The notes under the pieces were generated by a model, which was given only the letters and a program-made list of their open reading frames with translations, did not search any database and had not been told where the DNA came from. A stretch of 60,747 bases of DNA, from positions 1-60,747 of the forward strand of contig NZ_JAFBEG010000015.1 of assembly GCF_016908635.1 (NCBI RefSeq). Reading direction: 5' to 3'. Below are positions 1 through 60,747 of the stretch, piece by piece (position 1 is the stretch's first letter; each line of letters opens with the position of its first letter). The translations under genes and the position numbers were made by a program. This stretch comes from Sporohalobacter salinus (GTDB lineage Bacteria > Bacillota > Halanaerobiia > Halobacteroidales > Acetohalobiaceae).

Positions 1-92
1 TTAAAACTAATCTCAAAATCAAAGTTAGACTTATTAAATGGGTTAAAAACTATGATTTTTTAAGCTCAATTTTCATATCTGCTTAACAGGTT

Positions 93-1253
93 CTAACCAA
101 TAATCTTTCTTAACTGTGGTACTATATCTGTTAGTACATCAATAACATAATCTATTTCTTCTTCAGTATTTTCCGAAGATAAGCTAAAACGTACAGCTCC
201 TTCCATAGCCTCATCATCAATTCCCATAGCTTGTAATACATGACTCAAATCAGAATTTTGCGATGAACATGCTGAACCAGTAGAAGCATAGACATTCTTA
301 TCTTCTAAAGCGTGGATTAATACTTCTCCCTTAAGTCCTCTAAAAGATAAATTCAATATATGTGCAACTCCCTCTTTAAGCTCTGGTCCATTTATCTGAA
401 CTCCGTTTAAATTATTAATAATTCCCTGAGCTAATCGCTTCTTCAACTTCTGCATATAATCAGTAGCCTGTTTGATATTTCCAGAAATTAACTCAGCTGC
501 CTGACCAAAACCAACAATTCCAGGTACATTTTCAGTTCCGCCTCTATACCCCATTTCTTGGCCTCCACCGCTAAACTGAGGCTTTAATCTTATATCTTCA
601 CTGATATATAGTCCACCAACTCCCTTAGGGCCATGAATCTTATGACTGCTTAAAGATAATAAATCTATCTGAGAATTGCTAACATCCAACTCTATCTTAC
701 CTAAAGCTTGAACTCCATCAACATGCAGATATAACTTACTATCTTTATACTTATTTATGATCTCTTTCACTTCAGCAATCGGCTGAATTGTTCCTACTTC
801 ACTATTAACATGCATAATACTGACTAAAACTGTATCTTCAGAGATTACTTTTTGTAACTGTTGAAGATCTAACTTACCTGTTTCATCGACTTCAAGATAA
901 GTTACTTCCCATCCTTCTTTTTCCAATTCTTCTAATGTAGTCAAAACTGAAGAATGTTCAACTTTAGTAGTAATAATATGATTTCCATACCGTTTTAAAG
1001 TATCCAATGTTCCATGAATAGCTAAATTATTAGCTTCAGTACCGCCAGAAGTAAATATGATTTCACGACCATCAGCTCTAATAATTCTAGCTAAGTTCCT
1101 TCTTGCCTGCTTAATTAATTTTTCTGCTTCTTCTCCCATACTGTGAAGCGAAGAAGGATTCCCATAAGTAGTTGTTAAAGGTTTCATCATTGCCTCAATA
1201 ACTTCAGATTTTGGTTTAGTAGTTGCACTATTATCAAGATAAACTTTATCCAT
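93..1253 (-). CDS. Cysteine desulfurase (NifS/IscS family)
   Basis: A PLP-dependent class V aminotransferase-fold enzyme that takes sulfur from L-cysteine as a persulfide for Fe-S clusters or thionucleosides. Visible landmarks are the N-terminal YLDNSATT, the VEHSSV histidine (His100), the PLP lysine in SSHKIHGPKG (Lys205) and the persulfide cysteine in STGSACSSQ (Cys329). The length (386 aa) is normal for a free-standing NifS-like enzyme. A GAGGAGG ribosome site precedes the ATG. It is the last visible gene of a minus-strand run with the thiamine-binding and radical SAM genes, spaced about 35 bp from the former. In related Firmicutes such a gene is often followed by thiI; that position lies outside the window, so its sulfur acceptor cannot be told. 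Confidence 0.95.
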   Translation of the reverse strand: MDKVYLDNSATTKPKSEVIEAMMKPLTTTYGNPSSLHSMGEEAEKLIKQARRNLARIIRADGREIIFTSGGTEANNLAIHGTLDTLKRYGNHIITTKVEHSSVLTTLEELEKEGWEVTYLEVDETGKLDLQQLQKVISEDTVLVSIMHVNSEVGTIQPIAEVKEIINKYKDSKLYLHVDGVQALGKIELDVSNSQIDLLSLSSHKIHGPKGVGGLYISEDIRLKPQFSGGGQEMGYRGGTENVPGIVGFGQAAELISGNIKQATDYMQKLKKRLAQGIINNLNGVQINGPELKEGVAHILNLSFRGLKGEVLIHALEDKNVYASTGSACSSQNSDLSHVLQAMGIDDEAMEGAVRFSLSSENTEEEIDYVIDVLTDIVPQLRKIIG

Positions 1254-1287
1254 AATTCTCCTCCTCGCTTATCTAAAAATTTATTGC

Positions 1288-1590
1288 TTAATCTAACTTG
1301 CTTTCAACTGAATCTATCTTCTGTTCCATGTTAGCTTCTTTATCCCGACGATCATCAATCTTAATTGAAGTAGAAACACGCACAGCTCCCTTATCAAAAG
1401 GAACTTCATGTAACTTCTTAACCACATCAAAAATAGTATCCAATTCTCCCTCGATAATCGTTCCCATCGGCGTTAATTGATACTCAATTGCCTCTTCATT
1501 AGCTAATATCTGATGACAACCGGCAACATATTTACTTAAACTGGCATCTTCTGTTCCTAATGGAACTACTGTTACCTCTACAATAGCCAT
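1288..1590 (-). CDS. MTH1187/YkoF family thiamine-binding protein (UPF0045)
   Basis: A small protein of 100 aa from the UPF0045/DUF77 family, with a ferredoxin-like fold known to form oligomers and to bind thiamine in characterised members. The start MAIVEVTVVPLG and the segment TPMGTIIEGELD followed by a GAVRVSTSIKIDDRRD motif are typical. An upstream in-frame GTG (1599) overlaps the AGGAGG ribosome site, so the ATG at 1590, eight bases behind that site, is chosen. It lies between the radical SAM gene (12 bp away) and the cysteine desulfurase, suggesting one transcript. A link to thiamine or sulfur metabolism is inference. Confidence 0.85.
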   Translation of the reverse strand: MAIVEVTVVPLGTEDASLSKYVAGCHQILANEEAIEYQLTPMGTIIEGELDTIFDVVKKLHEVPFDKGAVRVSTSIKIDDRRDKEANMEQKIDSVESKLD

Positions 1591-1602
1591 ACTTAGCACC
1601 TC

Positions 1603-3240
1603 CTAATTAAATACTATTAAATCTTTTAATTTATCTACATCATAACTATAATCTAAAATACGATTAAGTTCATCTAAATCATCAATTTTATCAGCCATGA
1701 AAATCCGCATTGCCCGTTTTTTACCGATATCAGGCAAACTCTCTAATTCAGCCAATCCTGCCTGATTAATATTAAAAGGCCAAGGAATCCCAGTTACCGA
1801 ACGATAACCATAATCAATAACCTTTACATCAAAAACTTCGCCTATTTCGTGTTGGCCAGGAATTCCTACCAAGATCGGATAAGTCCCCAACTGTCTAGCA
1901 AAGGAGATCTTGCCCTTTACTTCTTCGACAATAACCTCCTTTAATAATGTTCCCTTAGGAAATACCCGCTTGAGCATTGGTTGATTGATTTCTTCATTAA
2001 TACGAGTTTTATATTCCTTAAATTCCTGTTTTCTATAATTATAGCTTGTCTCATATCCTTGAATTGCATTCACCTGCCGAACATTAATTCGACGTACTAA
2101 AAGATCTTGCTCCAAAATTTTATGCAAAAATTTCATATTTAACTCCATAGTCTGCTCTCTTTCTCCCTTAAGACCATGCAATAAGTTAAGTCCAGGCAGT
2201 AACTTAGGAACTCCATTCTTATTACGATATCCACTAGCTTGATTCATAATCTTTATTGCCTTTAGAGTCTTATCAGGAGTAGTTCCAATATTATTAGCTT
2301 TCAGCACTTCACAGTCAGCCGATTCTAATCCAAAAGCTGCTATATCTCCAGCGGTATTATGGACAGCTATCATCTCTAAAATTTCAGCTGCTCGATCAGG
2401 AAAATCAGCAATAGTTGATGGATTAATATTATCCATATGTAATGTCTTTAGATCAGAAGCCACTTCTCTAATTCCAGTGTATAATCTATTGAGAGCCTCT
2501 AAATTCGGAATTAGCTTCCCATTTTTCTGTGTTGCCTGATAAAGTAATAAGTCTGTCTGGCAACCTAATCTAAAATATTGATTACCTAAATTAGATAATT
2601 CATCTACTTCATCTATAATTCCTTTTATACTTCTATGATACGTAATCTGTTTAAAACCTTCGCTACAAAAAGAACAGTTCTTATCTCTGGGACATCCTCT
2701 AAAAGTCTCTAACTCACAAATTAAATAAGGAAAGTTTGGATGTCTAGTAGTAACCTCAGCACCTAATTTAGCCCAGCGATCTATAATTTCAGTTGCATTT
2801 AGTTCTGTAGTTAAATCAATATTAGTTAATTGCTGATAAATAGTCAATCCTGGAATTTCTTCTGCTATTTGATCTACAGAATTAACCTCCAAACCTGAAT
2901 TAATAATTGGACCACTTAAAATAACTTCTGGATACTGTAAACTTGCTGCTAATCTTTTGATCTCTTGAAGCGAAATCGGTTTACCGCCTAAATATTTACC
3001 AGGAACAGTAGTACCGGCAATAATAATTACAATTTGTGAACTCTGTAATTTATTTAAAAGTTCATCTTTATTATTCCTAAATTGATCAACAGTTAAATAA
3101 TCAATTTCTTCTGCTGTTAGACCTGCGTCCTTTAAAGCTCCATAAGTATACCGTATATGAGGAGCAATATAAGGAGGGACACCTAAACAGGATGGTTCAT
3201 CAAGATAACCATCTAAAATACTGACTTTCTGTTCGCCCAT
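1603..3240 (-). CDS. Radical SAM protein with C-terminal helix-hairpin-helix (COG1031 type)
   Basis: A 545-aa protein with three parts: an N-terminal domain of about 150 residues, a radical SAM core, and a C-terminal helix-hairpin-helix (LESLPDIGKKRAMRIF, about residues 505-520) that usually binds nucleic acid. The Fe-S cysteines appear as RGCPRDKNCSFC (Cys183, Cys189, Cys192), so the spacing is CX5CX2C rather than CX3CX2C. The CxFC ending and RGCPR start agree with COG1031 proteins, which have no established substrate. GAAAGGAAGGA precedes the ATG. It heads the operon with the thiamine-binding protein and cysteine desulfurase. A role in nucleic-acid or thiolation chemistry is only a guess from the HhH and its neighbours. 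Confidence 0.85.
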   Translation of the reverse strand: MGEQKVSILDGYLDEPSCLGVPPYIAPHIRYTYGALKDAGLTAEEIDYLTVDQFRNNKDELLNKLQSSQIVIIIAGTTVPGKYLGGKPISLQEIKRLAASLQYPEVILSGPIINSGLEVNSVDQIAEEIPGLTIYQQLTNIDLTTELNATEIIDRWAKLGAEVTTRHPNFPYLICELETFRGCPRDKNCSFCSEGFKQITYHRSIKGIIDEVDELSNLGNQYFRLGCQTDLLLYQATQKNGKLIPNLEALNRLYTGIREVASDLKTLHMDNINPSTIADFPDRAAEILEMIAVHNTAGDIAAFGLESADCEVLKANNIGTTPDKTLKAIKIMNQASGYRNKNGVPKLLPGLNLLHGLKGEREQTMELNMKFLHKILEQDLLVRRINVRQVNAIQGYETSYNYRKQEFKEYKTRINEEINQPMLKRVFPKGTLLKEVIVEEVKGKISFARQLGTYPILVGIPGQHEIGEVFDVKVIDYGYRSVTGIPWPFNINQAGLAELESLPDIGKKRAMRIFMADKIDDLDELNRILDYSYDVDKLKDLIVFN

Positions 3241-3311
3241 TCCATATCCTTCCTTTCAGCAATATATCATAATTGACACCATATTTATTATACCAACTGA
3301 TGCCAAAAATT

Positions 3312-3343
3312 AAAAGCATCCATCTTAAAAAGATGAATGCTTT
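3312..3343 (-). terminator. Rho-independent terminator after the sodium symporter gene
   Basis: The inverted repeat AAAGCATnCATCTT / AAGATGnATGCTTT with an AAAA loop is followed on the minus strand by a T-rich run. It sits 13 bp past the symporter stop codon. Confidence 0.85.
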
Positions 3344-3355
3344 AACTAAAATTTA

Positions 3356-4855
3356 TTATAGATCTGTTTTATTATTCAATAAATCATCATATTGATTTGG
3401 TAAAAGATTGAAAATGATCGCTATTACCAAAACTCCAATTGCCACTATCCATCCAATTTTAAGATCACTCACGGAATACCCACTATAAGGTTGATTTAAC
3501 TCCGTGATAAATGTTCTAATTAACATATAACTTAAAAAGAATGGAGTAATATATTTAATCATTACATCCCACCAACGACCAACCTGAAAATTCGAAATGG
3601 GATTGAAAAATTCTCGCAATACCTCAGCTCTATAATACCAACCTAAAACAACTGCTTCTAAAATTCCGATAACAGCAACACCAAACTGCATATTATAATG
3701 ATCAATTATATCAAGAAAATAAAGTCCGGCTCCAGTAGTAAAGAGAATACTAGCTATAAAGCCAAGTCCACAGACAATTGTAGTTGCTTTCTTGCGGCTA
3801 ATATTAAATTTATCCATTAATGGTGCTGATACCGCCTCTACCATGGAAATACTAGAAGAAATTCCTGCTATTCCTAAAGCTAAAAAGAATACTACTCCTA
3901 ACACTGTCTTGAAAGCTGGAAACATATTAATTGCTTTTGGAAAAGCTACAAAAGCTAACCCTATGCTCTGGGCAACTACTTCTTCTATTGGCTGTCCAGT
4001 TTGAGTAGTCATATATCCTAAAATTCCAAAAACTCCAATCCCAACAATAAAACTAAAACCACAGTTAGCAAAAGCAGTAATAAAAGCATTATTGACTATA
4101 TCAGAATCTTTAGACAAGTAACTACCATACGTAATCATTACTCCAAAACAGACACTTAAGGTAAAGAAAATCTGTCCATAAGCCGCCAACCAAACTTCAG
4201 GATTCAATAAAGCAGAAAAATCAGGTTCTAAAAACTTATTAATCCCTTCAACTGCTCCTGGTAATGTAATACCACGAATTACAATAACCAACATCAATAA
4301 TGCTAAAACTGGCATAAAGATCTTTGAAGCCTTTTCAACACCAGCTTCAATTCCATTATAAACAATCACAAAATTAATCAACCAAACTAGTGCTACTGTT
4401 AATAGAATTGATAGATTAACTCCACCTAATTCGCTAATTCCTGAAGACAACTGTAAATGAGTATTATATAGAAATGTTTCTGGATTACTTCCCCACGCCC
4501 CGCTGAAAGCATAATAAATATATTTAAAACTCCAACTAATAACTACTGAATAATAAGCAATTAAAACAAAAGTCACCAACGTAGACCACCAACCAAGCCA
4601 TTCCCACTTTTTGCTTACTTTAGTATAGGAAAGCGGGGCAGAACCACGCATCTTTTGTCCAAAACCAAACTCTAAAATCAACAACGGAATTCCTGTAGTT
4701 AATAAAGCAAAAAAGTAAGGTATTAAAAAGGCTCCTCCTCCATTATCATAAGCTACATAACTAAAACGCCAAATATTACCTAACCCTACTGCTGAACCGA
4801 TAGTTGCTAAAATGAACCCTAATCTAGATCCCCATTGATTTTCACTCGACTCCAT
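3356..4855 (-). CDS. Sodium-dependent transporter, NSS/SNF family
   Basis: A 499-aa inner-membrane symporter of the LeuT-fold neurotransmitter:sodium symporter family, which couples amino-acid (or similar solute) uptake to Na+. The N-terminus carries the family signature WGSRLGFILATIGSAVGLGN with the unwound TM1 glycines, then NIWRFSY and a GGGAFLIPY segment. About 11-12 hydrophobic segments follow. The length is close to that of bacterial members such as LeuT and MhsT. A Na+-driven carrier suits a halophile. The gene stands alone, with its own terminator downstream and a terminator of the next operon upstream. The substrate cannot be read from sequence; tryptophan or tyrosine would be of interest given the tryptophanase at 31.6 kb, but that is speculation. 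Confidence 0.92.
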   Translation of the reverse strand: MESSENQWGSRLGFILATIGSAVGLGNIWRFSYVAYDNGGGAFLIPYFFALLTTGIPLLILEFGFGQKMRGSAPLSYTKVSKKWEWLGWWSTLVTFVLIAYYSVVISWSFKYIYYAFSGAWGSNPETFLYNTHLQLSSGISELGGVNLSILLTVALVWLINFVIVYNGIEAGVEKASKIFMPVLALLMLVIVIRGITLPGAVEGINKFLEPDFSALLNPEVWLAAYGQIFFTLSVCFGVMITYGSYLSKDSDIVNNAFITAFANCGFSFIVGIGVFGILGYMTTQTGQPIEEVVAQSIGLAFVAFPKAINMFPAFKTVLGVVFFLALGIAGISSSISMVEAVSAPLMDKFNISRKKATTIVCGLGFIASILFTTGAGLYFLDIIDHYNMQFGVAVIGILEAVVLGWYYRAEVLREFFNPISNFQVGRWWDVMIKYITPFFLSYMLIRTFITELNQPYSGYSVSDLKIGWIVAIGVLVIAIIFNLLPNQYDDLLNNKTDL

Positions 4856-4938
4856 TCTCTGCTCCTCCTTATTACTGTATTTATTTAAGTCCTAATTAAT
4901 ATATCACCTCTGTTCTGAAAAGTCAAATAATAGAATTT

Positions 4939-4996
4939 AAAAGAGACTCTCTTTCTTAATAAACACCAATTTTTTACAAAAAAGAGAGCCTCTTTT
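4939..4996 (-). terminator. Long-stem terminator after the TM1266-like gene
   Basis: A 16-bp imperfect stem (AAAAGAGRCTCTCTTT and its complement) encloses a 26-base loop and is followed by TTTTAAATT on the minus strand, 13 bp past the stop at 5010. Confidence 0.75.
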
Positions 4997-5009
4997 AAAA
5001 ATGAAATTT

Positions 5010-5267
5010 TTAATTTTCAAATTTTAATTTCATAGTATTTAACTTCACTCCATCAATTACTTTCAATTCATCTATTAAACCAGAAATTTCTTCTTTAGCA
5101 TCCCGTAATACCAATAAAATCAAACCTTCTTCTTGACTATTATCAGTCTCATGAATTCCTAATCTTGTTTCTATAATACTACCATAGGTAGTAAGTATCT
5201 CCTGTACTCTAGGAACTGAATCTGTCCTTTTATCAATTAAGACTGTCATAACAGTAGAAGTCTTCAA
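5010..5267 (-). CDS. TM1266-type ACT/NikR-C-like protein (iron-only hydrogenase regulator family)
   Basis: A protein of about 85 aa whose pattern of two strand-helix-strand units (TVLIDKRTDSVPRVQEIL, then LILLVLRDAKEEISGLIDEL) resembles TM1266 of Thermotoga, a family named for its occurrence near [FeFe]-hydrogenase maturation genes. No hydrogenase gene is nearby here, so the functional label is not supported by context. The start is taken as TTG at 5267, eight bases after GGAGG; the longer frame to 5291 would run through that ribosome site. A terminator follows directly. It is next to, and in the same direction as, the YkuS-family gene. Confidence 0.7.
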   Translation of the reverse strand: MKTSTVMTVLIDKRTDSVPRVQEILTTYGSIIETRLGIHETDNSQEEGLILLVLRDAKEEISGLIDELKVIDGVKLNTMKLKFEN

Positions 5268-5303
5268 AATTATTTCCTCCTCTAATTCCAAATTAATTTT
5301 TCA

Positions 5304-5552
5304 TTAATATGCTCTGGTTTGTAATTCTTTGCTTATTTCAACAGCTGAAAGTCCATCAGCGTTAATAATTGGGGCTTCATTTTTAATATCAGACATATTC
5401 ATCACATTTTTATCTTCACCGCTAATAACAATAGCATCAACTTTTTGAAGATTATCCTCTTCTAAATCCATTACTTCATATCCTTTCTGTTCTAATTCTT
5501 GGGTTACATTAGTTAAATCATCCTCTACAGCTACTGAAATTCTACGCGCCAT
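5304..5552 (-). CDS. YkuS-family protein (UPF0180)
   Basis: A short protein of 82 aa beginning MARRISVAVEDDLTNV and containing QKGYEVMDLEE, then VDAIVISGEDKNVMNMSD. The pattern matches the UPF0180/YkuS family of Firmicutes, a family of unknown function. The ATG at 5552 sits six bases after AGAGGTG; an upstream in-frame GTG at 5561 is part of that ribosome site and is rejected. The 36-bp gap to the downstream TM1266-like gene suggests the two are cotranscribed. Confidence 0.8.
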   Translation of the reverse strand: MARRISVAVEDDLTNVTQELEQKGYEVMDLEEDNLQKVDAIVISGEDKNVMNMSDIKNEAPIINADGLSAVEISKELQTRAY

Positions 5553-5639
5553 TTTTATCACCTCTTTGATTTAATTTATTAATCCTAAATATTATTAATA
5601 TTTTAATCTATATAGTAGAATAAAATACATTATAAAACT

Positions 5640-6443
5640 TCATTTTGAATTAATATACTGTACCGATGGTCTCCTATTACCCGACTGTGGATAAAGTTCC
5701 ATTAATTCATAAATTTCCGTTGCTAATTCTGTTTCTACTGAAACTCCCATTTGGTTTAATTTATCTACAGTAATAGGATAATCATGTGTCCAACGACCTT
5801 CTGTTAATATAGTAGCAATTCTTTTTGCTTTGTTAGTCTCCATTTTGTCTATTAATAAATTCTGAACCAAATCTTTTATCTGAGTTAAAGCTTTATCTGC
5901 AACATCAGATAAGATTAATGTTTCATCATCTATTTCATCTATATCTTTTCTATCTACTACTTTTTGCAAAGAAGGAGCTGGATATTTACCAATCTGAGGA
6001 TCTACTGGTCCTAACACAGCATTCTCATCCATCATAATATTATCAGCAGCTAAAGCTAATAGTGTTCCTCCTGACATAGCATAATGAGGTACTATTACCG
6101 TTACTTCGCTTGGATGTTTTTTAATAGCATAGGCTATCTGCTCAGCCGCCAGAACTAAACCACCAGGAGTATGAATCACAAGTTTAATCGGCTTATCACC
6201 AGGCGTTAGTCTAATGGCCCGCAATATCTCTTCGGAATCTTCAATATTAATAAAACGCCGTACCGGAATACCTAAAAAACTTATTGCTTCCTGTCGATGA
6301 ATCAAAACAATTAGTCGTGAATCTAATTTATCCTCTATTTTTTTGATTAATTTTATCCTTTCCTTCTTAATTGACTTCTGTTTAAGAATAGGGATTAATG
6401 TTATAATAATAAAAATAATCCAGATAATACTAAAAAAATCCAC
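5640..6443 (-). CDS. SDH-type (ClpP-fold) membrane serine protease
   Basis: A 267-aa protein with one N-terminal membrane helix (residues 2-20) and a ClpP/crotonase-fold serine protease domain of the SDH_protease family (SppA relatives). The oxyanion segment IHTPGGLVLAAEQIA, the nucleophile in HYAMSGGT (Ser124) and GPVDPQIG are clear. The C-terminal part (TEGRWTHDYP) fits the family. Members are thought to act in membrane protein or signal-peptide turnover. The start is a GTG seven bases after AGGAGG. It stands alone, about 80 bp upstream of the YkuS-family gene. Confidence 0.88.
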   Translation of the reverse strand: MDFFSIIWIIFIIITLIPILKQKSIKKERIKLIKKIEDKLDSRLIVLIHRQEAISFLGIPVRRFINIEDSEEILRAIRLTPGDKPIKLVIHTPGGLVLAAEQIAYAIKKHPSEVTVIVPHYAMSGGTLLALAADNIMMDENAVLGPVDPQIGKYPAPSLQKVVDRKDIDEIDDETLILSDVADKALTQIKDLVQNLLIDKMETNKAKRIATILTEGRWTHDYPITVDKLNQMGVSVETELATEIYELMELYPQSGNRRPSVQYINSK

Positions 6444-6665
6444 TGCTCCACCTCCTAAATATAATCGTAAATATCTAATAATTTATTCCCAAGCTTAACA
6501 CTTATATCACTTTTATTATTAGTTATAATATTTCAATTTTACTGTTTGATTATACTTCCTATTAAGTTTGCTTACTCTAAATTATCGCTATTAGAATATA
6601 TAATTTAGTAATTGGTAACTTTAAAAGTAAAAAGATCAATAATAAGGAGGTGAATTAATTTCCCC

Positions 6666-7112
6666 ATGCAACTACCACCTCAATTATACCACTGGCTTAT
6701 TAGACCTAAATGGTTGACTAATATATATATTAATGATTTACTTAAAGAAAACTTTACTTTTGAAAACAAAAAAATCTTAGATTTCGGCTGTGGAGTAGGT
6801 TCTACTAGCTCTATATTTAATTCAAAAAATTATTTAGGAGTTGATATCAACCAGAAAAGAATAGAATATGCTCAAAAGCTACATCAAATATTAAAGCCAA
6901 CTGGAAGAATTATTGTTATTGAGCCCTGTTTCTGTTCTAACTCTTATATTAGCAATTACTTTATGAATATAATAGATAATGGAAATCATATCCGTAGTAT
7001 GAATGAATATTTCAAATTATTCCAAAACCATTACTATAAAATCAATCCTATTACTAAATATAAAAAGTTATTCTTTTACAATGATCTCTTCTTTACTGCA
7101 ATTCCAGCTTAA
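6666..7112 (+). pseudogene. Class I SAM methyltransferase with internal deletion
   Basis: A 148-aa frame that starts like a class I methyltransferase: motif I ILDFGCGVG (37-45) and the acidic end of beta-2, GVDIN (58-62). At about residue 70 the helix text EYAQK runs straight into LHQILKPTGRIIVIEP, which is normally some 45-50 residues further on after motifs II-III. The SAM-binding core therefore lacks beta-3/beta-4 and probably cannot fold normally. No stop or frameshift is present, so the deletion is in frame. The ATG lies 15 bases after the nearest AAGGAGG, too far for efficient initiation. The stop overlaps the convergent exporter gene by 4 bp. A catalytically dead but expressed protein cannot be excluded. 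Confidence 0.7.
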
Positions 7113-9364
7113 TCTAAAAACTTAGGTTTAAAAGCAATACAAACAGCCGGCAAGAAAACTAAAGTTCCAATTAAACAACTACTAATTGAAACTACTACTA
7201 AGAATCCAAAGAACTGAACAGGTAAAAAGTTAGATATCAATAATATCACAAAACCTATAATTACTGACAAAGCATTAAACACAATCCCTCTTCCTGTTGT
7301 CGTTAAAGTCTTCTTTATAGCAGTTGCTGATCTTCCTTTTTTATTTTCTTTTCGATATCGCCACAAAAAATGAATAGTATAATCAACCCCTACTCCAATC
7401 ATAATCGAAGATAATAATGCTGTAACCATATTCAGTTCAATTCCAAGATATCCCATCAAACCAAAAAGACTAACTATTGATAAAATTAAAGGAAGTACAG
7501 CCATTATTCCCGCTATGAAAGAGCTAAATAAAATCATTACAATTAATGCTATACTGATCACTGAAAAAATCAAACTAAAAATCTGTCCTCTTACCACTAA
7601 ATCAACTAACTCCGCCAATAAATCACCAAAACCACCTACAAAAACAAAAGGCGAATCTTCAAAATTATTAATATACTTAGTAAGGGAAGCTACTATTTTA
7701 TCGATCTTAGTTGTGTTATTAGTCTTAATTCTAGCTCTAATCAATGCATGTCTACGTTCAAAATCTACTAATTTTGTTGATTCTTCGGACATTGCATAGA
7801 GAAGAAAGTATTGTGAAATAGCATTCCTAGTTGTAGGTACTCTATTAAACTTTTTCTTCTTATTATTATGAAGTTTTAAATTCATATTCCGCATTATATT
7901 AGAAATTGAAGTTACCTGTTCAATTTCTTCATATTCTTTAAGCTTCTTTTCTAATTTGGCTATCTTTTTCATCACTAATGGATCTTCAATATCTCCTTTT
8001 GCAACTACAGAAATAGTACTAGCTCCACCAAAATACTTATTTATTATTTGATTGGATTTAACTATTTGAGAGTTCGAACTAAAATAATTAATAGGGTTTG
8101 TATCCACTCTAAGTAAACTAACTCCCGAGGAAATTAAAATTATAATTAATAAAAAAACAACAATTATCTTCTTAGGATGACAGATAACAAAATCAGAAAT
8201 CCGAAATAGCACATTCTCTAAAGAATAAGGGTTATCTCTATTTCCATTTACTTTAATTGGCTCTGCTCTAGAAAGTAAAGATAATACAGCTGGAATAAAG
8301 CTTATACTTGCTAACAAAGCAAACCCAATTCCAAAGGCTGCTAAAATCCCCAACTGTTGAGCTGGAAGAATAATATGAGCTAAAAGGCATAATAATCCTA
8401 CTATTGTTGTTATTCCCGCAGCAACAATAGGACGACCTAGATTCTTAATTACTAATCGCGATAATTCTACTTCACCAATCGATCTTTTTAATTGATTTTC
8501 TTCTTGATAATGAGCAATAATATGAATTCCATAATCATTAGTAATTGCCATTAAAGTCACCGGTAAAATAACTGTAATTAACTGTATTTTCCAGTTTAGT
8601 ATCGACGCTAAACCTACGGATACCACAATTGACATTATAACTACAGCAACTGGAAGAATAATTCCGCGTAGCTGTTTAAAACAGAAATAAAGAAAGATTA
8701 AGACTATTAGTATACCGCAGGGCATAAATCTCTTTATATCATAAAGAACATTAGAAGCAATTTTAGCTCTAGTAACCGGCATTCCTGCTAAATATATTCT
8801 TTCACTTCCTGGAAAGTTAGTAATTATCCTATTTAATTCTTTAAGCAAATTTTGATCGTCAGTACCCTTTCGCAACCAACCAACAACTGCTATTGCCTTA
8901 AAATCTTTTGCAATTAAATTACCATAAATTAAATTATTATTCTTAATTTTTTTCTTTAATTGCTGTTCTTCCTTAGAAGTTATTGGTATTTTACTAATAG
9001 CATTATCAATAATTAAATCATTATCATTTCCCGCTATTAAGCGTACATTAAAAGGACTTTTTACTTTTTCTATTTGATTTAACTTCTTTAATTTTGATTC
9101 TAATTTTTTGACTTTCTTAAGAGTAGATGAATTCAAGACATTATCAGCTGTCAAACTAATTATTATAAATTCTGTATTGCCGAATAATTTTTTGATTTTA
9201 TTTAGTTTTAATCTAGACGGCATATCTTTAGCTATGTGGCTTTTTAAAGCAGTATCAATCTCTACCTGAGGAATTTGTAGAGCAAAAAAGAGAGTAATAA
9301 GTAAAAAGATAATAATGACTGTCCTAGGAAAGCGAAGAGATAGATTAATTACTTTATCTAAAAT
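7109..9364 (-). CDS. RND-superfamily exporter (MMPL type), ATT start
   Basis: An inner-membrane RND/MMPL-family exporter of about 751 aa, built as two repeats of one helix, a periplasmic domain and five clustered helices. The repeats carry family motifs TNDYGIHIIAHY and GVGVDYTIHFLWRYRKE. The first ATG (9223) would omit TM1. The frame stays open upstream for 47 codons that encode LRFPRTVIIIFLLITLFFAL, a good TM1, back to an ATT codon at 9364 that lies six bases after GGAGGG; an in-frame TAG lies just beyond. ATT is therefore the likely start. Downstream neighbours by transcription order are the LolA-like and barrel genes upstream, suggesting lipid or lipoprotein export to the outer membrane. 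Confidence 0.85.
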   Translation of the reverse strand: MLDKVINLSLRFPRTVIIIFLLITLFFALQIPQVEIDTALKSHIAKDMPSRLKLNKIKKLFGNTEFIIISLTADNVLNSSTLKKVKKLESKLKKLNQIEKVKSPFNVRLIAGNDNDLIIDNAISKIPITSKEEQQLKKKIKNNNLIYGNLIAKDFKAIAVVGWLRKGTDDQNLLKELNRIITNFPGSERIYLAGMPVTRAKIASNVLYDIKRFMPCGILIVLIFLYFCFKQLRGIILPVAVVIMSIVVSVGLASILNWKIQLITVILPVTLMAITNDYGIHIIAHYQEENQLKRSIGEVELSRLVIKNLGRPIVAAGITTIVGLLCLLAHIILPAQQLGILAAFGIGFALLASISFIPAVLSLLSRAEPIKVNGNRDNPYSLENVLFRISDFVICHPKKIIVVFLLIIILISSGVSLLRVDTNPINYFSSNSQIVKSNQIINKYFGGASTISVVAKGDIEDPLVMKKIAKLEKKLKEYEEIEQVTSISNIMRNMNLKLHNNKKKKFNRVPTTRNAISQYFLLYAMSEESTKLVDFERRHALIRARIKTNNTTKIDKIVASLTKYINNFEDSPFVFVGGFGDLLAELVDLVVRGQIFSLIFSVISIALIVMILFSSFIAGIMAVLPLILSIVSLFGLMGYLGIELNMVTALLSSIMIGVGVDYTIHFLWRYRKENKKGRSATAIKKTLTTTGRGIVFNALSVIIGFVILLISNFLPVQFFGFLVVVSISSCLIGTLVFLPAVCIAFKPKFLD

Positions 9365-9465
9365 GTTATTCCCTCCCTACTTACAAAAGACTAAATATAT
9401 CATTCCATATTTGTAGGGAAAATATAATCTTCAGCTCATCTAGATCAATAATTTCTATCCAAAAT

Positions 9466-9500
9466 AAAAAAGGCTAATTTCTATTAGAAATTAGCCTTTT
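9466..9500 (-). terminator. Terminator after the outer-membrane barrel gene
   Basis: A perfect stem AAAAGGCTAATTTCT / AGAAATTAGCCTTTT with a 4-base loop and flanking A/T runs lies 25 bp past the stop at 9525. It separates the barrel gene from the exporter gene. Confidence 0.85.
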
Positions 9501-9524
9501 ACACTAACTGATTTATCGAAGCTT

Positions 9525-10919
9525 TTAAAAAGTCTGTCCTATATTCATTCTCATCTTAGTACCTTCTTCAGAAAACCCAACATCTCCCCGCACAACTACA
9601 TCCCGGTTAAAGAAGTATCTAAATCCAAAGCCACCAGAATAATGCATATCTTCAGTAAATAACTCCTCATCAAAGTCACTACTTACACGCCCAGCTTCAG
9701 CAAAAATATTCCCCTGTAACCTAGGTGAAATATAATCCATAGGAAATCTAAGCTCTGTTTGATAAAGAACAGAATTATTATCATAGAAACGATAATAATT
9801 ATAACCCTTCATTGTATCTAAATCACCAAGCAATGCCATATCAAAGAATGGTGCATAAGTTGTAACTTCTACATTTGGATCTCCAGTCTGTAATTGACGT
9901 AAAAATGTTCTTTCTTGATCTACAACTTCCTCCCCTGTAGTACTCTGAGTTCTAAATCTCAAGGCTAGTGTAGATTCTTCAAAAACAGGTAGATACTTAC
10001 GAGCATCCAAAGTATACTTGGTATAATCCCAGTTATTTTCGCTGTCATGCCCTAACCAATCTAAACTTTTTTCTACTTTAGTAATCAGCTTATGTCCACA
10101 GCGGGGATTATTCTTACGATCAACATTTTTATTCTCCCAAGCTACTGAAACTGTATCAGATTTATAATCCTTAACTTGACTTTCCAACTCTTCATATGTA
10201 TAAGCAGTTACAATATCATTGGTTTCATTAACTTTATAAGTTAGATCAATAGTAATGCTGTTATTCCAGCCATGATATAAACGATAACCATCCATTTTAT
10301 CTCCATTTGTTTGAGCTTCATGTGATAAACTTTTAAATACATCTATTTCTTCTTGTTCAGTTAGCCCACTAGGGTCTTCTTTTTCGAGTGCATCTTCAAC
10401 CTTAGCTTGACTAGTTCTATCTAAATCTTTAAAAGCATCTATAGCATCAAGAGTTGATTCTGGAATTTCCTCATCAGAACTATCATTACCTAAAGCACTA
10501 TTTTGAATTTCATTATATTTAATTATCTTCAAATCTCCACCTAAACTCCATCTGTCGGTTAGAGGATAACCTGCTACATTAGTAAAAGACGTAAAAGTCT
10601 CTTTAGTCGGTGAATACATACTAGCTGAAATTATCTTTGTCTGATTGTCAAATAAATTTGTATTATAATAAAAATCTCCAACCATAAGCCCTGCTTCATT
10701 CACATAATAAACAAAAGGAACATGCTTTTCTTCTGTCTCTTCATCAATAGTATAGTAACCTTTAACCTTATTAACTATTTTATCGAAAAAACTTTTATCC
10801 TTTACTATTTTCACATCTGAATCTGAATTAGCCTCAGCTCCATAAGCTCCTCCTACAAATATTAGATTTAATAATACTATCACTATTAATACTGTAGAAT
10901 ATTTTATATATTTTTGCAT
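9525..10919 (-). CDS. Outer-membrane beta-barrel protein (BamA/surface-antigen-like)
   Basis: A 464-aa secreted protein with a signal peptide (hydrophobic 8-22, cleavage near GAYGAEA). The chain is rich in alternating amphipathic strands, and the C-terminal part (GNIFAEAGR ... GGFGFRYFF ... VVRGDVGFS) reads like a surface-antigen/BamA barrel, ending in an aromatic residue (GQTF), the usual barrel insertion signal. No POTRA repeats are seen, so it is a barrel alone, not a full BamA. An acidic stretch at about residues 145-205 is unlike a strand and may be an external loop. The protein is strong evidence for an outer membrane. It is flanked by LolA-like and RND genes. Confidence 0.75.
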   Translation of the reverse strand: MQKYIKYSTVLIVIVLLNLIFVGGAYGAEANSDSDVKIVKDKSFFDKIVNKVKGYYTIDEETEEKHVPFVYYVNEAGLMVGDFYYNTNLFDNQTKIISASMYSPTKETFTSFTNVAGYPLTDRWSLGGDLKIIKYNEIQNSALGNDSSDEEIPESTLDAIDAFKDLDRTSQAKVEDALEKEDPSGLTEQEEIDVFKSLSHEAQTNGDKMDGYRLYHGWNNSITIDLTYKVNETNDIVTAYTYEELESQVKDYKSDTVSVAWENKNVDRKNNPRCGHKLITKVEKSLDWLGHDSENNWDYTKYTLDARKYLPVFEESTLALRFRTQSTTGEEVVDQERTFLRQLQTGDPNVEVTTYAPFFDMALLGDLDTMKGYNYYRFYDNNSVLYQTELRFPMDYISPRLQGNIFAEAGRVSSDFDEELFTEDMHYSGGFGFRYFFNRDVVVRGDVGFSEEGTKMRMNIGQTF

Positions 10920-11035
10920 TCCATCTCCTCCCTAACTAAATTAAATAATTTTATGTATAATACCACTAATAAAATACAAAACTTCTTCCTAACACATTAA
11001 TAATACTATATAAATCTATATTTTCCTTCTTTTCA

Positions 11036-11065
11036 TAAAAAAAGCACTCCCTTTTTAGGAAATGC
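11036..11065 (-). terminator. Terminator after the LolA-like gene
   Basis: On the minus strand GCATTTCC pairs with GGGAGTGC (with G-U pairs) around an AAAAA loop and is followed by seven or more T residues. Confidence 0.7.
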
Positions 11066-11117
11066 CATATTAAATCTACTATTGATTTTTTGAGCTTCAT
11101 TATATTAAAGATCTTAG

Positions 11118-11897
11118 CTATCTATTTATAGTCGATAACTTACTTTCTCTAAATAATTGATTATCAATCTTTTGATCATAGTCTATTTCATCTAAATAAA
11201 GAATAGTCTTACTTCCTTTTTGATAATTTTTCATTACTATTTGTTTAGCTATCCAGTAACCATTAACCTTCTTTATCTGTTTATTTGTTAAGACCTTATA
11301 TAGCTTACTATTTTCATCATAAAATTTAATCTTAACTGGATACCAATTCTTTTTTGTTACCCACATCTTACCATAATTATATTCAATATCAGCATTAATT
11401 GGTATTATTTGTAATAAGTATTTTTGATTAGTCTCTTTTAATATAACCCCACGGTAATCCCGTTCATAGTTCTGCCTATTTAGAATAGCTAAATCATTAT
11501 AAGTAAAATCTGTTTTCAAAAAGCTATTATTCTGCTGGCTATCAGAAATCTCCCTTAAGGAATCTAAAGCCGATAAATAAATATACATTTCTTTACTCGT
11601 ACCCTCTTTACTCTTAGTCAAAAAAGTGGTTCCCTCTAAATCATCTGGAGCCAACAATTTAATTAATGATTTATCTATCTTTGCATTCTTGCTTATCCAT
11701 TTTAATTCATATTCCAGTTTATCATCATTAGAATCATATAATTCCATTCTTGCCATTAACTTTAATGATTTAGCATCTCTCACTGTATAAATTTTAGTTA
11801 ATATATCATCTCCAGTAAAGTTAGCCGCTGTAGTAAATGTCATAATTCCCACAAAAAAACTTACTAATATTAAAGAGATAATCAATCTTTTTTTCAT
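11118..11897 (-). CDS. LolA-like outer-membrane lipoprotein-sorting protein
   Basis: A 259-aa exported protein with a signal peptide (MKKRLIISLILVSFFVGIM, cleavage after TTAA). The half-barrel pattern, with LKLMARMELYDSND, LLAPDDLEGTTFLTK, and later YGKMWVTKKNWYPVKIKFYD, matches the LolA-like 'outer membrane lipoprotein-sorting' family often found beside MMPL exporters. Such proteins shuttle lipoproteins or lipids across the periplasm. The ATG at 11897 follows AAGGAGGTG by six bases; an in-frame ATG at 11915 lies upstream of that site and is rejected. Its terminator separates it from the barrel gene, but all three genes of the module face the same way. Confidence 0.8.
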   Translation of the reverse strand: MKKRLIISLILVSFFVGIMTFTTAANFTGDDILTKIYTVRDAKSLKLMARMELYDSNDDKLEYELKWISKNAKIDKSLIKLLAPDDLEGTTFLTKSKEGTSKEMYIYLSALDSLREISDSQQNNSFLKTDFTYNDLAILNRQNYERDYRGVILKETNQKYLLQIIPINADIEYNYGKMWVTKKNWYPVKIKFYDENSKLYKVLTNKQIKKVNGYWIAKQIVMKNYQKGSKTILYLDEIDYDQKIDNQLFRESKLSTINR

Positions 11898-12064
11898 ATT
11901 TGTCACCTCCTTCATAATTAACTAACTACTTTCATTATAATTAATGACTGATATTTAATCAATGTATCATTAAAAAATAATGAATTAATTTCAGCACAAT
12001 TTAACAAAAAGTTCCAACATGTTTTTACTTTATTAATTACATACTAATTTTTGGAGGTGATAAG

Positions 12065-12253
12065 ATGACAAATAAGGAGAAAGATAATCAGGCTGAAATG
12101 AAAAATATTAATAATAATGACAAAAAAGATAATGAAAAAACTAGATTAGAAGAACTGAATAAAGAATTTGATGACAGAAACATGGAATCAATCTCTAAAG
12201 ATGACGAAGATTTAAATGATGAAGAAATTGATAACATTGATCTAGGTGGATAA
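12065..12253 (+). CDS. Small highly charged acidic protein
   Basis: A 62-aa protein with no hydrophobic segment, made almost wholly of Asp, Glu, Lys and Asn. It looks intrinsically disordered, with a coiled-coil-like middle (RLEELNKEFDDR). A strong GGAGGTGATAAG ribosome site precedes the ATG, which argues that it is translated. It is read divergently from the LolA-like gene. No family is recognised; such proteins are common in halophiles and spore formers, but no function can be given. Confidence 0.6.
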   Translation: MTNKEKDNQAEMKNINNNDKKDNEKTRLEELNKEFDDRNMESISKDDEDLNDEEIDNIDLGG

Positions 12254-12424
12254 GTAATAGCTATGACATAGCTTAGAAAAGGTCGCCAATGATCTAAGCT
12301 TGTCGTTCAAGGCATTAACTATAATTACCAGTATAAAGTAAATTAGTTTAGCTTATTATATAAGTGAGATTGCTGGAGATATTCCATCCAACATATCCCA
12401 TTGGGCCCCACCGTCTAATCCCAT
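12254..12424. other. Non-coding stretch with inverted repeats
   Basis: Behind the acidic-protein gene lie an AGCTA...TAGCT hairpin (about 12262-12274) and an 8-bp perfect stem AGCTTAGA / TCTAAGCT spaced 15 bases apart (about 12272-12302). A GC-richer segment around 12375-12420 follows. It could be a structured RNA ending at the palindrome at 12425 or the remains of a lost gene. No known RNA family is recognised. Confidence 0.35.
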
Positions 12425-12470
12425 ATTATAACGAAACCATCACCAATATTGGTGATGGTTTCGTTATAAT
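12425..12470. terminator. Perfect 46-bp palindrome, probable bidirectional terminator
   Basis: Twenty-three bases are repeated in inverse order with no spacer, centred between 12447 and 12448 (core ACCAATATTGGT). It touches the stop codon of the DUF2283-like gene on the minus strand, and a TATTTATTTTTT run lies just beyond it on the plus strand. It may end transcription from both sides. Confidence 0.65.
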
Positions 12471-12880
12471 TATTTATTTTTTAACAAAAATGGTTCTATA
12501 ATTTCTAATTTACCAAAGTTATTATCCATAATTAATTCTACTCCAAAAATTCCATCTTCATTAAAGTCAAGATTGGCAGTAACTCCTATTCTGCTGGCAA
12601 TTTCTAATGAAGAATCAAACAAAATAGTAAGCTGGTCTTTATACATTTCAACTTTTTCATTTTTAATATTCTCATACTTACTATTTAATAATGACAACTC
12701 ATTATCCTCTCTTTTCAATTCATCAATATTAAAAATTTCAATCCCCAACCAATTATTATAAGAATCCAATAATAAATCTGATCTTAGGGCTGGAATGGTA
12801 CTAATGTCTTTTCTATCGATATTTCGCAAATAAATATAAATTAAAACCGAATTATTACTTTTCTCATAGGTGATCTTCAT
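12470..12880 (-). CDS. Tandem DUF2283-like protein, partner of the SIR2 gene
   Basis: A 136-aa soluble protein. Residues 1-50 (MKITYEKSNNSVLIYIYL ... LGIEIFN) and residues 80-118 (QLTILFDSSLEI ... DGIFGVELI) each follow the DUF2283 outline of a beta-hairpin ending in a D-x-x-x-x-G-I/V-E-I/L motif. This suggests two diverged copies. Single DUF2283 proteins are often found beside small toxins and are treated as antitoxin-like. It starts 50 bp after the SIR2 gene in the same direction, behind its own AAGGAGG. The family assignment is by eye and moderate. Confidence 0.55.
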   Translation of the reverse strand: MKITYEKSNNSVLIYIYLRNIDRKDISTIPALRSDLLLDSYNNWLGIEIFNIDELKREDNELSLLNSKYENIKNEKVEMYKDQLTILFDSSLEIASRIGVTANLDFNEDGIFGVELIMDNNFGKLEIIEPFLLKNK

Positions 12881-12930
12881 TAAATTCCTCCTTACCTGCT
12901 ACTAATTTGTTTTTATAAAAAGAAGTTTAT

Positions 12931-14037
12931 CTAATCTTTTTGCCTTATTTCTTTTAAAATATCCGGAATTTCATCAAAATCATCTATCCAAATCGTCCTT
13001 ATCTGAAATGATAACGCATCTTTTTCTTCAAAGTTTTCCATTATATTAGCTATATGATTTGTTACCTCTTCTAATTCTAAGTCAGCTTCTTTCTTTTCTC
13101 TTAATAGATCTTTATCCTGTTCTAATATTGATGAAATAGTTCTTTTTATTTTTTCTCTATCATAGTATTTTTTAATGATATAATGATATTTTCCCTTTTT
13201 TCCTTTTTGAATATTAGCAATATCTAATAATCTCCTTAAATTAGGATCAGTAAGTGAAATCCCAATAAATAAACAAGTCTTATCTCTAAACTTATTTATC
13301 TGTGTAATATTATTCCAACTATATATATCAGTGTAGTGTTGATGATATCTACTATCTGTTAAAGTGATCTTGCTTTCTTTATCCTCTTCTACAGGTGACA
13401 ACCCATGCACGTGATATATAGGTAACCCATTGAAATGAGAAGCTTGACCTACGTCATATATAGACTTAAAAGATATATCTACTTGTAAATCAGAAAGATG
13501 TCTTTCTAATATATCATCATAATTATAAGTAATAATCGAATCTAAATTAGAAGACTTTCCTGAAGCTATACATAATTGAGCTATCTGTTTAATAGTTTCA
13601 GTCTCCATATTAGGATTAAAATTTTCATATAAAGCCTTTCTTACAGCTTCTTTAAAATCTATTCCATCTTTGTCATTATAATAATTATCTACATATCTAG
13701 CTGCAATTACCTGACTTAAAGGAAAAGCTTTTGCAAAAATTTTAGCTAAAACTAAAGCCCCTTTCTTAGACTCATCAGTTTCAATTCTAAAAGTTTGTAG
13801 TAAAAGTTTCTGTAATAAAACATCCCAATTTGGTATCCCGTAGTCTTTTGAAACACCAGCTCCTAATACCAAAACAAGATTATCCTTCACATAACTTTCT
13901 ACTAAATTATCGATCTTATTCTTATTGTACACTTCATTACTCTTCAACAAATTTAAATCTCTTTCTATATTAGAATCTAATTCTTCTAATTTATTCCTTA
14001 CTCCCCTTATATTGGTTTTAAAATCAGTGTTTGACAT
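12931..14037 (-). CDS. SIR2-domain protein, probable NADase
   Basis: A 368-aa protein with an N-terminal helical stretch (1-50) and a SIR2-like Rossmann domain. The NAD-binding loop is VLGAGVSKDYGIP (57-69), the catalytic-type asparagine/aspartate motif is TYNYDD (Asn172), and the histidine motif is YHVHG (His211). FIGISLTDPNLRRLL follows, as in SIR2_2 proteins of Thoeris, DSR and pAgo systems. A coiled-coil-rich region (290-345) ends the chain. No zinc-binding cysteines are seen, so a deacetylase role is unlikely and NAD+ cleavage is the expected activity. AAGGGGGG precedes the ATG. The DUF2283-like gene follows 50 bp downstream. Confidence 0.8.
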   Translation of the reverse strand: MSNTDFKTNIRGVRNKLEELDSNIERDLNLLKSNEVYNKNKIDNLVESYVKDNLVLVLGAGVSKDYGIPNWDVLLQKLLLQTFRIETDESKKGALVLAKIFAKAFPLSQVIAARYVDNYYNDKDGIDFKEAVRKALYENFNPNMETETIKQIAQLCIASGKSSNLDSIITYNYDDILERHLSDLQVDISFKSIYDVGQASHFNGLPIYHVHGLSPVEEDKESKITLTDSRYHQHYTDIYSWNNITQINKFRDKTCLFIGISLTDPNLRRLLDIANIQKGKKGKYHYIIKKYYDREKIKRTISSILEQDKDLLREKKEADLELEEVTNHIANIMENFEEKDALSFQIRTIWIDDFDEIPDILKEIRQKD

Positions 14038-14223
14038 ATAACCCCCCCTTCAAAACTATTTTTTATATGAATTTTTATAAAAATATAAAACTTCTATAAT
14101 ACTGATTTTATATACTACATATTATCCTCAATACTTCATTAACGTGCATAAATTCTAAATCTATCAATTAATTTCATCTTTTATACTAACTTCCATAAGC
14201 CAGCCTTCCATTCAAATAAAAAG

Positions 14224-14245
14224 AACCGCCCCTTCTGGAACGGTT
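14224..14245 (-). terminator. Terminator after the OYE-family reductase gene
   Basis: Minus-strand AACCGTTCC and GGGGCGGTT pair around AGAA and are followed by CTTTTTATTT. Confidence 0.85.
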
Positions 14246-14286
14246 TATCATAATTATATTTAAATTAGAAATTATATAATGTTTTA

Positions 14287-16290
14287 TTATATATGTCGTG
14301 CTACTTCATAAGAATTCCAAATAGTAGACATGATATTTCCTGCTTCCAAAGCATCACCAATTAAATGAAGATTAACTATTTCAGTTTCATGTTCTCGATA
14401 AAGCTTTTTATCGGATTCAAGACCACTGGCTAAAATAATATTATTTGCAGTAAGATTTTCTTGATTAAAGGAATCATCTATTAATCCAACTCCTTTATCA
14501 GTTACTTCAAATAAGCTTTTATTAGTAATAATCTCTACTTTGCTATTATTCAATAAATCAAGAAGCATCTCTTTATTAGCATGTGGAATTTTAATTCCCG
14601 ATTGCATTAAATCATCTTGTTGTTCTATAATTGTTACCTCATTCCCTCGATTATTTAAAGCTAATGCAGTTTCACACCCAACTAATCCTCCTCCTATGAT
14701 AACTATTGATTCTTCTAATTCTTTTTCTTTTAATAATGCTTCACTTGCTGTAATTACCTTTTCTTTTTCTATACCACTAATATCTGGTTTAATATAATTA
14801 GATCCAGTAGCTACAATTACCTCATTAACTTCTTCTTTTAAATTATCTTCTAAAGTAACTTCTTTATTTAAATGAATTTCTACATTTAATTTATCTAATT
14901 GAGTTTCATACCAATCTAATAATCGATGTTCAGCTTCTTTAAATTCCATAGCACTAGCTGCTATTACATGACCGCCCAATTGATCATTCTTTTCATAAAG
15001 CATTACCTTATGTCCTTTAAGCGCACAGATACGAGCTGCTTCCATTCCTGCTAATCCTCCACCAACAATAGCTATATCTTTTGTCTCATTTGTTCGCGGA
15101 ATATCATATTCCTTTTCTCGACCGCAGGCAGGATTTACAGCACAAGATAAAGGCTTTCCAGCAAAAATCCTACCCAAACATCCGTCATGACAAGCTATAC
15201 AAGGACGAATATCTTCAACTTGATTAGTTCTTACTTTATTAGGCCATTCTGGATCAGTAAGTAAGCCACGACCAATAGCAACCATATCCACAGCTTCGCC
15301 TTCTTCGATAGCTTCCATGGCTAACTCTGGGTCATCCATTCTTCCAGCAATTATAAGCGGTACATCTACTTTATCTTGAAGCTGTTTAGTTAAATGTAAA
15401 TAACAGCCATAGTCTTGATAAATCGGTGGATGAGCCCAATACCAAGCATCATAGGAACCAGCATCAGCAGTAAAAGCATCATAACCAGCTTGTTCAAGAA
15501 TTCGAGCTGCCCTAAGTCCTTCTTCTACATCACGCCCTTGTTCTTCAAATTCTTCTTCAGGCAAACCACCTTGATTCCAATCCTTTATATAATTTTTGAT
15601 ACTATATCTAAGTTGAACAGGAAAATCATTACCTAAGTTGTCTTTAATATTTTGTACAATTTCCGTAGGGAACCTTAATCTATCCTTTAACTCTCCACCA
15701 TATTTATCTATTCTATTATTAAATAAATCAATTGTAAATTGGTCTAATAAATATCCTTCATGAACAGCATGAATTTCAACTCCATCAAACCCAGCTTCTT
15801 TGGCAGTTTCAGCACCTTGAACTGCTTTTTCAACTAAAGTTTCTGCTTCTTTAGTGGTAAGTGCTCTGCAAGTTACATTAGGTTCCCAATAATTAGGAAG
15901 AGCAGACGGAGCTACGGGTTCTGTTTCTAAAATATGAGGATCAGCAACTCTCCCTAAGCCAAGTGTTAATTGTAAAAATATTTTTGTACCATGAGCATGA
16001 ACTTGTTCATTCATTTCCGAAGCTGTTTTAATAAAACGAGTAGGATTTGCAGAAACAACTGGAAAAATTCCTGGTTTTATTCTTTCAATTTCATTTTCCA
16101 CTTTTGTAACACTAGTGATTATCAAACCGGTTCCACCCTTAGCTCTCTCTATATAATAATCTCGAGCTCGTTTAGTAAAACAACCATCTTGTGTAACTAA
16201 TCCACCTATTCCCATAGGAGCCATAGCTATCCTGTTCTTTATTTCCACTGAATTAATTTCAATAGGTTTAAATAACTTTGAATCATTCAT
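14287..16290 (-). CDS. NADH:flavin oxidoreductase, 2,4-dienoyl-CoA reductase/BaiCD type
   Basis: A 667-aa three-domain flavoenzyme. An FMN-binding TIM barrel of the old yellow enzyme family comes first (MAPMGIGG at 24-31, then HAVHEGYLLDQF and RYGGELKDR-like KYGGELKDRLRF). A [4Fe-4S] motif CIACHDGC...C (Cys364, 367, 371, 383) follows, then FAD and NAD Rossmann domains (IAIVGGGLAGMEAA at 407-420; IVIIGGGLVGCETA at 529-542). Such enzymes reduce enoyl groups of fatty acyl-CoA, bile acids or xenobiotics with NAD(P)H. The substrate cannot be told. It has its own promoter region, which is duplicated at 19.2 kb beside a decayed copy of the gene. Confidence 0.92.
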   Translation of the reverse strand: MNDSKLFKPIEINSVEIKNRIAMAPMGIGGLVTQDGCFTKRARDYYIERAKGGTGLIITSVTKVENEIERIKPGIFPVVSANPTRFIKTASEMNEQVHAHGTKIFLQLTLGLGRVADPHILETEPVAPSALPNYWEPNVTCRALTTKEAETLVEKAVQGAETAKEAGFDGVEIHAVHEGYLLDQFTIDLFNNRIDKYGGELKDRLRFPTEIVQNIKDNLGNDFPVQLRYSIKNYIKDWNQGGLPEEEFEEQGRDVEEGLRAARILEQAGYDAFTADAGSYDAWYWAHPPIYQDYGCYLHLTKQLQDKVDVPLIIAGRMDDPELAMEAIEEGEAVDMVAIGRGLLTDPEWPNKVRTNQVEDIRPCIACHDGCLGRIFAGKPLSCAVNPACGREKEYDIPRTNETKDIAIVGGGLAGMEAARICALKGHKVMLYEKNDQLGGHVIAASAMEFKEAEHRLLDWYETQLDKLNVEIHLNKEVTLEDNLKEEVNEVIVATGSNYIKPDISGIEKEKVITASEALLKEKELEESIVIIGGGLVGCETALALNNRGNEVTIIEQQDDLMQSGIKIPHANKEMLLDLLNNSKVEIITNKSLFEVTDKGVGLIDDSFNQENLTANNIILASGLESDKKLYREHETEIVNLHLIGDALEAGNIMSTIWNSYEVARHI

Positions 16291-16327
16291 AAATATCCCC
16301 CTTAATTAATTTATTAATATAATGACA
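16211..16327. repeat. Direct repeat, copy A: 5' end and upstream region of the reductase gene
   Basis: About 117 bp covering the first 26 codons, the ribosome site and the upstream region of the intact reductase gene. It recurs with roughly 90% identity at 19163-19280 in the same orientation. The gerP-like operon lies between the copies. Confidence 0.85.
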
Positions 16328-16513
16328 ACTTATAACCAAAAATATTCATCGGGGAGTTAAAAAACAATCTCAGACCTAGTTAATCCAGATAAAAACTTTA
16401 GAAAGTATAATTATTTGCTCCTGTTGTCTCGGTTAATATCTTCTGCTTAAAATAACATTTTACATACTTGACTTGAAATTAATTCATAAATAGATTAACA
16501 GTTCACTATCGTT

Positions 16514-16624
16514 GCATTGTTAAAAAAGTTAATCAAATTATTTAAATTAAACCCAGCCTTAGAAAAAGCCTGGGAACTCAAAGAAGAGTTTAGAAACGTA
16601 CCACAAATAGCGGAGCCTAATTAA
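16514..16624 (+). pseudogene. ISL3-family transposase remnant
   Basis: An open stretch without a good start codon encodes KKLIKLFKLNPALEKAWELK and then EEFRNV before a TAA. The pattern (N-P-x-L-x-x-A-x-E-L-K-E-x-F) is the C-terminal region of ISL3 DDE transposases. About 20 bp on, TTTCACAATAGTTAATGG resembles the coding for the FxNRxTNG motif that normally follows, now out of frame. The rest of 16328-16804 (about 480 bp between genes) holds no other recognisable gene; it is probably a degraded insertion sequence. Confidence 0.6.
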
Positions 16625-16804
16625 CTTTCACAATAGTTAATGGAAAGCTATTTAATTTTAAATAATTAACGGGGGTATAAAAACAAATATTATTTTTAAC
16701 AATAGTTTTTTAAATCAACATTATCACTGCTAGTAAAATTTTTGAAAATTTTATCTTTAGATTATATTAGAGTTGCTAAAAGATGAATTATGAAATTGCT
16801 TTAA

Positions 16805-17407
16805 TTAAACATATTGAATGTCTATTTCTTCTTCTTTTGAATTAGCACTACTATTCAGAATAAACCTTAACTCTAAAATATGTTTTTTAACAATGGCCTT
16901 CACATTTTCTGGATTCATAATTGGAGGAATCTTTACAATTTGTTTTTCTTGGTCTGGATTCCACTTTACAACTACTTCATTTTTCCTTAAAGATACTTTT
17001 ATATTCTTTTTATCGATTTTCTCCGGTATCTTTAAGTTGAAACTAATGGAATCTAATTTAGAAATGATAGAATTATCAAAAGACGGAGAAGTAAAATAAT
17101 TATTTTCTTTTTCATTTGTTTCCTTATGAATCGCATTAGAAGTCTCAAATAACTTGTTCATTTTTTTCAATGATTTATTAAGTGTATCCTGAACATGTTC
17201 CTGTATCTGAGACTTTTCAATTGATTTTTCTTTATTGTATCTTAAAGATTGAGTTAATATATCTTGAATATACTTTTTTATCTCTGATTTATTAGATGAT
17301 TCAGGAGTTTGCCCTTCCTCTTTTAAAGCCTGTTCCACAACATCACTAATATAATCTTCTAAAAAAGAAAAATCAATCATATTTTCATTTGTCGAATTAT
17401 TACCCAC
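16805..17407 (-). CDS. Hsp20/CS-domain-like protein in the gerP-like operon
   Basis: A 200-aa protein. The N-terminal 90 residues are helical and charged, with two similar segments (EIKKYIQDILTQSLR and QIQEHVQDTLNKSLK) that look like a repeat. Residues 118-190 form a beta-sandwich pattern like small heat-shock (alpha-crystallin) or CS domains: FNLKIPEKIDKKNIKVSLRK, VVVKWNPDQEKQIVKIPP, then HILELRF. It is the last gene of the gerP-like operon, 30 bp after the previous one. Small Hsp20-like proteins occur in spore coats of Firmicutes, so a coat role is plausible. Family assignment is by fold pattern only. Confidence 0.6.
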   Translation of the reverse strand: MGNNSTNENMIDFSFLEDYISDVVEQALKEEGQTPESSNKSEIKKYIQDILTQSLRYNKEKSIEKSQIQEHVQDTLNKSLKKMNKLFETSNAIHKETNEKENNYFTSPSFDNSIISKLDSISFNLKIPEKIDKKNIKVSLRKNEVVVKWNPDQEKQIVKIPPIMNPENVKAIVKKHILELRFILNSSANSKEEEIDIQYV

Positions 17408-17437
17408 TTTTTCCTCCTTTCATCATCAACAATATAA

Positions 17438-17731
17438 TTAAATTTCATTGTCATGTTCTTGTAACTTAACAGCTACTAATTCCTTAGCCCAATCAGGAAT
17501 CTTATCATTTTCCATTTGATCAAATATATCTATTTGACTTGAATCCCTAAGCAAAGAAGATATATCTTCAATACTATTATTATTTCCACTAATTGAGCCA
17601 AAACCTTGACTATGCTTTTTATAACTTTTAAATCCAATAGGTAAATTAGTTCCCAGGTTAAAACAAGATGCTCCTTCAATTGTATCAATATTAATCTCTC
17701 CAATAAAAAAATTTAGTGATAAAGACATCAT
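17438..17731 (-). CDS. GerP-like spore protein (GerPB/GerPE-like)
   Basis: A 97-aa protein whose first half (NFFIGEINIDTIEGASCFNL, then GTNLPIGFKSYKKHSQGFGSISG) follows the strand-turn-strand outline seen in GerPB and GerPE: I-x-I-x-x-I-x-x-x-S-x-F-x-x-G. The acidic C-terminal tail has no match that I recognise. GerP proteins sit in the spore coat or outer cortex and help germinants pass to inner-membrane receptors. It lies between the GerPC-like and Hsp20-like genes. AAGGGGGG precedes paired ATG codons; either could be used. Confidence 0.6.
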   Translation of the reverse strand: MMSLSLNFFIGEINIDTIEGASCFNLGTNLPIGFKSYKKHSQGFGSISGNNNSIEDISSLLRDSSQIDIFDQMENDKIPDWAKELVAVKLQEHDNEI

Positions 17732-17772
17732 TCCCCCCCTTTATAAAATTATGCACATAGAATATTTGATTT

Positions 17773-18180
17773 TTATTTTTTAGTAAATTTTTTATTAATT
17801 TTAGGTTCAGTACTTTCCTGATCATAATTTTTCTTTTGCTCCTTAGCTTTGAAATTAGTTCTAGAATTTTTTTGCTTCGTTTTATTTTTATTCTTCTTTT
17901 TTTCTTCATCCTTAATTACTTCAACTCCAAAATTATTTCCTAAATTCAAAGCACCACCCAACTCTTCAACATTTAATTCTTTCAAACTAAATGTTAAATC
18001 ATCTAATTGAGGATTATCTACATTTAATTTTTCAATAGTAATCTGACATTCAAGTGTTTCATCACTAATCTTTTCAATTATAGCTTCTATTTTCTCTAAT
18101 CGTTTATTTAACTTAGTTAATTTATCTTTACTTTTACTTTCTATTTTAAATATACTTTTTAATCTATCTAACCATCCCAA
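17773..18180 (-). CDS. GerPC-like spore protein
   Basis: A 135-aa protein. A leading coiled coil (KLTKLNKRLEKIEAIIEKI, residues 21-39) is followed by TIEKLNVDNPQLDDLTFSLK and ELNVEELGGALNLG. This coiled coil plus x-I-E-x-L ... L-x-V-x-x-L-x-G-x-L-N-x-G outline is that of GerPC. The tail (95-135) is very rich in Lys and Asn and probably disordered. Its position inside a run of GerPA/F-like genes matches the gerPABCDEF operon of Bacillus. The A-rich tail also yields a spurious overlapping frame on the same strand. Confidence 0.65.
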   Translation of the reverse strand: MGWLDRLKSIFKIESKSKDKLTKLNKRLEKIEAIIEKISDETLECQITIEKLNVDNPQLDDLTFSLKELNVEELGGALNLGNNFGVEVIKDEEKKKNKNKTKQKNSRTNFKAKEQKKNYDQESTEPKINKKFTKK

Positions 18181-18217
18181 ACATTCACCTCCATGTTAAT
18201 AGAGCATCAATCAAAGA

Positions 18218-18418
18218 TTATATATTTTCTTTAAAACCTGATTTGATAATTATACTTTTAGTATTAGATAATTTATTATAATTACCATCTAATATTCCAT
18301 AACCTTCATTGGACTTTGCAAATGCATTCCATTTTACCTGCAAGTTATCCCCAGAAAACATACCGGACGAATTATTAATCTCACCTATTTTAAGCTCCTT
18401 AACTTTAATCCCCACCAT
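18218..18418 (-). CDS. GerPA/GerPF-like spore protein
   Basis: A 66-aa protein (VKELKIGEINNSSGMFSGDN, then KSNEGYGILDGNYNKLSN) with the short GerPA/GerPF outline: I-x-x-I-x-x-S-G-x-F-x-G-D-N and a later K-S-x-x-G-x-G. The start is the ATG at 18418, four bases after AAAGGGGG; upstream in-frame codons to 18466 lack a ribosome site and run inside the previous gene. Its start overlaps the end of the previous gene by 14 bp, which indicates translational coupling. Confidence 0.65.
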   Translation of the reverse strand: MVGIKVKELKIGEINNSSGMFSGDNLQVKWNAFAKSNEGYGILDGNYNKLSNTKSIIIKSGFKENI

Positions 18419-18656
18419 TTTGTCCCCCTTTATCAATTGTAGGATTATCAACATTATCCGGATCAATAACTAAATTCAAAGGTTTTAAAACAAAGTTATT
18501 CTCTCCGTCTACTGCACCAAATGCTGTATTAGACTTATTTTGTGACTTCCAAAACCATTGCGAATTATTGCCAACAAAAACTCCTGAAAGATTACTAATC
18601 GAATCAACATTAATACTTTCAAAAACAACATTAGAAGATACTTTTTTCTTTGACAT
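18405..18656 (-). CDS. GerPA/GerPF-like spore protein
   Basis: An 83-aa protein (INVDSISNLSGVFVGNNSQW, then NKSNTAFGAVDGENNFVLKP and DPDNVDNP). The sequence I-N-V-D-S-I-S-x-x-S-G-V-F-V-G-N-N and the final D-P-D-x-V-D match the GerPA/GerPF family, in which the C-terminus commonly reads DPDxxDQ. The gene starts 11 bp after the first gene of the operon. Part of the spore coat permeability apparatus by family; not tested. Confidence 0.75.
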   Translation of the reverse strand: MSKKKVSSNVVFESINVDSISNLSGVFVGNNSQWFWKSQNKSNTAFGAVDGENNFVLKPLNLVIDPDNVDNPTIDKGGQNGGD

Positions 18657-18667
18657 TCATTTTCACC

Positions 18668-18913
18668 CTATAACTGCTGATCCACGGATGAAGGTACAAA
18701 ATCAGAATCAGATATCGGAGTATCAACTACATCATCATCAACAATTAAATTTATTGCACCTACTATCAAGCCAACTCCAGTAATGCCTCCACTACCTTCA
18801 TTAACTTTACTGTGAGTATCCCAATCAGGTTGAGCATTTTCTCCCATAGCAATCGGAGAATTGGTACTAATACTATTAACATTAATGGTGTTATAAACAA
18901 TATTTACAGACAT
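18668..18913 (-). CDS. GerPA/GerPF-like spore protein, first gene of the operon
   Basis: An 81-aa protein (INVNSISTNSPIAMGENAQP, then SKVNEGSGGITG and DDDVVDTP). The outline INVNSIS ... G-E-N ... S-K-x-N-x-G-S-G ... D-x-D-V-V-D is the clearest GerPA/GerPF match of the set. AAGGAGGGGAG lies just before the ATG. As the first gene it should sit behind the operon promoter, probably late sporulation sigma-dependent, but I cannot assign a specific sigma-K site with confidence in 18914-19040. Confidence 0.78.
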   Translation of the reverse strand: MSVNIVYNTINVNSISTNSPIAMGENAQPDWDTHSKVNEGSGGITGVGLIVGAINLIVDDDVVDTPISDSDFVPSSVDQQL

Positions 18914-19043
18914 AAACTCCCCTCCTTACGCTCATTTCAATATATTAAAATTAAAAGTTATTCCTAAATCTCTACTAAAAATTTATGTGGTTTGCTATAA
19001 ATATATGTCCATCTAAATTAATTTGTTTCTATATACAGTAAGG

Positions 19044-19242
19044 TTAAGCAATCTGAGATTTAGTATGAAAAACTTCAATCTTAATATAATCTGAACCATT
19101 AGCTACAATTGCTCCATCAGCTGTTTCTGTTAACTGATCTTGAGAAGTAACTTCTTCATTTCCCCATAGGAGCCATAGCTACCCTATTCTTTATTTCCAC
19201 TGAATTAATTTAAATAGGTTCAAATAACTTTGAATTATTCAC
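19044..19242 (-). pseudogene. Decayed, internally deleted copy of the OYE-family reductase gene
   Basis: Codons 1-26 copy the start of the reductase at 16290 (VEIKNRVAMAPMG), but the start is GTG and codon 11 is a TAA stop. Right after, in another frame, the sequence reads EEVTSQDQLTETADGAIVAN then GSDYIK. This aligns with reductase residues 476-501 (EVTLEDNLKEEVNEVIVATG, SNYIK). About 450 codons between are missing and the 3' end is gone. It is a dead remnant of a paralogue. Confidence 0.8.
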
Positions 19243-19280
19243 AAATCCCCCCCCTTGATTAATTTATTAATATGATGATA
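19163..19280. repeat. Direct repeat, copy B: 5' end and upstream region of the reductase pseudogene
   Basis: About 118 bp matching 16211-16327 with around ten differences, including one extended C run in the ribosome-site region. The remainder of the gap 18914-19414 holds the pseudogene body and AT-rich sequence upstream of the DUF3231 gene. Confidence 0.85.
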
Positions 19281-19414
19281 TATTAAATCTAAAAATATTT
19301 ATAGATTGTAAAAATAATCTTTAATACTTCTAATTAATGAATAATTAATTTTTATTTATAAAAACTAAAATTAAATATCCTAATTATATTATATAAAGGA
19401 GAATAAATAATAAA

Positions 19415-20404
19415 ATGTCATTTCTAGAAAACTTATTAGGAACAAATAAAAAACTTGAACAACCTCACACTAAAATCAGTGGGCAAGAAGCTCACCATTT
19501 ATGGAATTTATCTCAGATGCATCATATATTTCTAGATAATATAAAATTAAACTTAAATTTTGTCCACGATGAAGATTTTAAACATATTTTAAAAGAACAT
19601 CGAGATTATTTTCAAAATAAAGTCAACAAAATTGAAAATATTATGCAAAAATATTCAATTAAAAGCACTAAACCAAGTTCCAAAGATATTCAACTTCCAG
19701 AGAGAGTAGAAATTATACAAGATCCTGATATAGCTCAACTATTATATATATTCCTACGAGCTAATATATCCGTCCAAATAAAAACAATTAAAGATACCAT
19801 ATTTAGTGATGATCTCCGAAACAAATTTATCGAATTTACAAAAAATGCTGTAGATAATCTTGATGAATATATTGAATATTTAAAGGGGAAGAATTGGATT
19901 GATTATCCTCCTCTATATAAAAGCAGTAAAACTAATGAAGAAGTAGCTGCAAATGAAATCTATCACCTGTGGGAACATTTAAATTATCGCTATATTCACA
20001 TTGAACAAACAAAAATTTATATTGGTTTTATTAGTGATGATGACTTCAAAGCTTTACTCAATAAAGGATTAAATACCTTGGAAAAGCAAATAAATGAATT
20101 AGAAGACATGCTCTTAAAACATGGAGTTACTTTACCTACTAAATATCCAGAAAGCATTCCTTATCCTAAGAATAATGAAGTACTTGGAGATGAATATATC
20201 TTTAATATGATATTAAATGGTATGCAGAATGCTGCTTTTTTACATGGCTCAAGTATTCAAGAAATGATAGTTAACAAACAAATAAGAAATTATTTTAAAC
20301 AGCTATTATATACAGAAATGGACTTAATTAATCAGTTAATTAAGTATGGTAAAGTAAAGGGATGGCTCTCTAGTGTTCCTAAATTAAAACGAGTTCAAGA
20401 ATAA
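19415..20404 (+). CDS. DUF3231-family protein, tandem four-helix bundles
   Basis: A 329-aa helical protein made of two similar halves. Each opens with (I/V)xxxExxHLWxxL (SGQEAHHLWNLSQMHHIF at 22-39; ANEIYHLWEHLNYRYIHIEQ near 174-193), then a four-helix ferritin-like bundle with a PKxxxxPP-like link. This is the DUF3231 pattern, a family enriched in spore formers and related in fold to CotF/ferritin-like proteins; the function is unknown. No clear di-iron ExxH set is seen. GGAG lies 13 bases before the ATG, an unusually long spacing. It sits beside the spore operon but is read the other way. Confidence 0.75.
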   Translation: MSFLENLLGTNKKLEQPHTKISGQEAHHLWNLSQMHHIFLDNIKLNLNFVHDEDFKHILKEHRDYFQNKVNKIENIMQKYSIKSTKPSSKDIQLPERVEIIQDPDIAQLLYIFLRANISVQIKTIKDTIFSDDLRNKFIEFTKNAVDNLDEYIEYLKGKNWIDYPPLYKSSKTNEEVAANEIYHLWEHLNYRYIHIEQTKIYIGFISDDDFKALLNKGLNTLEKQINELEDMLLKHGVTLPTKYPESIPYPKNNEVLGDEYIFNMILNGMQNAAFLHGSSIQEMIVNKQIRNYFKQLLYTEMDLINQLIKYGKVKGWLSSVPKLKRVQE

Positions 20405-20407
20405 AAA

Positions 20408-20426
20408 TGGGCCCGATTAAGGCCCA
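20408..20426 (-). terminator. Terminator after htpG (also between convergent genes)
   Basis: TGGGCC and GGCCCA pair and on the minus strand are followed by ATTTTTATTC. It lies between the convergent ends of htpG and the DUF3231 gene, almost touching the latter's stop codon. Confidence 0.8.
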
Positions 20427-20445
20427 AGTATAACTAATATTTTAT

Positions 20446-22356
20446 TTATTTAGCTTCAACCATTAAGTTTGTAATTTTATCACTAAACTCAACTGGATCT
20501 TCTGGCGTAAATCCTTCTACTAAAGAAGCTAGAGAATATAATAACTTGCTATATTCAGCTAATCGATCGGAATTACCTTCTGTAACATGAATCTTTTTCA
20601 ACTTAGAAAATAGATCATGTTGAGGATTAATTTCTAAAATTCGCTGGGCTTGACCCATATTTTGATCCATCTTTTCTAGTACTTTCTCCATAGACATACT
20701 TAGTCCAGCATCTCCGCTAACTAAGCAAACTGCACTTGATTTCAATCGCTTACTTAATCGAACATCGGTAACTTTATCAGCTAAGTGATCTTTAATATCT
20801 TCTAATAGTTCCTCGACTTCATCTTCATCAGCTTCAACACTTTCATCAACTTCATCTAAATCTAAGTCACCACGCAGAACTGACTTAAATTCTATATCAT
20901 CATACTCTCTCAAACTATTAATTGCAAACTCATCAATCTCATCAAAGAAATATAGCACTTCCAAACCTTTTTCCTGCAGCAGTTCCATCTGAGGAAGTTT
21001 TTCTACTGTTGTTTCATCTTCACCTGTTACATAATAAATTACATCCTGATCTTCCTCCATCCGCTCAACATACTCAGCTAAAGTAGTCATCTCACTATCA
21101 GAATGAGAAGAAGGAAATACTAATAAATCAACTAATTCCTCCTGCTCTTTACCATAATTCATATTAATGCCGCCTTTAATTAATTGCCCAAACTCTCTCC
21201 AAAACTTCTTATATTTCTCACGATCATCAGCAAGCATATTCTTTAACCGCTTTAAAACTTTCTTTTTTAAATTTTTACTAATTATCTTTAACTGCTTATC
21301 ATCCTGTAAAACCTGTCGAGACAGGTTTAAATTAAAATCAGGAGAATCTACTAACCCGCGAACAAATCTCAAATAATCAGGAAGTAATTTTGAACAATTA
21401 TCCATAACAAAGTTATTTTTAGAATATAATCTAAGCCCCTGGTCAAAATCCTCAGAAAAAATATTAGACGGCGCCTGCTGAGGAATAAAAAGCAGGGTAG
21501 AATACTTAACTAATCCTTCAACTTTACTATGAACTACCTCTAGTGGCTCAGTCCAATCATTAAAGACTTCCTTATAAAATTCATTATATTCTTCCTCTTC
21601 AATATCTCCCTTATTTCTAACCCAAAGAGGTCTCATATCATTTAAAGTCCTAATTTCTTCTGTAGTTTCCCCTTCATCACCTTCTTCATAGAACTTCATC
21701 TTAATTGGATACTGTACATAATTAGAATGCTTCTGAACCAGCCGCTGTATGTTCTGGCGATTGGTTAAATCCATTCCTTCCCCGTCACTAGTAAACTCAT
21801 TTCTTAACTGTAGTTTAATTATAGTACCACGCTCTGGTTTGTCCACTTCTTCTATTCGATATGTCCCGTCTCCTGTTGATTCCCATTTGACTCCTTTATC
21901 TTGTTTAGGTGCTCGAGTAATTAAAGTAACCTTGTTAGCTACCATAAAGGAAGAATAAAATCCAACTCCAAATTGTCCGATTAAATCTAAAGCATCATCT
22001 TCTGCAGCAGCCTGTTGTTCCTGTAATTTCTGTAAAAACTCCTGGGAACCTGACTGAGCAATAGTTCCAATATTCTCTATAACTTCATTGTAGGTCATTC
22101 CAATCCCATTATCTTCAATAATAAATTCATTATTGGCTTTATCTATATCAAGCCAAATCTCAAAATCAGAATTTCCTGCTAAAATATCAGAGTCAGTTAA
22201 TGATTGAAACTTAACTTTATCAATTGCATCGGAAGCATTAGCGATTAACTCTCTTAAAAAGATTTCTTGATTAGTATAAATAGAATTAATCATTAGATCT
22301 AACATTTTCTGAGTTTCAGTCTGAAACTTTTTTTCTTCTGCTTCTTGAGCTGTCAT
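20446..22356 (-). CDS. htpG: Molecular chaperone HtpG (Hsp90)
   Basis: A 636-aa ATP-dependent chaperone. The GHKL ATPase signatures are complete: ELIANASDAIDK (37-48), DNGIGMT, and GQFGVGFYSSFM. The middle domain has the catalytic-arginine loop (LSRQVLQDDKQLK), and the C-terminal dimerisation domain is present, so this is a full-length bacterial Hsp90. AAGGAGG lies before the ATG. The promoter at 22429-22458 overlaps a direct repeat that may be a regulator site. Confidence 0.97.
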   Translation of the reverse strand: MTAQEAEEKKFQTETQKMLDLMINSIYTNQEIFLRELIANASDAIDKVKFQSLTDSDILAGNSDFEIWLDIDKANNEFIIEDNGIGMTYNEVIENIGTIAQSGSQEFLQKLQEQQAAAEDDALDLIGQFGVGFYSSFMVANKVTLITRAPKQDKGVKWESTGDGTYRIEEVDKPERGTIIKLQLRNEFTSDGEGMDLTNRQNIQRLVQKHSNYVQYPIKMKFYEEGDEGETTEEIRTLNDMRPLWVRNKGDIEEEEYNEFYKEVFNDWTEPLEVVHSKVEGLVKYSTLLFIPQQAPSNIFSEDFDQGLRLYSKNNFVMDNCSKLLPDYLRFVRGLVDSPDFNLNLSRQVLQDDKQLKIISKNLKKKVLKRLKNMLADDREKYKKFWREFGQLIKGGINMNYGKEQEELVDLLVFPSSHSDSEMTTLAEYVERMEEDQDVIYYVTGEDETTVEKLPQMELLQEKGLEVLYFFDEIDEFAINSLREYDDIEFKSVLRGDLDLDEVDESVEADEDEVEELLEDIKDHLADKVTDVRLSKRLKSSAVCLVSGDAGLSMSMEKVLEKMDQNMGQAQRILEINPQHDLFSKLKKIHVTEGNSDRLAEYSKLLYSLASLVEGFTPEDPVEFSDKITNLMVEAK

Positions 22357-22419
22357 TTATTTTGCCTCCTTTTATTAATAAATTCGCTATTCTTTGTTTA
22401 ATATGTATGTTAATATCAC

Positions 22420-22458
22420 CTAGCATTTATTTTAGCATTATCTAGCATTTATTGTCAA
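22420..22458 (-). promoter_or_regulatory. htpG promoter with overlapping direct-repeat operator
   Basis: On the minus strand TTGACA (22453-22458) and TAAAAT (22429-22434) are spaced by 18 bases. The 12-mer AATAAATGCTAG occurs twice (22442-22453 and 22420-22431), exactly 22 bp apart, with a partial third TGCTA between. It is unlike CIRCE or CtsR boxes. Confidence 0.6.
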
Positions 22459-22600
22459 TATGATTTTCTAATAATTCATTCTATTCTAAAGTCCTTTCTA
22501 AAAAATAACCTTTCCATTTTAAAGTAAATGTTAAATATTAATTAAATTATATTTTTATAATTTAATTTTTAGTCATAAGTGACCAAGTAATAAATAACTT

Positions 22601-22635
22601 TGCATTTGAATTATATTAATTTTAATTCAAATGCA
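22601..22635. repeat. 12-bp inverted repeat in a 400-bp non-coding gap
   Basis: TGCATTTGAATT and AATTCAAATGCA flank an 11-base AT loop. No T run follows on either side, so it may be an operator or an RNA hairpin rather than a terminator. The rest of 22459-22700 is AT-rich with no recognised gene. Confidence 0.5.
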
Positions 22636-22758
22636 GGTCTTTAATTGGTTTAAAACTAAATTAATACGTAAAGCATATTAAACACAACTACTAATTAACT
22701 GAAAATAAATTAAAATCTATAAAAATAATCTAGTTTTTTATACAGGAGGATATCAGCT

Positions 22759-23226
22759 ATGAATATCTTTATATTAGATAAAAATATCAAAAAATGTGCT
22801 CAATATCATGCTAACAAACATGTAATTAAGATGATCTTAGAATCAGCCCAGTTATTATGTAGTGCCCACTGGATGACTGGTAGTGAAGCTCCTTATCGCT
22901 TAACCCATAAAAATCATCCCTGCAGTAAATGGGTTCGCGAATCAATCGAGAATTACCGTTGGTTAGTTAAATTAGGATTAGCTCTATGTAAAGAATATAC
23001 CTATCGTTATGGCAAGACACATAAAACCGAAGAAAAATTAGAATGGTTGCGCGATAATGAACCGGATTTACCAAATAAAGAAATGACTGATTTTGTACTA
23101 GCTATGCCTGATAAATATAAATGTCAAGATCCAGTTCAGGCCTACCGCGCCTATTATCGGAGAGAGAAAAAAGAAATGGCCGCCTGGAAGAACAGACCTG
23201 TTCCAGACTGGTTTACACTAAATTAA
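22759..23226 (+). CDS. Conserved phage-type protein of unknown function
   Basis: A 155-aa soluble protein with many conserved-looking polar motifs: CAQYHANKHVIKMILESAQ (12-30), APYRLTHKNHPCSKWVRES, then LAMPDKYK and DPVQAYRAYYRREKKEMAAW. I recall this set of motifs from uncharacterised proteins in T4-like phages and scattered bacteria. The abundance of His, Cys, Lys and aromatic residues suggests an enzyme or nucleic-acid binder. CAGGAGGATATCAGCT precedes the ATG. Codon and base use do not differ visibly from the surroundings. Function unknown. Confidence 0.7.
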   Translation: MNIFILDKNIKKCAQYHANKHVIKMILESAQLLCSAHWMTGSEAPYRLTHKNHPCSKWVRESIENYRWLVKLGLALCKEYTYRYGKTHKTEEKLEWLRDNEPDLPNKEMTDFVLAMPDKYKCQDPVQAYRAYYRREKKEMAAWKNRPVPDWFTLN

Positions 23227-23249
23227 CAATGCCAATAAGATTTAAAGCC

Positions 23250-23277
23250 TTGACTTGTTAATAAAATCTGATATACT
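23250..23277 (+). promoter_or_regulatory. SigA-type promoter of the TetR gene
   Basis: TTGACT (23250-23255) and TATACT (23272-23277) are 16 bases apart and lie 56 bp before the regulator's ATG. Confidence 0.55.
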
Positions 23278-23332
23278 TATTTTTATGAAAGAAGAAAATT
23301 AATCTTTATATTTCAGTAAGGAGAATACGAAA

Positions 23333-23992
23333 ATGATTGATGTTGAAGAAACCAATATTAAAACAAAGTACATTTTAAAAATCTTTATCGAATCCACTAC
23401 AAAAATTATTAAAAAAGAAGGAATTAAAGGAGTCACTATTAGAAAAGTTGCTGATATTGCTGGTTATAATAGTGCCACTATATATAACTATTTTGAAAAT
23501 TGTAACCAATTAATTTCTTTTGCAGCCATGAAATTTATCAGCAATTATATTCAAGCATTACCAAATTACTTTAAACAAGAAAATAGCGCTTTAGAAAACT
23601 TTCTAGCAGTTTGGGAATGTTTTTGTGAATATTGTTTTAAAGATCCGCAAATTTACTATGCAGTTTTTACCGAAGATATTGGAGATCAATCAGAAAATCT
23701 AATTAAAAATTACTACTCTCTTTTCCCAGAAGATTTAGGTGATCCACCTGAAGAAGTAATGCCTATGTTAATGGAATCTAATTTTGTGGAAAGATGTAGA
23801 ATCTCAATTGATCCTTGCATCAAGAAAGGCTACTTTTCTGAAGAAGAAGCTGAAGAAATAAATGAAATGATTAGATTAACTTATCAGGGAATGCTTTCAT
23901 TATTAGTCAATAATCGAGTAGATTACTCAAGTCAAGAAGCTGCCGAAAGAACCATGAAATATATTCGCAAAATTGTACATAGTTATCAATAA
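23333..23992 (+). CDS. TetR/AcrR-family transcriptional regulator
   Basis: A 219-aa regulator with an N-terminal TetR helix-turn-helix: GIKGVTIRKVADIAGYNSAT (34-53) then IYNYFENCNQLI, the usual recognition-helix signature. The C-terminal ligand domain (60-219) is helical and contains the unusual segment EDLGDPPEEVMPM; no ligand can be inferred. AAGGAG precedes the ATG. It is convergent with the TauE-family permease, so the target genes are uncertain; autoregulation is typical of the family. Confidence 0.9.
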   Translation: MIDVEETNIKTKYILKIFIESTTKIIKKEGIKGVTIRKVADIAGYNSATIYNYFENCNQLISFAAMKFISNYIQALPNYFKQENSALENFLAVWECFCEYCFKDPQIYYAVFTEDIGDQSENLIKNYYSLFPEDLGDPPEEVMPMLMESNFVERCRISIDPCIKKGYFSEEEAEEINEMIRLTYQGMLSLLVNNRVDYSSQEAAERTMKYIRKIVHSYQ

Positions 23993-24014
23993 AGCAGCTG
24001 CTTAGCAGCTGTTT
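23991..24014 (+). terminator. Terminator after the TetR gene
   Basis: Two CAGCTG copies five bases apart pair with each other and are followed by TTTTAT directly past the stop codon. Confidence 0.7.
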
Positions 24015-24059
24015 TATATCTAAATAAATTCTTACTTCATTCCTACTTGTAATATTATT

Positions 24060-24812
24060 TTAGCTACCAATAAATAATTTAACTGCCATAATCAAAATAA
24101 TAACCACTAATATGCCTCTAATCCACTTATCTCCTTTAGACACTGCAAAATTACTACCTAAATAAGCTCCAATACTATTCCCTATCGCTAAAATCAAACC
24201 TAATAGCCAAGCTACCTTACCATTAATTATAAATACTATTAATGAAGGTATAGTATAAGCAGCAATTACAAATACTTTAATACTATTAATTTTAACTAAA
24301 GAAAGCCCTGTAATCAAAGAAAGAGTAACAATAAATAAAAAACCCACTCCTCCCTGAATAAAACCACCATAAATACCTACAAAGAAAAAAGCAACCATTG
24401 CTGCCAACTGTCGACTCGAACTTAACTTTTCTATAGTAGTCTCAATCTTCTTTTTTGGATCAAAAATAATTAAAATTAAAACTAAAATCATTACTCCAGC
24501 CAAAATTTTATTAAAAATATCTTCCGGTAAATCAACTGCTAAATTAGAACCAATAATTGCTCCTATCATTGCAGGAATACTTAATTTGAAACTAAATTTA
24601 AAATTAAAAAAACCTTTTCGCCGAAAATTAGTTACAGCTACAATATTCTGAATTAAAACAGCAATTCGATTCGTTCCATTAGCAATAGCTGAAGGCAACC
24701 CCATAAAAATTAAAGTAGACATCGCAATTAATGAACCTCCACCAGCTAAAGTATTTATGAATCCAGCCACTGTACCAGCAAATAAGATCATTAGTATTTT
24801 TAAAACTGACAT
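24060..24812 (-). CDS. TauE/SafE-family membrane permease
   Basis: A 250-aa protein with about eight hydrophobic segments in two repeats. Each repeat starts with the TauE/SafE glycine-rich motif: AGTVAGFINTLAGGGSLIAM (13-32) and GIYGGFIQGGVGFLF (146-160). These transporters move sulfite, sulfoacetate or other organosulfur anions in studied members. Start ATG follows AGGAGG closely. Monocistronic, convergent with the TetR gene and divergent from the CAP lipoprotein. The substrate is unknown. Confidence 0.9.
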   Translation of the reverse strand: MSVLKILMILFAGTVAGFINTLAGGGSLIAMSTLIFMGLPSAIANGTNRIAVLIQNIVAVTNFRRKGFFNFKFSFKLSIPAMIGAIIGSNLAVDLPEDIFNKILAGVMILVLILIIFDPKKKIETTIEKLSSSRQLAAMVAFFFVGIYGGFIQGGVGFLFIVTLSLITGLSLVKINSIKVFVIAAYTIPSLIVFIINGKVAWLLGLILAIGNSIGAYLGSNFAVSKGDKWIRGILVVIILIMAVKLFIGS

Positions 24813-25008
24813 TTATTAATTATACCTCCTAACTCAATCTAAAATAATAATATCAAATTTACGTCTTAACAACAATTAATTTTAAAAATCCATGCTATTA
24901 AGTTTTGTTCATCTCAAAATGAAAAATATCATCTATAATCTTATATTTATTAAAGAATTGATAAATAATATACCTGACTCATTAAACTAAATAAAAGGAG
25001 GAAAAATT

Positions 25009-25887
25009 ATGAAGAAGAAATTTGTTATTTTATCCATTTTATTAATAGTTACTTTAACATTAGGAGCCTGTGCAAATACTGATGGAAACAATCAAACTAA
25101 GCAGAAGCAGAATCAAAATAAAATGGAAACTAAAGTTTCATCTAAAACTAAAGCCTCATCTATCTTTCAACAATCAGAAGTAAAAAACATGAAAGTCTCT
25201 GCTGATAAAGCCAAAATTAAATCAGGACCAGGTAATAACTTTAAAACTATAGGAAACTTAACAAAAAATGAAACAACTAAAGTATTAGGTCAAATTGAAG
25301 ACTGGTATATTGTTCGCTTAAAAAATGGCCGCGTTGGGTGTGTAGATTCTAATCAATGCGAACCAATCGTTAAAGAAGACCAACCTCGTCCTCCACAACC
25401 ACAGGACACTCCGAATCCAGAAGAAACTAAACAACCAGAACCAAAAAATCCACAACAAAATCAATCAGAAGAAAAAGCAAAACCAGTTGATAACTTAAGT
25501 TCAATAGAAAAACAAATGGTAGACTTAATTAATAAAGCAAGAAAAGAGAATAATGTAGATCCACTAAAAACAGATAAAGAATTAACAAAACTAGCTAGAA
25601 TGAAATCTAAAGATATGGTCAAAAATGATTACTTCAGTCACTATTCTCCAACCTACGGCAGCCCTTTTGATATGCTCAATAAATTTGGAGTTGAGTACTT
25701 ACAGGCAGGAGAAAATATAGCAGCTAACTCATCTGTAGAAGCAGCTCACAGGGAATTAATGAACTCTAAAGGACATAGAAGAAATATCCTTAATCCTCAA
25801 TATACCCATGTAGGTGTAGGAATCAAATCTAGTGACAAATATGGTTATATCTTTACTCAACTCTTTATCAGTAAACCTACTGAATAA
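25009..25887 (+). CDS. CAP-domain lipoprotein with SH3 domain
   Basis: A 292-aa exported lipoprotein. The signal peptide ends in a lipobox (TLGAC, Cys20 or nearby), and a low-complexity Lys/Gln linker follows. A bacterial SH3 domain spans about residues 57-118 (VSADKAKIKSGPGNNFKTIG, DWYIVRLKNGRVGCV), then a Pro/Gln/Glu-rich linker. A CAP/SCP-like domain closes the chain (165-292) with HYSPTYGSPFDML, GENIAAN and HRRNILNPQYTHVGVG. Similar YkwD-type CAP proteins are common in spore formers, and some are spore components. AAAGGAGG lies before the ATG. A terminator follows. Confidence 0.9.
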   Translation: MKKKFVILSILLIVTLTLGACANTDGNNQTKQKQNQNKMETKVSSKTKASSIFQQSEVKNMKVSADKAKIKSGPGNNFKTIGNLTKNETTKVLGQIEDWYIVRLKNGRVGCVDSNQCEPIVKEDQPRPPQPQDTPNPEETKQPEPKNPQQNQSEEKAKPVDNLSSIEKQMVDLINKARKENNVDPLKTDKELTKLARMKSKDMVKNDYFSHYSPTYGSPFDMLNKFGVEYLQAGENIAANSSVEAAHRELMNSKGHRRNILNPQYTHVGVGIKSSDKYGYIFTQLFISKPTE

Positions 25888-25911
25888 AATTTATATTGTC
25901 TAATTTAAAAT

Positions 25912-25940
25912 AAAAGGAGCGGCAACCCTGCTCCTTTTTC
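25912..25940 (+). terminator. Terminator after the CAP lipoprotein gene
   Basis: AAAAGGAGC and GCTCCTTTT pair around a 9-base loop, followed by TTCTCTTTT. Confidence 0.9.
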
Positions 25941-25966
25941 TCTTTTCATGAATAAATCAGAAATCA

Positions 25967-26419
25967 TTATAACCTATTTTTAATCTTATTAGCTTTACAT
26001 AAATTCTTCTTCACATAATCAGGTATTTGTTCATTTTCTATTATTTCTGGCAGCGTCATCCAATAAACAGCAGACACTTCTTCCTTACTTTTACATCTAG
26101 CTACTCCTCTCTTATAACGACATAAAAATATAGTATCAACTACTGTATCATTAGAATTAATAACAAATGATTTACTTCCAATATACTTAACATCATCATA
26201 AATTTCAATTCCTACTTCTTCATAAATCTCTCGTCGCAAATTTCTCTCTAGAATATTTTCCGTAGAATGGGAGTTAGGATTTAACTCTTTCACCTTGCCG
26301 CTAAGTAATGTCAGAATACCAGGAGCATGTTCTTCTTTATCACTTCGCTTGATAATAAGCCACTTATCTCCTCTAAAAATAGCTGCCTCAACACTGACAA
26401 TATTCCAAATATATGCCAT
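25967..26419 (-). CDS. Nudix hydrolase
   Basis: A 150-aa enzyme of the Nudix fold, which hydrolyses nucleoside diphosphates linked to other groups. The catalytic core REIYEEVGIE is present, preceded by LLSGKVKELNPNSHSTENIL. The segment between the glycine and the REXXEE core is longer than the standard GX5EX7REUXEEXGU box, so the first loop carries a small insertion. No substrate-specific motif is recognised. It stands alone and is convergent with the CAP lipoprotein. Confidence 0.85.
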   Translation of the reverse strand: MAYIWNIVSVEAAIFRGDKWLIIKRSDKEEHAPGILTLLSGKVKELNPNSHSTENILERNLRREIYEEVGIEIYDDVKYIGSKSFVINSNDTVVDTIFLCRYKRGVARCKSKEEVSAVYWMTLPEIIENEQIPDYVKKNLCKANKIKNRL

Positions 26420-26535
26420 TGATTTATCCTCACCTTCAATAAATATAATGATTAATTACTAACTTATATTAAAAATAATTAACTCCTTTATTTTATCTTA
26501 ACTTTAACTTCAATTTTTAATAGTATTAATAAAAC

Positions 26536-26563
26536 TGCTGGGATTACAAAAGTAACCCCAGCA
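26536..26563 (-). terminator. Terminator after the first YjcZ-like gene
   Basis: TGCTGGGNTTAC and GTAANCCCAGCA pair around a 4-base loop, with TTTTATT after it on the minus strand. Confidence 0.85.
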
Positions 26564-26582
26564 ATATTAGAAAATTACTATT

Positions 26583-26684
26583 TTAACAACGACAACTGCC
26601 ATCATCAAAGAAGATAAAGAAGAAGAACAAAAGAACTATTATCCAAATAAAACCATGACCGAAACCTCCACTACTTCTAGACAT
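26583..26684 (-). CDS. Tiny YjcZ-like single-helix membrane protein
   Basis: A 33-aa protein: a short glycine/serine head (MSRSSGGFGHGF), one very hydrophobic helix with a run of Phe residues, and a DDGSCRC tail. This is the layout of the YjcZ/tiny-TM family, small proteins made during sporulation in Bacillus. AAGGAGGTGACAGG precedes the ATG and a terminator follows, so it is a real monocistronic gene. The Cys-Arg-Cys tail is an unusual feature. Confidence 0.75.
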   Translation of the reverse strand: MSRSSGGFGHGFIWIIVLLFFFFIFFDDGSCRC

Positions 26685-26776
26685 CCTGTCACCTCCTTAA
26701 CTATAAAAAATGAAATATTCTATTTTGTAAGTATAATATGTTCTTTCTTATATATTCGTGTAATATTCTATTAAAT

Positions 26777-26809
26777 AATCACCCTACATCTGATAAATGT
26801 AGGGTGATT
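26777..26809 (-). terminator. Terminator after the second YjcZ-like gene
   Basis: A perfect 13-bp stem AATCACCCTACAT / ATGTAGGGTGATT with a 7-base loop. Confidence 0.8.
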
Positions 26810-26831
26810 ATAGATTCTTATATTCAATCTT

Positions 26832-26951
26832 TTATTTTTCAAAAATTGCAAAACCTCCGCCGAAAAAGAAGAAGAAAACAACAATAAGCAACAATCCAAA
26901 GAAACCGCCACCGAAAAAGCCTTCTAATTCACCATCAAATTCATTCTGCAT
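26832..26951 (-). CDS. Tiny YjcZ-like single-helix membrane protein
   Basis: A 39-aa protein with an acidic head (MQNEFDGELEGFFGGG), one Phe-rich hydrophobic helix, a GGG turn and a short FAIFEK tail. It has the YjcZ-like layout and is the partner of the 33-aa gene 150 bp downstream, although each has its own terminator. GGAGG lies eight bases before the ATG, behind a run of eight G. A spore role is by family analogy. Confidence 0.72.
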   Translation of the reverse strand: MQNEFDGELEGFFGGGFFGLLLIVVFFFFFGGGFAIFEK

Positions 26952-27044
26952 TATTTTAACCTCCCCCCCCTTTAAACTTACTATGCAATATAATATGTAT
27001 TATAGACCATAAATGTGTAAATTCTTGATATCAATTATAAAAAA

Positions 27045-27069
27045 AGCAGTAGCCCGATTGGCTACTGCT
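27045..27069 (-). terminator. Terminator after the 385-aa lipoprotein gene
   Basis: AGCAGTAGCC and GGCTACTGCT pair around five bases, followed by TTTTTTTATAA on the minus strand. Confidence 0.9.
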
Positions 27070-27082
27070 AAACTATAAAATC

Positions 27083-28240
27083 TTATTCAATAATAACTTT
27101 ATCTAATTTCCATTCTTCATCTTCATATGATAAATTAATTATATACTTAACTAAACTGTTGTAAGCTTCACCGTTCCATTCTCGTTTAGGATAATGTTTC
27201 ATAACTTTAAGTTCAACTTTTGCCCAGTCCTCTGATCTTTCTATTACCTTTGCGTTTTTGACTACTTCATGTGTTGGGAATGTTAGTTCCCCCTCATTAT
27301 TTTGATGATATTCTTTAAGCCGTTTAACTTGTTCTTCTATCTCACCTTTAGTTGTTATATCTTCAAGATTTTTCTCTAACAATTTAATGATCAAATTAAA
27401 ACCATCTTTCCTATTATCAGTTAATCTATCTAAATTAATATAACTTTCATAGGCAGCTTGAAATGTAGCCTCAACTTGATGGTTCAATTGATATGCCAAT
27501 AAGGCTAATCTAACATTAGTAGCATTAGTCAATTCTTTATCTATCTTTTTGTTTTGTATTTTATTTTTTTTACTTGTAGAAGAATCATAATTTTGACCGT
27601 ATGATTCTAATTCAGAAATAACCCTATACCCTTCCCCTTTACTTTCTCGCCTGATTAATCCTACTTTTTTTGCATAATACTCATAAATCTCAAATTGTCT
27701 ATTTTCGTCTCTAGGAGTAATCTTTACTTTAATTACATTAGAAAATTCTCCCGCTGGAACTTCTATTTTTTTATCTATTGCTATAATTTTACGTCTGGTT
27801 TCTCCAGATACCCAGCTGTTTCCTACTTCTAAAGGAGTCTGTAAAATTACTTCTTCAAATTGCTTATTTTCTTCTATATCAGACAATAAATTTTCTTCAC
27901 TATAAAATTCTGTCTCTTCAACTAACTGAATAACTTTTTTATCAGTAATTTTATATACCTTTGCCATTTCAGTTCCACCATTATTCTCATGTATTTGGAC
28001 TAAAGAATCATTTTTAAATTTTACTTCTTTATTAAAAGCAGCAAATTCATTACCTATTCCAGAAAATTTAAAATACCTTCCTTCTTTAGCAGGAAAATAA
28101 CTACTTATTTCCTCTCCACTAAGAAAGCTACTGCTTAAATTCTCTTCGTTTAAAGCTTCTCCATTTCCACAACTAGTAACCACAAATATTAATATTAAAA
28201 TAAGAATAATTGTTGAACATAATCGCTTCTGTTTCATCAT
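27083..28240 (-). CDS. Lipoprotein of unknown function
   Basis: A 385-aa exported lipoprotein: basic start, hydrophobic segment and lipobox VTSC (Cys24 or so). The mature part has two regions. Residues 45-215 are beta-rich (FPAKEGRYFKFSGIGNEFAA, IAIDKKIEVPAGEFSNVIKV), an outline seen in secreted proteins with a repeated beta-sheet core. Residues 235-385 start helical and end in a compact beta segment (WAKVELKVMKHYPKREW, WKLDKVIIE) like NTF2-type domains. No named family is recognised. Two adjacent ATG codons follow a GGGGGG ribosome site. It is monocistronic with its own terminator. Confidence 0.75.
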   Translation of the reverse strand: MMKQKRLCSTIILILILIFVVTSCGNGEALNEENLSSSFLSGEEISSYFPAKEGRYFKFSGIGNEFAAFNKEVKFKNDSLVQIHENNGGTEMAKVYKITDKKVIQLVEETEFYSEENLLSDIEENKQFEEVILQTPLEVGNSWVSGETRRKIIAIDKKIEVPAGEFSNVIKVKITPRDENRQFEIYEYYAKKVGLIRRESKGEGYRVISELESYGQNYDSSTSKKNKIQNKKIDKELTNATNVRLALLAYQLNHQVEATFQAAYESYINLDRLTDNRKDGFNLIIKLLEKNLEDITTKGEIEEQVKRLKEYHQNNEGELTFPTHEVVKNAKVIERSEDWAKVELKVMKHYPKREWNGEAYNSLVKYIINLSYEDEEWKLDKVIIE

Positions 28241-28409
28241 GGTCCCCCCTTATACTATAAACTTAATCTTTTTATTTTTTCACACCTTCACAAGTCTAAC
28301 ATAAATTTAAAATATATACAATAGTAAAAGAATAATCTATAAACAAAATAATCCAATTATTCTATTTCAAAAATAGCATATAAGCCATTACCATTACTTT
28401 AATGAAAAA

Positions 28410-28431
28410 GCCCCTGGTAATTTCCAGAGGC
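28410..28431 (-). terminator. Terminator after the triple-LysM gene
   Basis: GCCTCTGG and CCAGGGGC pair around six bases, followed by TTTTTC on the minus strand. Confidence 0.85.
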
Positions 28432-28445
28432 ATAACAGACGATAT

Positions 28446-28973
28446 TTAAGTTTCAGGTATACAAATGCTTTGACCAATCAGTAAAGCATCAGGATTTACA
28501 TCTGGATTTAATCTTTTTAGTTCCTCAATTGTAGTTCCAAATCTTCTAGCTATTTCATAAAATGTATCCCCCGCTTGAATCTGATATTTAAATGTACCTT
28601 CCGGGCATTCTACTGGCGGTTTAGCTACCGGAATGCAAATAATCTCACCTACATTAAGATTCTGTGGATCTAATCGTGGATTTGCCTCATTTAAATTATC
28701 TACTGAAATATTAAATCGCTGAGCAATCTTATAAAGAGTATCCCCCGGCTGAATAGAATAAAAATTCCCCTCTGGACAAGAAGGAAATCGTTCCTGCAAC
28801 GGAATACAGATTTCCTGTCCAACTTGTAAATTCTCCGGATCAATTCCAGGATTGGCTCCAATAAGCGCTGGAATTGTAGTTTCAAAACGCTGAATTAATT
28901 CATACAGAGTATCTCCAGCCTTAATAACATATTCCTCAGTATTTGGCGGACATTCTCTGGAACCATCAACCAT
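28446..28973 (-). CDS. Triple LysM protein, probable spore-associated
   Basis: A 175-aa protein made of three LysM domains (about 14-60, 71-116, 129-173), each with xxIxxGDTxYxxxxRF and ending in a conserved G-x-x-I-C-I-P. Each is introduced by a Cys-Pro pair (ECPPNTEEY, SCPEGNFY, ECPEGTFKY), giving two cysteines per unit. LysM binds peptidoglycan or chitin-like glycans. There is no signal peptide or membrane helix, which suits a mother-cell protein placed on the spore cortex (as with SafA or SpoVID) rather than an exported wall protein. AAGGGGGG lies before the ATG. Confidence 0.88.
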   Translation of the reverse strand: MVDGSRECPPNTEEYVIKAGDTLYELIQRFETTIPALIGANPGIDPENLQVGQEICIPLQERFPSCPEGNFYSIQPGDTLYKIAQRFNISVDNLNEANPRLDPQNLNVGEIICIPVAKPPVECPEGTFKYQIQAGDTFYEIARRFGTTIEELKRLNPDVNPDALLIGQSICIPET

Positions 28974-29043
28974 TCTATCCCCCCTTTCTAAAATATTATA
29001 TTTAAACTTTCACCTAAATGTTCTTATGTAACTAAATAATATT

Positions 29044-29151
29044 CTAAATACCTGGGATTAGCGATGTTTCACAGTAAGTACCTGTTGAATTTTTCTGGTA
29101 GTATTGATATCCTGGATTTGGACCGCCATTAATTGATGGTTTAATTGAAAA
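29044..29151 (-). pseudogene. Possible 3' remnant of a small gene
   Basis: A 35-codon open stretch (KPSINGGPNPGYQYYQKNST then GTYCETSLIPGI) ends in TAG but has no usable start codon or ribosome site, and two stops lie just before it. The composition is protein-like rather than random AT sequence. It may be the end of a lost gene. The rest of the gap 28974-29284 is AT-rich with nothing recognisable. Confidence 0.3.
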
Positions 29152-29284
29152 TTATCAATAAGATTTAATTGGTAACTTTTTAATTATTAAAATTTTAATA
29201 ATTAAATTATATTAAAGTAATAATATAAACAAAATCATTTAAAACTAATCAACCTAAGACATAATATAGAATGGATGATTAATA

Positions 29285-29995
29285 ATGTCTCAATTACTAG
29301 CAACATTTTGGACAACTTCCATAATATATTTCCTAATTTTCATTCTAGCCCGCACAATAGGTAGAAAACTTCTATCACAGATCACCTTCTTTGAATTTGT
29401 CATAATTATAACTATTGGTACTATTGGTGCTAACTATATTACTAATCAAATCAATGGTAAGTGGATTTTAATTAGTTTACTTATCTTAACTTTTTATGTA
29501 GTTACTTTCGATTATCTATCTCTTAAAAGTTTACGTTTTAGAAAAATTGTTGAAGGTGAACCGATAATCATAATTCAAAATGGTAAAATCCTGGAAGATA
29601 ATATGCGCAAAGCAAGATATAACTTAGATCATCTTGAAATGCAATTACGACAAAAAGGAGTATTTGACTTAAGCCAAGTAGAATTTGCTATTTTAGAATC
29701 ACACGGAAAATTAAGTGTACTCAAAAAAAGTAATGATCAACCTGTTACTCTCAAAGACTTAAATTTAAACAGTCAATATAAAGGGCTGCCTTCAGAAATT
29801 ATTAAAGATGGAGAAATCTTAGAACAAAATTTACAACAAAACAACCTTGATTTTAAATGGCTCTATAATGAATTAAATAAACAAAATATAAATGACATTT
29901 CTGAAGTAGTATTAGCAAGTCTCAATACAGATGGTTCTCTCTATATTGATTTACGCAATGAACCACCTAATTATAATCAAAAACCAGAAGACTAA
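29285..29995 (+). CDS. DUF421 (YetF-like) membrane protein
   Basis: A 236-aa protein with three N-terminal membrane helices (8-23, 37-52, 58-78) and a cytoplasmic C-terminal part. The motif ARTIGRKLLSQITFFEFVII (22-41) and later GEPIIIIQNGKILEDNMRKA are diagnostic of the YetF/DUF421 family. The C-terminal half repeats the pattern (PSEIIKDGEILEQNLQQNNL), so the regulatory domain is duplicated. Members occur widely in spore formers; the biochemical role is not settled. Only a weak GGATGA ribosome site precedes the ATG. Confidence 0.88.
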   Translation: MSQLLATFWTTSIIYFLIFILARTIGRKLLSQITFFEFVIIITIGTIGANYITNQINGKWILISLLILTFYVVTFDYLSLKSLRFRKIVEGEPIIIIQNGKILEDNMRKARYNLDHLEMQLRQKGVFDLSQVEFAILESHGKLSVLKKSNDQPVTLKDLNLNSQYKGLPSEIIKDGEILEQNLQQNNLDFKWLYNELNKQNINDISEVVLASLNTDGSLYIDLRNEPPNYNQKPED

Positions 29996-29997
29996 AT

Positions 29998-30030
29998 AAA
30001 AGACCATTACCTAGCTAGGTAATGGTCTTT
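29998..30030. terminator. Bidirectional terminator between DUF421 and the 48-aa gene
   Basis: AAAGACCATTACCTAG and CTAGGTAATGGTCTTT form a perfect stem with no loop bases, flanked by A and T runs on both sides. Confidence 0.85.
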
Positions 30031-30073
30031 TATTACACCTCACAGCATATTAAAGCATCATTATCAAAATTAA

Positions 30074-30220
30074 TCATTTATTGCTATTTTCATTATCATC
30101 TTCTCCTTCTTGCTGTTTTTCAACTTGCCGCATTACATGTTGGGCTACTCCCGTACAAACAGATTCATCACGAGAATCTATATTATTATTCTTTGTATTT
30201 TTTTCTTCTGACTTAGGCAC
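30074..30220 (-). CDS. Small hydrophilic protein with GTG start
   Basis: A 48-aa charged protein: a Lys/Asn-rich head, a central DSRDESVCTGVAQHVMRQVE with one cysteine, and an acidic Glu/Asp/Asn tail. AAAGGAGGGATAGA stands just before the GTG start, and a terminator lies past its end, so expression is likely. The core T-G-V-A-x-H-V-M-x-Q is reminiscent of small spore proteins, but I cannot name a family. Confidence 0.6.
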   Translation of the reverse strand: MPKSEEKNTKNNNIDSRDESVCTGVAQHVMRQVEKQQEGEDDNENSNK

Positions 30221-30249
30221 TCTATCCCTCCTTTATTACTTTACTCTAC

Positions 30250-31317
30250 TTAACCAAATACATAAACAGATTCTTCAGGCTGGTACTGATCATATTTATC
30301 TACTTTAACTACTTTATTTTCTTTAATTGACTCTAAAACAGCCAATACTGTCTTTAGATCACCATACTCTATTTGTGGTGGTACTGAAATTAACTCCTGA
30401 CCAGTTAAACTATTATAAAAGTTCAATAACTCATTATAAAACCCACGTTTTGGTTGATAAGAGATTTTTTCGCTAGTACCATCATTATAAGCTATATTAA
30501 TTATCCCAGCTTTGCTTTCCTCTAGATAGATCATACCCTCAGTACCAAAAATTCTAGTTCCCACTAAAGGCCGCTGCATCTCTTTCCCACTCGGGAAATA
30601 AGAAAATTGACCAACAATACCATTCTTAAACTTCAGATTAATATTTGTTGATGCATAAGGATTAAAATCATCATCTTGAGGTTTTCCCAGAGCATGTAAA
30701 CTTTCAATTGAACCAAAAATATGACGGATACCAGCTAAATTGTGAATAGCTGAATCCAAAATTCTTCCCCCAGGATAATCAGGATGCTGGCGCCATTCCT
30801 TAGCAGCAAATTTATTACCTAACATATCCTCAGTAAAATCGGTTATTTTATTGCTAATAAAGTAAACTACATCACCAATTCGCTGTTCACGAATTAAATC
30901 TCGAATAATATTATTTTCTTCATTATAGCGGTAATTTTCAGCAATCATAATCTGAATTCCATATTTATCAGCTAAATGAGAATATTTTTCTGCTTCTTCT
31001 AAACTAGTAGCCAACGGCTTTTCACAGATAACACTTACTCCCATTTTAGCTACATCTTCAGAAATAGGAAAGTTTTCAGGAATCGGTACAATAATATCTA
31101 CTGCATCTAATTCTTCCTGATTAACCATTGTTTGATAATCCTGGTAAGCCTTCTCTTGTCCAATGCTAACCATTTCTGCAGCTTTACTAGCTTTATCAAA
31201 ATCTACATCACAACAAGCTACCACTCTATATTTATCCTGTAATTCTTGAAAAGCTGGATAATGCAGACGTTCCCAAGCCATACCACAACCAATAATTCCG
31301 ACTTTAATTTGTTCCAT
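30250..31317 (-). CDS. Gfo/Idh/MocA-family oxidoreductase
   Basis: A 355-aa NAD(P)-dependent dehydrogenase. The N-terminal Rossmann domain carries VGIIGCGMAWERLHYPAF (residues 5-22), and the EKP motif is present as VICEKPLATSLEEAEKYSHL. The C-terminal Gfo/Idh/MocA domain includes HNLAGIRHIFG. These enzymes act on sugars, inositols or related polyols. The ATG at 31317 follows AAAGGGG by nine bases; a TTG further upstream (31344) has no ribosome site. It is divergent from the tryptophanase operon. Confidence 0.88.
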   Translation of the reverse strand: MEQIKVGIIGCGMAWERLHYPAFQELQDKYRVVACCDVDFDKASKAAEMVSIGQEKAYQDYQTMVNQEELDAVDIIVPIPENFPISEDVAKMGVSVICEKPLATSLEEAEKYSHLADKYGIQIMIAENYRYNEENNIIRDLIREQRIGDVVYFISNKITDFTEDMLGNKFAAKEWRQHPDYPGGRILDSAIHNLAGIRHIFGSIESLHALGKPQDDDFNPYASTNINLKFKNGIVGQFSYFPSGKEMQRPLVGTRIFGTEGMIYLEESKAGIINIAYNDGTSEKISYQPKRGFYNELLNFYNSLTGQELISVPPQIEYGDLKTVLAVLESIKENKVVKVDKYDQYQPEESVYVFG

Positions 31318-31631
31318 ACTTAAAAACCCCTTTCTATTCTTCAATCTTTCCTTTTCTAATACTTTATATTCGTTAAATTTATTTTTAATTTAAACCATTA
31401 TTGCTAATACTGATTAGTTTCTAAAAATAATACCTTCTAGTCAAAAATATCCTCATAATACTAATCTTATCTTGATAATAATGCTGTGTTATTTCTATTA
31501 TAATGAATAAAATCCATATTTTTGAAGGAGATGCTTAATCTAAAAAGAAATAATAATATGGTACGCTTTTCATAGATATATCATCTTATTAATCGAAATA
31601 GAACTAAATATTTAATAAGGAGGCTTAGGTA
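31318..31631. other. Divergent regulatory region before tryptophanase
   Basis: This 314-bp AT-rich gap separates the oxidoreductase and tnaA. A 14-codon frame (31531-31575, MLNLKRNNNMVRFS) follows AAGGAG with no spacing and has no Trp codon, so it is not a classical tnaC leader. No riboswitch or attenuator hairpin was recognised. Confidence 0.4.
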
Positions 31632-33014
31632 ATGAAAAAGGTTAAACCAGAACCATTTAAAATAAAAATGGTTGAACCAATTTCAAAAATCTCTAGAAAA
31701 AAGAGAGAAGAAGCATTAAAAAGAGCTGGGTATAATTTATTTAGTTTAAACTCCGATGAAGTGTATATCGATTTACTAACTGATAGTGGTACTGGTGCTA
31801 TGAGTGATAATCAATGGGCTGGAATTATGTCAGGTGATGAATCCTATGCTGGAAGTAATAACTTTCATAACTTATCTAACACAGTAAAAGAAGTATTTGA
31901 TTACGATTATACAATTCCAACCCATCAAGGTCGCGGAGCAGAACAAGTTCTTTTCCCTATTTTACTTGATGAAGGCCAGTTTGCAATTAGTAATATGCAT
32001 TTTGATACCACTAAAGCTCATGTTGAACTATCTAAAGGTAGAGCAGTAAATTTAGTAATTGATGAATCCCGTGATACTTCAAAATATCATCCATTTAAAG
32101 GTAATTTAGATTTAGAAAAAACTAAAGAATTTATAAACGAAAAAGGTGCTGATAATATAGGCTTTATTATTATCACCATCACATGTAATAGTGCAGGTGG
32201 ACAGCCTGTTTCTATGAAAAATATTAAAGAAACAAGTAAATTAGCTAAAAAATATGGAATTAAAGTTTTCATGGATGCAGCTAGATTTGCTGAAAATGCA
32301 TACTTTATTAAACAAAGAGAAGATGGCTATGAAAATAAAACAATTAAAGAAATTGTAAAAGAAATGTTCAGTTATGCCGAAGGTTTTACTATGAGTGCTA
32401 AAAAAGATGGTATCGTTAATATGGGGGGGATCATTGGAATCAAAAATAATAAAGAACTCTACACTAAAGCACGTTCTAGAGTGGTGCCACTTGAAGGGTT
32501 TCCAACTTATGGTGGATTATCTGGAAGAGATATGGAAGCTCTGGCCCGAGGACTTAAAGAAGGAATTGATTTTGACTACTTAGATTATCGCATAGGTCAA
32601 GTTAAATACTTAGGTGAAAAACTAAAAGAAGCTGAAATTCCTATTCAAGAACCAGTAGGGGGACATGCTGTTTTTGTAAATGCCGGCAAAATGCTTCCAC
32701 ATATTCCTTATGATCAATTTCCAGCTCAAGTATTAGGAAATGCTTTATATTTAGAATCTGGAGTTCGAGGTGTTGAAGTAGGTTCATTATTATTAGGAAG
32801 AGATCCCGAAACAAAAGAAAATCTAAAGTCTCCATTAGAATTATTAAGACTTACAATTCCACGTAGAGTATATACTAATAATCATATGGACGTAGTAGCA
32901 AAGGGACTAATAAAAGTTAAAGATAAAGTTGATCAACTTAAAGGATTAGAGTTCACTTATGAACCAGAAGTCCTGAGACACTTTACTGCTCGTTTAAAAC
33001 CAATTAAAGAATAA
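31632..33014 (+). CDS. tnaA: Tryptophanase
   Basis: A 460-aa PLP-dependent beta-eliminating lyase. The PLP lysine lies in MSAKKDG (Lys258). Residues that separate tryptophanase from tyrosine phenol-lyase all favour tryptophanase: Asp125 in HFDTT where the phenol-lyase has Thr, and His450 in LRHFTARL where the phenol-lyase has Phe. [14 protein letters not shown] is also tryptophanase-like. It splits tryptophan to indole, pyruvate and ammonia. AAGGAGG precedes the ATG. An iron alcohol dehydrogenase follows after 27 bp in one operon. No Trp permease gene is adjacent. Confidence 0.92.
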
Positions 33015-33041
33015 AAATAACTTATCTAAGGAGGAATTAGA

Positions 33042-34178
33042 ATGGAAGAATTATTAGTACCAAAATCAATTCAATTCGAAACTAAATCATTAAGTGGCTT
33101 ATCTAATTTGAAAGGTAATAAAGCTATTATAGTCACTGACCAAGGAGTTATGGAAGAATTAGGTTTTCTCGACCAAGCTATCTCTTATCTTAAAAATAGT
33201 AATTTAGAAACTAAAGTAATTGATGGAGTAGAACCAAATCCATCAGTAAAAACAGTAATGAAAGGAAAAGAAAAAATGTTAGACTTTAATCCAGATTGGA
33301 TAATTGGCCTCGGCGGCGGTTCAACTCTGGATGCTGCTAAAATGATGTGGGCCTTCTATGAACATCCTGAATTAAATTTTGAGGAAGTAATAGAAGTTAA
33401 CTCCCTACCTAAATTAAGAAATAAAGCAAAATTTGCTGCTGTTCCTTCTACTAGCGGCACCGGCTCAGAGATGACTGCTTTTGCAGTAATTACTGATGCT
33501 AAAGAAAAGATTAAGTATCCTATTGTATCACCAGAATTAATTCCTGATATAGCAATAATTGATCCAAAACTTCCTGCTACAATGCCAAAACAGATTACTG
33601 CTAATACCGGAATGGATGTCTTAACTCACGCTATAGAAGCTTTTGTCTCTACTAATGCTACTGATTATACTGATCCTTTAGCTTTAAAAGCTATTAAACT
33701 AGTATTTAAATATCTCCGCACTGCTTATAAAAAAGGAGATGATATAAAAGCTAGAACTAAAATGCATAATGCCTCTGCTATTGCAGGAATCGCCTTTTCT
33801 AATGCATCCCTTGGTATTGTCCATAGTCTAGCTCATAAGATCGGCGGAGAATTAGATATTACACATGGTCTAGCCAATGCTATTCTCTTACCATATGTTA
33901 TTGATTTCAATTATGAAACTGCCGAAGAAAAATATAAAACAATTAAACATATCACTGGAGAACAGAATTTATCCGAAGCAATAAAAGAATTAAATGAAGA
34001 TCTCAATATTCCTAGTTGCTTCAAAAAACTTGATGATATAAATGAAAATGAATTTAAGAAAATACTTGACCGTATGTCCGAAAATGCTCTTCAAGATGCC
34101 TGTACCTTAACCAATCCTAAAGAACCTAACGTAACTGATATGAAAGAAATCTATAAACAAGCTTTCTATGGAAAATAA
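33042..34178 (+). CDS. Iron-containing alcohol dehydrogenase
   Basis: A 378-aa group III (Fe-ADH) dehydrogenase. The NAD(P) site is GLGGGSTLDAAKM, followed by PSTSGTGSEMT. The metal ligands are visible in order: Asp and His in NTGMDVLTHAIEAF, His in SLGIVHSLAHKIGG, and His in LDITHGLANA. AAGGAGG lies before the ATG, 27 bp after tryptophanase, so the two are cotranscribed. It could dispose of aldehydes made from tryptophan breakdown or recycle NADH, but the substrate is unknown. Confidence 0.92.
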   Translation: MEELLVPKSIQFETKSLSGLSNLKGNKAIIVTDQGVMEELGFLDQAISYLKNSNLETKVIDGVEPNPSVKTVMKGKEKMLDFNPDWIIGLGGGSTLDAAKMMWAFYEHPELNFEEVIEVNSLPKLRNKAKFAAVPSTSGTGSEMTAFAVITDAKEKIKYPIVSPELIPDIAIIDPKLPATMPKQITANTGMDVLTHAIEAFVSTNATDYTDPLALKAIKLVFKYLRTAYKKGDDIKARTKMHNASAIAGIAFSNASLGIVHSLAHKIGGELDITHGLANAILLPYVIDFNYETAEEKYKTIKHITGEQNLSEAIKELNEDLNIPSCFKKLDDINENEFKKILDRMSENALQDACTLTNPKEPNVTDMKEIYKQAFYGK

Positions 34179-34207
34179 GCTGTAATATTACAATTCCTCT
34201 ATTTATC

Positions 34208-34242
34208 AAGGTGCTGATTCGTTATCAGCACCTTATTTTTTT
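34208..34242 (+). terminator. Terminator of the tryptophanase operon
   Basis: AAGGTGCTGAT and ATCAGCACCTT pair around five bases, followed by ATTTTTTT. Confidence 0.92.
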
Positions 34243-34257
34243 AACAAAGCTTTTTTA

Positions 34258-34676
34258 CTAACCCGTATAATTTCTAGTATAGATAAAGTTATATTTACCA
34301 GAATGTTTTAATTCATCTGTAATAATTTCGAATAACTTATCTCTATGTTCCCTTTTTCTCAATCCGTAATAAATTTGGCGGTATAATTCAACTGCAGCCA
34401 ATTCTCCAAATAATGCCTGCTCAATTCCTGCTAAATAGCTTTCGGGCTGCTTATAATCCTCCTCGCCTACTGGTACAGGGTCTCTACCAGTAATTTCTCG
34501 GTAGATCTGTTTAAATAAATCATAATGCCTCAATTCATCTTCTCTAATATCAGATATAATCTCTTTTTCCTTTCATCACTTGCTTCTCCAGCCAAAGCTC
34601 TTCTGATTAATTCCAAAGTCGTCTTCATATCAACATCAAATACACTTTCCCGCTGCAAATCTAATTCATCATTCAT
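34258..34676 (-). pseudogene. Ferritin-like protein with a single-base frameshift
   Basis: The frame from the ATG at 34676 (GGAGG eight bases before) encodes MNDELDLQRESVFDVDMKTT and then LELIRRALAGEASDERKK before running into a stop. From the same point the next frame continues EIISDIREDELRHYDLFKQI and a ferritin-like helix bundle to 34258 (ALFGELAAVELYRQIYYGL, DELKHSGKYN). The shift falls in a run of five A (34564-34568) where six would restore one 139-aa protein. It could be a true mutation, slippage or a sequencing error. Confidence 0.75.
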
Positions 34677-34814
34677 ATTTTCTACCTCCCAAAATCACTT
34701 CAAATTCTCCATAACATTATATTCCTAGATTTGCTTAAATGTTAAAAATGGGAGGCTTAAAATTGACAAAAAATAATGATATTCCTCGCTATTACTCCTT
34801 TAACAATCCAAACT

Positions 34815-35576
34815 TTATTTAGGAATTCCAAAAGCACAAGAAGCAATCTGACACTTACCACAAACATCAAATATTCCATCAAAATTTTTGAGTTTCTTTT
34901 GAAACATCTCATTATTTTTTAAAACAAATTTATAACATAACTGTCTATCAAATTCTTCTTTTGTCAATGCTTCTGTTGGACAGCGTTCAACACAGACACC
35001 ACAAGAACCATCTTGATAATAAAGACATGGAGTTTCTGTAAATTTAGCTGAAGGAGTTAAATAATGGTCTATTACTAAACTACCATATCTACCAGCACTT
35101 CCCTGTTCAGTAATTAACATTCGATTTAACCCAAAATCACCTAAACCACAGATTTTAGCTACACTCCGATGTGACCAGAAGCTAATTAATCTCTCTTCAT
35201 CAAAATTATGAGTCGCACTCTGCCAACCGACTTTAATCCCTACTTCCTCTAATTCTTCTTGTAATCTAATACAAATTTCACTAATTAATTCATTAGTTTC
35301 ATCATAGGCGATAGCCCACTCTAAAGCACATCCCGTTTGATTATCATTTGCCTCTATTACTTCTTTTGCAAAAGGAATAAAGAAGGCTATAACAGTCTTA
35401 GCATTAGATAAAATATCAGTAGGTAATTTATACTCAGAAGTAATTATCTCTTTTAATCTTTTAAAATCCTTATCATCAGTATTAGCAAATCCAACTAACG
35501 GCTGGCGATACTCAGTATCAGTATTACTATTAATAACTGTCTCTTCAATAATTTCTCTGATTAATTCCTTTACCAT
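34815..35576 (-). CDS. QueG-like 4Fe-4S protein
   Basis: A 253-aa iron-sulfur protein. The N-terminal domain (AKTVIAFFIPFAKEV, then KICGLGDFGLNRMLITEQGS) matches the epoxyqueuosine reductase family, and GSCGVCVERCPTEAL supplies a [4Fe-4S] site. A second cysteine group (CGKCQIASC) lies near the C-terminus. It is much shorter than QueG (about 380 aa) and has no HEAT-like tail, so true queuosine maturation is not assured. AGGAGG precedes the ATG. The Rrf2 fragment lies 35 bp upstream. Confidence 0.85.
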   Translation of the reverse strand: MVKELIREIIEETVINSNTDTEYRQPLVGFANTDDKDFKRLKEIITSEYKLPTDILSNAKTVIAFFIPFAKEVIEANDNQTGCALEWAIAYDETNELISEICIRLQEELEEVGIKVGWQSATHNFDEERLISFWSHRSVAKICGLGDFGLNRMLITEQGSAGRYGSLVIDHYLTPSAKFTETPCLYYQDGSCGVCVERCPTEALTKEEFDRQLCYKFVLKNNEMFQKKLKNFDGIFDVCGKCQIASCAFGIPK

Positions 35577-35611
35577 TATAACCCCTCCTAAATTTCACTC
35601 TAATATAACAG

Positions 35612-35881
35612 CTACATTAAATCAGCAATAGTCAGATCCTTTAAATCTGATCTTATACTTTCTCTAACTAAGCTATATATATCTTCTACTTTTCTACTAG
35701 CAAAAACCTCTTGTACATTAACTGGGTGATTAGATATCTGCACCTGAAGTATTTCCCAAACTGAAATTTCCTCCAGCGGTGTTAGAGGCAAATACTTATT
35801 CTCTTTAGTCAAAGATATAAATTCTGCATTCTTTAATTTCTGTAAATAATTCTTCATCCCTAACTTATAATATTTAATCAA
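35612..35881 (-). pseudogene. C-terminal half of an Rrf2-type regulator
   Basis: An 89-aa frame from a TTG codon (alternative ATG at 35857). The text YLQKLKNAEFISL, LTPLEEISVWEILQVQ and ESIRSDLKDLTIADLM matches the second half of Rrf2 regulators, where it follows the winged helix. The N-terminal 50-60 residues with the DNA-binding helix-turn-helix are absent, and the RNase HI stop lies only 11 bp upstream, so no room remains for them. It also lacks the three Fe-S cysteines of IscR types. Probably a remnant. Confidence 0.6.
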
Positions 35882-35892
35882 TTATTTTAATT

Positions 35893-36678
35893 TTAAGAAT
35901 TATTCTCTGCAGTTTCTTTAGCCAAAATATCACATAATTCATTTTCAAAATGGTCTGAATGAGCTTTAACCCATTCAAGCTCAATATACTTTCCTTCCGT
36001 AAGTTCATCGAACCTCTTCCAATATTTAATATGCTTAACCTTCTCCCCATTTACTGTATACCAATCATTTAACTTCCAATTAATTATCCATTCTGCTAAA
36101 CCTTTTCTTACATATTGACTATCTGTAACTATCCTTATTCTCTCGTGATCTTTAAGTAACTCTACTCCTCTAATAGCAGCCAATAACTCTATTAAGTTAC
36201 TATTCTTAACATCTACTCCTTCCGTATAATAATTATAATTTCCGGCTTCATCTTCGATAATTAAAGCATAAGCTCCATTGTCTAACTCTTCTAAAAAACT
36301 ACCATCAGTATATATTTTAGGAGTTTTATTATCTTCATAATTATCCCGGGTATAACTCTTTATCTCTGTTTCCCGCTTATCAACTACCATTAATTTTTCC
36401 TTATCATTAAAACCAGAAACATCTTTTTGGTTTCTTAAACAAAATTTAAGTTCAAATCCTACATAATAAGTATCTAGTCTTTTAGTATGAAGCATCTTCC
36501 TTAACTGATATTCATTTTCCCTTAATAAATTACTTAACTCATTATTTTCACAGAATCTTAACTCTTTATTCTCAGGATTAAACCAAAAAGCAGTACTTTC
36601 TCCTCCTCGAAGTACTTCAATTTTATAATCATTTCCTAGTTGAAATATTATTTCCATGTCAAAAACAAGAATTTCCAT
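35893..36678 (-). CDS. Ribonuclease HI with an extra N-terminal domain
   Basis: A 261-aa protein. Residues 120-261 are an RNase HI domain with the catalytic set: YTDGS (Asp, about 124), NLIELLAA (Glu), VTDSQYV (Asp) and ENELCDILA (Asp). Such enzymes cut the RNA strand of RNA-DNA hybrids. The first 110 residues (GNDYKIEVLRGGESTAFWFN ...) have no recognised family and are not the usual HBD domain. The ATG at 36678 follows GGAGGAAGGAG; it overlaps the end of the M48 gene by 20 bp, so the two are coupled. Confidence 0.85.
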   Translation of the reverse strand: MEILVFDMEIIFQLGNDYKIEVLRGGESTAFWFNPENKELRFCENNELSNLLRENEYQLRKMLHTKRLDTYYVGFELKFCLRNQKDVSGFNDKEKLMVVDKRETEIKSYTRDNYEDNKTPKIYTDGSFLEELDNGAYALIIEDEAGNYNYYTEGVDVKNSNLIELLAAIRGVELLKDHERIRIVTDSQYVRKGLAEWIINWKLNDWYTVNGEKVKHIKYWKRFDELTEGKYIELEWVKAHSDHFENELCDILAKETAENNS

Positions 36679-37828
36679 TATCTCCTTCCTCCCCGTTTTC
36701 ATCACTTCTATTACTCCAATACAATGCTTTTTCTACTCTTTTTCCAATTGGAGGATGAGAAGCTTTAAATAAAAGATCATACCAATTATATTCTAATTTA
36801 GATAAACTGTCGTCTGCTAATTTAACAAAAGCTGTAGCTAAATCATCTGAATTATCGATTAACTGTAAAGCAAAATTATCAGCTCTTTTTTCAGTTAAAC
36901 GACTAAAAATTAATCCTAAAGGACTTAACAACCAATTTAAAATTCCTGTTACTAATAAAAAAAGAGGTAAACTAATAATACTATAGACTTCTGTATAGCC
37001 AAACAATTTAGTTGCTGGCTGCCATAATTTTGAAACTAAAAAGACTGTAAATAATAAACTCAAAGCTTCTATAAACAATAATTTAAACATATCTCCATTA
37101 ACATGATGTCCAATTTCATGAGCTAATACAGCTTCAATCTCATCATTTGTATATCTCTCCTGAAGATTATCTCCTAAAAGAATCTTTCTTGTTCTTCCCA
37201 TGCCTACTACCGCAGCATTAGCTGAATTCATCTTAGAACTTAAGTTAAATTCGTAAATATCTGCTACCTCAATGCCTACTCGAGAAAAAAGTTCCATTAA
37301 CCTCTCCCGTAAAGGAGACTCAGGATAAGGAGTTAATTCAAAGAAAAACGGTAACAAAACAACAGGAAAAATAAAATTAATTACTAAAATTAATAATACT
37401 CCTCCTATAGAAAAAAACAACCACCATCTATCAGGATACCAGACAGTAATAGTTAAAAAGGCGCGCCCTGCTACATATAAAAAGAGATTAGTCAAAATAA
37501 ATACCTTTACTTTATCCAACAACCATTCTTTTGGAGTCTGATTAGAAAGTTCATACTTTCGACTCAACTTATAGCTAAATAAATAATCAAAGATCCAAGT
37601 GTAAATTGAATATAATAAGGTAACTCCAAAAATAAAAATGACTAATTTCAGATCAAAATTATCAATTATATTAGCTATAAAATTATAAACTTTTACTTCC
37701 AAAGAAAATCCAAAAAACACTAACCAGAAGATAAACTCTAAAACTATTTTATAACTATTATAGCGATCTTTAATCCGATTATATTCTTTAGCTAATTTTC
37801 GGCGCTCAGAATCATACATTTCCTCCAT
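36659..37828 (-). CDS. M48-family (Ste24-like) membrane metallopeptidase
   Basis: A 389-aa integral-membrane zinc protease. The catalytic motif is VLAHEIGHHVNGD (HExxH at 237-241), with a downstream RADNFA glutamate-region element (EKRADNFALQ). Several membrane helices lie at 28-48, 62-85, 110-125 and 135-160, and more beyond the active site. The layout fits CAAX-protease-like M48 enzymes such as Ste24 and HtpX relatives, which trim or degrade membrane proteins. The ATG at 37828 follows GGAAGGG. It is coupled to the RNase HI gene. Confidence 0.92.
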   Translation of the reverse strand: MEEMYDSERRKLAKEYNRIKDRYNSYKIVLEFIFWLVFFGFSLEVKVYNFIANIIDNFDLKLVIFIFGVTLLYSIYTWIFDYLFSYKLSRKYELSNQTPKEWLLDKVKVFILTNLFLYVAGRAFLTITVWYPDRWWLFFSIGGVLLILVINFIFPVVLLPFFFELTPYPESPLRERLMELFSRVGIEVADIYEFNLSSKMNSANAAVVGMGRTRKILLGDNLQERYTNDEIEAVLAHEIGHHVNGDMFKLLFIEALSLLFTVFLVSKLWQPATKLFGYTEVYSIISLPLFLLVTGILNWLLSPLGLIFSRLTEKRADNFALQLIDNSDDLATAFVKLADDSLSKLEYNWYDLLFKASHPPIGKRVEKALYWSNRSDENGEEGDNGNSCF

Positions 37829-37952
37829 TGCAACAATCCCTTCCTCTCCAAACTATTATTACTTAAAAACAACCTGATAATTATATTTCTCTTTTTTTTA
37901 ATTATTCTTTATTCTTTAATGGATTCCTCCAATTTAAGCATTAATTTAACTC

Positions 37953-40427
37953 CTATTTTACCCCGCGATAAAAATGCCCAGTAGTGTAACCTTTTTCATT
38001 CATCTTATATTTTAAAGTATCAAAATCAAATTCTTTATTATCAAGTTTAGCTCGATAAGCTCGAAGAATCTTAACTACTTCCTCCTTATCCTCTCTAACA
38101 AAGTCTAATCGATAACTTTGGCAGCCGGATTGAGTAATTTCCGATAAATAATCAATTACATAAAGGGGTTGACTATTATAAATAATAGTAGTACAGCTAT
38201 CTAAGTCAGTTTCAATAGGAGCTATCATTTTCTTACGATCCAACAAACCATAATTGGTCTGTAAACACTCTTGATTACAGCTTTGTTCAGTATCAAATCC
38301 AGTTATTACACTACCAATTGGACAATATTCAGTAATCATCATAGGTAAATGACCATAAACAATAACTTCCTTATTGATATTATTATATTCAGTTAAGGCT
38401 TTAATTTCTTTTAAATTAAGCTCAGGAGAAAGAATTATCCCTTCATAATCTTCTAATTCCCAGTGGTTAACACTATAACTATTAAAGATATTCAATGAAT
38501 AATCAGCAATTAATTGTTTATTTGTCTTCTGTAATAAATAAGCTATTCCCAATTGAGATACAAGATAGCCATCAATTTGACTATTTTCTAATCTATTAAT
38601 CTTTTCTTTAACTTCATTTAGTCTATTCTGGCGAGCAATTTGAGGAAATTTAACAAAAAATTCAGTTCCATAATTTTCAGATTGTTGAGCTAAATCATTA
38701 ATTTGATCTAAATTTAATTTTTGAATATCACAATAGACTCTATCTATTCCGACTTCTAATACATCTTCTAAATGGTTTACTTCTTTAAGATAGACAGTCA
38801 ATCCTGTCTTTTCTACTTTATCAGCAACATTCAATTCAAAATCTTTCTGCTTAATCTCATTGCTACGTTCAGCAGATATAAACTCTTTACTTCTCTTTAA
38901 ATTTAAAGCTTCAACTACTCTTCGACGTAACTGATTTATTTTAGAAATAGGTATAAATAAATTGTCATCAATATCCAGCTCTACATTGCCAAACTCATAA
39001 GGAGTATCCCCTAACTTATTTAATTGTTCTCGTAAATCACTTTCAGTAACTGGCTGGTTCTTTGCTTCTTCACATCTAAAGTCGCCTGTAACTGATACAT
39101 AGTGACCTTCATCTTCCCAAACTTTTAATTCCATTGGTTCTCCTAACTTAGCCGTCAAATGTCCATAAATCTCTATCTTCTTAATAGTATTCGGTAACTG
39201 ATAAGTCTCCTGCAACCTTGTTAGTAATTCTTTATCTGATGTACGATAAACAGAATCACCAGCCTTAATTCTTCCTCTAATCTCAATCTTAATTACATCC
39301 TCATTAACCTCTTCAGATTCCGATAAAACAACTCCTGGATTTTTCTCTTCTGCTGTCCAAATTTCGATTCCATCACCAGAATTAACTTCTTTATTTAATT
39401 TAATTTTACATTCTCCACTTTGATTATTATAATTAATAACCTTCCCTACCTTAACTCCCCAATTTTTAGGACGCTGAGGACTTATTAAATCTAACTCTTC
39501 TTTTCCTAAATAATAACCTGGAATAAATCCACCTCGATTAAAAATTTGAGTAACCTCTTCTAAATCATCCTCATTTACTTCATAATTCTGTTTACTATTT
39601 TCCAAATAATCATCAATATATTTTCGGTACTTTTCAGTTACCAAGGCAGTATACTCCGGCCGTTTCATTCTTCCTTCTATCTTAAATGAAGCAATACCAC
39701 TATCTATTAAATCAGGCAAAATCTCTAATGTATTAATATCTTTAGGGCTAAGTAGATGACTTTTAGCAAACTCTTCTCCCACAACTTCCTTAGTATCTAA
39801 GTTAATTAAAGTATAAGGCAGACGACAAGGTTGAGCACAGCGACCGCGATTACCGCTCCGACCTCCAATTAAACTACTCATCAAACATTGTCCAGAATAT
39901 GAGACACATAATGCTCCATGAACAAAACATTCTACTTCTAACTGAGTTTCTTCTATAATTTTCTTTATCTCTTCTAATGATAATTCCCGAGCTAATATAA
40001 CTCGTGAAAAACCTAATTCCTCTAAGTATTTAGCTCCTTCTAAATTATGAATAGTCATCTGAGTACTAGCATGCAACTCTAAATCAGGTAAAAATTCATG
40101 TATTAATTTAGCTGTCCCTAAATCCTGAATAATAACTCCATCTACTCCATTTTTATAAATCAGTTCTATAAATTCTAACACTTCTTTTATCTCTGTATCT
40201 TTATATAAAGTATTAACAGTTACATACACTTTAACTCCACGAATATGAACATATTCAAAAACTTCTTTTAATTCTTCTAAAGTGAAATTTTGAGCATGCT
40301 CACGAGCATTAAAAGACTTACCACCTAAATAAACAGCATCACAACCATTCTGTACAGCAGCATATAGACTTTTAAAATTGCTAACGGGCGCTAGCAATTC
40401 TGTTTTATCTAATCGATAATCATACAT
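37953..40427 (-). CDS. U32-family peptidase, long form with DUF3656
   Basis: An 824-aa protein. The N-terminal U32 domain (1-300) has LAPVSNFKSLYAAVQNGCDA, HGALCVSYSGQC and the cysteine motif RGRCAQPCRL. A DUF3656-type domain follows (about 400-510), then a second barrel-like region (550-824) with its own Cys motif (QSCNQECLQ). The long-form architecture is common in Clostridia and related anaerobes. Several U32 proteins are now known to modify rRNA or tRNA (RlhA, TrhP) rather than cleave peptides, so the peptidase name may mislead. It stands alone, 180 bp from the Staygreen gene. Confidence 0.92.
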   Translation of the reverse strand: MYDYRLDKTELLAPVSNFKSLYAAVQNGCDAVYLGGKSFNAREHAQNFTLEELKEVFEYVHIRGVKVYVTVNTLYKDTEIKEVLEFIELIYKNGVDGVIIQDLGTAKLIHEFLPDLELHASTQMTIHNLEGAKYLEELGFSRVILARELSLEEIKKIIEETQLEVECFVHGALCVSYSGQCLMSSLIGGRSGNRGRCAQPCRLPYTLINLDTKEVVGEEFAKSHLLSPKDINTLEILPDLIDSGIASFKIEGRMKRPEYTALVTEKYRKYIDDYLENSKQNYEVNEDDLEEVTQIFNRGGFIPGYYLGKEELDLISPQRPKNWGVKVGKVINYNNQSGECKIKLNKEVNSGDGIEIWTAEEKNPGVVLSESEEVNEDVIKIEIRGRIKAGDSVYRTSDKELLTRLQETYQLPNTIKKIEIYGHLTAKLGEPMELKVWEDEGHYVSVTGDFRCEEAKNQPVTESDLREQLNKLGDTPYEFGNVELDIDDNLFIPISKINQLRRRVVEALNLKRSKEFISAERSNEIKQKDFELNVADKVEKTGLTVYLKEVNHLEDVLEVGIDRVYCDIQKLNLDQINDLAQQSENYGTEFFVKFPQIARQNRLNEVKEKINRLENSQIDGYLVSQLGIAYLLQKTNKQLIADYSLNIFNSYSVNHWELEDYEGIILSPELNLKEIKALTEYNNINKEVIVYGHLPMMITEYCPIGSVITGFDTEQSCNQECLQTNYGLLDRKKMIAPIETDLDSCTTIIYNSQPLYVIDYLSEITQSGCQSYRLDFVREDKEEVVKILRAYRAKLDNKEFDFDTLKYKMNEKGYTTGHFYRGVK

Positions 40428-40610
40428 AATTCAATTATTAGCCCCTTTCTAATATCTAAGTATCATCAATTGATATTAATAAGTACTATTCTTCATTTTA
40501 TTCCATTCTTAATCCAATTGCAATCAAATTTATATTTTTCTTCTTCAATTCGTCTTTTTCACAGATAAATAAATTTTGAATACTATAAAGTATAATGAAA
40601 TTAGAGAAAG

Positions 40611-41066
40611 GTGGGCATACCATTGCATAAATTTAATCCTGATAAGTTATCTGTTGAATATCGCCACGGAATAACTCCCACTGATCCAATCATTCCTAGA
40701 CGATATACATTAACCCATTCTGATAAGACAGGAAATCTATTTCTGACTATAGGATATAGATATGCCTCTGATAAAATTAATCCCCCTCGAGATGAAGTTA
40801 TTGGGGAATGGAATTATAAAAATAATTATGTCTTTTATGCAACAGTTTATATAGATGGTAAAAATCGAAAAAAAACTGATAACCGTAATAGAATTATCCT
40901 CCAAGAACTACCTCTAGCCTTAAAAGCAATTCGTTATGGAGATAGAAGGCTTTTTCTTACTCATTCTGACTTAGATAAAGCACCTATATATATTTATTTT
41001 AGATCAATCTATCCTGAATATAACCGCACAGAATATTGGGGAATTTTCTCTGATTATATAAGTTAA
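40611..41066 (+). CDS. Staygreen (SGR/Mg-dechelatase) family protein
   Basis: A soluble protein of 147-151 aa whose whole length follows the Staygreen domain: FNPDKLSVEY, PRRYTLTHSDKTGNLFLTIG, RDEVIGEW, then LALKAIRYGDRRLF and APIYIYFRSIYPEYNRTEYW. Plant SGR pulls Mg2+ out of chlorophyll a; some bacterial relatives show the same activity. No chlorophyll genes are seen here, so the substrate must be something else. The first frame codon is GTG at 40611, but AGGTGG lies eight bases before a TTG at 40623, which could be the real start. Confidence 0.85.
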   Translation: MGIPLHKFNPDKLSVEYRHGITPTDPIIPRRYTLTHSDKTGNLFLTIGYRYASDKINPPRDEVIGEWNYKNNYVFYATVYIDGKNRKKTDNRNRIILQELPLALKAIRYGDRRLFLTHSDLDKAPIYIYFRSIYPEYNRTEYWGIFSDYIS

Positions 41067-41087
41067 TAAAACTACTACAATTAAAAA

Positions 41088-41114
41088 AGCACCTGCCTTT
41101 TCAAGACAGGTACT
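41088..41114 (-). terminator. Terminator after the RibU-like gene
   Basis: Minus-strand AGTACCTGTC and GGCAGGTGCT pair around seven bases and run into TTTTTTAATT. Confidence 0.85.
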
Positions 41115-41124
41115 ATTATTAATT

Positions 41125-41691
41125 TCATTTCCAATAAGAAGTATTTTCATTAGCAGAATAAATCAATCCTTCATCCCTTAGAAAATCAGCTAACTTTTTA
41201 TAAATAATAACTGTTATTCCTGAATTAGCACAAGACTTTACAATATTAAAAGGAATAATTGCAGGTAATAACAGATCACGTACTTTTTGAAAAGGAATTC
41301 CATAAAAAATAGGATTTAAAATTAAATTTGCTATCGCCATAACTCCAGTCATAGCAATTGAACCACAAATCAAACCATAAACTGCTCCTCTTAATGTATG
41401 ATTCCGTTGATAAATATATCCTGCTATGCTAACTAAGACACCAGTAGCTAAAAAATGCATAATTGCCCCAAAAGGCCCTCCTAATCCAGTAAATAAGGCC
41501 ATTAAGACCGATAACAAAAATGTAGCTCCCAAAGCCGAAATCGGCCCATATAAAAAAGTAATAATTAAAATTGGAACATCACCAGGTTCATAAATTAAAA
41601 ATGGTTGAAAAAGCGGAACAGAAATAGTTACCATCAAAATCAAAGATAATGCTACTAACAAAGCAATATTAGTAGTCTTTTTAATATCCAT
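41125..41691 (-). CDS. ECF transporter S component, riboflavin type (RibU-like)
   Basis: A 188-aa membrane protein with about six helices. The N-terminal segment TTNIALLVALSLILM holds the small-residue A-x-x-x-A face used by S components to contact EcfT. YEPGDVPILI and GPFGAIMHFLATG follow. An FMN riboswitch lies directly upstream, so the substrate is almost surely riboflavin or a close flavin. The shared EcfA/EcfT energy module is not in this window. Confidence 0.92.
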   Translation of the reverse strand: MDIKKTTNIALLVALSLILMVTISVPLFQPFLIYEPGDVPILIITFLYGPISALGATFLLSVLMALFTGLGGPFGAIMHFLATGVLVSIAGYIYQRNHTLRGAVYGLICGSIAMTGVMAIANLILNPIFYGIPFQKVRDLLLPAIIPFNIVKSCANSGITVIIYKKLADFLRDEGLIYSANENTSYWK

Positions 41692-41729
41692 CTTTAATCT
41701 CTCCCTCTAAAAATAATATACCTAAAATT

Positions 41730-41759
41730 AAAAGACCCCAAATTACTTCAGGGCCTTTT
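41730..41759 (-). terminator. Expression-platform terminator of the FMN riboswitch
   Basis: AAAAGGCCCT pairs with GGGGTCTTTT, followed by AATTTT; it lies between the aptamer and the RibU-like gene and would stop transcription when FMN is bound. Confidence 0.75.
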
Positions 41760-41774
41760 GAATATCATTAATTT

Positions 41775-41902
41775 CTCTTCTTTCTTCCGGACTCTACCGT
41801 CGGTGCTGAAATTCCATCAGCTCGGCCTCTAGGCTCGTGGACTATAACCACCGGTCTGGAATTAGAGATTTGAATCAAATCTCTTCACCATACCCTGAAG
41901 AG
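41775..41902 (-). ncRNA. FMN riboswitch (RFN element)
   Basis: The minus-strand sequence has the RFN conserved blocks in order: CTTCAGGGTATGGTGAAG, then ACCGGTGGTTATAGTCCACG, a variable arm, then GCTGATGG...ATTTCAGCACCGACGGT and AGAGTCCGG with a final GAAGAAAGAAGAG. The P1 helix is CTCTTC/GAAGAG. It controls the flavin transporter gene by FMN-dependent termination. Confidence 0.95.
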
Positions 41903-41976
41903 TTAAATATTAAATTAAATATCACTGTTAATATTATATAGTAATATCAGAAAAATAACAAGCAAAAAAACATAAC

Positions 41977-42462
41977 TTAAACAAATAATTCTACTGCTTT
42001 ATTAGCAATTCGCTTACCAAAGATTTCAGCTCTTTCCTGCTGTTCTTCATTGCCATCTTTAATGCAGACAGCACCATAGTGCGTATAAGGCTTACCATCT
42101 GATGCACCACCAGAATAAATAACCATTCCTTTAACTAACATATGGCCAATCATAGTTAATAAAGCCATATCTGCTCCGCCACCTAAATAATTCTCTGTTG
42201 CAAATACAGCTCCTAACTTTCCACTTAAATCATAATTCATTTCCGTATCAAACCATTTCTTTGTCTGCCAAGAAAAATTAGCTAAATAAGTAGGAGTACC
42301 AAAAATAACTGCCTTTGACTCCTCTATAAATTCATCATCAATATCCTCAATTCCCATAGTTCTAGCTTCAATATTATCAACTTCATTAGCTCCTTCAGCA
42401 ATTATTCCAGCTACATCCTCTGTATTTCCTGTTTCACTATGATACAAAACAGTTAATTTCAT
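41977..42462 (-). CDS. Flavodoxin/NADPH-dependent FMN reductase-like protein
   Basis: A 161-aa flavoprotein. The FMN phosphate loop YHSETGNTEDVAGII opens the chain, FGTPTYLANFSWQTKKW contacts the ring, and ATENYLGGGADM follows, as in WrbA/flavodoxin-family proteins. It lies directly beyond the riboswitch-controlled flavin transporter. The ATG at 42462 sits five bases after GGGGGAA; the longer frame to 42516 starts inside an upstream palindrome and is rejected. That 26-bp palindrome (42510-42535) may be its operator. Confidence 0.9.
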   Translation of the reverse strand: MKLTVLYHSETGNTEDVAGIIAEGANEVDNIEARTMGIEDIDDEFIEESKAVIFGTPTYLANFSWQTKKWFDTEMNYDLSGKLGAVFATENYLGGGADMALLTMIGHMLVKGMVIYSGGASDGKPYTHYGAVCIKDGNEEQQERAEIFGKRIANKAVELFV

Positions 42463-42509
42463 TTCTATTCCCCCTTGGAAAGCAATCCATAGTTTATTTT
42501 CATTAGTGT

Positions 42510-42535
42510 AAAACATAATACATGTATTATGTTTT
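42510..42535. promoter_or_regulatory. Perfect 26-bp palindrome upstream of the flavodoxin gene
   Basis: AAAACATAATACA is followed at once by its exact reverse complement. It lies 48 bp before the flavodoxin start codon, where a dimeric repressor such as a MarR- or Rrf2-type protein could bind. No T run follows, so it is not a terminator. Confidence 0.6.
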
Positions 42536-42637
42536 TTAACATATTTCTACTTATGCCCATAATCCCCTTTATTTCTATTAAAAAATATATGACTTCTACT
42601 CTTATTTAAATCTTCTTATTCTTTTAAATAATTAAAA

Positions 42638-43021
42638 CTAGTTTCTACTTTCAGCTATTCTTATAATCACATATGCTATTAACGAAAATACAAAAACCAC
42701 TAGTAACATCCAGGCAATACTCTGTAAAGAACCAATTAAAGTTCTATAAATTTCTAAAGTCCAGTGTTCTAAAGTAAGCGTAACAACTTTTTTATCCCTC
42801 ATAGAAGTATTAATATATTTTTCAAGCTCCCAAATACGTACTCCACCAGATATACCAACTACATAAATAGCAAACTTAATATACTTTAACCAAGCTTTAC
42901 TAAGTTTATTAGGCACTATAAGTTGCAAAATTTCATTAATAGAACTACTAAAAATTCTTATAACTATATGACAGGATAATAAAGCAACTAAAAATGTGAT
43001 AATTAATAATAAATAAAACAT
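42638..43021 (-). CDS. Membrane protein of unknown function
   Basis: A 127-aa protein with three likely membrane helices: residues 2-24, a weaker one at 46-62, and 100-121. A polar, tryptophan-containing middle (GGVRIWELEKYINTS, LEHWTLEIYRTLIG) sits between them. No family is recognised, though similar small proteins occur in other Firmicutes. AGGAGAG precedes the ATG. It is divergent from the SYLF gene. Confidence 0.65.
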   Translation of the reverse strand: MFYLLLIITFLVALLSCHIVIRIFSSSINEILQLIVPNKLSKAWLKYIKFAIYVVGISGGVRIWELEKYINTSMRDKKVVTLTLEHWTLEIYRTLIGSLQSIAWMLLVVFVFSLIAYVIIRIAESRN

Positions 43022-43148
43022 AGATTCTCTCCTTTCTAGTGATTTTTTCTTCTAACTAAACTTAGTGCTCTTTGACAATTAATATTTTTAATTATATAAT
43101 AAGAGGGAAATATACATATAAAATTATTTAGGAAAATGAGGGATGAAA

Positions 43149-43847
43149 ATGAAAATTAACAAATCATGGCTTATAATTGTATGTTTAGTTTTAACTATTT
43201 CATTAAATATTAATATAGTAAAAGCTGAAAATAATACTCCAAATGATAGAATTAAAGAAGCTACTAAAGTATTAAAAGAAATTTCTAAACAAGAAGATGC
43301 AGATTCTTTAACTCATTTACTTAAAGAAGCAAAAGGAGTCGTTATCTTTCCTAAAGTTATAAAAGGTGGCTTTATGTTAGGAGGACGTTACGGCAAAGGA
43401 CTACTATTAAAACATAATGCAGTTAATAACACCTGGTACGGTCCATATTTTGTTGAAATGAAAGGTCTTTCTTATGGATTCCAAATTGGTGTAGAATCAA
43501 TAGGTTTAGTTTTAGTTATAACTAATGAACGTGGCTTAAATAATTTTAAAGAAGATAACCTAACTCTTGGAGGAGGACTTTCAATATCTGCTGGACCTAT
43601 CGGTCGAAATACAGAAGCAGCAACAGATATTAATTTAGAAGCGGCTATCTACAGTTATTCAATGAGTAAAGGAGCATTTGCTGGTGCTTCTATTGAAGGG
43701 GCTAACGTAAACAACGATAAAGAAGCAAATAAATCTTATTGGCAAAATTCCTTAACTCCTACTGAAATTTTCACCAAAAAAGCATATGATCAAAGAATCA
43801 CTCCTTTAATTAATACTATTGAAGAACTTATTTCAACTGCAGACTAA
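43149..43847 (+). CDS. SYLF-domain (Ysc84) lipid-binding protein
   Basis: A 232-aa exported protein: signal peptide (SWLIIVCLVLTISLNINIVKA) and a SYLF/DUF500 domain. Key motifs are AKGVVIFPKVIKGGFMLGGR, YGKGLLL, and GLSYGFQIGVESIGLVLVIT. SYLF domains bind phosphoinositides or other lipids in eukaryotes; in bacteria the role is unclear, and an envelope location suits a diderm cell. GAGGG lies six bases before the second of two in-frame ATG codons, so 43149 is chosen over 43143. Its 3' end forms part of a shared terminator. Confidence 0.88.
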   Translation: MKINKSWLIIVCLVLTISLNINIVKAENNTPNDRIKEATKVLKEISKQEDADSLTHLLKEAKGVVIFPKVIKGGFMLGGRYGKGLLLKHNAVNNTWYGPYFVEMKGLSYGFQIGVESIGLVLVITNERGLNNFKEDNLTLGGGLSISAGPIGRNTEAATDINLEAAIYSYSMSKGAFAGASIEGANVNNDKEANKSYWQNSLTPTEIFTKKAYDQRITPLINTIEELISTAD

Positions 43848-43859
43848 AAATCTGCAGTT
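43835..43859. terminator. Bidirectional terminator shared by SYLF and msrB genes
   Basis: AACTGCAGA and TCTGCAGTT pair around seven bases. The hairpin includes the SYLF stop codon and ends at the msrB stop, with TTTTATT on the plus strand. Confidence 0.8.
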
Positions 43860-44264
43860 TTATTCCTTAAAATCCATAGCAGTAGAATTGATGCAATATC
43901 TTAAACCAGTAGGTTCTGGCCCATCCTCAAAAACATGTCCCAAATGACCACCACATCTATTACAGTGAACCTCTGTTCTAGTTTGAACTAAACTTTTATC
44001 TATATTTGTTTCTACTGCTTCTTCATCAATAGGCTTTTTATAACTAGGCCAACCTGTCCCTGACTTAAATTTATCTTTCGAACTAAATAACTCATTACCA
44101 CAAGCTGCACATAGATAGACTCCCTTTTTAAAATTATCATAAAATTCATTATCAAAGGCCGGCTCTGTTCCTTGTTTCCTTAATACTCTATATTCATCAT
44201 CTGTTAAAATCTCTTTCCATTCTTTATCTAACTTCTCTATATTACCCCTTTTATTATTCTGCAT
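43860..44264 (-). CDS. msrB: Peptide-methionine (R)-S-oxide reductase
   Basis: A 134-aa MsrB that repairs the R form of methionine sulfoxide in proteins. The zinc cysteines are in YLCAACGNELF and VHCNRCGGHLGHVF, and the catalytic cysteine is in RYCINSTAMDF (Cys124). The ATG at 44264 sits six bases after GGAGG; the frame continues upstream to 44297 without a better ribosome site. MsrB in an anaerobe suggests protection during oxygen exposure. Confidence 0.95.
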   Translation of the reverse strand: MQNNKRGNIEKLDKEWKEILTDDEYRVLRKQGTEPAFDNEFYDNFKKGVYLCAACGNELFSSKDKFKSGTGWPSYKKPIDEEAVETNIDKSLVQTRTEVHCNRCGGHLGHVFEDGPEPTGLRYCINSTAMDFKE

Positions 44265-44427
44265 AATTAATCCTCCTCTCAAAGTCTCATAAAACACAAA
44301 TAAAAATTTTATATTTATAAAACTCTCTCATTCTCTTCAATCTTCCCTATGTATAACATTTTTTGATTATTGACATTCTGAATTAAATCTAATAAACTAT
44401 TCAATAGTTGGAGGTGCTTAACTAATT

Positions 44428-45201
44428 ATGAAAATCGGCGGTAGAGCTTATAGAAATGGTGTCCGACTTTTTGGTCAAAAGTATTCTGTCAAAGCTTATT
44501 ACGAAGATAATAAATTAAAATATGAAGTTGGTGAAAATGTCTTAGCCAACAATAAATTATTCTTATCAGCTAAAAAAGTCCCCATTCTTAGAGGAATGGT
44601 TAGTATTATCTTTTCTCTTTTTTATTTTTTAAAGGAATCTTTTAGAAGTCCAAAAAAATTCTGGCCTATTATTTTACTGATTATATTTGACATTGGTCTA
44701 GAAATTTATTTTAAGTTAATGCCAAATAGTAGTTTTTCAGTTTCAATTTCACCTGTTTTTACTAAAGTTCCACTGTATTTAGTTGGACTAACTGCTATAA
44801 TAATGCTTTTGCGTATGACTGTTTTTAAGGAACTTTTTAAGTTTCATGGAGCAGAACACAAAGCTGTTAATTATTACCAATCCAATAACAAACAGAATAT
44901 TTCTTCACACTCAAGACTAGCAAGACGATGCGGTACTAATTTAGTCGTTTTCTATCTTTTAATTATTCTTGCTCTTGAAGCAATGGGACTAATCTTTAAT
45001 GTTTATCTAGAAGCTTTAATAGCTATTGGCATCGCTTATGAACTTATTTTAATACTACCAAAATCATTATTAAGTCTTCCTTATCTTGTCCAGAAAATTA
45101 CTACTATAGAACCAGATGCTAAGCATATTAAAGCTGCTGAAACAGCACTTGATATTTTGGTTAGTATGGAAAAGCAAGATGAGTGTCAAATAATAGCATA
45201 A
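44428..45201 (+). CDS. DUF1385 (YqhQ-like) membrane protein
   Basis: A 257-aa protein with about four to five membrane helices. The DUF1385 motifs are present: KIGGRAYRNGVRLFG near the start (with GGxxxxxGVxM-like outline), FKFHGAEHKAVNYYQ, then SRLARRCGTNLVVFYLLI. YqhQ-family proteins are widespread in Firmicutes and have no settled function; the HGAEHK motif hints at a metal site. GGAGG lies before the ATG. A terminator follows directly. Confidence 0.88.
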   Translation: MKIGGRAYRNGVRLFGQKYSVKAYYEDNKLKYEVGENVLANNKLFLSAKKVPILRGMVSIIFSLFYFLKESFRSPKKFWPIILLIIFDIGLEIYFKLMPNSSFSVSISPVFTKVPLYLVGLTAIIMLLRMTVFKELFKFHGAEHKAVNYYQSNNKQNISSHSRLARRCGTNLVVFYLLIILALEAMGLIFNVYLEALIAIGIAYELILILPKSLLSLPYLVQKITTIEPDAKHIKAAETALDILVSMEKQDECQIIA

Positions 45202-45203
45202 AA

Positions 45204-45230
45204 TCCCCCTCATTTAAAAAAATGAGGGGA
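45204..45230 (+). terminator. Terminator after the DUF1385 gene
   Basis: TCCCCCTCATTT and AAATGAGGGGA pair around a short A loop. Confidence 0.8.
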
Positions 45231-45269
45231 ATGATAACTTTAACCAAAATACCTGCCTATTATTTCTAA

Positions 45270-45692
45270 TTAAAAATAACGGTCTAGTAAACCCTTAAGA
45301 ACTTGTGCATGACGAGCTTCATCTTTAGAAGATTCATCTAGAACATCATGAGCAGGATCACAGCCTTTATCCTTAGCTTCTAGAGCACATTCTCTCTTAC
45401 CTTTATTTGCCCCCTGTTCTCCGTTTAACATTTTCTCAATGTTTTCCTTAGTTTTTTGAGAGACTTTACCATTTAATTCAGCAAATCTAGCAGCATGTTC
45501 TGCTTCCTCCCACGCAATTGTCTTCAATACTTCAGCTACTTCAGCTAACCCTTCTCGCTGAGCTTGGCGTGCCATAGCTAAGTAAAGCCCAACTTCCATA
45601 GTTTCTCCTTGAAATTCATTATTAATATCCTCTTCTAAGTCAGTACCTGAAGTTACTCCTAAATTGTTCTCGTTAATTAAATCTAATCCCAT
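45270..45692 (-). CDS. Rubrerythrin-like ferritin-fold protein (no rubredoxin domain)
   Basis: A 140-aa four-helix di-iron protein. The iron ligands fit [20 protein letters not shown], then [13 protein letters not shown], and [16 protein letters not shown]. It lacks the C-terminal rubredoxin domain of classic rubrerythrin, as in short rubrerythrin-like proteins of anaerobes that reduce peroxide. A loop with two cysteines ([11 protein letters not shown]) lies between the second and third helices. AAGGAGG precedes the ATG. Single-gene unit. Confidence 0.88.
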
Positions 45693-45848
45693 TTATTATT
45701 CCTCCTTATGATAATTAGGTGTTCTACTAACTTTAATTTTTACTTTACCAGTTTTAAATATATCAATATTAATAATCAGTAATAATTACTAATATTAGTA
45801 TATTCTTTTTATTTAATTTTGTCAAGAGCTTTTGCAAATTTATTCCCT

Positions 45849-46862
45849 TTAAGTAAAATATTCAATTTCAGCTTTTGGAAATCTATCTTCAATTAATTCA
45901 GTTAAATACATTCGTAAATTTTCAGCAGTTTCTTCATCATAAACATACTTGCCAAATCCTTTATGTTTTTTCTGATCTTTTGTAAAATCCAATTTAGTTT
46001 TTGGATATCTAGACTGAATTATATTTTGAGTCTGAGTGCTAAATCTAAACATAATCAATTCAAAACTTAATTCTAAATTTTGAATATCAGTAAAAATTTC
46101 AACTAACTTATCTATCATCTTTTTATACTCTTGTTTCCAATTTTTATGCAGCATAATAGGAGCAATAATAAATCCTACTGGATAACCAGCCGTTTTAAGT
46201 TTATGTGCTGCTTGTAATCGTGAAGTTAAAGAAGGAGTTGAATTTTCAAACTCTCTAATCACATAGGTAGAATTAATGCTATACCTAAATCTGGTCTTTT
46301 GATTATGGTCTATATTTAAAAGAGAATCTATATTATCAAATTTAGTAGCTACCCTTAAAGAAGCATCATCACGTTGGCTAAAAAACTCAATCATTTTGCC
46401 TAATGTTCCAGTAATGTGTTCTAAAGCAACAGGATCAGAGGAACTACTAGCTTCAAAAGTAGTTACTGATTTCTCACTCTTTTTTATATGCTTTCTAATC
46501 GCATCTAAAATTTCATCTATATTAACATAGACTCTAGGATAAACCGCCGAACCTAAATTAGTAGCTAAATAACAGTACTCACATTTACCCGGACAGCTAG
46601 TATTTACTACTACTCTATAATCTGCCGAAGGCTGACAAGATTTAAAACGAAGCGTCTTCTTAACTCCTACCACTAATGTCTCCTTGGCTTTTTTAAATAA
46701 CTCCAACGGCGACATTTCTTCTTCCCATTCAACCCTATTATGAGACTCAATCATCTCTACTGATATTCCTTTATCTTTATATCTTGTTTTGATTTCAACT
46801 CCTAAATCATAATCAAGAGCCTGATTTTCGATTAAAACCAATTTAGGTTCAAAAACTTTCAT
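45849..46862 (-). CDS. Spore photoproduct lyase homologue lacking the H-donor cysteine
   Basis: A 337-aa radical SAM protein of the SplB family, which reverses the thymine photoproduct of UV-irradiated spores. Cys90, Cys94 and Cys97 (SCPGKCEYCYLA) bind the [4Fe-4S] cluster, at the same positions as in Bacillus subtilis. Tyr96 and Tyr98 are also kept. However, the segment that holds the hydrogen-donating Cys141 in B. subtilis (FEAACTSD) reads FEASSSSD here, so serine replaces it. A TGA/ATG overlap couples it to the zinc-ribbon gene upstream. Activity may be altered, or the substrate may differ. Confidence 0.88.
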   Translation of the reverse strand: MKVFEPKLVLIENQALDYDLGVEIKTRYKDKGISVEMIESHNRVEWEEEMSPLELFKKAKETLVVGVKKTLRFKSCQPSADYRVVVNTSCPGKCEYCYLATNLGSAVYPRVYVNIDEILDAIRKHIKKSEKSVTTFEASSSSDPVALEHITGTLGKMIEFFSQRDDASLRVATKFDNIDSLLNIDHNQKTRFRYSINSTYVIREFENSTPSLTSRLQAAHKLKTAGYPVGFIIAPIMLHKNWKQEYKKMIDKLVEIFTDIQNLELSFELIMFRFSTQTQNIIQSRYPKTKLDFTKDQKKHKGFGKYVYDEETAENLRMYLTELIEDRFPKAEIEYFT

Positions 46863-47332
46863 TCTTTTAACTCTTCTTTCAATTCAAATTCCGTATCACC
46901 TAAATCTTTAATTAACAATTGATACAATTGATGGGCTTCATTTCCTTTAAAAAACTCAAAATCAAGAATATAATTACAGTGCTGACAGGTATCAATAATT
47001 ATAATTTCAACTGGAGAAATTGGGTTCTTTTTAATATTAATTAAGCTATAATAAGGCAAGCGGATAACTCGCTTATTATGCGATAAATCATTTTTACAAG
47101 AAGGACAAATAACATGTTCATATTCAATTTTAGAAATAATAGTTGCTAACTTATCTATTTTTAAATTAGTTAATAACTTCTTTTGATCTGTAATTATATC
47201 TTTAGTTGTCTCCGCTAATAAATTGTCATTATTCACTCCAAATTGAACTTCCTGATCATTTAATTCATCTAACAATCTATATGCCTCTTTTAATTCAAAT
47301 TTTACTTCCTTAATCAAACGATTAATTAACAT
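46859..47332 (-). CDS. Zinc-ribbon protein coupled to the spore photoproduct lyase gene
   Basis: A 157-aa soluble protein. Residues 1-70 are helical and charged. Two CxxC pairs (ICPSCKNDL near 75-78 and DTCQHCNYIL near 114-117) form a likely zinc ribbon, with a beta-rich stretch (RVIRLPYYSLINIKKN) between. The C-terminal tail is acidic. Its stop overlaps the lyase start by 4 bp, a sign of coupled translation. It is not SplA (79 aa, TRAP-like) and no family is recognised. A DNA- or partner-binding role beside a DNA repair enzyme is inference. Confidence 0.7.
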   Translation of the reverse strand: MLINRLIKEVKFELKEAYRLLDELNDQEVQFGVNNDNLLAETTKDIITDQKKLLTNLKIDKLATIISKIEYEHVICPSCKNDLSHNKRVIRLPYYSLINIKKNPISPVEIIIIDTCQHCNYILDFEFFKGNEAHQLYQLLIKDLGDTEFELKEELKE

Positions 47333-47456
47333 AACTTGAATTTCAGCTCCTCACTAGAACATTAAATCTATCTCTTTGTGAATTTAGTTTTATAAATCAT
47401 AATCAATATTATACTTCTATTATGTTATAAAATACTGGATTAATTACAAATAAAAA

Positions 47457-47482
47457 AAGCATCTGCCTAATGGCAGATGCTT
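47457..47482 (-). terminator. Terminator after the malic-enzyme-like gene
   Basis: AAGCATCTGCC and GGCAGATGCTT pair around TAAT, with TTTTTTA beyond on the minus strand. Confidence 0.88.
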
Positions 47483-47486
47483 AACT

Positions 47487-48722
47487 TTAATCTAACAGAT
47501 GTTCCATAACTTCTAATGGTAAATCATCCCTATTTTTTAATTTATCAGCAGTAGTCTTGGTATTAGTTACTACCTTCATTATTGCTTCAGTTGTTTTCAT
47601 CATTACTTTCGGGTCAAACGCATTAGGAAGAATATTATCTAGCGCAGGTTCATCTACTAGACTGGCTAAAACCCTAGCAATAACTAATTGAACTTCCTGT
47701 GAAAGACGTTTTTTTCTACTGTGAAGCAGTCCTTTAATTAAACCTGGAAAGACTAATTGACTATTGATCTGCTTACCTTCACTGAAATTTGAAGTTGAAA
47801 TAGCTTTTATACCATTTGAATTATCTGTTTGAGAAGTAACTTCTAAAATTGAATCGGCCAAAGAAAAGATAATTGGATCTTCTTTCATTTCCTGAATCAC
47901 TTGTTGATTCTGTATATCTTCAAGTCCATTCCCCAGTAAAACATCAGCTCCAACTATAGATTGTTTTAAATTATCTTCCATTATATTAACTCTAGATTCT
48001 TGGGTTATTTTCTCTTTAATTAAATCAAATTCACTATCATTTGATTGTAAAATTTTAAACTTATCATAAAGAATAATTTCTTTTACATCAGCTGTCAATA
48101 ATAACTCAATAATTGCTAAATTAACAACTTCACTTCCAGCTATTACTACTCTTAAATCTTCTAAAGACTTATCTATAACCTTTACAGCATTATATAAAGC
48201 AGCTAAAACAACAATTGCTCTTCCTAGTTGGTCATCATGATAAATAGGAATCGACAATTCACTCTGTAGTCTACACTGTAATTCAATACAATCTTGAACA
48301 ACAATATCTTCTAAAAAGATTGCTCCATATGCTGGAGCTAAACTCTTAATTGTAGTAGCTAACTCATTTACATCTGTTGTATTTAAACAGATAGGAACTG
48401 CCTCTACCTTACCATACTTCTTTAATAGTTTAACTTTACTTTCTACAATCGGCAATACTGCTTCCGCTCCCACTTCACCTAGATCTAAAACTGACGAACC
48501 GTTAGAAACAACAGCTACTCTGTTACCTTTATTAGTATATTTATAAACTTTTTCTGGATCATCAATTATTGCTTGTAAAAAATCAGTCCTATTTTTTATC
48601 TTTTTTCTTTTTTTAGCTTTCCTCCGCTGATTACTTTTCTCTTCTAATTTATCCTGAATTTCTTTTTTCTCTTTTTTTTCTGGCATTTCATATCCCATTA
48701 ATGCATCTTCTTTAATTATCAT
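47487..48722 (-). CDS. Malic-enzyme-like protein, probable pseudoenzyme
   Basis: A 411-aa homologue of NAD(P)-malic enzyme. KYTNKGNRVAVVSNGSSVLD, LGEVGAEAVLPIVESK, CLNTTDVNEL and FLEDIV are clear family text. But the start is replaced by a Lys/Arg-rich coil (15-45), so the catalytic tyrosine segment (YTPGV) is gone. DDQHGTA is changed to DDQLGRA, and the NAD-binding glycine motif (GAGAAG) reads GSEVVN. Catalysis is therefore unlikely. The ATG at 48722 follows GGAGG by eight bases. The frame is intact over its full length, which points to a kept non-catalytic role. It lies just after three M42 peptidase genes. Confidence 0.8.
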   Translation of the reverse strand: MIIKEDALMGYEMPEKKEKKEIQDKLEEKSNQRRKAKKRKKIKNRTDFLQAIIDDPEKVYKYTNKGNRVAVVSNGSSVLDLGEVGAEAVLPIVESKVKLLKKYGKVEAVPICLNTTDVNELATTIKSLAPAYGAIFLEDIVVQDCIELQCRLQSELSIPIYHDDQLGRAIVVLAALYNAVKVIDKSLEDLRVVIAGSEVVNLAIIELLLTADVKEIILYDKFKILQSNDSEFDLIKEKITQESRVNIMEDNLKQSIVGADVLLGNGLEDIQNQQVIQEMKEDPIIFSLADSILEVTSQTDNSNGIKAISTSNFSEGKQINSQLVFPGLIKGLLHSRKKRLSQEVQLVIARVLASLVDEPALDNILPNAFDPKVMMKTTEAIMKVVTNTKTTADKLKNRDDLPLEVMEHLLD

Positions 48723-48803
48723 ATTCACTACCTCCTATTCCAGCTTATTGAAAATCTCCAAAATAAGAAATTATATCTTTTTATATTTACTGGCTATAAT
48801 CAT

Positions 48804-49793
48804 CTATTCAATAGTTTCCTGTAAAAAACTGTTTAATAGCTTAACACCATTCTTTACATCATCGTAATCTACTAATTCACTCGGAGTATGAATATAACGG
48901 GCCGGAATAGACAATACACCTGTTGGCACTCCTCCACGTGTTAAATGAATACTTCCAGCATCAGTACCACCAAACTCTAAAACTTCCAATTGATAAGGAA
49001 TTTCTTCTCGTTCTGCTACTGATACCATTAAATCCTTAACCTTAGGATGGGTAATCACTGACCTATCCTTCACCTTAATTGCCGGACCTTCTCCTAATGA
49101 AACTGCCATTTTTCTTGCTTCTGGCGTATCACCAGTTCTAGTTACATCAATAGCAAGACCTAAATCAGGATTAATACCGAAAGCCGAAGTCTGAGCTCCT
49201 CTAATTCCTACCTCTTCCTGAACAGTAAAAACAAAATAAGTATCATTAGCTAAATTTGAAACATTCTTAATAACTTCAATCAAAAGAGCACAACCAATCC
49301 TATCATCTAGTGATTTAGCAAGTAACTTATCCCCTAAATTAGAGAAGTCACGTTTATAAGTAGCTACATCACCAATATTAATCTGTTCTTTTACAGCTTC
49401 TTTACTATCTAATCCTACATCAATATACATTTTACTAAACTCTAATTCTTTGATACTATCAAGTTTTTCTTTGCCAATAACTCCTTCTAAACCATTACCA
49501 AAGACTACTCTTTCTCCTAATAATATATAGGGCGAAATACCACCGACATTAGAAAATCTAACAAATCCATCTTCATCAATATGAGTAGTTATTAAACCTA
49601 TCTCATCCATATGAGCAGCTAACATTACCTTTTTATTACTTTTTCCTTCTTTTAGTGCAATTAAATTACCCAGTTTATCTATTCTAATCTCATCAACTTC
49701 AGATTCAATCTCTGACTTAATTAATTCTGTTACTTCATTCTCATGTCCTGAAGGTCCATATGCTTCTGTTAAACGTTTAATTACTTCTTTCAA
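48804..49793 (-). CDS. M42-family aminopeptidase, third of three
   Basis: A 329-aa dinuclear-zinc aminopeptidase of the TET/glutamyl-aminopeptidase type. Metal and catalytic sites are AAHMDEIGL, LDDRIGC, VQEEVGIRGA, LAIDVTRTGD and GGTDAGSIH. The start is a TTG eight bases after AGGAGG, and the gene overlaps the previous one by 17 bp. Such enzymes form 12-subunit shells that finish peptide breakdown in the cytoplasm. It is the shortest of three tandem paralogues. Confidence 0.9.
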   Translation of the reverse strand: MKEVIKRLTEAYGPSGHENEVTELIKSEIESEVDEIRIDKLGNLIALKEGKSNKKVMLAAHMDEIGLITTHIDEDGFVRFSNVGGISPYILLGERVVFGNGLEGVIGKEKLDSIKELEFSKMYIDVGLDSKEAVKEQINIGDVATYKRDFSNLGDKLLAKSLDDRIGCALLIEVIKNVSNLANDTYFVFTVQEEVGIRGAQTSAFGINPDLGLAIDVTRTGDTPEARKMAVSLGEGPAIKVKDRSVITHPKVKDLMVSVAEREEIPYQLEVLEFGGTDAGSIHLTRGGVPTGVLSIPARYIHTPSELVDYDDVKNGVKLLNSFLQETIE

Positions 49794-50814
49794 GACTAAT
49801 ACCTCCTTGGGCTAATTTTACACAAAATTTATCAACCAAATCATTAACTGCCTGGTAATCACTTAAATCCAACATAGAAGCTGGCGAATGTATATAACGT
49901 ACAGGAACAGAAATAACAGCTGTTGGAATACCTTCTTTTAAAAGATGAATGCGACCAGCATCAGTTCCTGCAGATGTGGACTTTCTAAACTGATAATCTA
50001 TTTCTTCATCTTTCGCTATAGTAATAAGTTCCTGTAATAAACTACGATTAGGAATTATCGTAGCATCCATTACTGTTAAAGCGGGTCCATCTCCAACTAT
50101 AGTAGAATAATCATGTTCTTTACTTTCCGGTACATCAGAAGCAGTAGTTCCTTCCAAAACTAAAGCTAAATCAGGATTAAGATCATAAACAGCAGGCCCT
50201 ACTCCTCTAAGTCCCACTTCTTCCTGCACAGAAAAGACACCATAGAAAGGAAAATCATAATCCTGTTGTAATAAATCTATTAATAGCGAACAACCAACTC
50301 GATTATCAAAAGCTTTTCCTTTTACTGTTTCTTTACTTAATTGAGAAAATTTTGTATTAAAAGTAGCAGTATCACCTATCTCTACTAATTCCTTAGCTAC
50401 TTTTTCATCTTTAGCTCCAATATCAATATATAGCTGTTTAATTTTAAGCGGCTTCTTTCTTTCAGCAGGTTCCTGTAAATGAATAGCTTTAGCACCTATA
50501 ACGCCTGGAACCTTATCATCACCAATTACTACTTGTTTTGATACTAAAATTCTTTTATCTACAGCTCCTACTGGTTTAAAACTTAAAAGTCCATTCTTCT
50601 CTATATTTGTAACCATCAATCCAATTTCATCCATATGAGCAGCAATTAATAATGATGGCAATGATTTATTGCCTTTTTTATGGACAATTAAATTGCCTAA
50701 TGTATCAGTTTTGACCTCATCAACATAATCAGTTACTTCTTCCTTAATTAGATTTCTAACTTCATTTTCAGCTCCTGAAACACCCATAGCCTCAGATAAC
50801 TCACCTAAAAACAT
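49777..50814 (-). CDS. M42-family aminopeptidase, second of three
   Basis: A 345-aa paralogue with AAHMDEIGL, FDNRVGC, VQEEVGLRGV and GTDAGRIH. Two sites differ from its neighbours: the metal-ligand aspartate region reads LALVLEGTTASDVP, with Glu where the others have Asp, and the bridging motif is FDN rather than LDD. The Glu form is seen in YsdC/FrvX-type M42 proteins, so its specificity probably differs. AGGAGG-like GGAGGG precedes the ATG. It overlaps both neighbours (10 and 17 bp). Confidence 0.9.
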   Translation of the reverse strand: MFLGELSEAMGVSGAENEVRNLIKEEVTDYVDEVKTDTLGNLIVHKKGNKSLPSLLIAAHMDEIGLMVTNIEKNGLLSFKPVGAVDKRILVSKQVVIGDDKVPGVIGAKAIHLQEPAERKKPLKIKQLYIDIGAKDEKVAKELVEIGDTATFNTKFSQLSKETVKGKAFDNRVGCSLLIDLLQQDYDFPFYGVFSVQEEVGLRGVGPAVYDLNPDLALVLEGTTASDVPESKEHDYSTIVGDGPALTVMDATIIPNRSLLQELITIAKDEEIDYQFRKSTSAGTDAGRIHLLKEGIPTAVISVPVRYIHSPASMLDLSDYQAVNDLVDKFCVKLAQGGISLERSN

Positions 50815-51863
50815 CTTAATCCCTCCACAAACTCAGAATCAATCTGACTTACAAAGTTAGCCAACAGACGACCAGCCTGTTTGATATCTGTTAAATCTAA
50901 GGTTTCTACAGAAGTATGCATATAACGTAGAGGAATTGAAATTAAGGCAGTTGGAATTCCGCTTCTAGCAACTTGAACAGCAAAGGCATCTGTACCGCGA
51001 GGAGTAGTTTCAGCATTAATTTGGTAGGGAATATCATATTCTTCAGCTGTCTCCTTTAACTTTTCATGTAATTTAGGATGTACCTGAGGTCCTAAAACAA
51101 TTACTGAACCATCACCTAACTCCGCCGTATCTTCATCAGATGTCCCCGGCATTTTACCATGACCAACATCAATCACAATTCCAATATCAGGTACAATATT
51201 GTAAGTACTAGTAGTTGCACCTCTAACTCCTACTTCTTCCTGAACAGTTGCAACTGAATAAAGATCAGCTTCATGATATAAACGCTGTAATTCTTTTAAA
51301 CATTCCAACATTACTGTTACACCTGCTCTATCATCTAACGCCTTACCAGTAACTCTATTTCCATCTAACTCACTAAATTCACGCTCAGTCACTACTAAAT
51401 CACCTACTGAGATCAAATCCTTTACTTCTTTTTCTCCTCTCCCCACATCAATATGCATATCTTTTACCTTAATTGCTCTATTTCTCTCCTTCTTATTTTG
51501 AACATGAGGTGGTTTAGCACCAATAATCCCACTAACCACTTCCTTACCATATACAGAAACCTCTTGGCCTATTAATGTTCTCTGGTCAATACCACCTACC
51601 GTAGTAAACTTAATAAAACCATCATCGTCTATATCCTTAACCATTAAGCCAATTTCATCCATATGAGCCGCTAACATAATCTTAGGCTTATCTGCACTAC
51701 TTCCTTCTCCCTTTTTTAAAGTAATTAAATTACCTAATGTATCAGTTTTTATTTCATCAGTAAAATTACTTAATATATCTTTTATAACTTTTGAAATTTT
51801 TTTCTCTCCACCTGAAATCCCAGTATAATTAGACAACTCTTCAAGAAATTCTTTATTTTCCAA
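50805..51863 (-). CDS. M42-family aminopeptidase, first of three
   Basis: A 352-aa paralogue and first gene of the tandem set. Motifs: AAHMDEIGL, LDDRAGV, VQEEVGVRGA, IVIDVGHGKMPG and RGTDAFAVQ. The start is TTG, seven bases after GGGAGG. All three genes are translationally linked by overlaps, so they could form mixed TET shells of complementary specificity. Peptide and amino-acid use suits the tryptophanase elsewhere in the window. Confidence 0.9.
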   Translation of the reverse strand: MENKEFLEELSNYTGISGGEKKISKVIKDILSNFTDEIKTDTLGNLITLKKGEGSSADKPKIMLAAHMDEIGLMVKDIDDDGFIKFTTVGGIDQRTLIGQEVSVYGKEVVSGIIGAKPPHVQNKKERNRAIKVKDMHIDVGRGEKEVKDLISVGDLVVTEREFSELDGNRVTGKALDDRAGVTVMLECLKELQRLYHEADLYSVATVQEEVGVRGATTSTYNIVPDIGIVIDVGHGKMPGTSDEDTAELGDGSVIVLGPQVHPKLHEKLKETAEEYDIPYQINAETTPRGTDAFAVQVARSGIPTALISIPLRYMHTSVETLDLTDIKQAGRLLANFVSQIDSEFVEGLRCF

Positions 51864-51968
51864 ACTTAGTCCTCCCTTCGAAACTTAAAATTATTGGATA
51901 CCGAATCATTGAATATATAAATAATTACATACTGATAATAATATTAACATCTTAAAAAGGGGGTAAAT

Positions 51969-52676
51969 ATGAGAAATAAAACTTTAAACAGTATAATTCT
52001 AGTTATTATATTATTAACCATACCAATCATAATTAAAAGTACAAATATAAATGATTATAATTCAAAAATAATAGAACCAGACAATAAAATAAAATCTAAC
52101 AATAACCAGTTAACCCCTAACAATTTCAAAATAACTCCTAATCAAAATAATTTACAGCTCGACCTTACTCAAGCTCCAAAAAAATTATTGTCTAATTATA
52201 AGCAATCTAATATTAAAAAAGTAAATCTCTTAAGTCTCTATACAACTCCTCTTAAAAACGATACTCCTCCACGAACCAATAATATTAAAGTAGCTTTAAA
52301 AAAACTAAATAATACAATAATTAAACCCAAAGAAAAATTTTCATTTAATCAACAGATTGGTAAACTAAATTCAAAAAACGGCTATAAACCTGCACCAGCG
52401 ATTATCAATAATCGTTTACAACCAGCCTATGGTGGGGGAGTTTGTCAAGTCTCTTCTACTTTATATAATGCTTTATTAAAAGCTAACTTAGAGATTATTG
52501 AGCGACATCCTCATTCTTCCTCTGTTAATTATGTGCCATCAGGTAAAGATGCTACTATAGTCCCAAATGTTAAGGATTTAAAATTTAAGAATAATAAAGA
52601 CTTTTCAATTTTAATTCAAAGTAATATGTTTAAAAAGAAAGTAGCAATCTTTCTATTTAAAATTTATAGCAAATAG
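51969..52676 (+). CDS. VanW-family protein
   Basis: A 235-aa exported or membrane-anchored protein: one N-terminal hydrophobic helix (8-22), an Asn/Lys-rich linker (25-70), and a VanW domain (100-210). The domain shows KEKFSFNQQIGKLNSKNGYK, then GGGVCQVSSTLYNALLKANL and HPHSSSVNYVPSGKDATI, which are diagnostic. VanW domains are found in cell-wall and spore-related proteins; the reaction is not settled. AAGGGGG lies before the ATG. It is divergent from the M42 operon. Confidence 0.9.
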   Translation: MRNKTLNSIILVIILLTIPIIIKSTNINDYNSKIIEPDNKIKSNNNQLTPNNFKITPNQNNLQLDLTQAPKKLLSNYKQSNIKKVNLLSLYTTPLKNDTPPRTNNIKVALKKLNNTIIKPKEKFSFNQQIGKLNSKNGYKPAPAIINNRLQPAYGGGVCQVSSTLYNALLKANLEIIERHPHSSSVNYVPSGKDATIVPNVKDLKFKNNKDFSILIQSNMFKKKVAIFLFKIYSK

Positions 52677-52747
52677 AAATTATGTAAATTTAATAAAACC
52701 GATTATAGTTTAAATCGATCAAAGAAATCCTATTCATCAAATTCTCT

Positions 52748-53788
52748 TTAATTAAACTGTAACAAAAAAACAACTATAATAATTAATACAACAAATAACG
52801 TTATTAAAACCCAAGGAATATCTAACTCTATTTTTATATTAGATTCATCTTCCGAACCTCCTTGGTTACCGATTTTTTCCTCTAGTTCTTCTACTAAAGC
52901 TATCTTTATTTCTCCTTCAGCTAATAATTTCCCATAAATCTTAGGTCCAAATTCTAACATTATAGTATATCGACCAGATTCTTCATTAAAATAAATATCT
53001 GTTATATTACCAATAGCAATTCCTTTTCGTTCGGTACTAATTAAATCTCCTAAATAACGCCCTACTTCTCGTTTATCAACAATTCTAACTAAAATATCAT
53101 CTCCTACTTCTAAATCTTTAACTTTACATCCATTAACCGCTGAAATAACTGGAGCTGACTTAAGATAGATAGATAACTGTGTCTCATCCGTCTCTGCTTT
53201 TTCTTCCTCTTCTTCTTTCTCCTTTTTATCATTACTCATACCAATTGTCGTTTTGCGATTTAACTGTGTTTTTGTTAATAAACTTACTCCAATTTCTAAT
53301 TCAACTCTTTTATTAAAAATAGGATTTAGAAGATCACGAATGATTCCTTCGACTTCTGGATAACATTCCTCCTTAATATTGGTGAATAATTCAAAAATTT
53401 GAGCTGAATTTAGTTTATCAGTAAAAGCATTTCTAACATCCAAATCATATGTAGTTCCGCTATCTTCTTTAACTTCTCTAATTGTCTGATTAAAAACTTT
53501 ATTATTAGCATTCACATTTATATTCCAAAGATCTCTTTTATATGTAGTAACAACATTTAATTTTAATGTTTCCCCTTCTTTCCCATTACCTACCAAATTA
53601 ATCAAGCCATAAACTTTATTACTTCCTTCAGTTTCAAACTTAATCTGTAAAGTAAAGAAAGGTTTATCTACATAATCAATCATCTGTAAAGCTTCTTCAA
53701 TATCTCCTTCAGCCAAATCTAATGCTAACCTTGCCTCTTCTTCATCGAGGTCACTATTTTCTTGAATTACTTGTATTTTTGATTCCAT
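52748..53788 (-). CDS. UBA-like domain protein with C-terminal membrane anchor
   Basis: A 346-aa protein of unusual layout. Residues 3-38 (NSDLDEEEARLALDLAEGDI, then EEALQMI) look like a UBA-type three-helix domain of the kind seen in NAC and EF-Ts. A beta-rich domain follows (45-180), then a Lys/Glu-rich linker (183-203). A second beta domain (205-300) has LEVGDDILVRIVDKREVGRY. One C-terminal helix (325-345) would anchor it with the bulk in the cytoplasm. No named family is recognised. No neighbour in the same operon is obvious. Confidence 0.7.
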   Translation of the reverse strand: MESKIQVIQENSDLDEEEARLALDLAEGDIEEALQMIDYVDKPFFTLQIKFETEGSNKVYGLINLVGNGKEGETLKLNVVTTYKRDLWNINVNANNKVFNQTIREVKEDSGTTYDLDVRNAFTDKLNSAQIFELFTNIKEECYPEVEGIIRDLLNPIFNKRVELEIGVSLLTKTQLNRKTTIGMSNDKKEKEEEEEKAETDETQLSIYLKSAPVISAVNGCKVKDLEVGDDILVRIVDKREVGRYLGDLISTERKGIAIGNITDIYFNEESGRYTIMLEFGPKIYGKLLAEGEIKIALVEELEEKIGNQGGSEDESNIKIELDIPWVLITLFVVLIIIVVFLLQFN

Positions 53789-53895
53789 CTAATATCCCCA
53801 CCTTGCTATATAATTATTTTTATTATAACGCCCCTTGCATTTATACCTTATTTCTAGGTTTTTGCATAATATTCCTTTATGAGAAAGAAATAAAA

Positions 53896-53929
53896 ATGCA
53901 AAGGCTAGCTATATAGCTAGCCTTTGCAT
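53896..53929 (-). terminator. Terminator after the UPF0182 gene
   Basis: A perfect 15-bp stem ATGCAAAGGCTAGCT and its complement around a 4-base loop, then TTTTTATTTC on the minus strand. Confidence 0.92.
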
Positions 53930-53953
53930 AAATAATTTGATTTATATTTTAAA

Positions 53954-56686
53954 TTACTCAGTTTCATTTCTCAAGTCTTCTAAAACTGATTTTAATTCAT
54001 CAATTGCTTTACCATATTCATTCCAATTTCCTTTTTGTAAATTAGTCTGAGCTTCTTTATAAAGCTCTAGAGCACGTTCAGTTAAATTCTTCACTCCAAC
54101 TATTTCTTGGTCCAACTCCTCTTCTGGTGGAGTAGGAGCTTCAGCTTCACCCTCAAAAAGCTTGGCAAAAGCTAAATCTAAATTTCTAGCCATGACTACT
54201 TTATTACCGTTAGAAACAACAATTCGTTTCATTTCCGGTAGTTCGCTTTGATTAGACTGTAAATAAATAGGCTCTACATATAATATAGAATCACCTATCG
54301 GAATTACCAACAGATTACCTCTAATTACTCTCGAACCTTTCTGATCCCAGAGACTTAATTGTCGAGAAATAGTTGAATTCTGATCTATCCGTGATTCAAT
54401 CTGCATCGGTCCGTAAATTAAGCGCTGTTTAGGAAACTTATAAAGCCGTAACTTACCGTAATCCTCTTCATCAGATCTAGCTGCTAACCAAGAAATCATA
54501 TTATTCTTTCTGTTAGGAGTAAAAGGTAACATAAGAATAAACTCTTCTTCTTTCTGATCAGGCAACTGCATAATTGTATAATACGGCTGCATTTCAACAT
54601 TATTTCCAGCTAACTTCTCAGTAGGCAGCGTCCAAAGATCCTCTTTGTTATAAAACACAGTTGGATCATTCATATGATAAGTACGATATAACTTAGTTTG
54701 AATTTTAAATAAATCCTTTGGATATCTGATATGATTCTTTAAATCTTCAGGCATCTCTGTAAATGGTTTAAATAATTTAGGAAATACTTTACTATAAGTT
54801 TTAATTAATGGATCAGATTCATCAATAATATAAAAATTAACTTCTCCTGTATGGGCATCAATAACTACCTTAACTGAATTACGAATATAGTTGAAGGAAT
54901 TATTATAAGGTTCAGAATAAGGATACATATCAGTAGTAGTATAAGCATCCTGAATCCAGTATAACTTTCCATCATCGCCTATAACCATATAAGGATCACT
55001 ATCATAGCTTAAGAAAGGAGCTATCTTATTGACTCTCTTTTGAATATTACGATAAAAGAGTAAACGACTCTCACCTGTAATATCTCCATTTAAAATCATC
55101 TTAGCACTACTAAATCTAGAAGCAAAAGCTAATCGTTTAATAATTGAATCTAACTGAACCCCTCCTGATCTCTGATAAGTATTATAAGCATTTTGATCTC
55201 CTTTAGGATAATCAAATTCTTCTTCTTTATTATTGGCTACAACATACTCATTAGTCTGCTCACCAAAATAAATTCTAGGCTCTTTAATCTTCAAGCTTGA
55301 ATTAGTCTCCGGAGGAATATTCTCAATTAAAAACTCTGGTAATCCCTCAGGAGACACCCGATTAACTAAGTTCATAGCTAAACCAAAACCGTGTGTATAT
55401 TTTAACTTGCGGTTAATCCAAGTATTAGCCTGACTAGGTAATTGATCTTGATTTAATTCTCTTGCTCCCAACATTACCTGTCGATATTCTCCATTAATTT
55501 TGTACCGGTCAATATCAATATTAGCAAAATTATAATACAGCCTCATTTCCTGTAGCTGACTATAAGTCTGTTTTAGAGGACGGTTATCCCAAAGTCTAAT
55601 ATTATTAATAGTTCCAGGATTATTTTCAATTTCCTGATAAGTTAATTTTCTTTCTGCTGAATAAGGTCTTTCTTCAATCTCATCTAAATTATATGCTTTT
55701 TTAGTCATGCGGATATTATGTTTAATGTACGCCTTTTCTTTAGTTAGTTCATTAGGTTCTACATTAAACTGCTGAATTATCTGAGGATAGACACTTCCCA
55801 ATAAAATTGAAGTGACTAATAAAACTATTACTCCACCAAAAACTAATTTTAGATTTTTAGTGAAGATATTAATAATCATAAAAACAGCAACTAAAGCTGC
55901 CAATACAGCTAAAACATTTAAAGCAAATAGACTAGCATTAACATCAGTATAACTAGCTCCAAAGGCAACTCCCCGAGTAGAATAGAGTAGATCATATCTA
56001 GATAACAAATACCCCCAAGCTTTAAGCAACATAAATAAAGCTACTAACACTGAAAGATGATACTTAGCTCTTGAACCCTGGGTAATATTCTTAGTAAATA
56101 ACTGCTTAGAATTGATAAATAAATAAATTATAGCTGACAATATACCACTGACCACCAATAAAATAGTTAATAATTGATAAATAAATTTATAAAATGGCAA
56201 CTCAAAAATATAAAATCCAATATCATTAGCAAAAATAGGATCAGTAATATTAAATGGAGTACTATTTAAAAATTCTTTGACTATACGCCAGACATCTGAA
56301 CTAATTGAGCCAAATAATAAGCTAACTAAAATACTAATCCCTAAAAATATCCAAGTTAAATTTTTATTATTAACTAACTTTAAAAGTGAATTTCTCTGTT
56401 CTACCATTTCATCATCAATGTATGCTACATCTTCATCTCTCTTTTTATGTTCTAAAATCTCTTTCTTAGTAATTAAAAGGTTAACAAAAACAAAAACAGC
56501 AAAGAATAAAATAATACCTAATTTAATCCAAAGCTTGGTAAAAAAGATCGTCTTAAAGACTGATAGATATCCTATATTACTAAACCAAAGCCAATCAGTA
56601 TAGAAATTAATTCCTAATAAAGCAAGTGAACCAAGAACTAATCCAGAAATAACTATTACAAAGAGCATTCTTTTCATAGACTTCAT
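53954..56686 (-). CDS. UPF0182-family membrane protein
   Basis: A 910-aa protein with seven N-terminal membrane helices (8-30, 50-70, 108-130, 165-190, 205-225, 255-275, 283-300) and a large soluble C-terminal region. Diagnostic stretches include FYTDWLWFSNIGYLSVF, RLWDNRPL, YTHGFGLAMNLVN, and RVNKIAPFLSYDSDPYMVI. UPF0182 proteins are widespread and uncharacterised. The C-terminal 60 residues (EEELDQEIVGVKNLTERALE onward) form an acidic helical tail. Monocistronic. Confidence 0.93.
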   Translation of the reverse strand: MKSMKRMLFVIVISGLVLGSLALLGINFYTDWLWFSNIGYLSVFKTIFFTKLWIKLGIILFFAVFVFVNLLITKKEILEHKKRDEDVAYIDDEMVEQRNSLLKLVNNKNLTWIFLGISILVSLLFGSISSDVWRIVKEFLNSTPFNITDPIFANDIGFYIFELPFYKFIYQLLTILLVVSGILSAIIYLFINSKQLFTKNITQGSRAKYHLSVLVALFMLLKAWGYLLSRYDLLYSTRGVAFGASYTDVNASLFALNVLAVLAALVAVFMIINIFTKNLKLVFGGVIVLLVTSILLGSVYPQIIQQFNVEPNELTKEKAYIKHNIRMTKKAYNLDEIEERPYSAERKLTYQEIENNPGTINNIRLWDNRPLKQTYSQLQEMRLYYNFANIDIDRYKINGEYRQVMLGARELNQDQLPSQANTWINRKLKYTHGFGLAMNLVNRVSPEGLPEFLIENIPPETNSSLKIKEPRIYFGEQTNEYVVANNKEEEFDYPKGDQNAYNTYQRSGGVQLDSIIKRLAFASRFSSAKMILNGDITGESRLLFYRNIQKRVNKIAPFLSYDSDPYMVIGDDGKLYWIQDAYTTTDMYPYSEPYNNSFNYIRNSVKVVIDAHTGEVNFYIIDESDPLIKTYSKVFPKLFKPFTEMPEDLKNHIRYPKDLFKIQTKLYRTYHMNDPTVFYNKEDLWTLPTEKLAGNNVEMQPYYTIMQLPDQKEEEFILMLPFTPNRKNNMISWLAARSDEEDYGKLRLYKFPKQRLIYGPMQIESRIDQNSTISRQLSLWDQKGSRVIRGNLLVIPIGDSILYVEPIYLQSNQSELPEMKRIVVSNGNKVVMARNLDLAFAKLFEGEAEAPTPPEEELDQEIVGVKNLTERALELYKEAQTNLQKGNWNEYGKAIDELKSVLEDLRNETE

Positions 56687-56813
56687 ATTAATCCCTCCTC
56701 TTTAATTTTCTTCTACTTTTATTTATATATCCCTCTTTATAGTTTAAAATAATTCTGCATTTATTATGCAAATTTCAATTATATTTATTCTAAAATAACA
56801 TATAACTAAACTT

Positions 56814-56857
56814 ATTCCCCTGTAGCTTTCTAAATTCCTAAGAACCTACAGGGGAAT
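56814..56857 (-). terminator. Hairpin after the CehA/McbA-like gene
   Basis: ATTCCCCTGTAG and CTACAGGGGAAT pair around about 20 bases. The T run is weak, so termination is probable rather than certain. Confidence 0.6.
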
Positions 56858-56877
56858 AATGACTAAAACAACTAAAT

Positions 56878-59160
56878 TTAATTACTAGCTTTAACCCAGA
56901 CAGGATTTGAATAAAGTTTCTTACCTTCATTATCAATGACCACTATTGAATACCAGGTATCTTTTGTAACCTCTAACTCAAATGCAAATTCTTTTTGTTC
57001 TGTCTTACCTAATTCTACATAGTCAGAAGTTAATATTCTTGAAGCAACTACTTCTCCTTCTTGAATAATATGAACTTCCTTTAATCCATTTACTGCTTCA
57101 GCAATAAATGAAAAGTTAAAAGTACCATTTTCAGCTTGATAAGTTGCCCCAAAATCCTGCTTTGGATAAACAAGAGGGCCATAAGTAACAAAAGAATTAC
57201 CTTCTTTTATTGCTTGGCTATATTTTTCTACTGTTAACTCACCTTCTATTTGGGCATAAGTTCGCCGATACCCTGTAATAGTACTATGAACATCATGTAC
57301 ATCAGTCGAAGTAACTAAATATTTTTCTTTACCTTTATTCCAATACTCAAACATTCGGTCCAATATTTCATCGCGATTTTCAGTTAGTTCAACTACATCA
57401 TAATTGTCATCATAACCGCCTGGAATTCTATCCCTTTTTTGACTATAGTAATAACCATAACTAATCTGAGGATGAGCTACCTGAACTACTACATCATCTA
57501 ATTTGCGAGCCGCTTCAAAAATCTCAGTTGCTGTTCCACTGTCTGGTAATTTATCGTAACCTATAGGAAGTGGAAAAACAATAAAGTGAGCCCACATAGG
57601 CGAAATTTCAATTGACGGAATAAAAGGCACACCGCGTTTATTAGCATAATCTTGTACTTTTTTGTGGCGTTCTACACTATCATGATCACTTAAAAATACT
57701 AAATCAAGCTGAGCAGCTAAATTAGCAGTTACCAAATCTTTAGGATTAGTAATACCGTCTAAAATATTTGAATGCTGATGTAAATCAGCGCTATACCAGT
57801 TATGTTTATTAGGGTGAGCCTTAGTTTCTACTTCTACTGCTAAGCTCTTATTTTTCCCGCTTTTAACTTGTACTTCTTTTAAAGTAGTCTTTTCAGTCAC
57901 AAATCCAGCTCCTGATAAAATATTTAAATCATAAGTAGCTGGGGCAATTGGAAATTGCGCTTTACCTTGATCATCTAATTCAGTAAATTTAGTATTTTGT
58001 CCTAAATAACGAACTGGATAATCAGGTCCACCTTTAATTTGAATTCTTGCATCTAAATCTTGACCTGTTTTTGCATCTACAATATTTAATTTTAACTTAC
58101 CAGCTACCTGAATATCACTAAAGTCAACAGTTAAATTATCTCCTTCATTAATTGATACTCTCTGCTTAGAGCTAGGACTAGTATTTTCAGCTACTGCTTC
58201 TAGCTTATATTCTCCTGCTGGAAGAGTAAAAGAATACTTGCCTTCTTCTCCAACCGTCCAACCAATAACCTCACCGTTTTTATAAGCAATTACTACTGGA
58301 GATTCTACTACTTCACCACGAGAATTTCTTACTTTACCGGAAACTAAACCAGATGGCTGATCAGTAAATTCCAAATAACGTTCTATTATTTTAGATGCAT
58401 CTCCACTAGCCGTAACCTGCAATTTAGATTCATAAGTTCTACTCTCACCTGGTTCTAACGTATGGGTAACAAATTGTTCTGTCCAAGTTGTTTCGCCTTT
58501 TATTTCATTATGATAGTCAGAATGAAGACCAAAAGCCCAATCTTCATTATAGCCAACGATCCAATCACCAAGAATATCTTTATGTTTCCCGCGACCGCCA
58601 GGTACATCTATCCAACCGCCTTCTATACAGAGTGTATAACCAGATCTAATCCCTTCATATGTTTCGTTACTGTTATTATTAAGTTTAGTTTTCATAGTTA
58701 TATAATCATTACCTGGTTCTAAAATATATGTAGTAATCAATTCAGCTTCATACCAATCGCGAGTGACTTTTACTACCCCTCGCTGTCCGCTTTCTACAAT
58801 CTCCACTTTCTGCTCCTTAGCCGGCCAGGCCGACCATCTATCCGGTAAAAAGTCAACTAGTGTTAATTGATCGAGTTGAATTTTTCCTTTGACTACCGGG
58901 GCCGCATCCAAAATTCCACCATAAGGAACTCCCCAAGGAGGTTTTGAACCACCAGCTCCAGTAATTGTAACTGCTAGTTGATCATTTTTCATTGTAATAT
59001 CTTTCTTTGTCCCCGTTTCACCATCTGGAATTGGCGTCCAACCTCTTTTTACTATGACTTCATTTGCAAATGCTGGTGTTGATAAAGCAATGACAATAGT
59101 ACTCATAGCCAGCAAAATTAAGATGAATGTTGAATTTCTAACAGAGTTTTTACTCAACAT
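56878..59160 (-). CDS. Secreted CehA/McbA-family PHP metallohydrolase
   Basis: A 760-aa exported protein. A signal peptide (MLSKNSVRNSTFILILLAMS ... AFANE) leads. An N-terminal beta region (30-265) follows, then two carboxypeptidase-regulatory-like beta domains (about 275-345 and 355-445). The PHP-type metal domain (455-670) has SADLHQHSN, FLSDHDSVE, VQVAHPQISYG and TSTDVHDVHS, which supply the usual His/Asp ligands. A final beta domain ends the chain. CehA/McbA enzymes hydrolyse esters or phosphoesters; here the substrate is probably extracellular or envelope material. Monocistronic. Confidence 0.88.
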   Translation of the reverse strand: MLSKNSVRNSTFILILLAMSTIVIALSTPAFANEVIVKRGWTPIPDGETGTKKDITMKNDQLAVTITGAGGSKPPWGVPYGGILDAAPVVKGKIQLDQLTLVDFLPDRWSAWPAKEQKVEIVESGQRGVVKVTRDWYEAELITTYILEPGNDYITMKTKLNNNSNETYEGIRSGYTLCIEGGWIDVPGGRGKHKDILGDWIVGYNEDWAFGLHSDYHNEIKGETTWTEQFVTHTLEPGESRTYESKLQVTASGDASKIIERYLEFTDQPSGLVSGKVRNSRGEVVESPVVIAYKNGEVIGWTVGEEGKYSFTLPAGEYKLEAVAENTSPSSKQRVSINEGDNLTVDFSDIQVAGKLKLNIVDAKTGQDLDARIQIKGGPDYPVRYLGQNTKFTELDDQGKAQFPIAPATYDLNILSGAGFVTEKTTLKEVQVKSGKNKSLAVEVETKAHPNKHNWYSADLHQHSNILDGITNPKDLVTANLAAQLDLVFLSDHDSVERHKKVQDYANKRGVPFIPSIEISPMWAHFIVFPLPIGYDKLPDSGTATEIFEAARKLDDVVVQVAHPQISYGYYYSQKRDRIPGGYDDNYDVVELTENRDEILDRMFEYWNKGKEKYLVTSTDVHDVHSTITGYRRTYAQIEGELTVEKYSQAIKEGNSFVTYGPLVYPKQDFGATYQAENGTFNFSFIAEAVNGLKEVHIIQEGEVVASRILTSDYVELGKTEQKEFAFELEVTKDTWYSIVVIDNEGKKLYSNPVWVKASN

Positions 59161-59348
59161 TTGTTTAGCCCTCCTTTTAATTTAGTAATTTAATATCTTT
59201 TCCAACAAAACCAATTTATATGTTATGTAATACTTCATTTTTATTCAAATTAAGTTATTGTCCTTTAACACCTTAAAACCTCTTAAAATCGCCTTAGACC
59301 GATTTAACTTTAGCAAAGTTAAAAATTGATATTATTCTTATAATATTA

Positions 59349-59382
59349 AAAATCCTGGATCATAAAAATGATCCAGGATTTT
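59349..59382 (-). terminator. Terminator downstream of the CRISPR array
   Basis: AAAATCCTGGATCAT and its complement form a perfect 15-bp stem followed on the minus strand by TTTTTAATATT. It lies 48 bp past the last repeat and before the next gene, so it most likely ends the crRNA precursor. Confidence 0.75.
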
Positions 59383-59430
59383 AATAAGAAAAAATTTTAA
59401 TGTTTTCCTTCACAAACCCTTATTATCTTT

Positions 59431-59612
59431 CTTTCAGTCTCCTAGCTTGCGGAGTAAGTATTGTAACCTTAAGAAGAGAATTGTACCAGTATTATAAGAA
59501 ACACTTTCAGTCTCCTAGCTTGCGGAGTAAGTATTGTAACTCTTCGAAAGTCAGGGTCGCAAATCTATTCAAATCCTTTCAGTCTCCTAGCTTGCGGAGT
59601 AAGTATTGTAAC
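59431..59612 (-). CRISPR. Short CRISPR array: three 37-bp repeats, two spacers
   Basis: Identical 37-base repeats lie at 59431-59467, 59504-59540 and 59576-59612, with spacers of 36 and 35 bases. Read on the minus strand the repeat begins GTTACAATACTTAC and ends GGAGACTGAAAG, with an internal CTCC/GGAG hairpin; the GAAAG end is that of a typical 3' repeat end or crRNA tag. Minus-strand transcription is supported by a leader-like region on the right and a terminator on the left. No cas gene lies in the window. Confidence 0.93.
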
Positions 59613-59800
59613 CGCGCCAAAATAGAAATACCAATCCTATGCTGTCGGGGTTTATAACACTTAACTTCTTTCAAACCACCGAAATCATTTCGAAAACTAA
59701 ATCTTGCACGAAACCCCCGGAGCTTTTCGAAACTACCATAAACCCCTGTTATAATAAGGATTATATCAATTGAAAAGAAAAAATCATCACTTAAATCATA
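59613..59800 (-). promoter_or_regulatory. CRISPR leader region
   Basis: The stretch next to the right-hand repeat has blocks typical of CRISPR leaders on the minus strand: TTTCGAAAAGCTCCGGGGGT, TTTCGTGCAAGATTT and TTTTCGAAATGATTTC. ATAAACCCC and GGGGTTTAT stand as an inverted pair (about 59648-59656 and 59740-59748). A TATAAT-like box lies near 59760-59768. The remainder of the gap to 59936 is AT-rich. Confidence 0.65.
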
Positions 59801-59936
59801 TCCAATATCTAATACTTTCACTCAGTTTGCGAAAACTAAGTTTATCATGTTGATGAACTATTTCTATATTTAATATTTAATTCCTGTCTTTAATGTGAAA
59901 TTATCAGAACATCACTATAAAATTTTAAGTTAAATA

Positions 59937-60629
59937 TTAATCCCCCTTATTGTTAACCAAATTCATAGTAGAAACTACTGCATGTCTATCAGAATAAGTA
60001 AAATACTTTCCACCACCTAAATTAGCAACAGATTTTAATACCTCTTTTTCTTTATCATTTGCCTTTCCGATTTGCAAAACATGAACATAAATCCCATTTT
60101 TATGTAGCCGTCTAGCAACTCGATTAGGAACTATATTTCCAGTATCTCTACCATCAGTAACTAACAAAATATGATTATTACCATTTAAGTTAATTAAATC
60201 AATACCTGCCTGAGACAGCGCTTTTCCAATTGGAGATTTTCCGGCTGGCTTTAAATTATTTATTTTTTCCAATAAAGAAGACTTGTTATTTTGTGACACA
60301 TTCACTGCCAAACTAGTAGAGCTATCACTAAACTCTTCCGTACCAAAAATTCTTAGTCCAATATTAACATGGCTAGGTATACTCTCTACTACCCCGGTTA
60401 ATACTTCTTTAGCTCTTAAATACTTTCTATTCTTCTTTACTTCACCCCACATACTTCCAGACACATCCCAAATTATCTCAACATTACTAGCATTAATAAA
60501 GGTAGGTAGTTGTCTTTGATCAACTTTTATCTCCCGTGACTGATTAAATGGTAATTCAGTAATGCCTATTATTGCTAATAAAAAAATCAAAATTATCGTC
60601 AATAATGTTACATTATGCTTAAGTTTCAT
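59937..60629 (-). CDS. Exported von Willebrand factor A domain protein
   Basis: A 230-aa protein with an N-terminal signal or anchor helix (8-24) and one VWA domain. The MIDAS metal site is complete: IWDVSGSMWG (Asp55), a threonine/serine region near KSPIGKAL, and LLVTDGRDTG. VWA domains bind proteins through a divalent metal. AGGAGGAGA precedes the ATG. It lies across from a rightward promoter at 60678, so the next gene beyond the window is divergent. The binding partner is unknown. Confidence 0.9.
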   Translation of the reverse strand: MKLKHNVTLLTIILIFLLAIIGITELPFNQSREIKVDQRQLPTFINASNVEIIWDVSGSMWGEVKKNRKYLRAKEVLTGVVESIPSHVNIGLRIFGTEEFSDSSTSLAVNVSQNNKSSLLEKINNLKPAGKSPIGKALSQAGIDLINLNGNNHILLVTDGRDTGNIVPNRVARRLHKNGIYVHVLQIGKANDKEKEVLKSVANLGGGKYFTYSDRHAVVSTMNLVNNKGD

Positions 60630-60677
60630 TTTATCTCCTCCTTTTTAGACCTATAGTTCTGTTAAGTTATATGAAAC

Positions 60678-60747
60678 TTGAACCCCTCTCCTTCCTAGGA
60701 GTATAATAGTTTTAACCCACTAAAACATAACTACAAAGAAAGGAGAG
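60678..60747 (+). promoter_or_regulatory. Rightward promoter and ribosome site of a gene beyond the window
   Basis: TTGAAC (60678-60683) and TATAAT (60702-60707) are 18 bases apart. AAAGGAGAG at the very edge is a ribosome site, so a plus-strand gene should start just past 60747. Confidence 0.65.

Follow-up and report, generated by a model that had tools for sequence, protein, structure and literature searches.

The window analyzed here, a stretch of 60,747 nucleotides from Sporohalobacter salinus (genome G000), carries two neighboring genes on the minus strand. The first (positions 12931 to 14037) encodes a 368-aa protein of the SIR2_2 family and ends in a TAG stop codon; its translation contains the GAGVS, TYNYDD, and HVHG motifs, all three of which had been pointed out in an earlier note on this DNA. 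The second (12470 to 12880) encodes a 136-aa protein of a rare family and begins 50 bp downstream of the SIR2 gene, just where that note had placed it. Pyrrolysine readthrough of the SIR2 stop codon, which would yield five extra residues before a TAA, was considered and rejected, as G000, unlike the same-genus genome G001, has no PylS above the cut-off. The oxidoreductase gene at 14287 to 16290 of the window is uninterrupted, and its ortholog in G001 (L119 and L123), where PylS is present, contains an in-frame TAG.

The gap between the two genes (12881 to 12930, minus strand) holds a strong ribosome-binding site, AGGAGG, ahead of the ATG of the small gene. No terminator-like site was found in this gap, and the two genes are probably co-transcribed here. 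A terminator-like hairpin with a T-tract lies at 14224 to 14245 on the minus strand, between the upstream FMN-oxidoreductase gene and the SIR2 gene, suggesting that a separate unit probably starts with the SIR2 gene. At the other end, a perfect palindrome of 46 bp (12425 to 12470) overlaps the stop codon of the small gene and folds into a hairpin at -31 kcal/mol (z of about -11 on the plus strand and about -9 on the minus strand). This palindrome had been described as closing the unit, but its T-tract, TTATTTATTTTTT, lies on the opposite, plus strand, and ATGGGATTAG, the sequence behind the hairpin on the minus strand, contains no T-run. As an intrinsic terminator it would therefore serve plus-strand transcripts, those of the convergent 62-aa ORF at 12065 to 12253 (plus strand), and on the minus strand it can act only as a hairpin without a T-run. 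The palindrome region is present as a single copy in the genome, which ruled out a dispersed repeat. A known RNA family was also rejected, the only hit in an Rfam scan of the window being an FMN riboswitch at 41771 to 41906 on the minus strand (90.1 bits). When both flanks were compared, the genes flanking the SIR2 locus were found ~240 kb apart in G001, and a common empty site was absent.

Sequence and predicted structure of the SIR2 protein

In the Pfam scan, the 368-aa protein matched SIR2_2 with an E value of 3.5e-18 and a score of 66.5 bits against a cut-off of 24.5. Its PADLOC matches, to the ThsA, LmuA, Dsr1, and general SIR2 models, were all partial; ThsA and LmuA scored best, with coverage restricted to the SIR2 part. 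A Dsr1 hit scored 29.4 bits, where 1400 would be needed for the equivalog level. No equivalog-level model in PADLOC or NCBIfam covered the protein. The translation contains just two cysteines, C156 and C255, which makes the Cys4 zinc module found in deacylating sirtuins impossible and agrees with the earlier description of a SIR2 protein devoid of zinc cysteines.

An AF2 model built from a 41-row alignment had a pLDDT of 84.6 and a pTM of 0.84 and consisted of an N-terminal helix (residues 6 to 50) and an NADase-type sirtuin domain (about residues 45 to 368). When it was compared with known structures by Foldseek and VIA-align, the top matches were BcThsA (Z of 26.6 over 275 residues), KomC (24.8), and DSR2 (23.9), followed by SPARSA (19.9), FAM118B (19.3), Avs5 (18.4), and SIR2-HerA (16.5), with the canonical Sir2 structure 1m2k ranking lower (13.5). 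ThsA residues 2 to 280 spanned residues 33 to 368 of the model in the structural alignment. Since the sirtuin domain runs to the last residue, 368, the protein has no SLOG domain. Residues N172 and H211 were invariant across the 41 aligned sequences and aligned with N112 and H152 of ThsA, which we take to be the catalytic residues of that enzyme.

The small protein and its proposed pairing with SIR2 genes

The small protein had been read as two DUF2283 units. In a profile-profile comparison with DUF2283 (PF10049), its N-terminal half gave a probability of 91%, supporting kinship at the profile level, and its C-terminal half gave 14%, which falls short of significance and leaves kinship of that half suggestive. 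No Pfam match to DUF2283 was obtained for the protein up to an E value of 1 (the Pfam cut-off is 23 bits), its relative P0002 scored 10.7 bits, under that cut-off, and the genome as a whole had zero DUF2283 matches at an E value of 0.001. The protein thus resembles DUF2283 in its N-terminal half but is longer than the domain and lies under Pfam detection. No reliable match was found for it in Pfam, NCBIfam, PADLOC, PHROGs, or the PDB sequences, no relative was found in the viral contigs scanned, and a literature search on DUF2283 found no paper. AF2 on the small protein by itself gave a pLDDT of 36.8, too low for judging a fold or a complex.

Three homologs were found elsewhere: one on an Alkaliphilus plasmid, one on a Paenibacillus plasmid, and one in a further genome of the phylum, where the gene alongside looks by eye like pxpB. 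The family was present in 2 of 398 genomes of the phylum, the source genome included. None of the three homologs has an adjoining SIR2 gene, and an annotated abortive-infection gene lies ~2 kb from one of the plasmid-borne relatives.

The earlier note had proposed that the pair may form a toxin-antitoxin or defense module. In such an arrangement, the SIR2 protein would act as toxin, and the DUF2283-like protein would inhibit it or serve as its sensor. In favor of such a module are the shared strand, the 50-bp gap, the good ribosome-binding site, the terminator-like sites on both sides, and the plasmid setting of the small-protein relatives, one with its abortive-infection gene. The search that the note had recommended, for co-occurrence of the two genes, was run. 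In the 84,980 genomes scanned, 172 SIR2 relatives were detected. Of these, 80 loci were kept, and they together with 16 loci from viral contigs and three from plasmids made up 99 SIR2 loci. A small-protein HMM was built from four sequences; it recovered its own members at E values below 1e-50 and detected the known carrier G107. Its best E value in the 99 loci was 1.6, so that the small protein was found in 0/99 of them, and it was likewise absent from all 19 whole genomes holding a SIR2 relative. The co-occurrence across genomes expected of a toxin-antitoxin pair was accordingly not seen in either set, an outcome that the earlier note had itself set against its proposal.

The nearest sisters of the SIR2 protein, from Halanaerobium (60% identity) and Natroniella (47%), had no small protein nearby either. 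In the tree, the window protein grouped with that of Halanaerobium salsuginis (support 100/98), then with Natroniella (99/88), and then with Bacillus and Fictibacillus (97/89), and as the sister lineages are without the small gene, its association with SIR2 in the source genome is local. The 60% identical SIR2 gene of H. salsuginis, the absence of the pair from the other loci, and the three homologs located away from SIR2 all speak against the module, which we therefore consider improbable. The small-protein family is too rare for a test of co-selection. A related reading, in which the Halanaerobiales strain recruited the DUF2283-like protein as a dedicated partner that regulates an otherwise self-sufficient SIR2 NADase or senses for it, making a young two-gene defense module without a counterpart elsewhere, seems to us similarly doubtful. 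Since the SIR2 relatives are single genes in many bacteria and phages, the small protein is probably a local neighbor, and a false two-gene system can be removed from consideration.

Distribution, architecture, and neighbors of the SIR2 relatives

The SIR2 relatives were scattered over Bacillota, Bacteroidota, Pseudomonadota, and other groups, and none turned up in G002 and G004, two genomes of the same family. The window protein belongs to a clade of 40 rows with short or middle-length N-terminal parts (support 100/98), and the other relatives fell into a second clade, made up mostly of TIR-SIR2 proteins, and a group in which the N-terminal regions are long; no Pfam match was found in the long N-terminal region of the one group member scanned. 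These differing N-terminal parts suggest an effector role for the SIR2 core and, for the segment ahead of it, a role in sensing or regulation.

Several variants were observed along the way. TIR and SIR2 are fused in one chain in L050, L055, L057, L058, and others, mostly within a single clade, and in L050 and L058 both TIR_2 and SIR2_2 exceeded their Pfam cut-offs, giving two NADase-type domains per protein. The N-terminal segments (LNKVLREFNISLDRA..LSSQGYEIEPRPTTKIS) of L038:776-2044, L041:7740-9029, and L042:1074-2375 recall the IF-2 N-terminal domain, a resemblance that is unproven and that has no Pfam match in L041. In proteins of ~500 aa such as L010:5491-7005, L059, L061, and L074, the N-terminal region is long and resembles a nuclease by eye (YSFETFV...LIEIK), with no Pfam match in L059. 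A relative on a Lysinibacillus plasmid (L009:5998-7017) has frame breaks in the deposited record, due to sequencing error or to decay of the gene.

The neighbors within 4 kb of 96 SIR2 relatives were compared all-against-all, and families occurring in three or more loci were listed. These were mainly structural genes of P2-like prophages, and outside such prophages no neighbor family recurred next to the SIR2 gene; the remaining shared neighbors look by eye like general families at varied positions (sensor kinases, aspartokinase-like proteins, and resolvases). Within the P2-like prophages, the SIR2 gene is found between the tail-completion gene (phrog_26) and the baseplate-assembly gene (phrog_6142), a position suggesting that it is added cargo. 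This site differs from the gpA-gpQ hotspot of P2-like prophages described by Rousset et al. (PMC9122126). Among 5,426 E. coli genomes, four carry a prophage copy of at least 99% identity, and in three the copy is full length.

A search for nearby defense genes, also recommended in the earlier note, gave such genes beside some of the relatives, and there was no convincing PADLOC match in the ten window genes within ~10 kb. The neighbors in question, KAP NTPase, HsdS, HsdM with WYL, GmrSD, DUF4365, and DUF4062, were sampled by eye and picked for their defense-like look, so that they indicate that the setting exists but not how frequent it is. DUF4062 proteins were presented in 2026 as a TIR-like family of antiphage NADases (PMC13174449). 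On one viral contig (L093:7767-10499), a SIR2 gene of the window protein's family was observed near a DUF4062 gene.

The reading of the window protein as a defense-type SIR2 NADase, already made in the earlier note, is well supported by its fold, its catalytic residues, the prophage carriage, and the neighborhoods of its relatives. Some relatives do lie among metabolic genes, as would be expected of a housekeeping sirtuin or another NAD-processing enzyme without a role in defense. The patchy distribution, the carriage on prophages and plasmids, the missing zinc cysteines, and a fold closest to antiphage NADases argue against this function, which we regard as unlikely.

Proposed mechanism and comparison with known systems

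We infer that the SIR2 protein belongs with the bacterial SIR2-type enzymes that destroy NAD+ as an antiphage response. Its gene is probably a free-standing antiphage NADase effector, to which the downstream DUF2283-like gene would be a strain-level addition that is not required. According to the mechanism that we propose by analogy with its close fold relatives, the SIR2_2 NADase would be kept inactive in normal growth and be triggered by phage infection, whereupon it would hydrolyze and deplete NAD+, and the infected cell would halt or die ahead of phage release. The SIR2 protein would most likely do the sensing on its own, with its N-terminal segment, which varies between lineages, or by a self-assembly step like that of ThsA, KomC, Avs5, and FAM118B. 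The DUF2283-like gene, probably on the SIR2 transcript, could be carried along as a passenger or act as a local modifier. The wider group to which the SIR2 gene belongs is little described and comprises single-gene SIR2 proteins from many phyla, some in P2-like prophages, whose N-terminal segments range from short helices to TIR domains and long unassigned regions. Because near-identical prophage copies exist in E. coli, the group is directly testable there.

The known systems with SIR2 effectors resemble the window protein to differing degrees. ThsA of Thoeris, a SIR2-SLOG NADase, has the same sirtuin fold and the same catalytic Asn and His and likewise lacks a zinc module, but the window protein is without its C-terminal SLOG signal receptor. 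KomC of the Kongming system, a SIR2 NADase of 264 aa, works with its partner KomB on a nucleotide signal. It is sirtuin-only like the window protein and similar in fold, whereas the window protein has an extra N-terminal helix and a helical insert, and a KomB-like partner is not conserved. With ThsA and LmuA best in PADLOC and ThsA and KomC best in fold, the window protein might serve one of the known multi-gene systems (Thoeris, SIR2-HerA, short pAgo, Lamassu, or KomBC) as its effector, the partners being located elsewhere or lost. ThsA senses its signal through a SLOG domain, which the window protein lacks, the ThsA and LmuA model matches are confined to the SIR2 part, and no partner family recurs beside the 96 relatives; in particular, neither thsB (TIR) nor a partner gene of SIR2-HerA, SPARSA, KomBC, or Lamassu was found among the scanned window genes or recurring beside the relatives. 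We therefore give this explanation little weight.

DSR1 and DSR2 act as single genes, as the free-standing effector that we favor would, and their N-terminal SIR2 domain has the fold of the window protein. The DSR proteins exceed 900 aa and have a large C-terminal sensor region, which the window protein, at 368 aa, does not have. A published account treats SIR2_2 proteins, also called SIRims, as a class of sirtuins without zinc, the antiphage sirtuins among them (PMC12700824). This class includes human FAM118B, with which the window protein has in common a SIR2_2 domain without a zinc module, although the two are distant in sequence and the vertebrate proteins form their own clade. With a SIR2_2 score above the cut-off, the catalytic Asn and His, and no Cys4 module, the window protein has three features of the SIR2_2/SIRim class.
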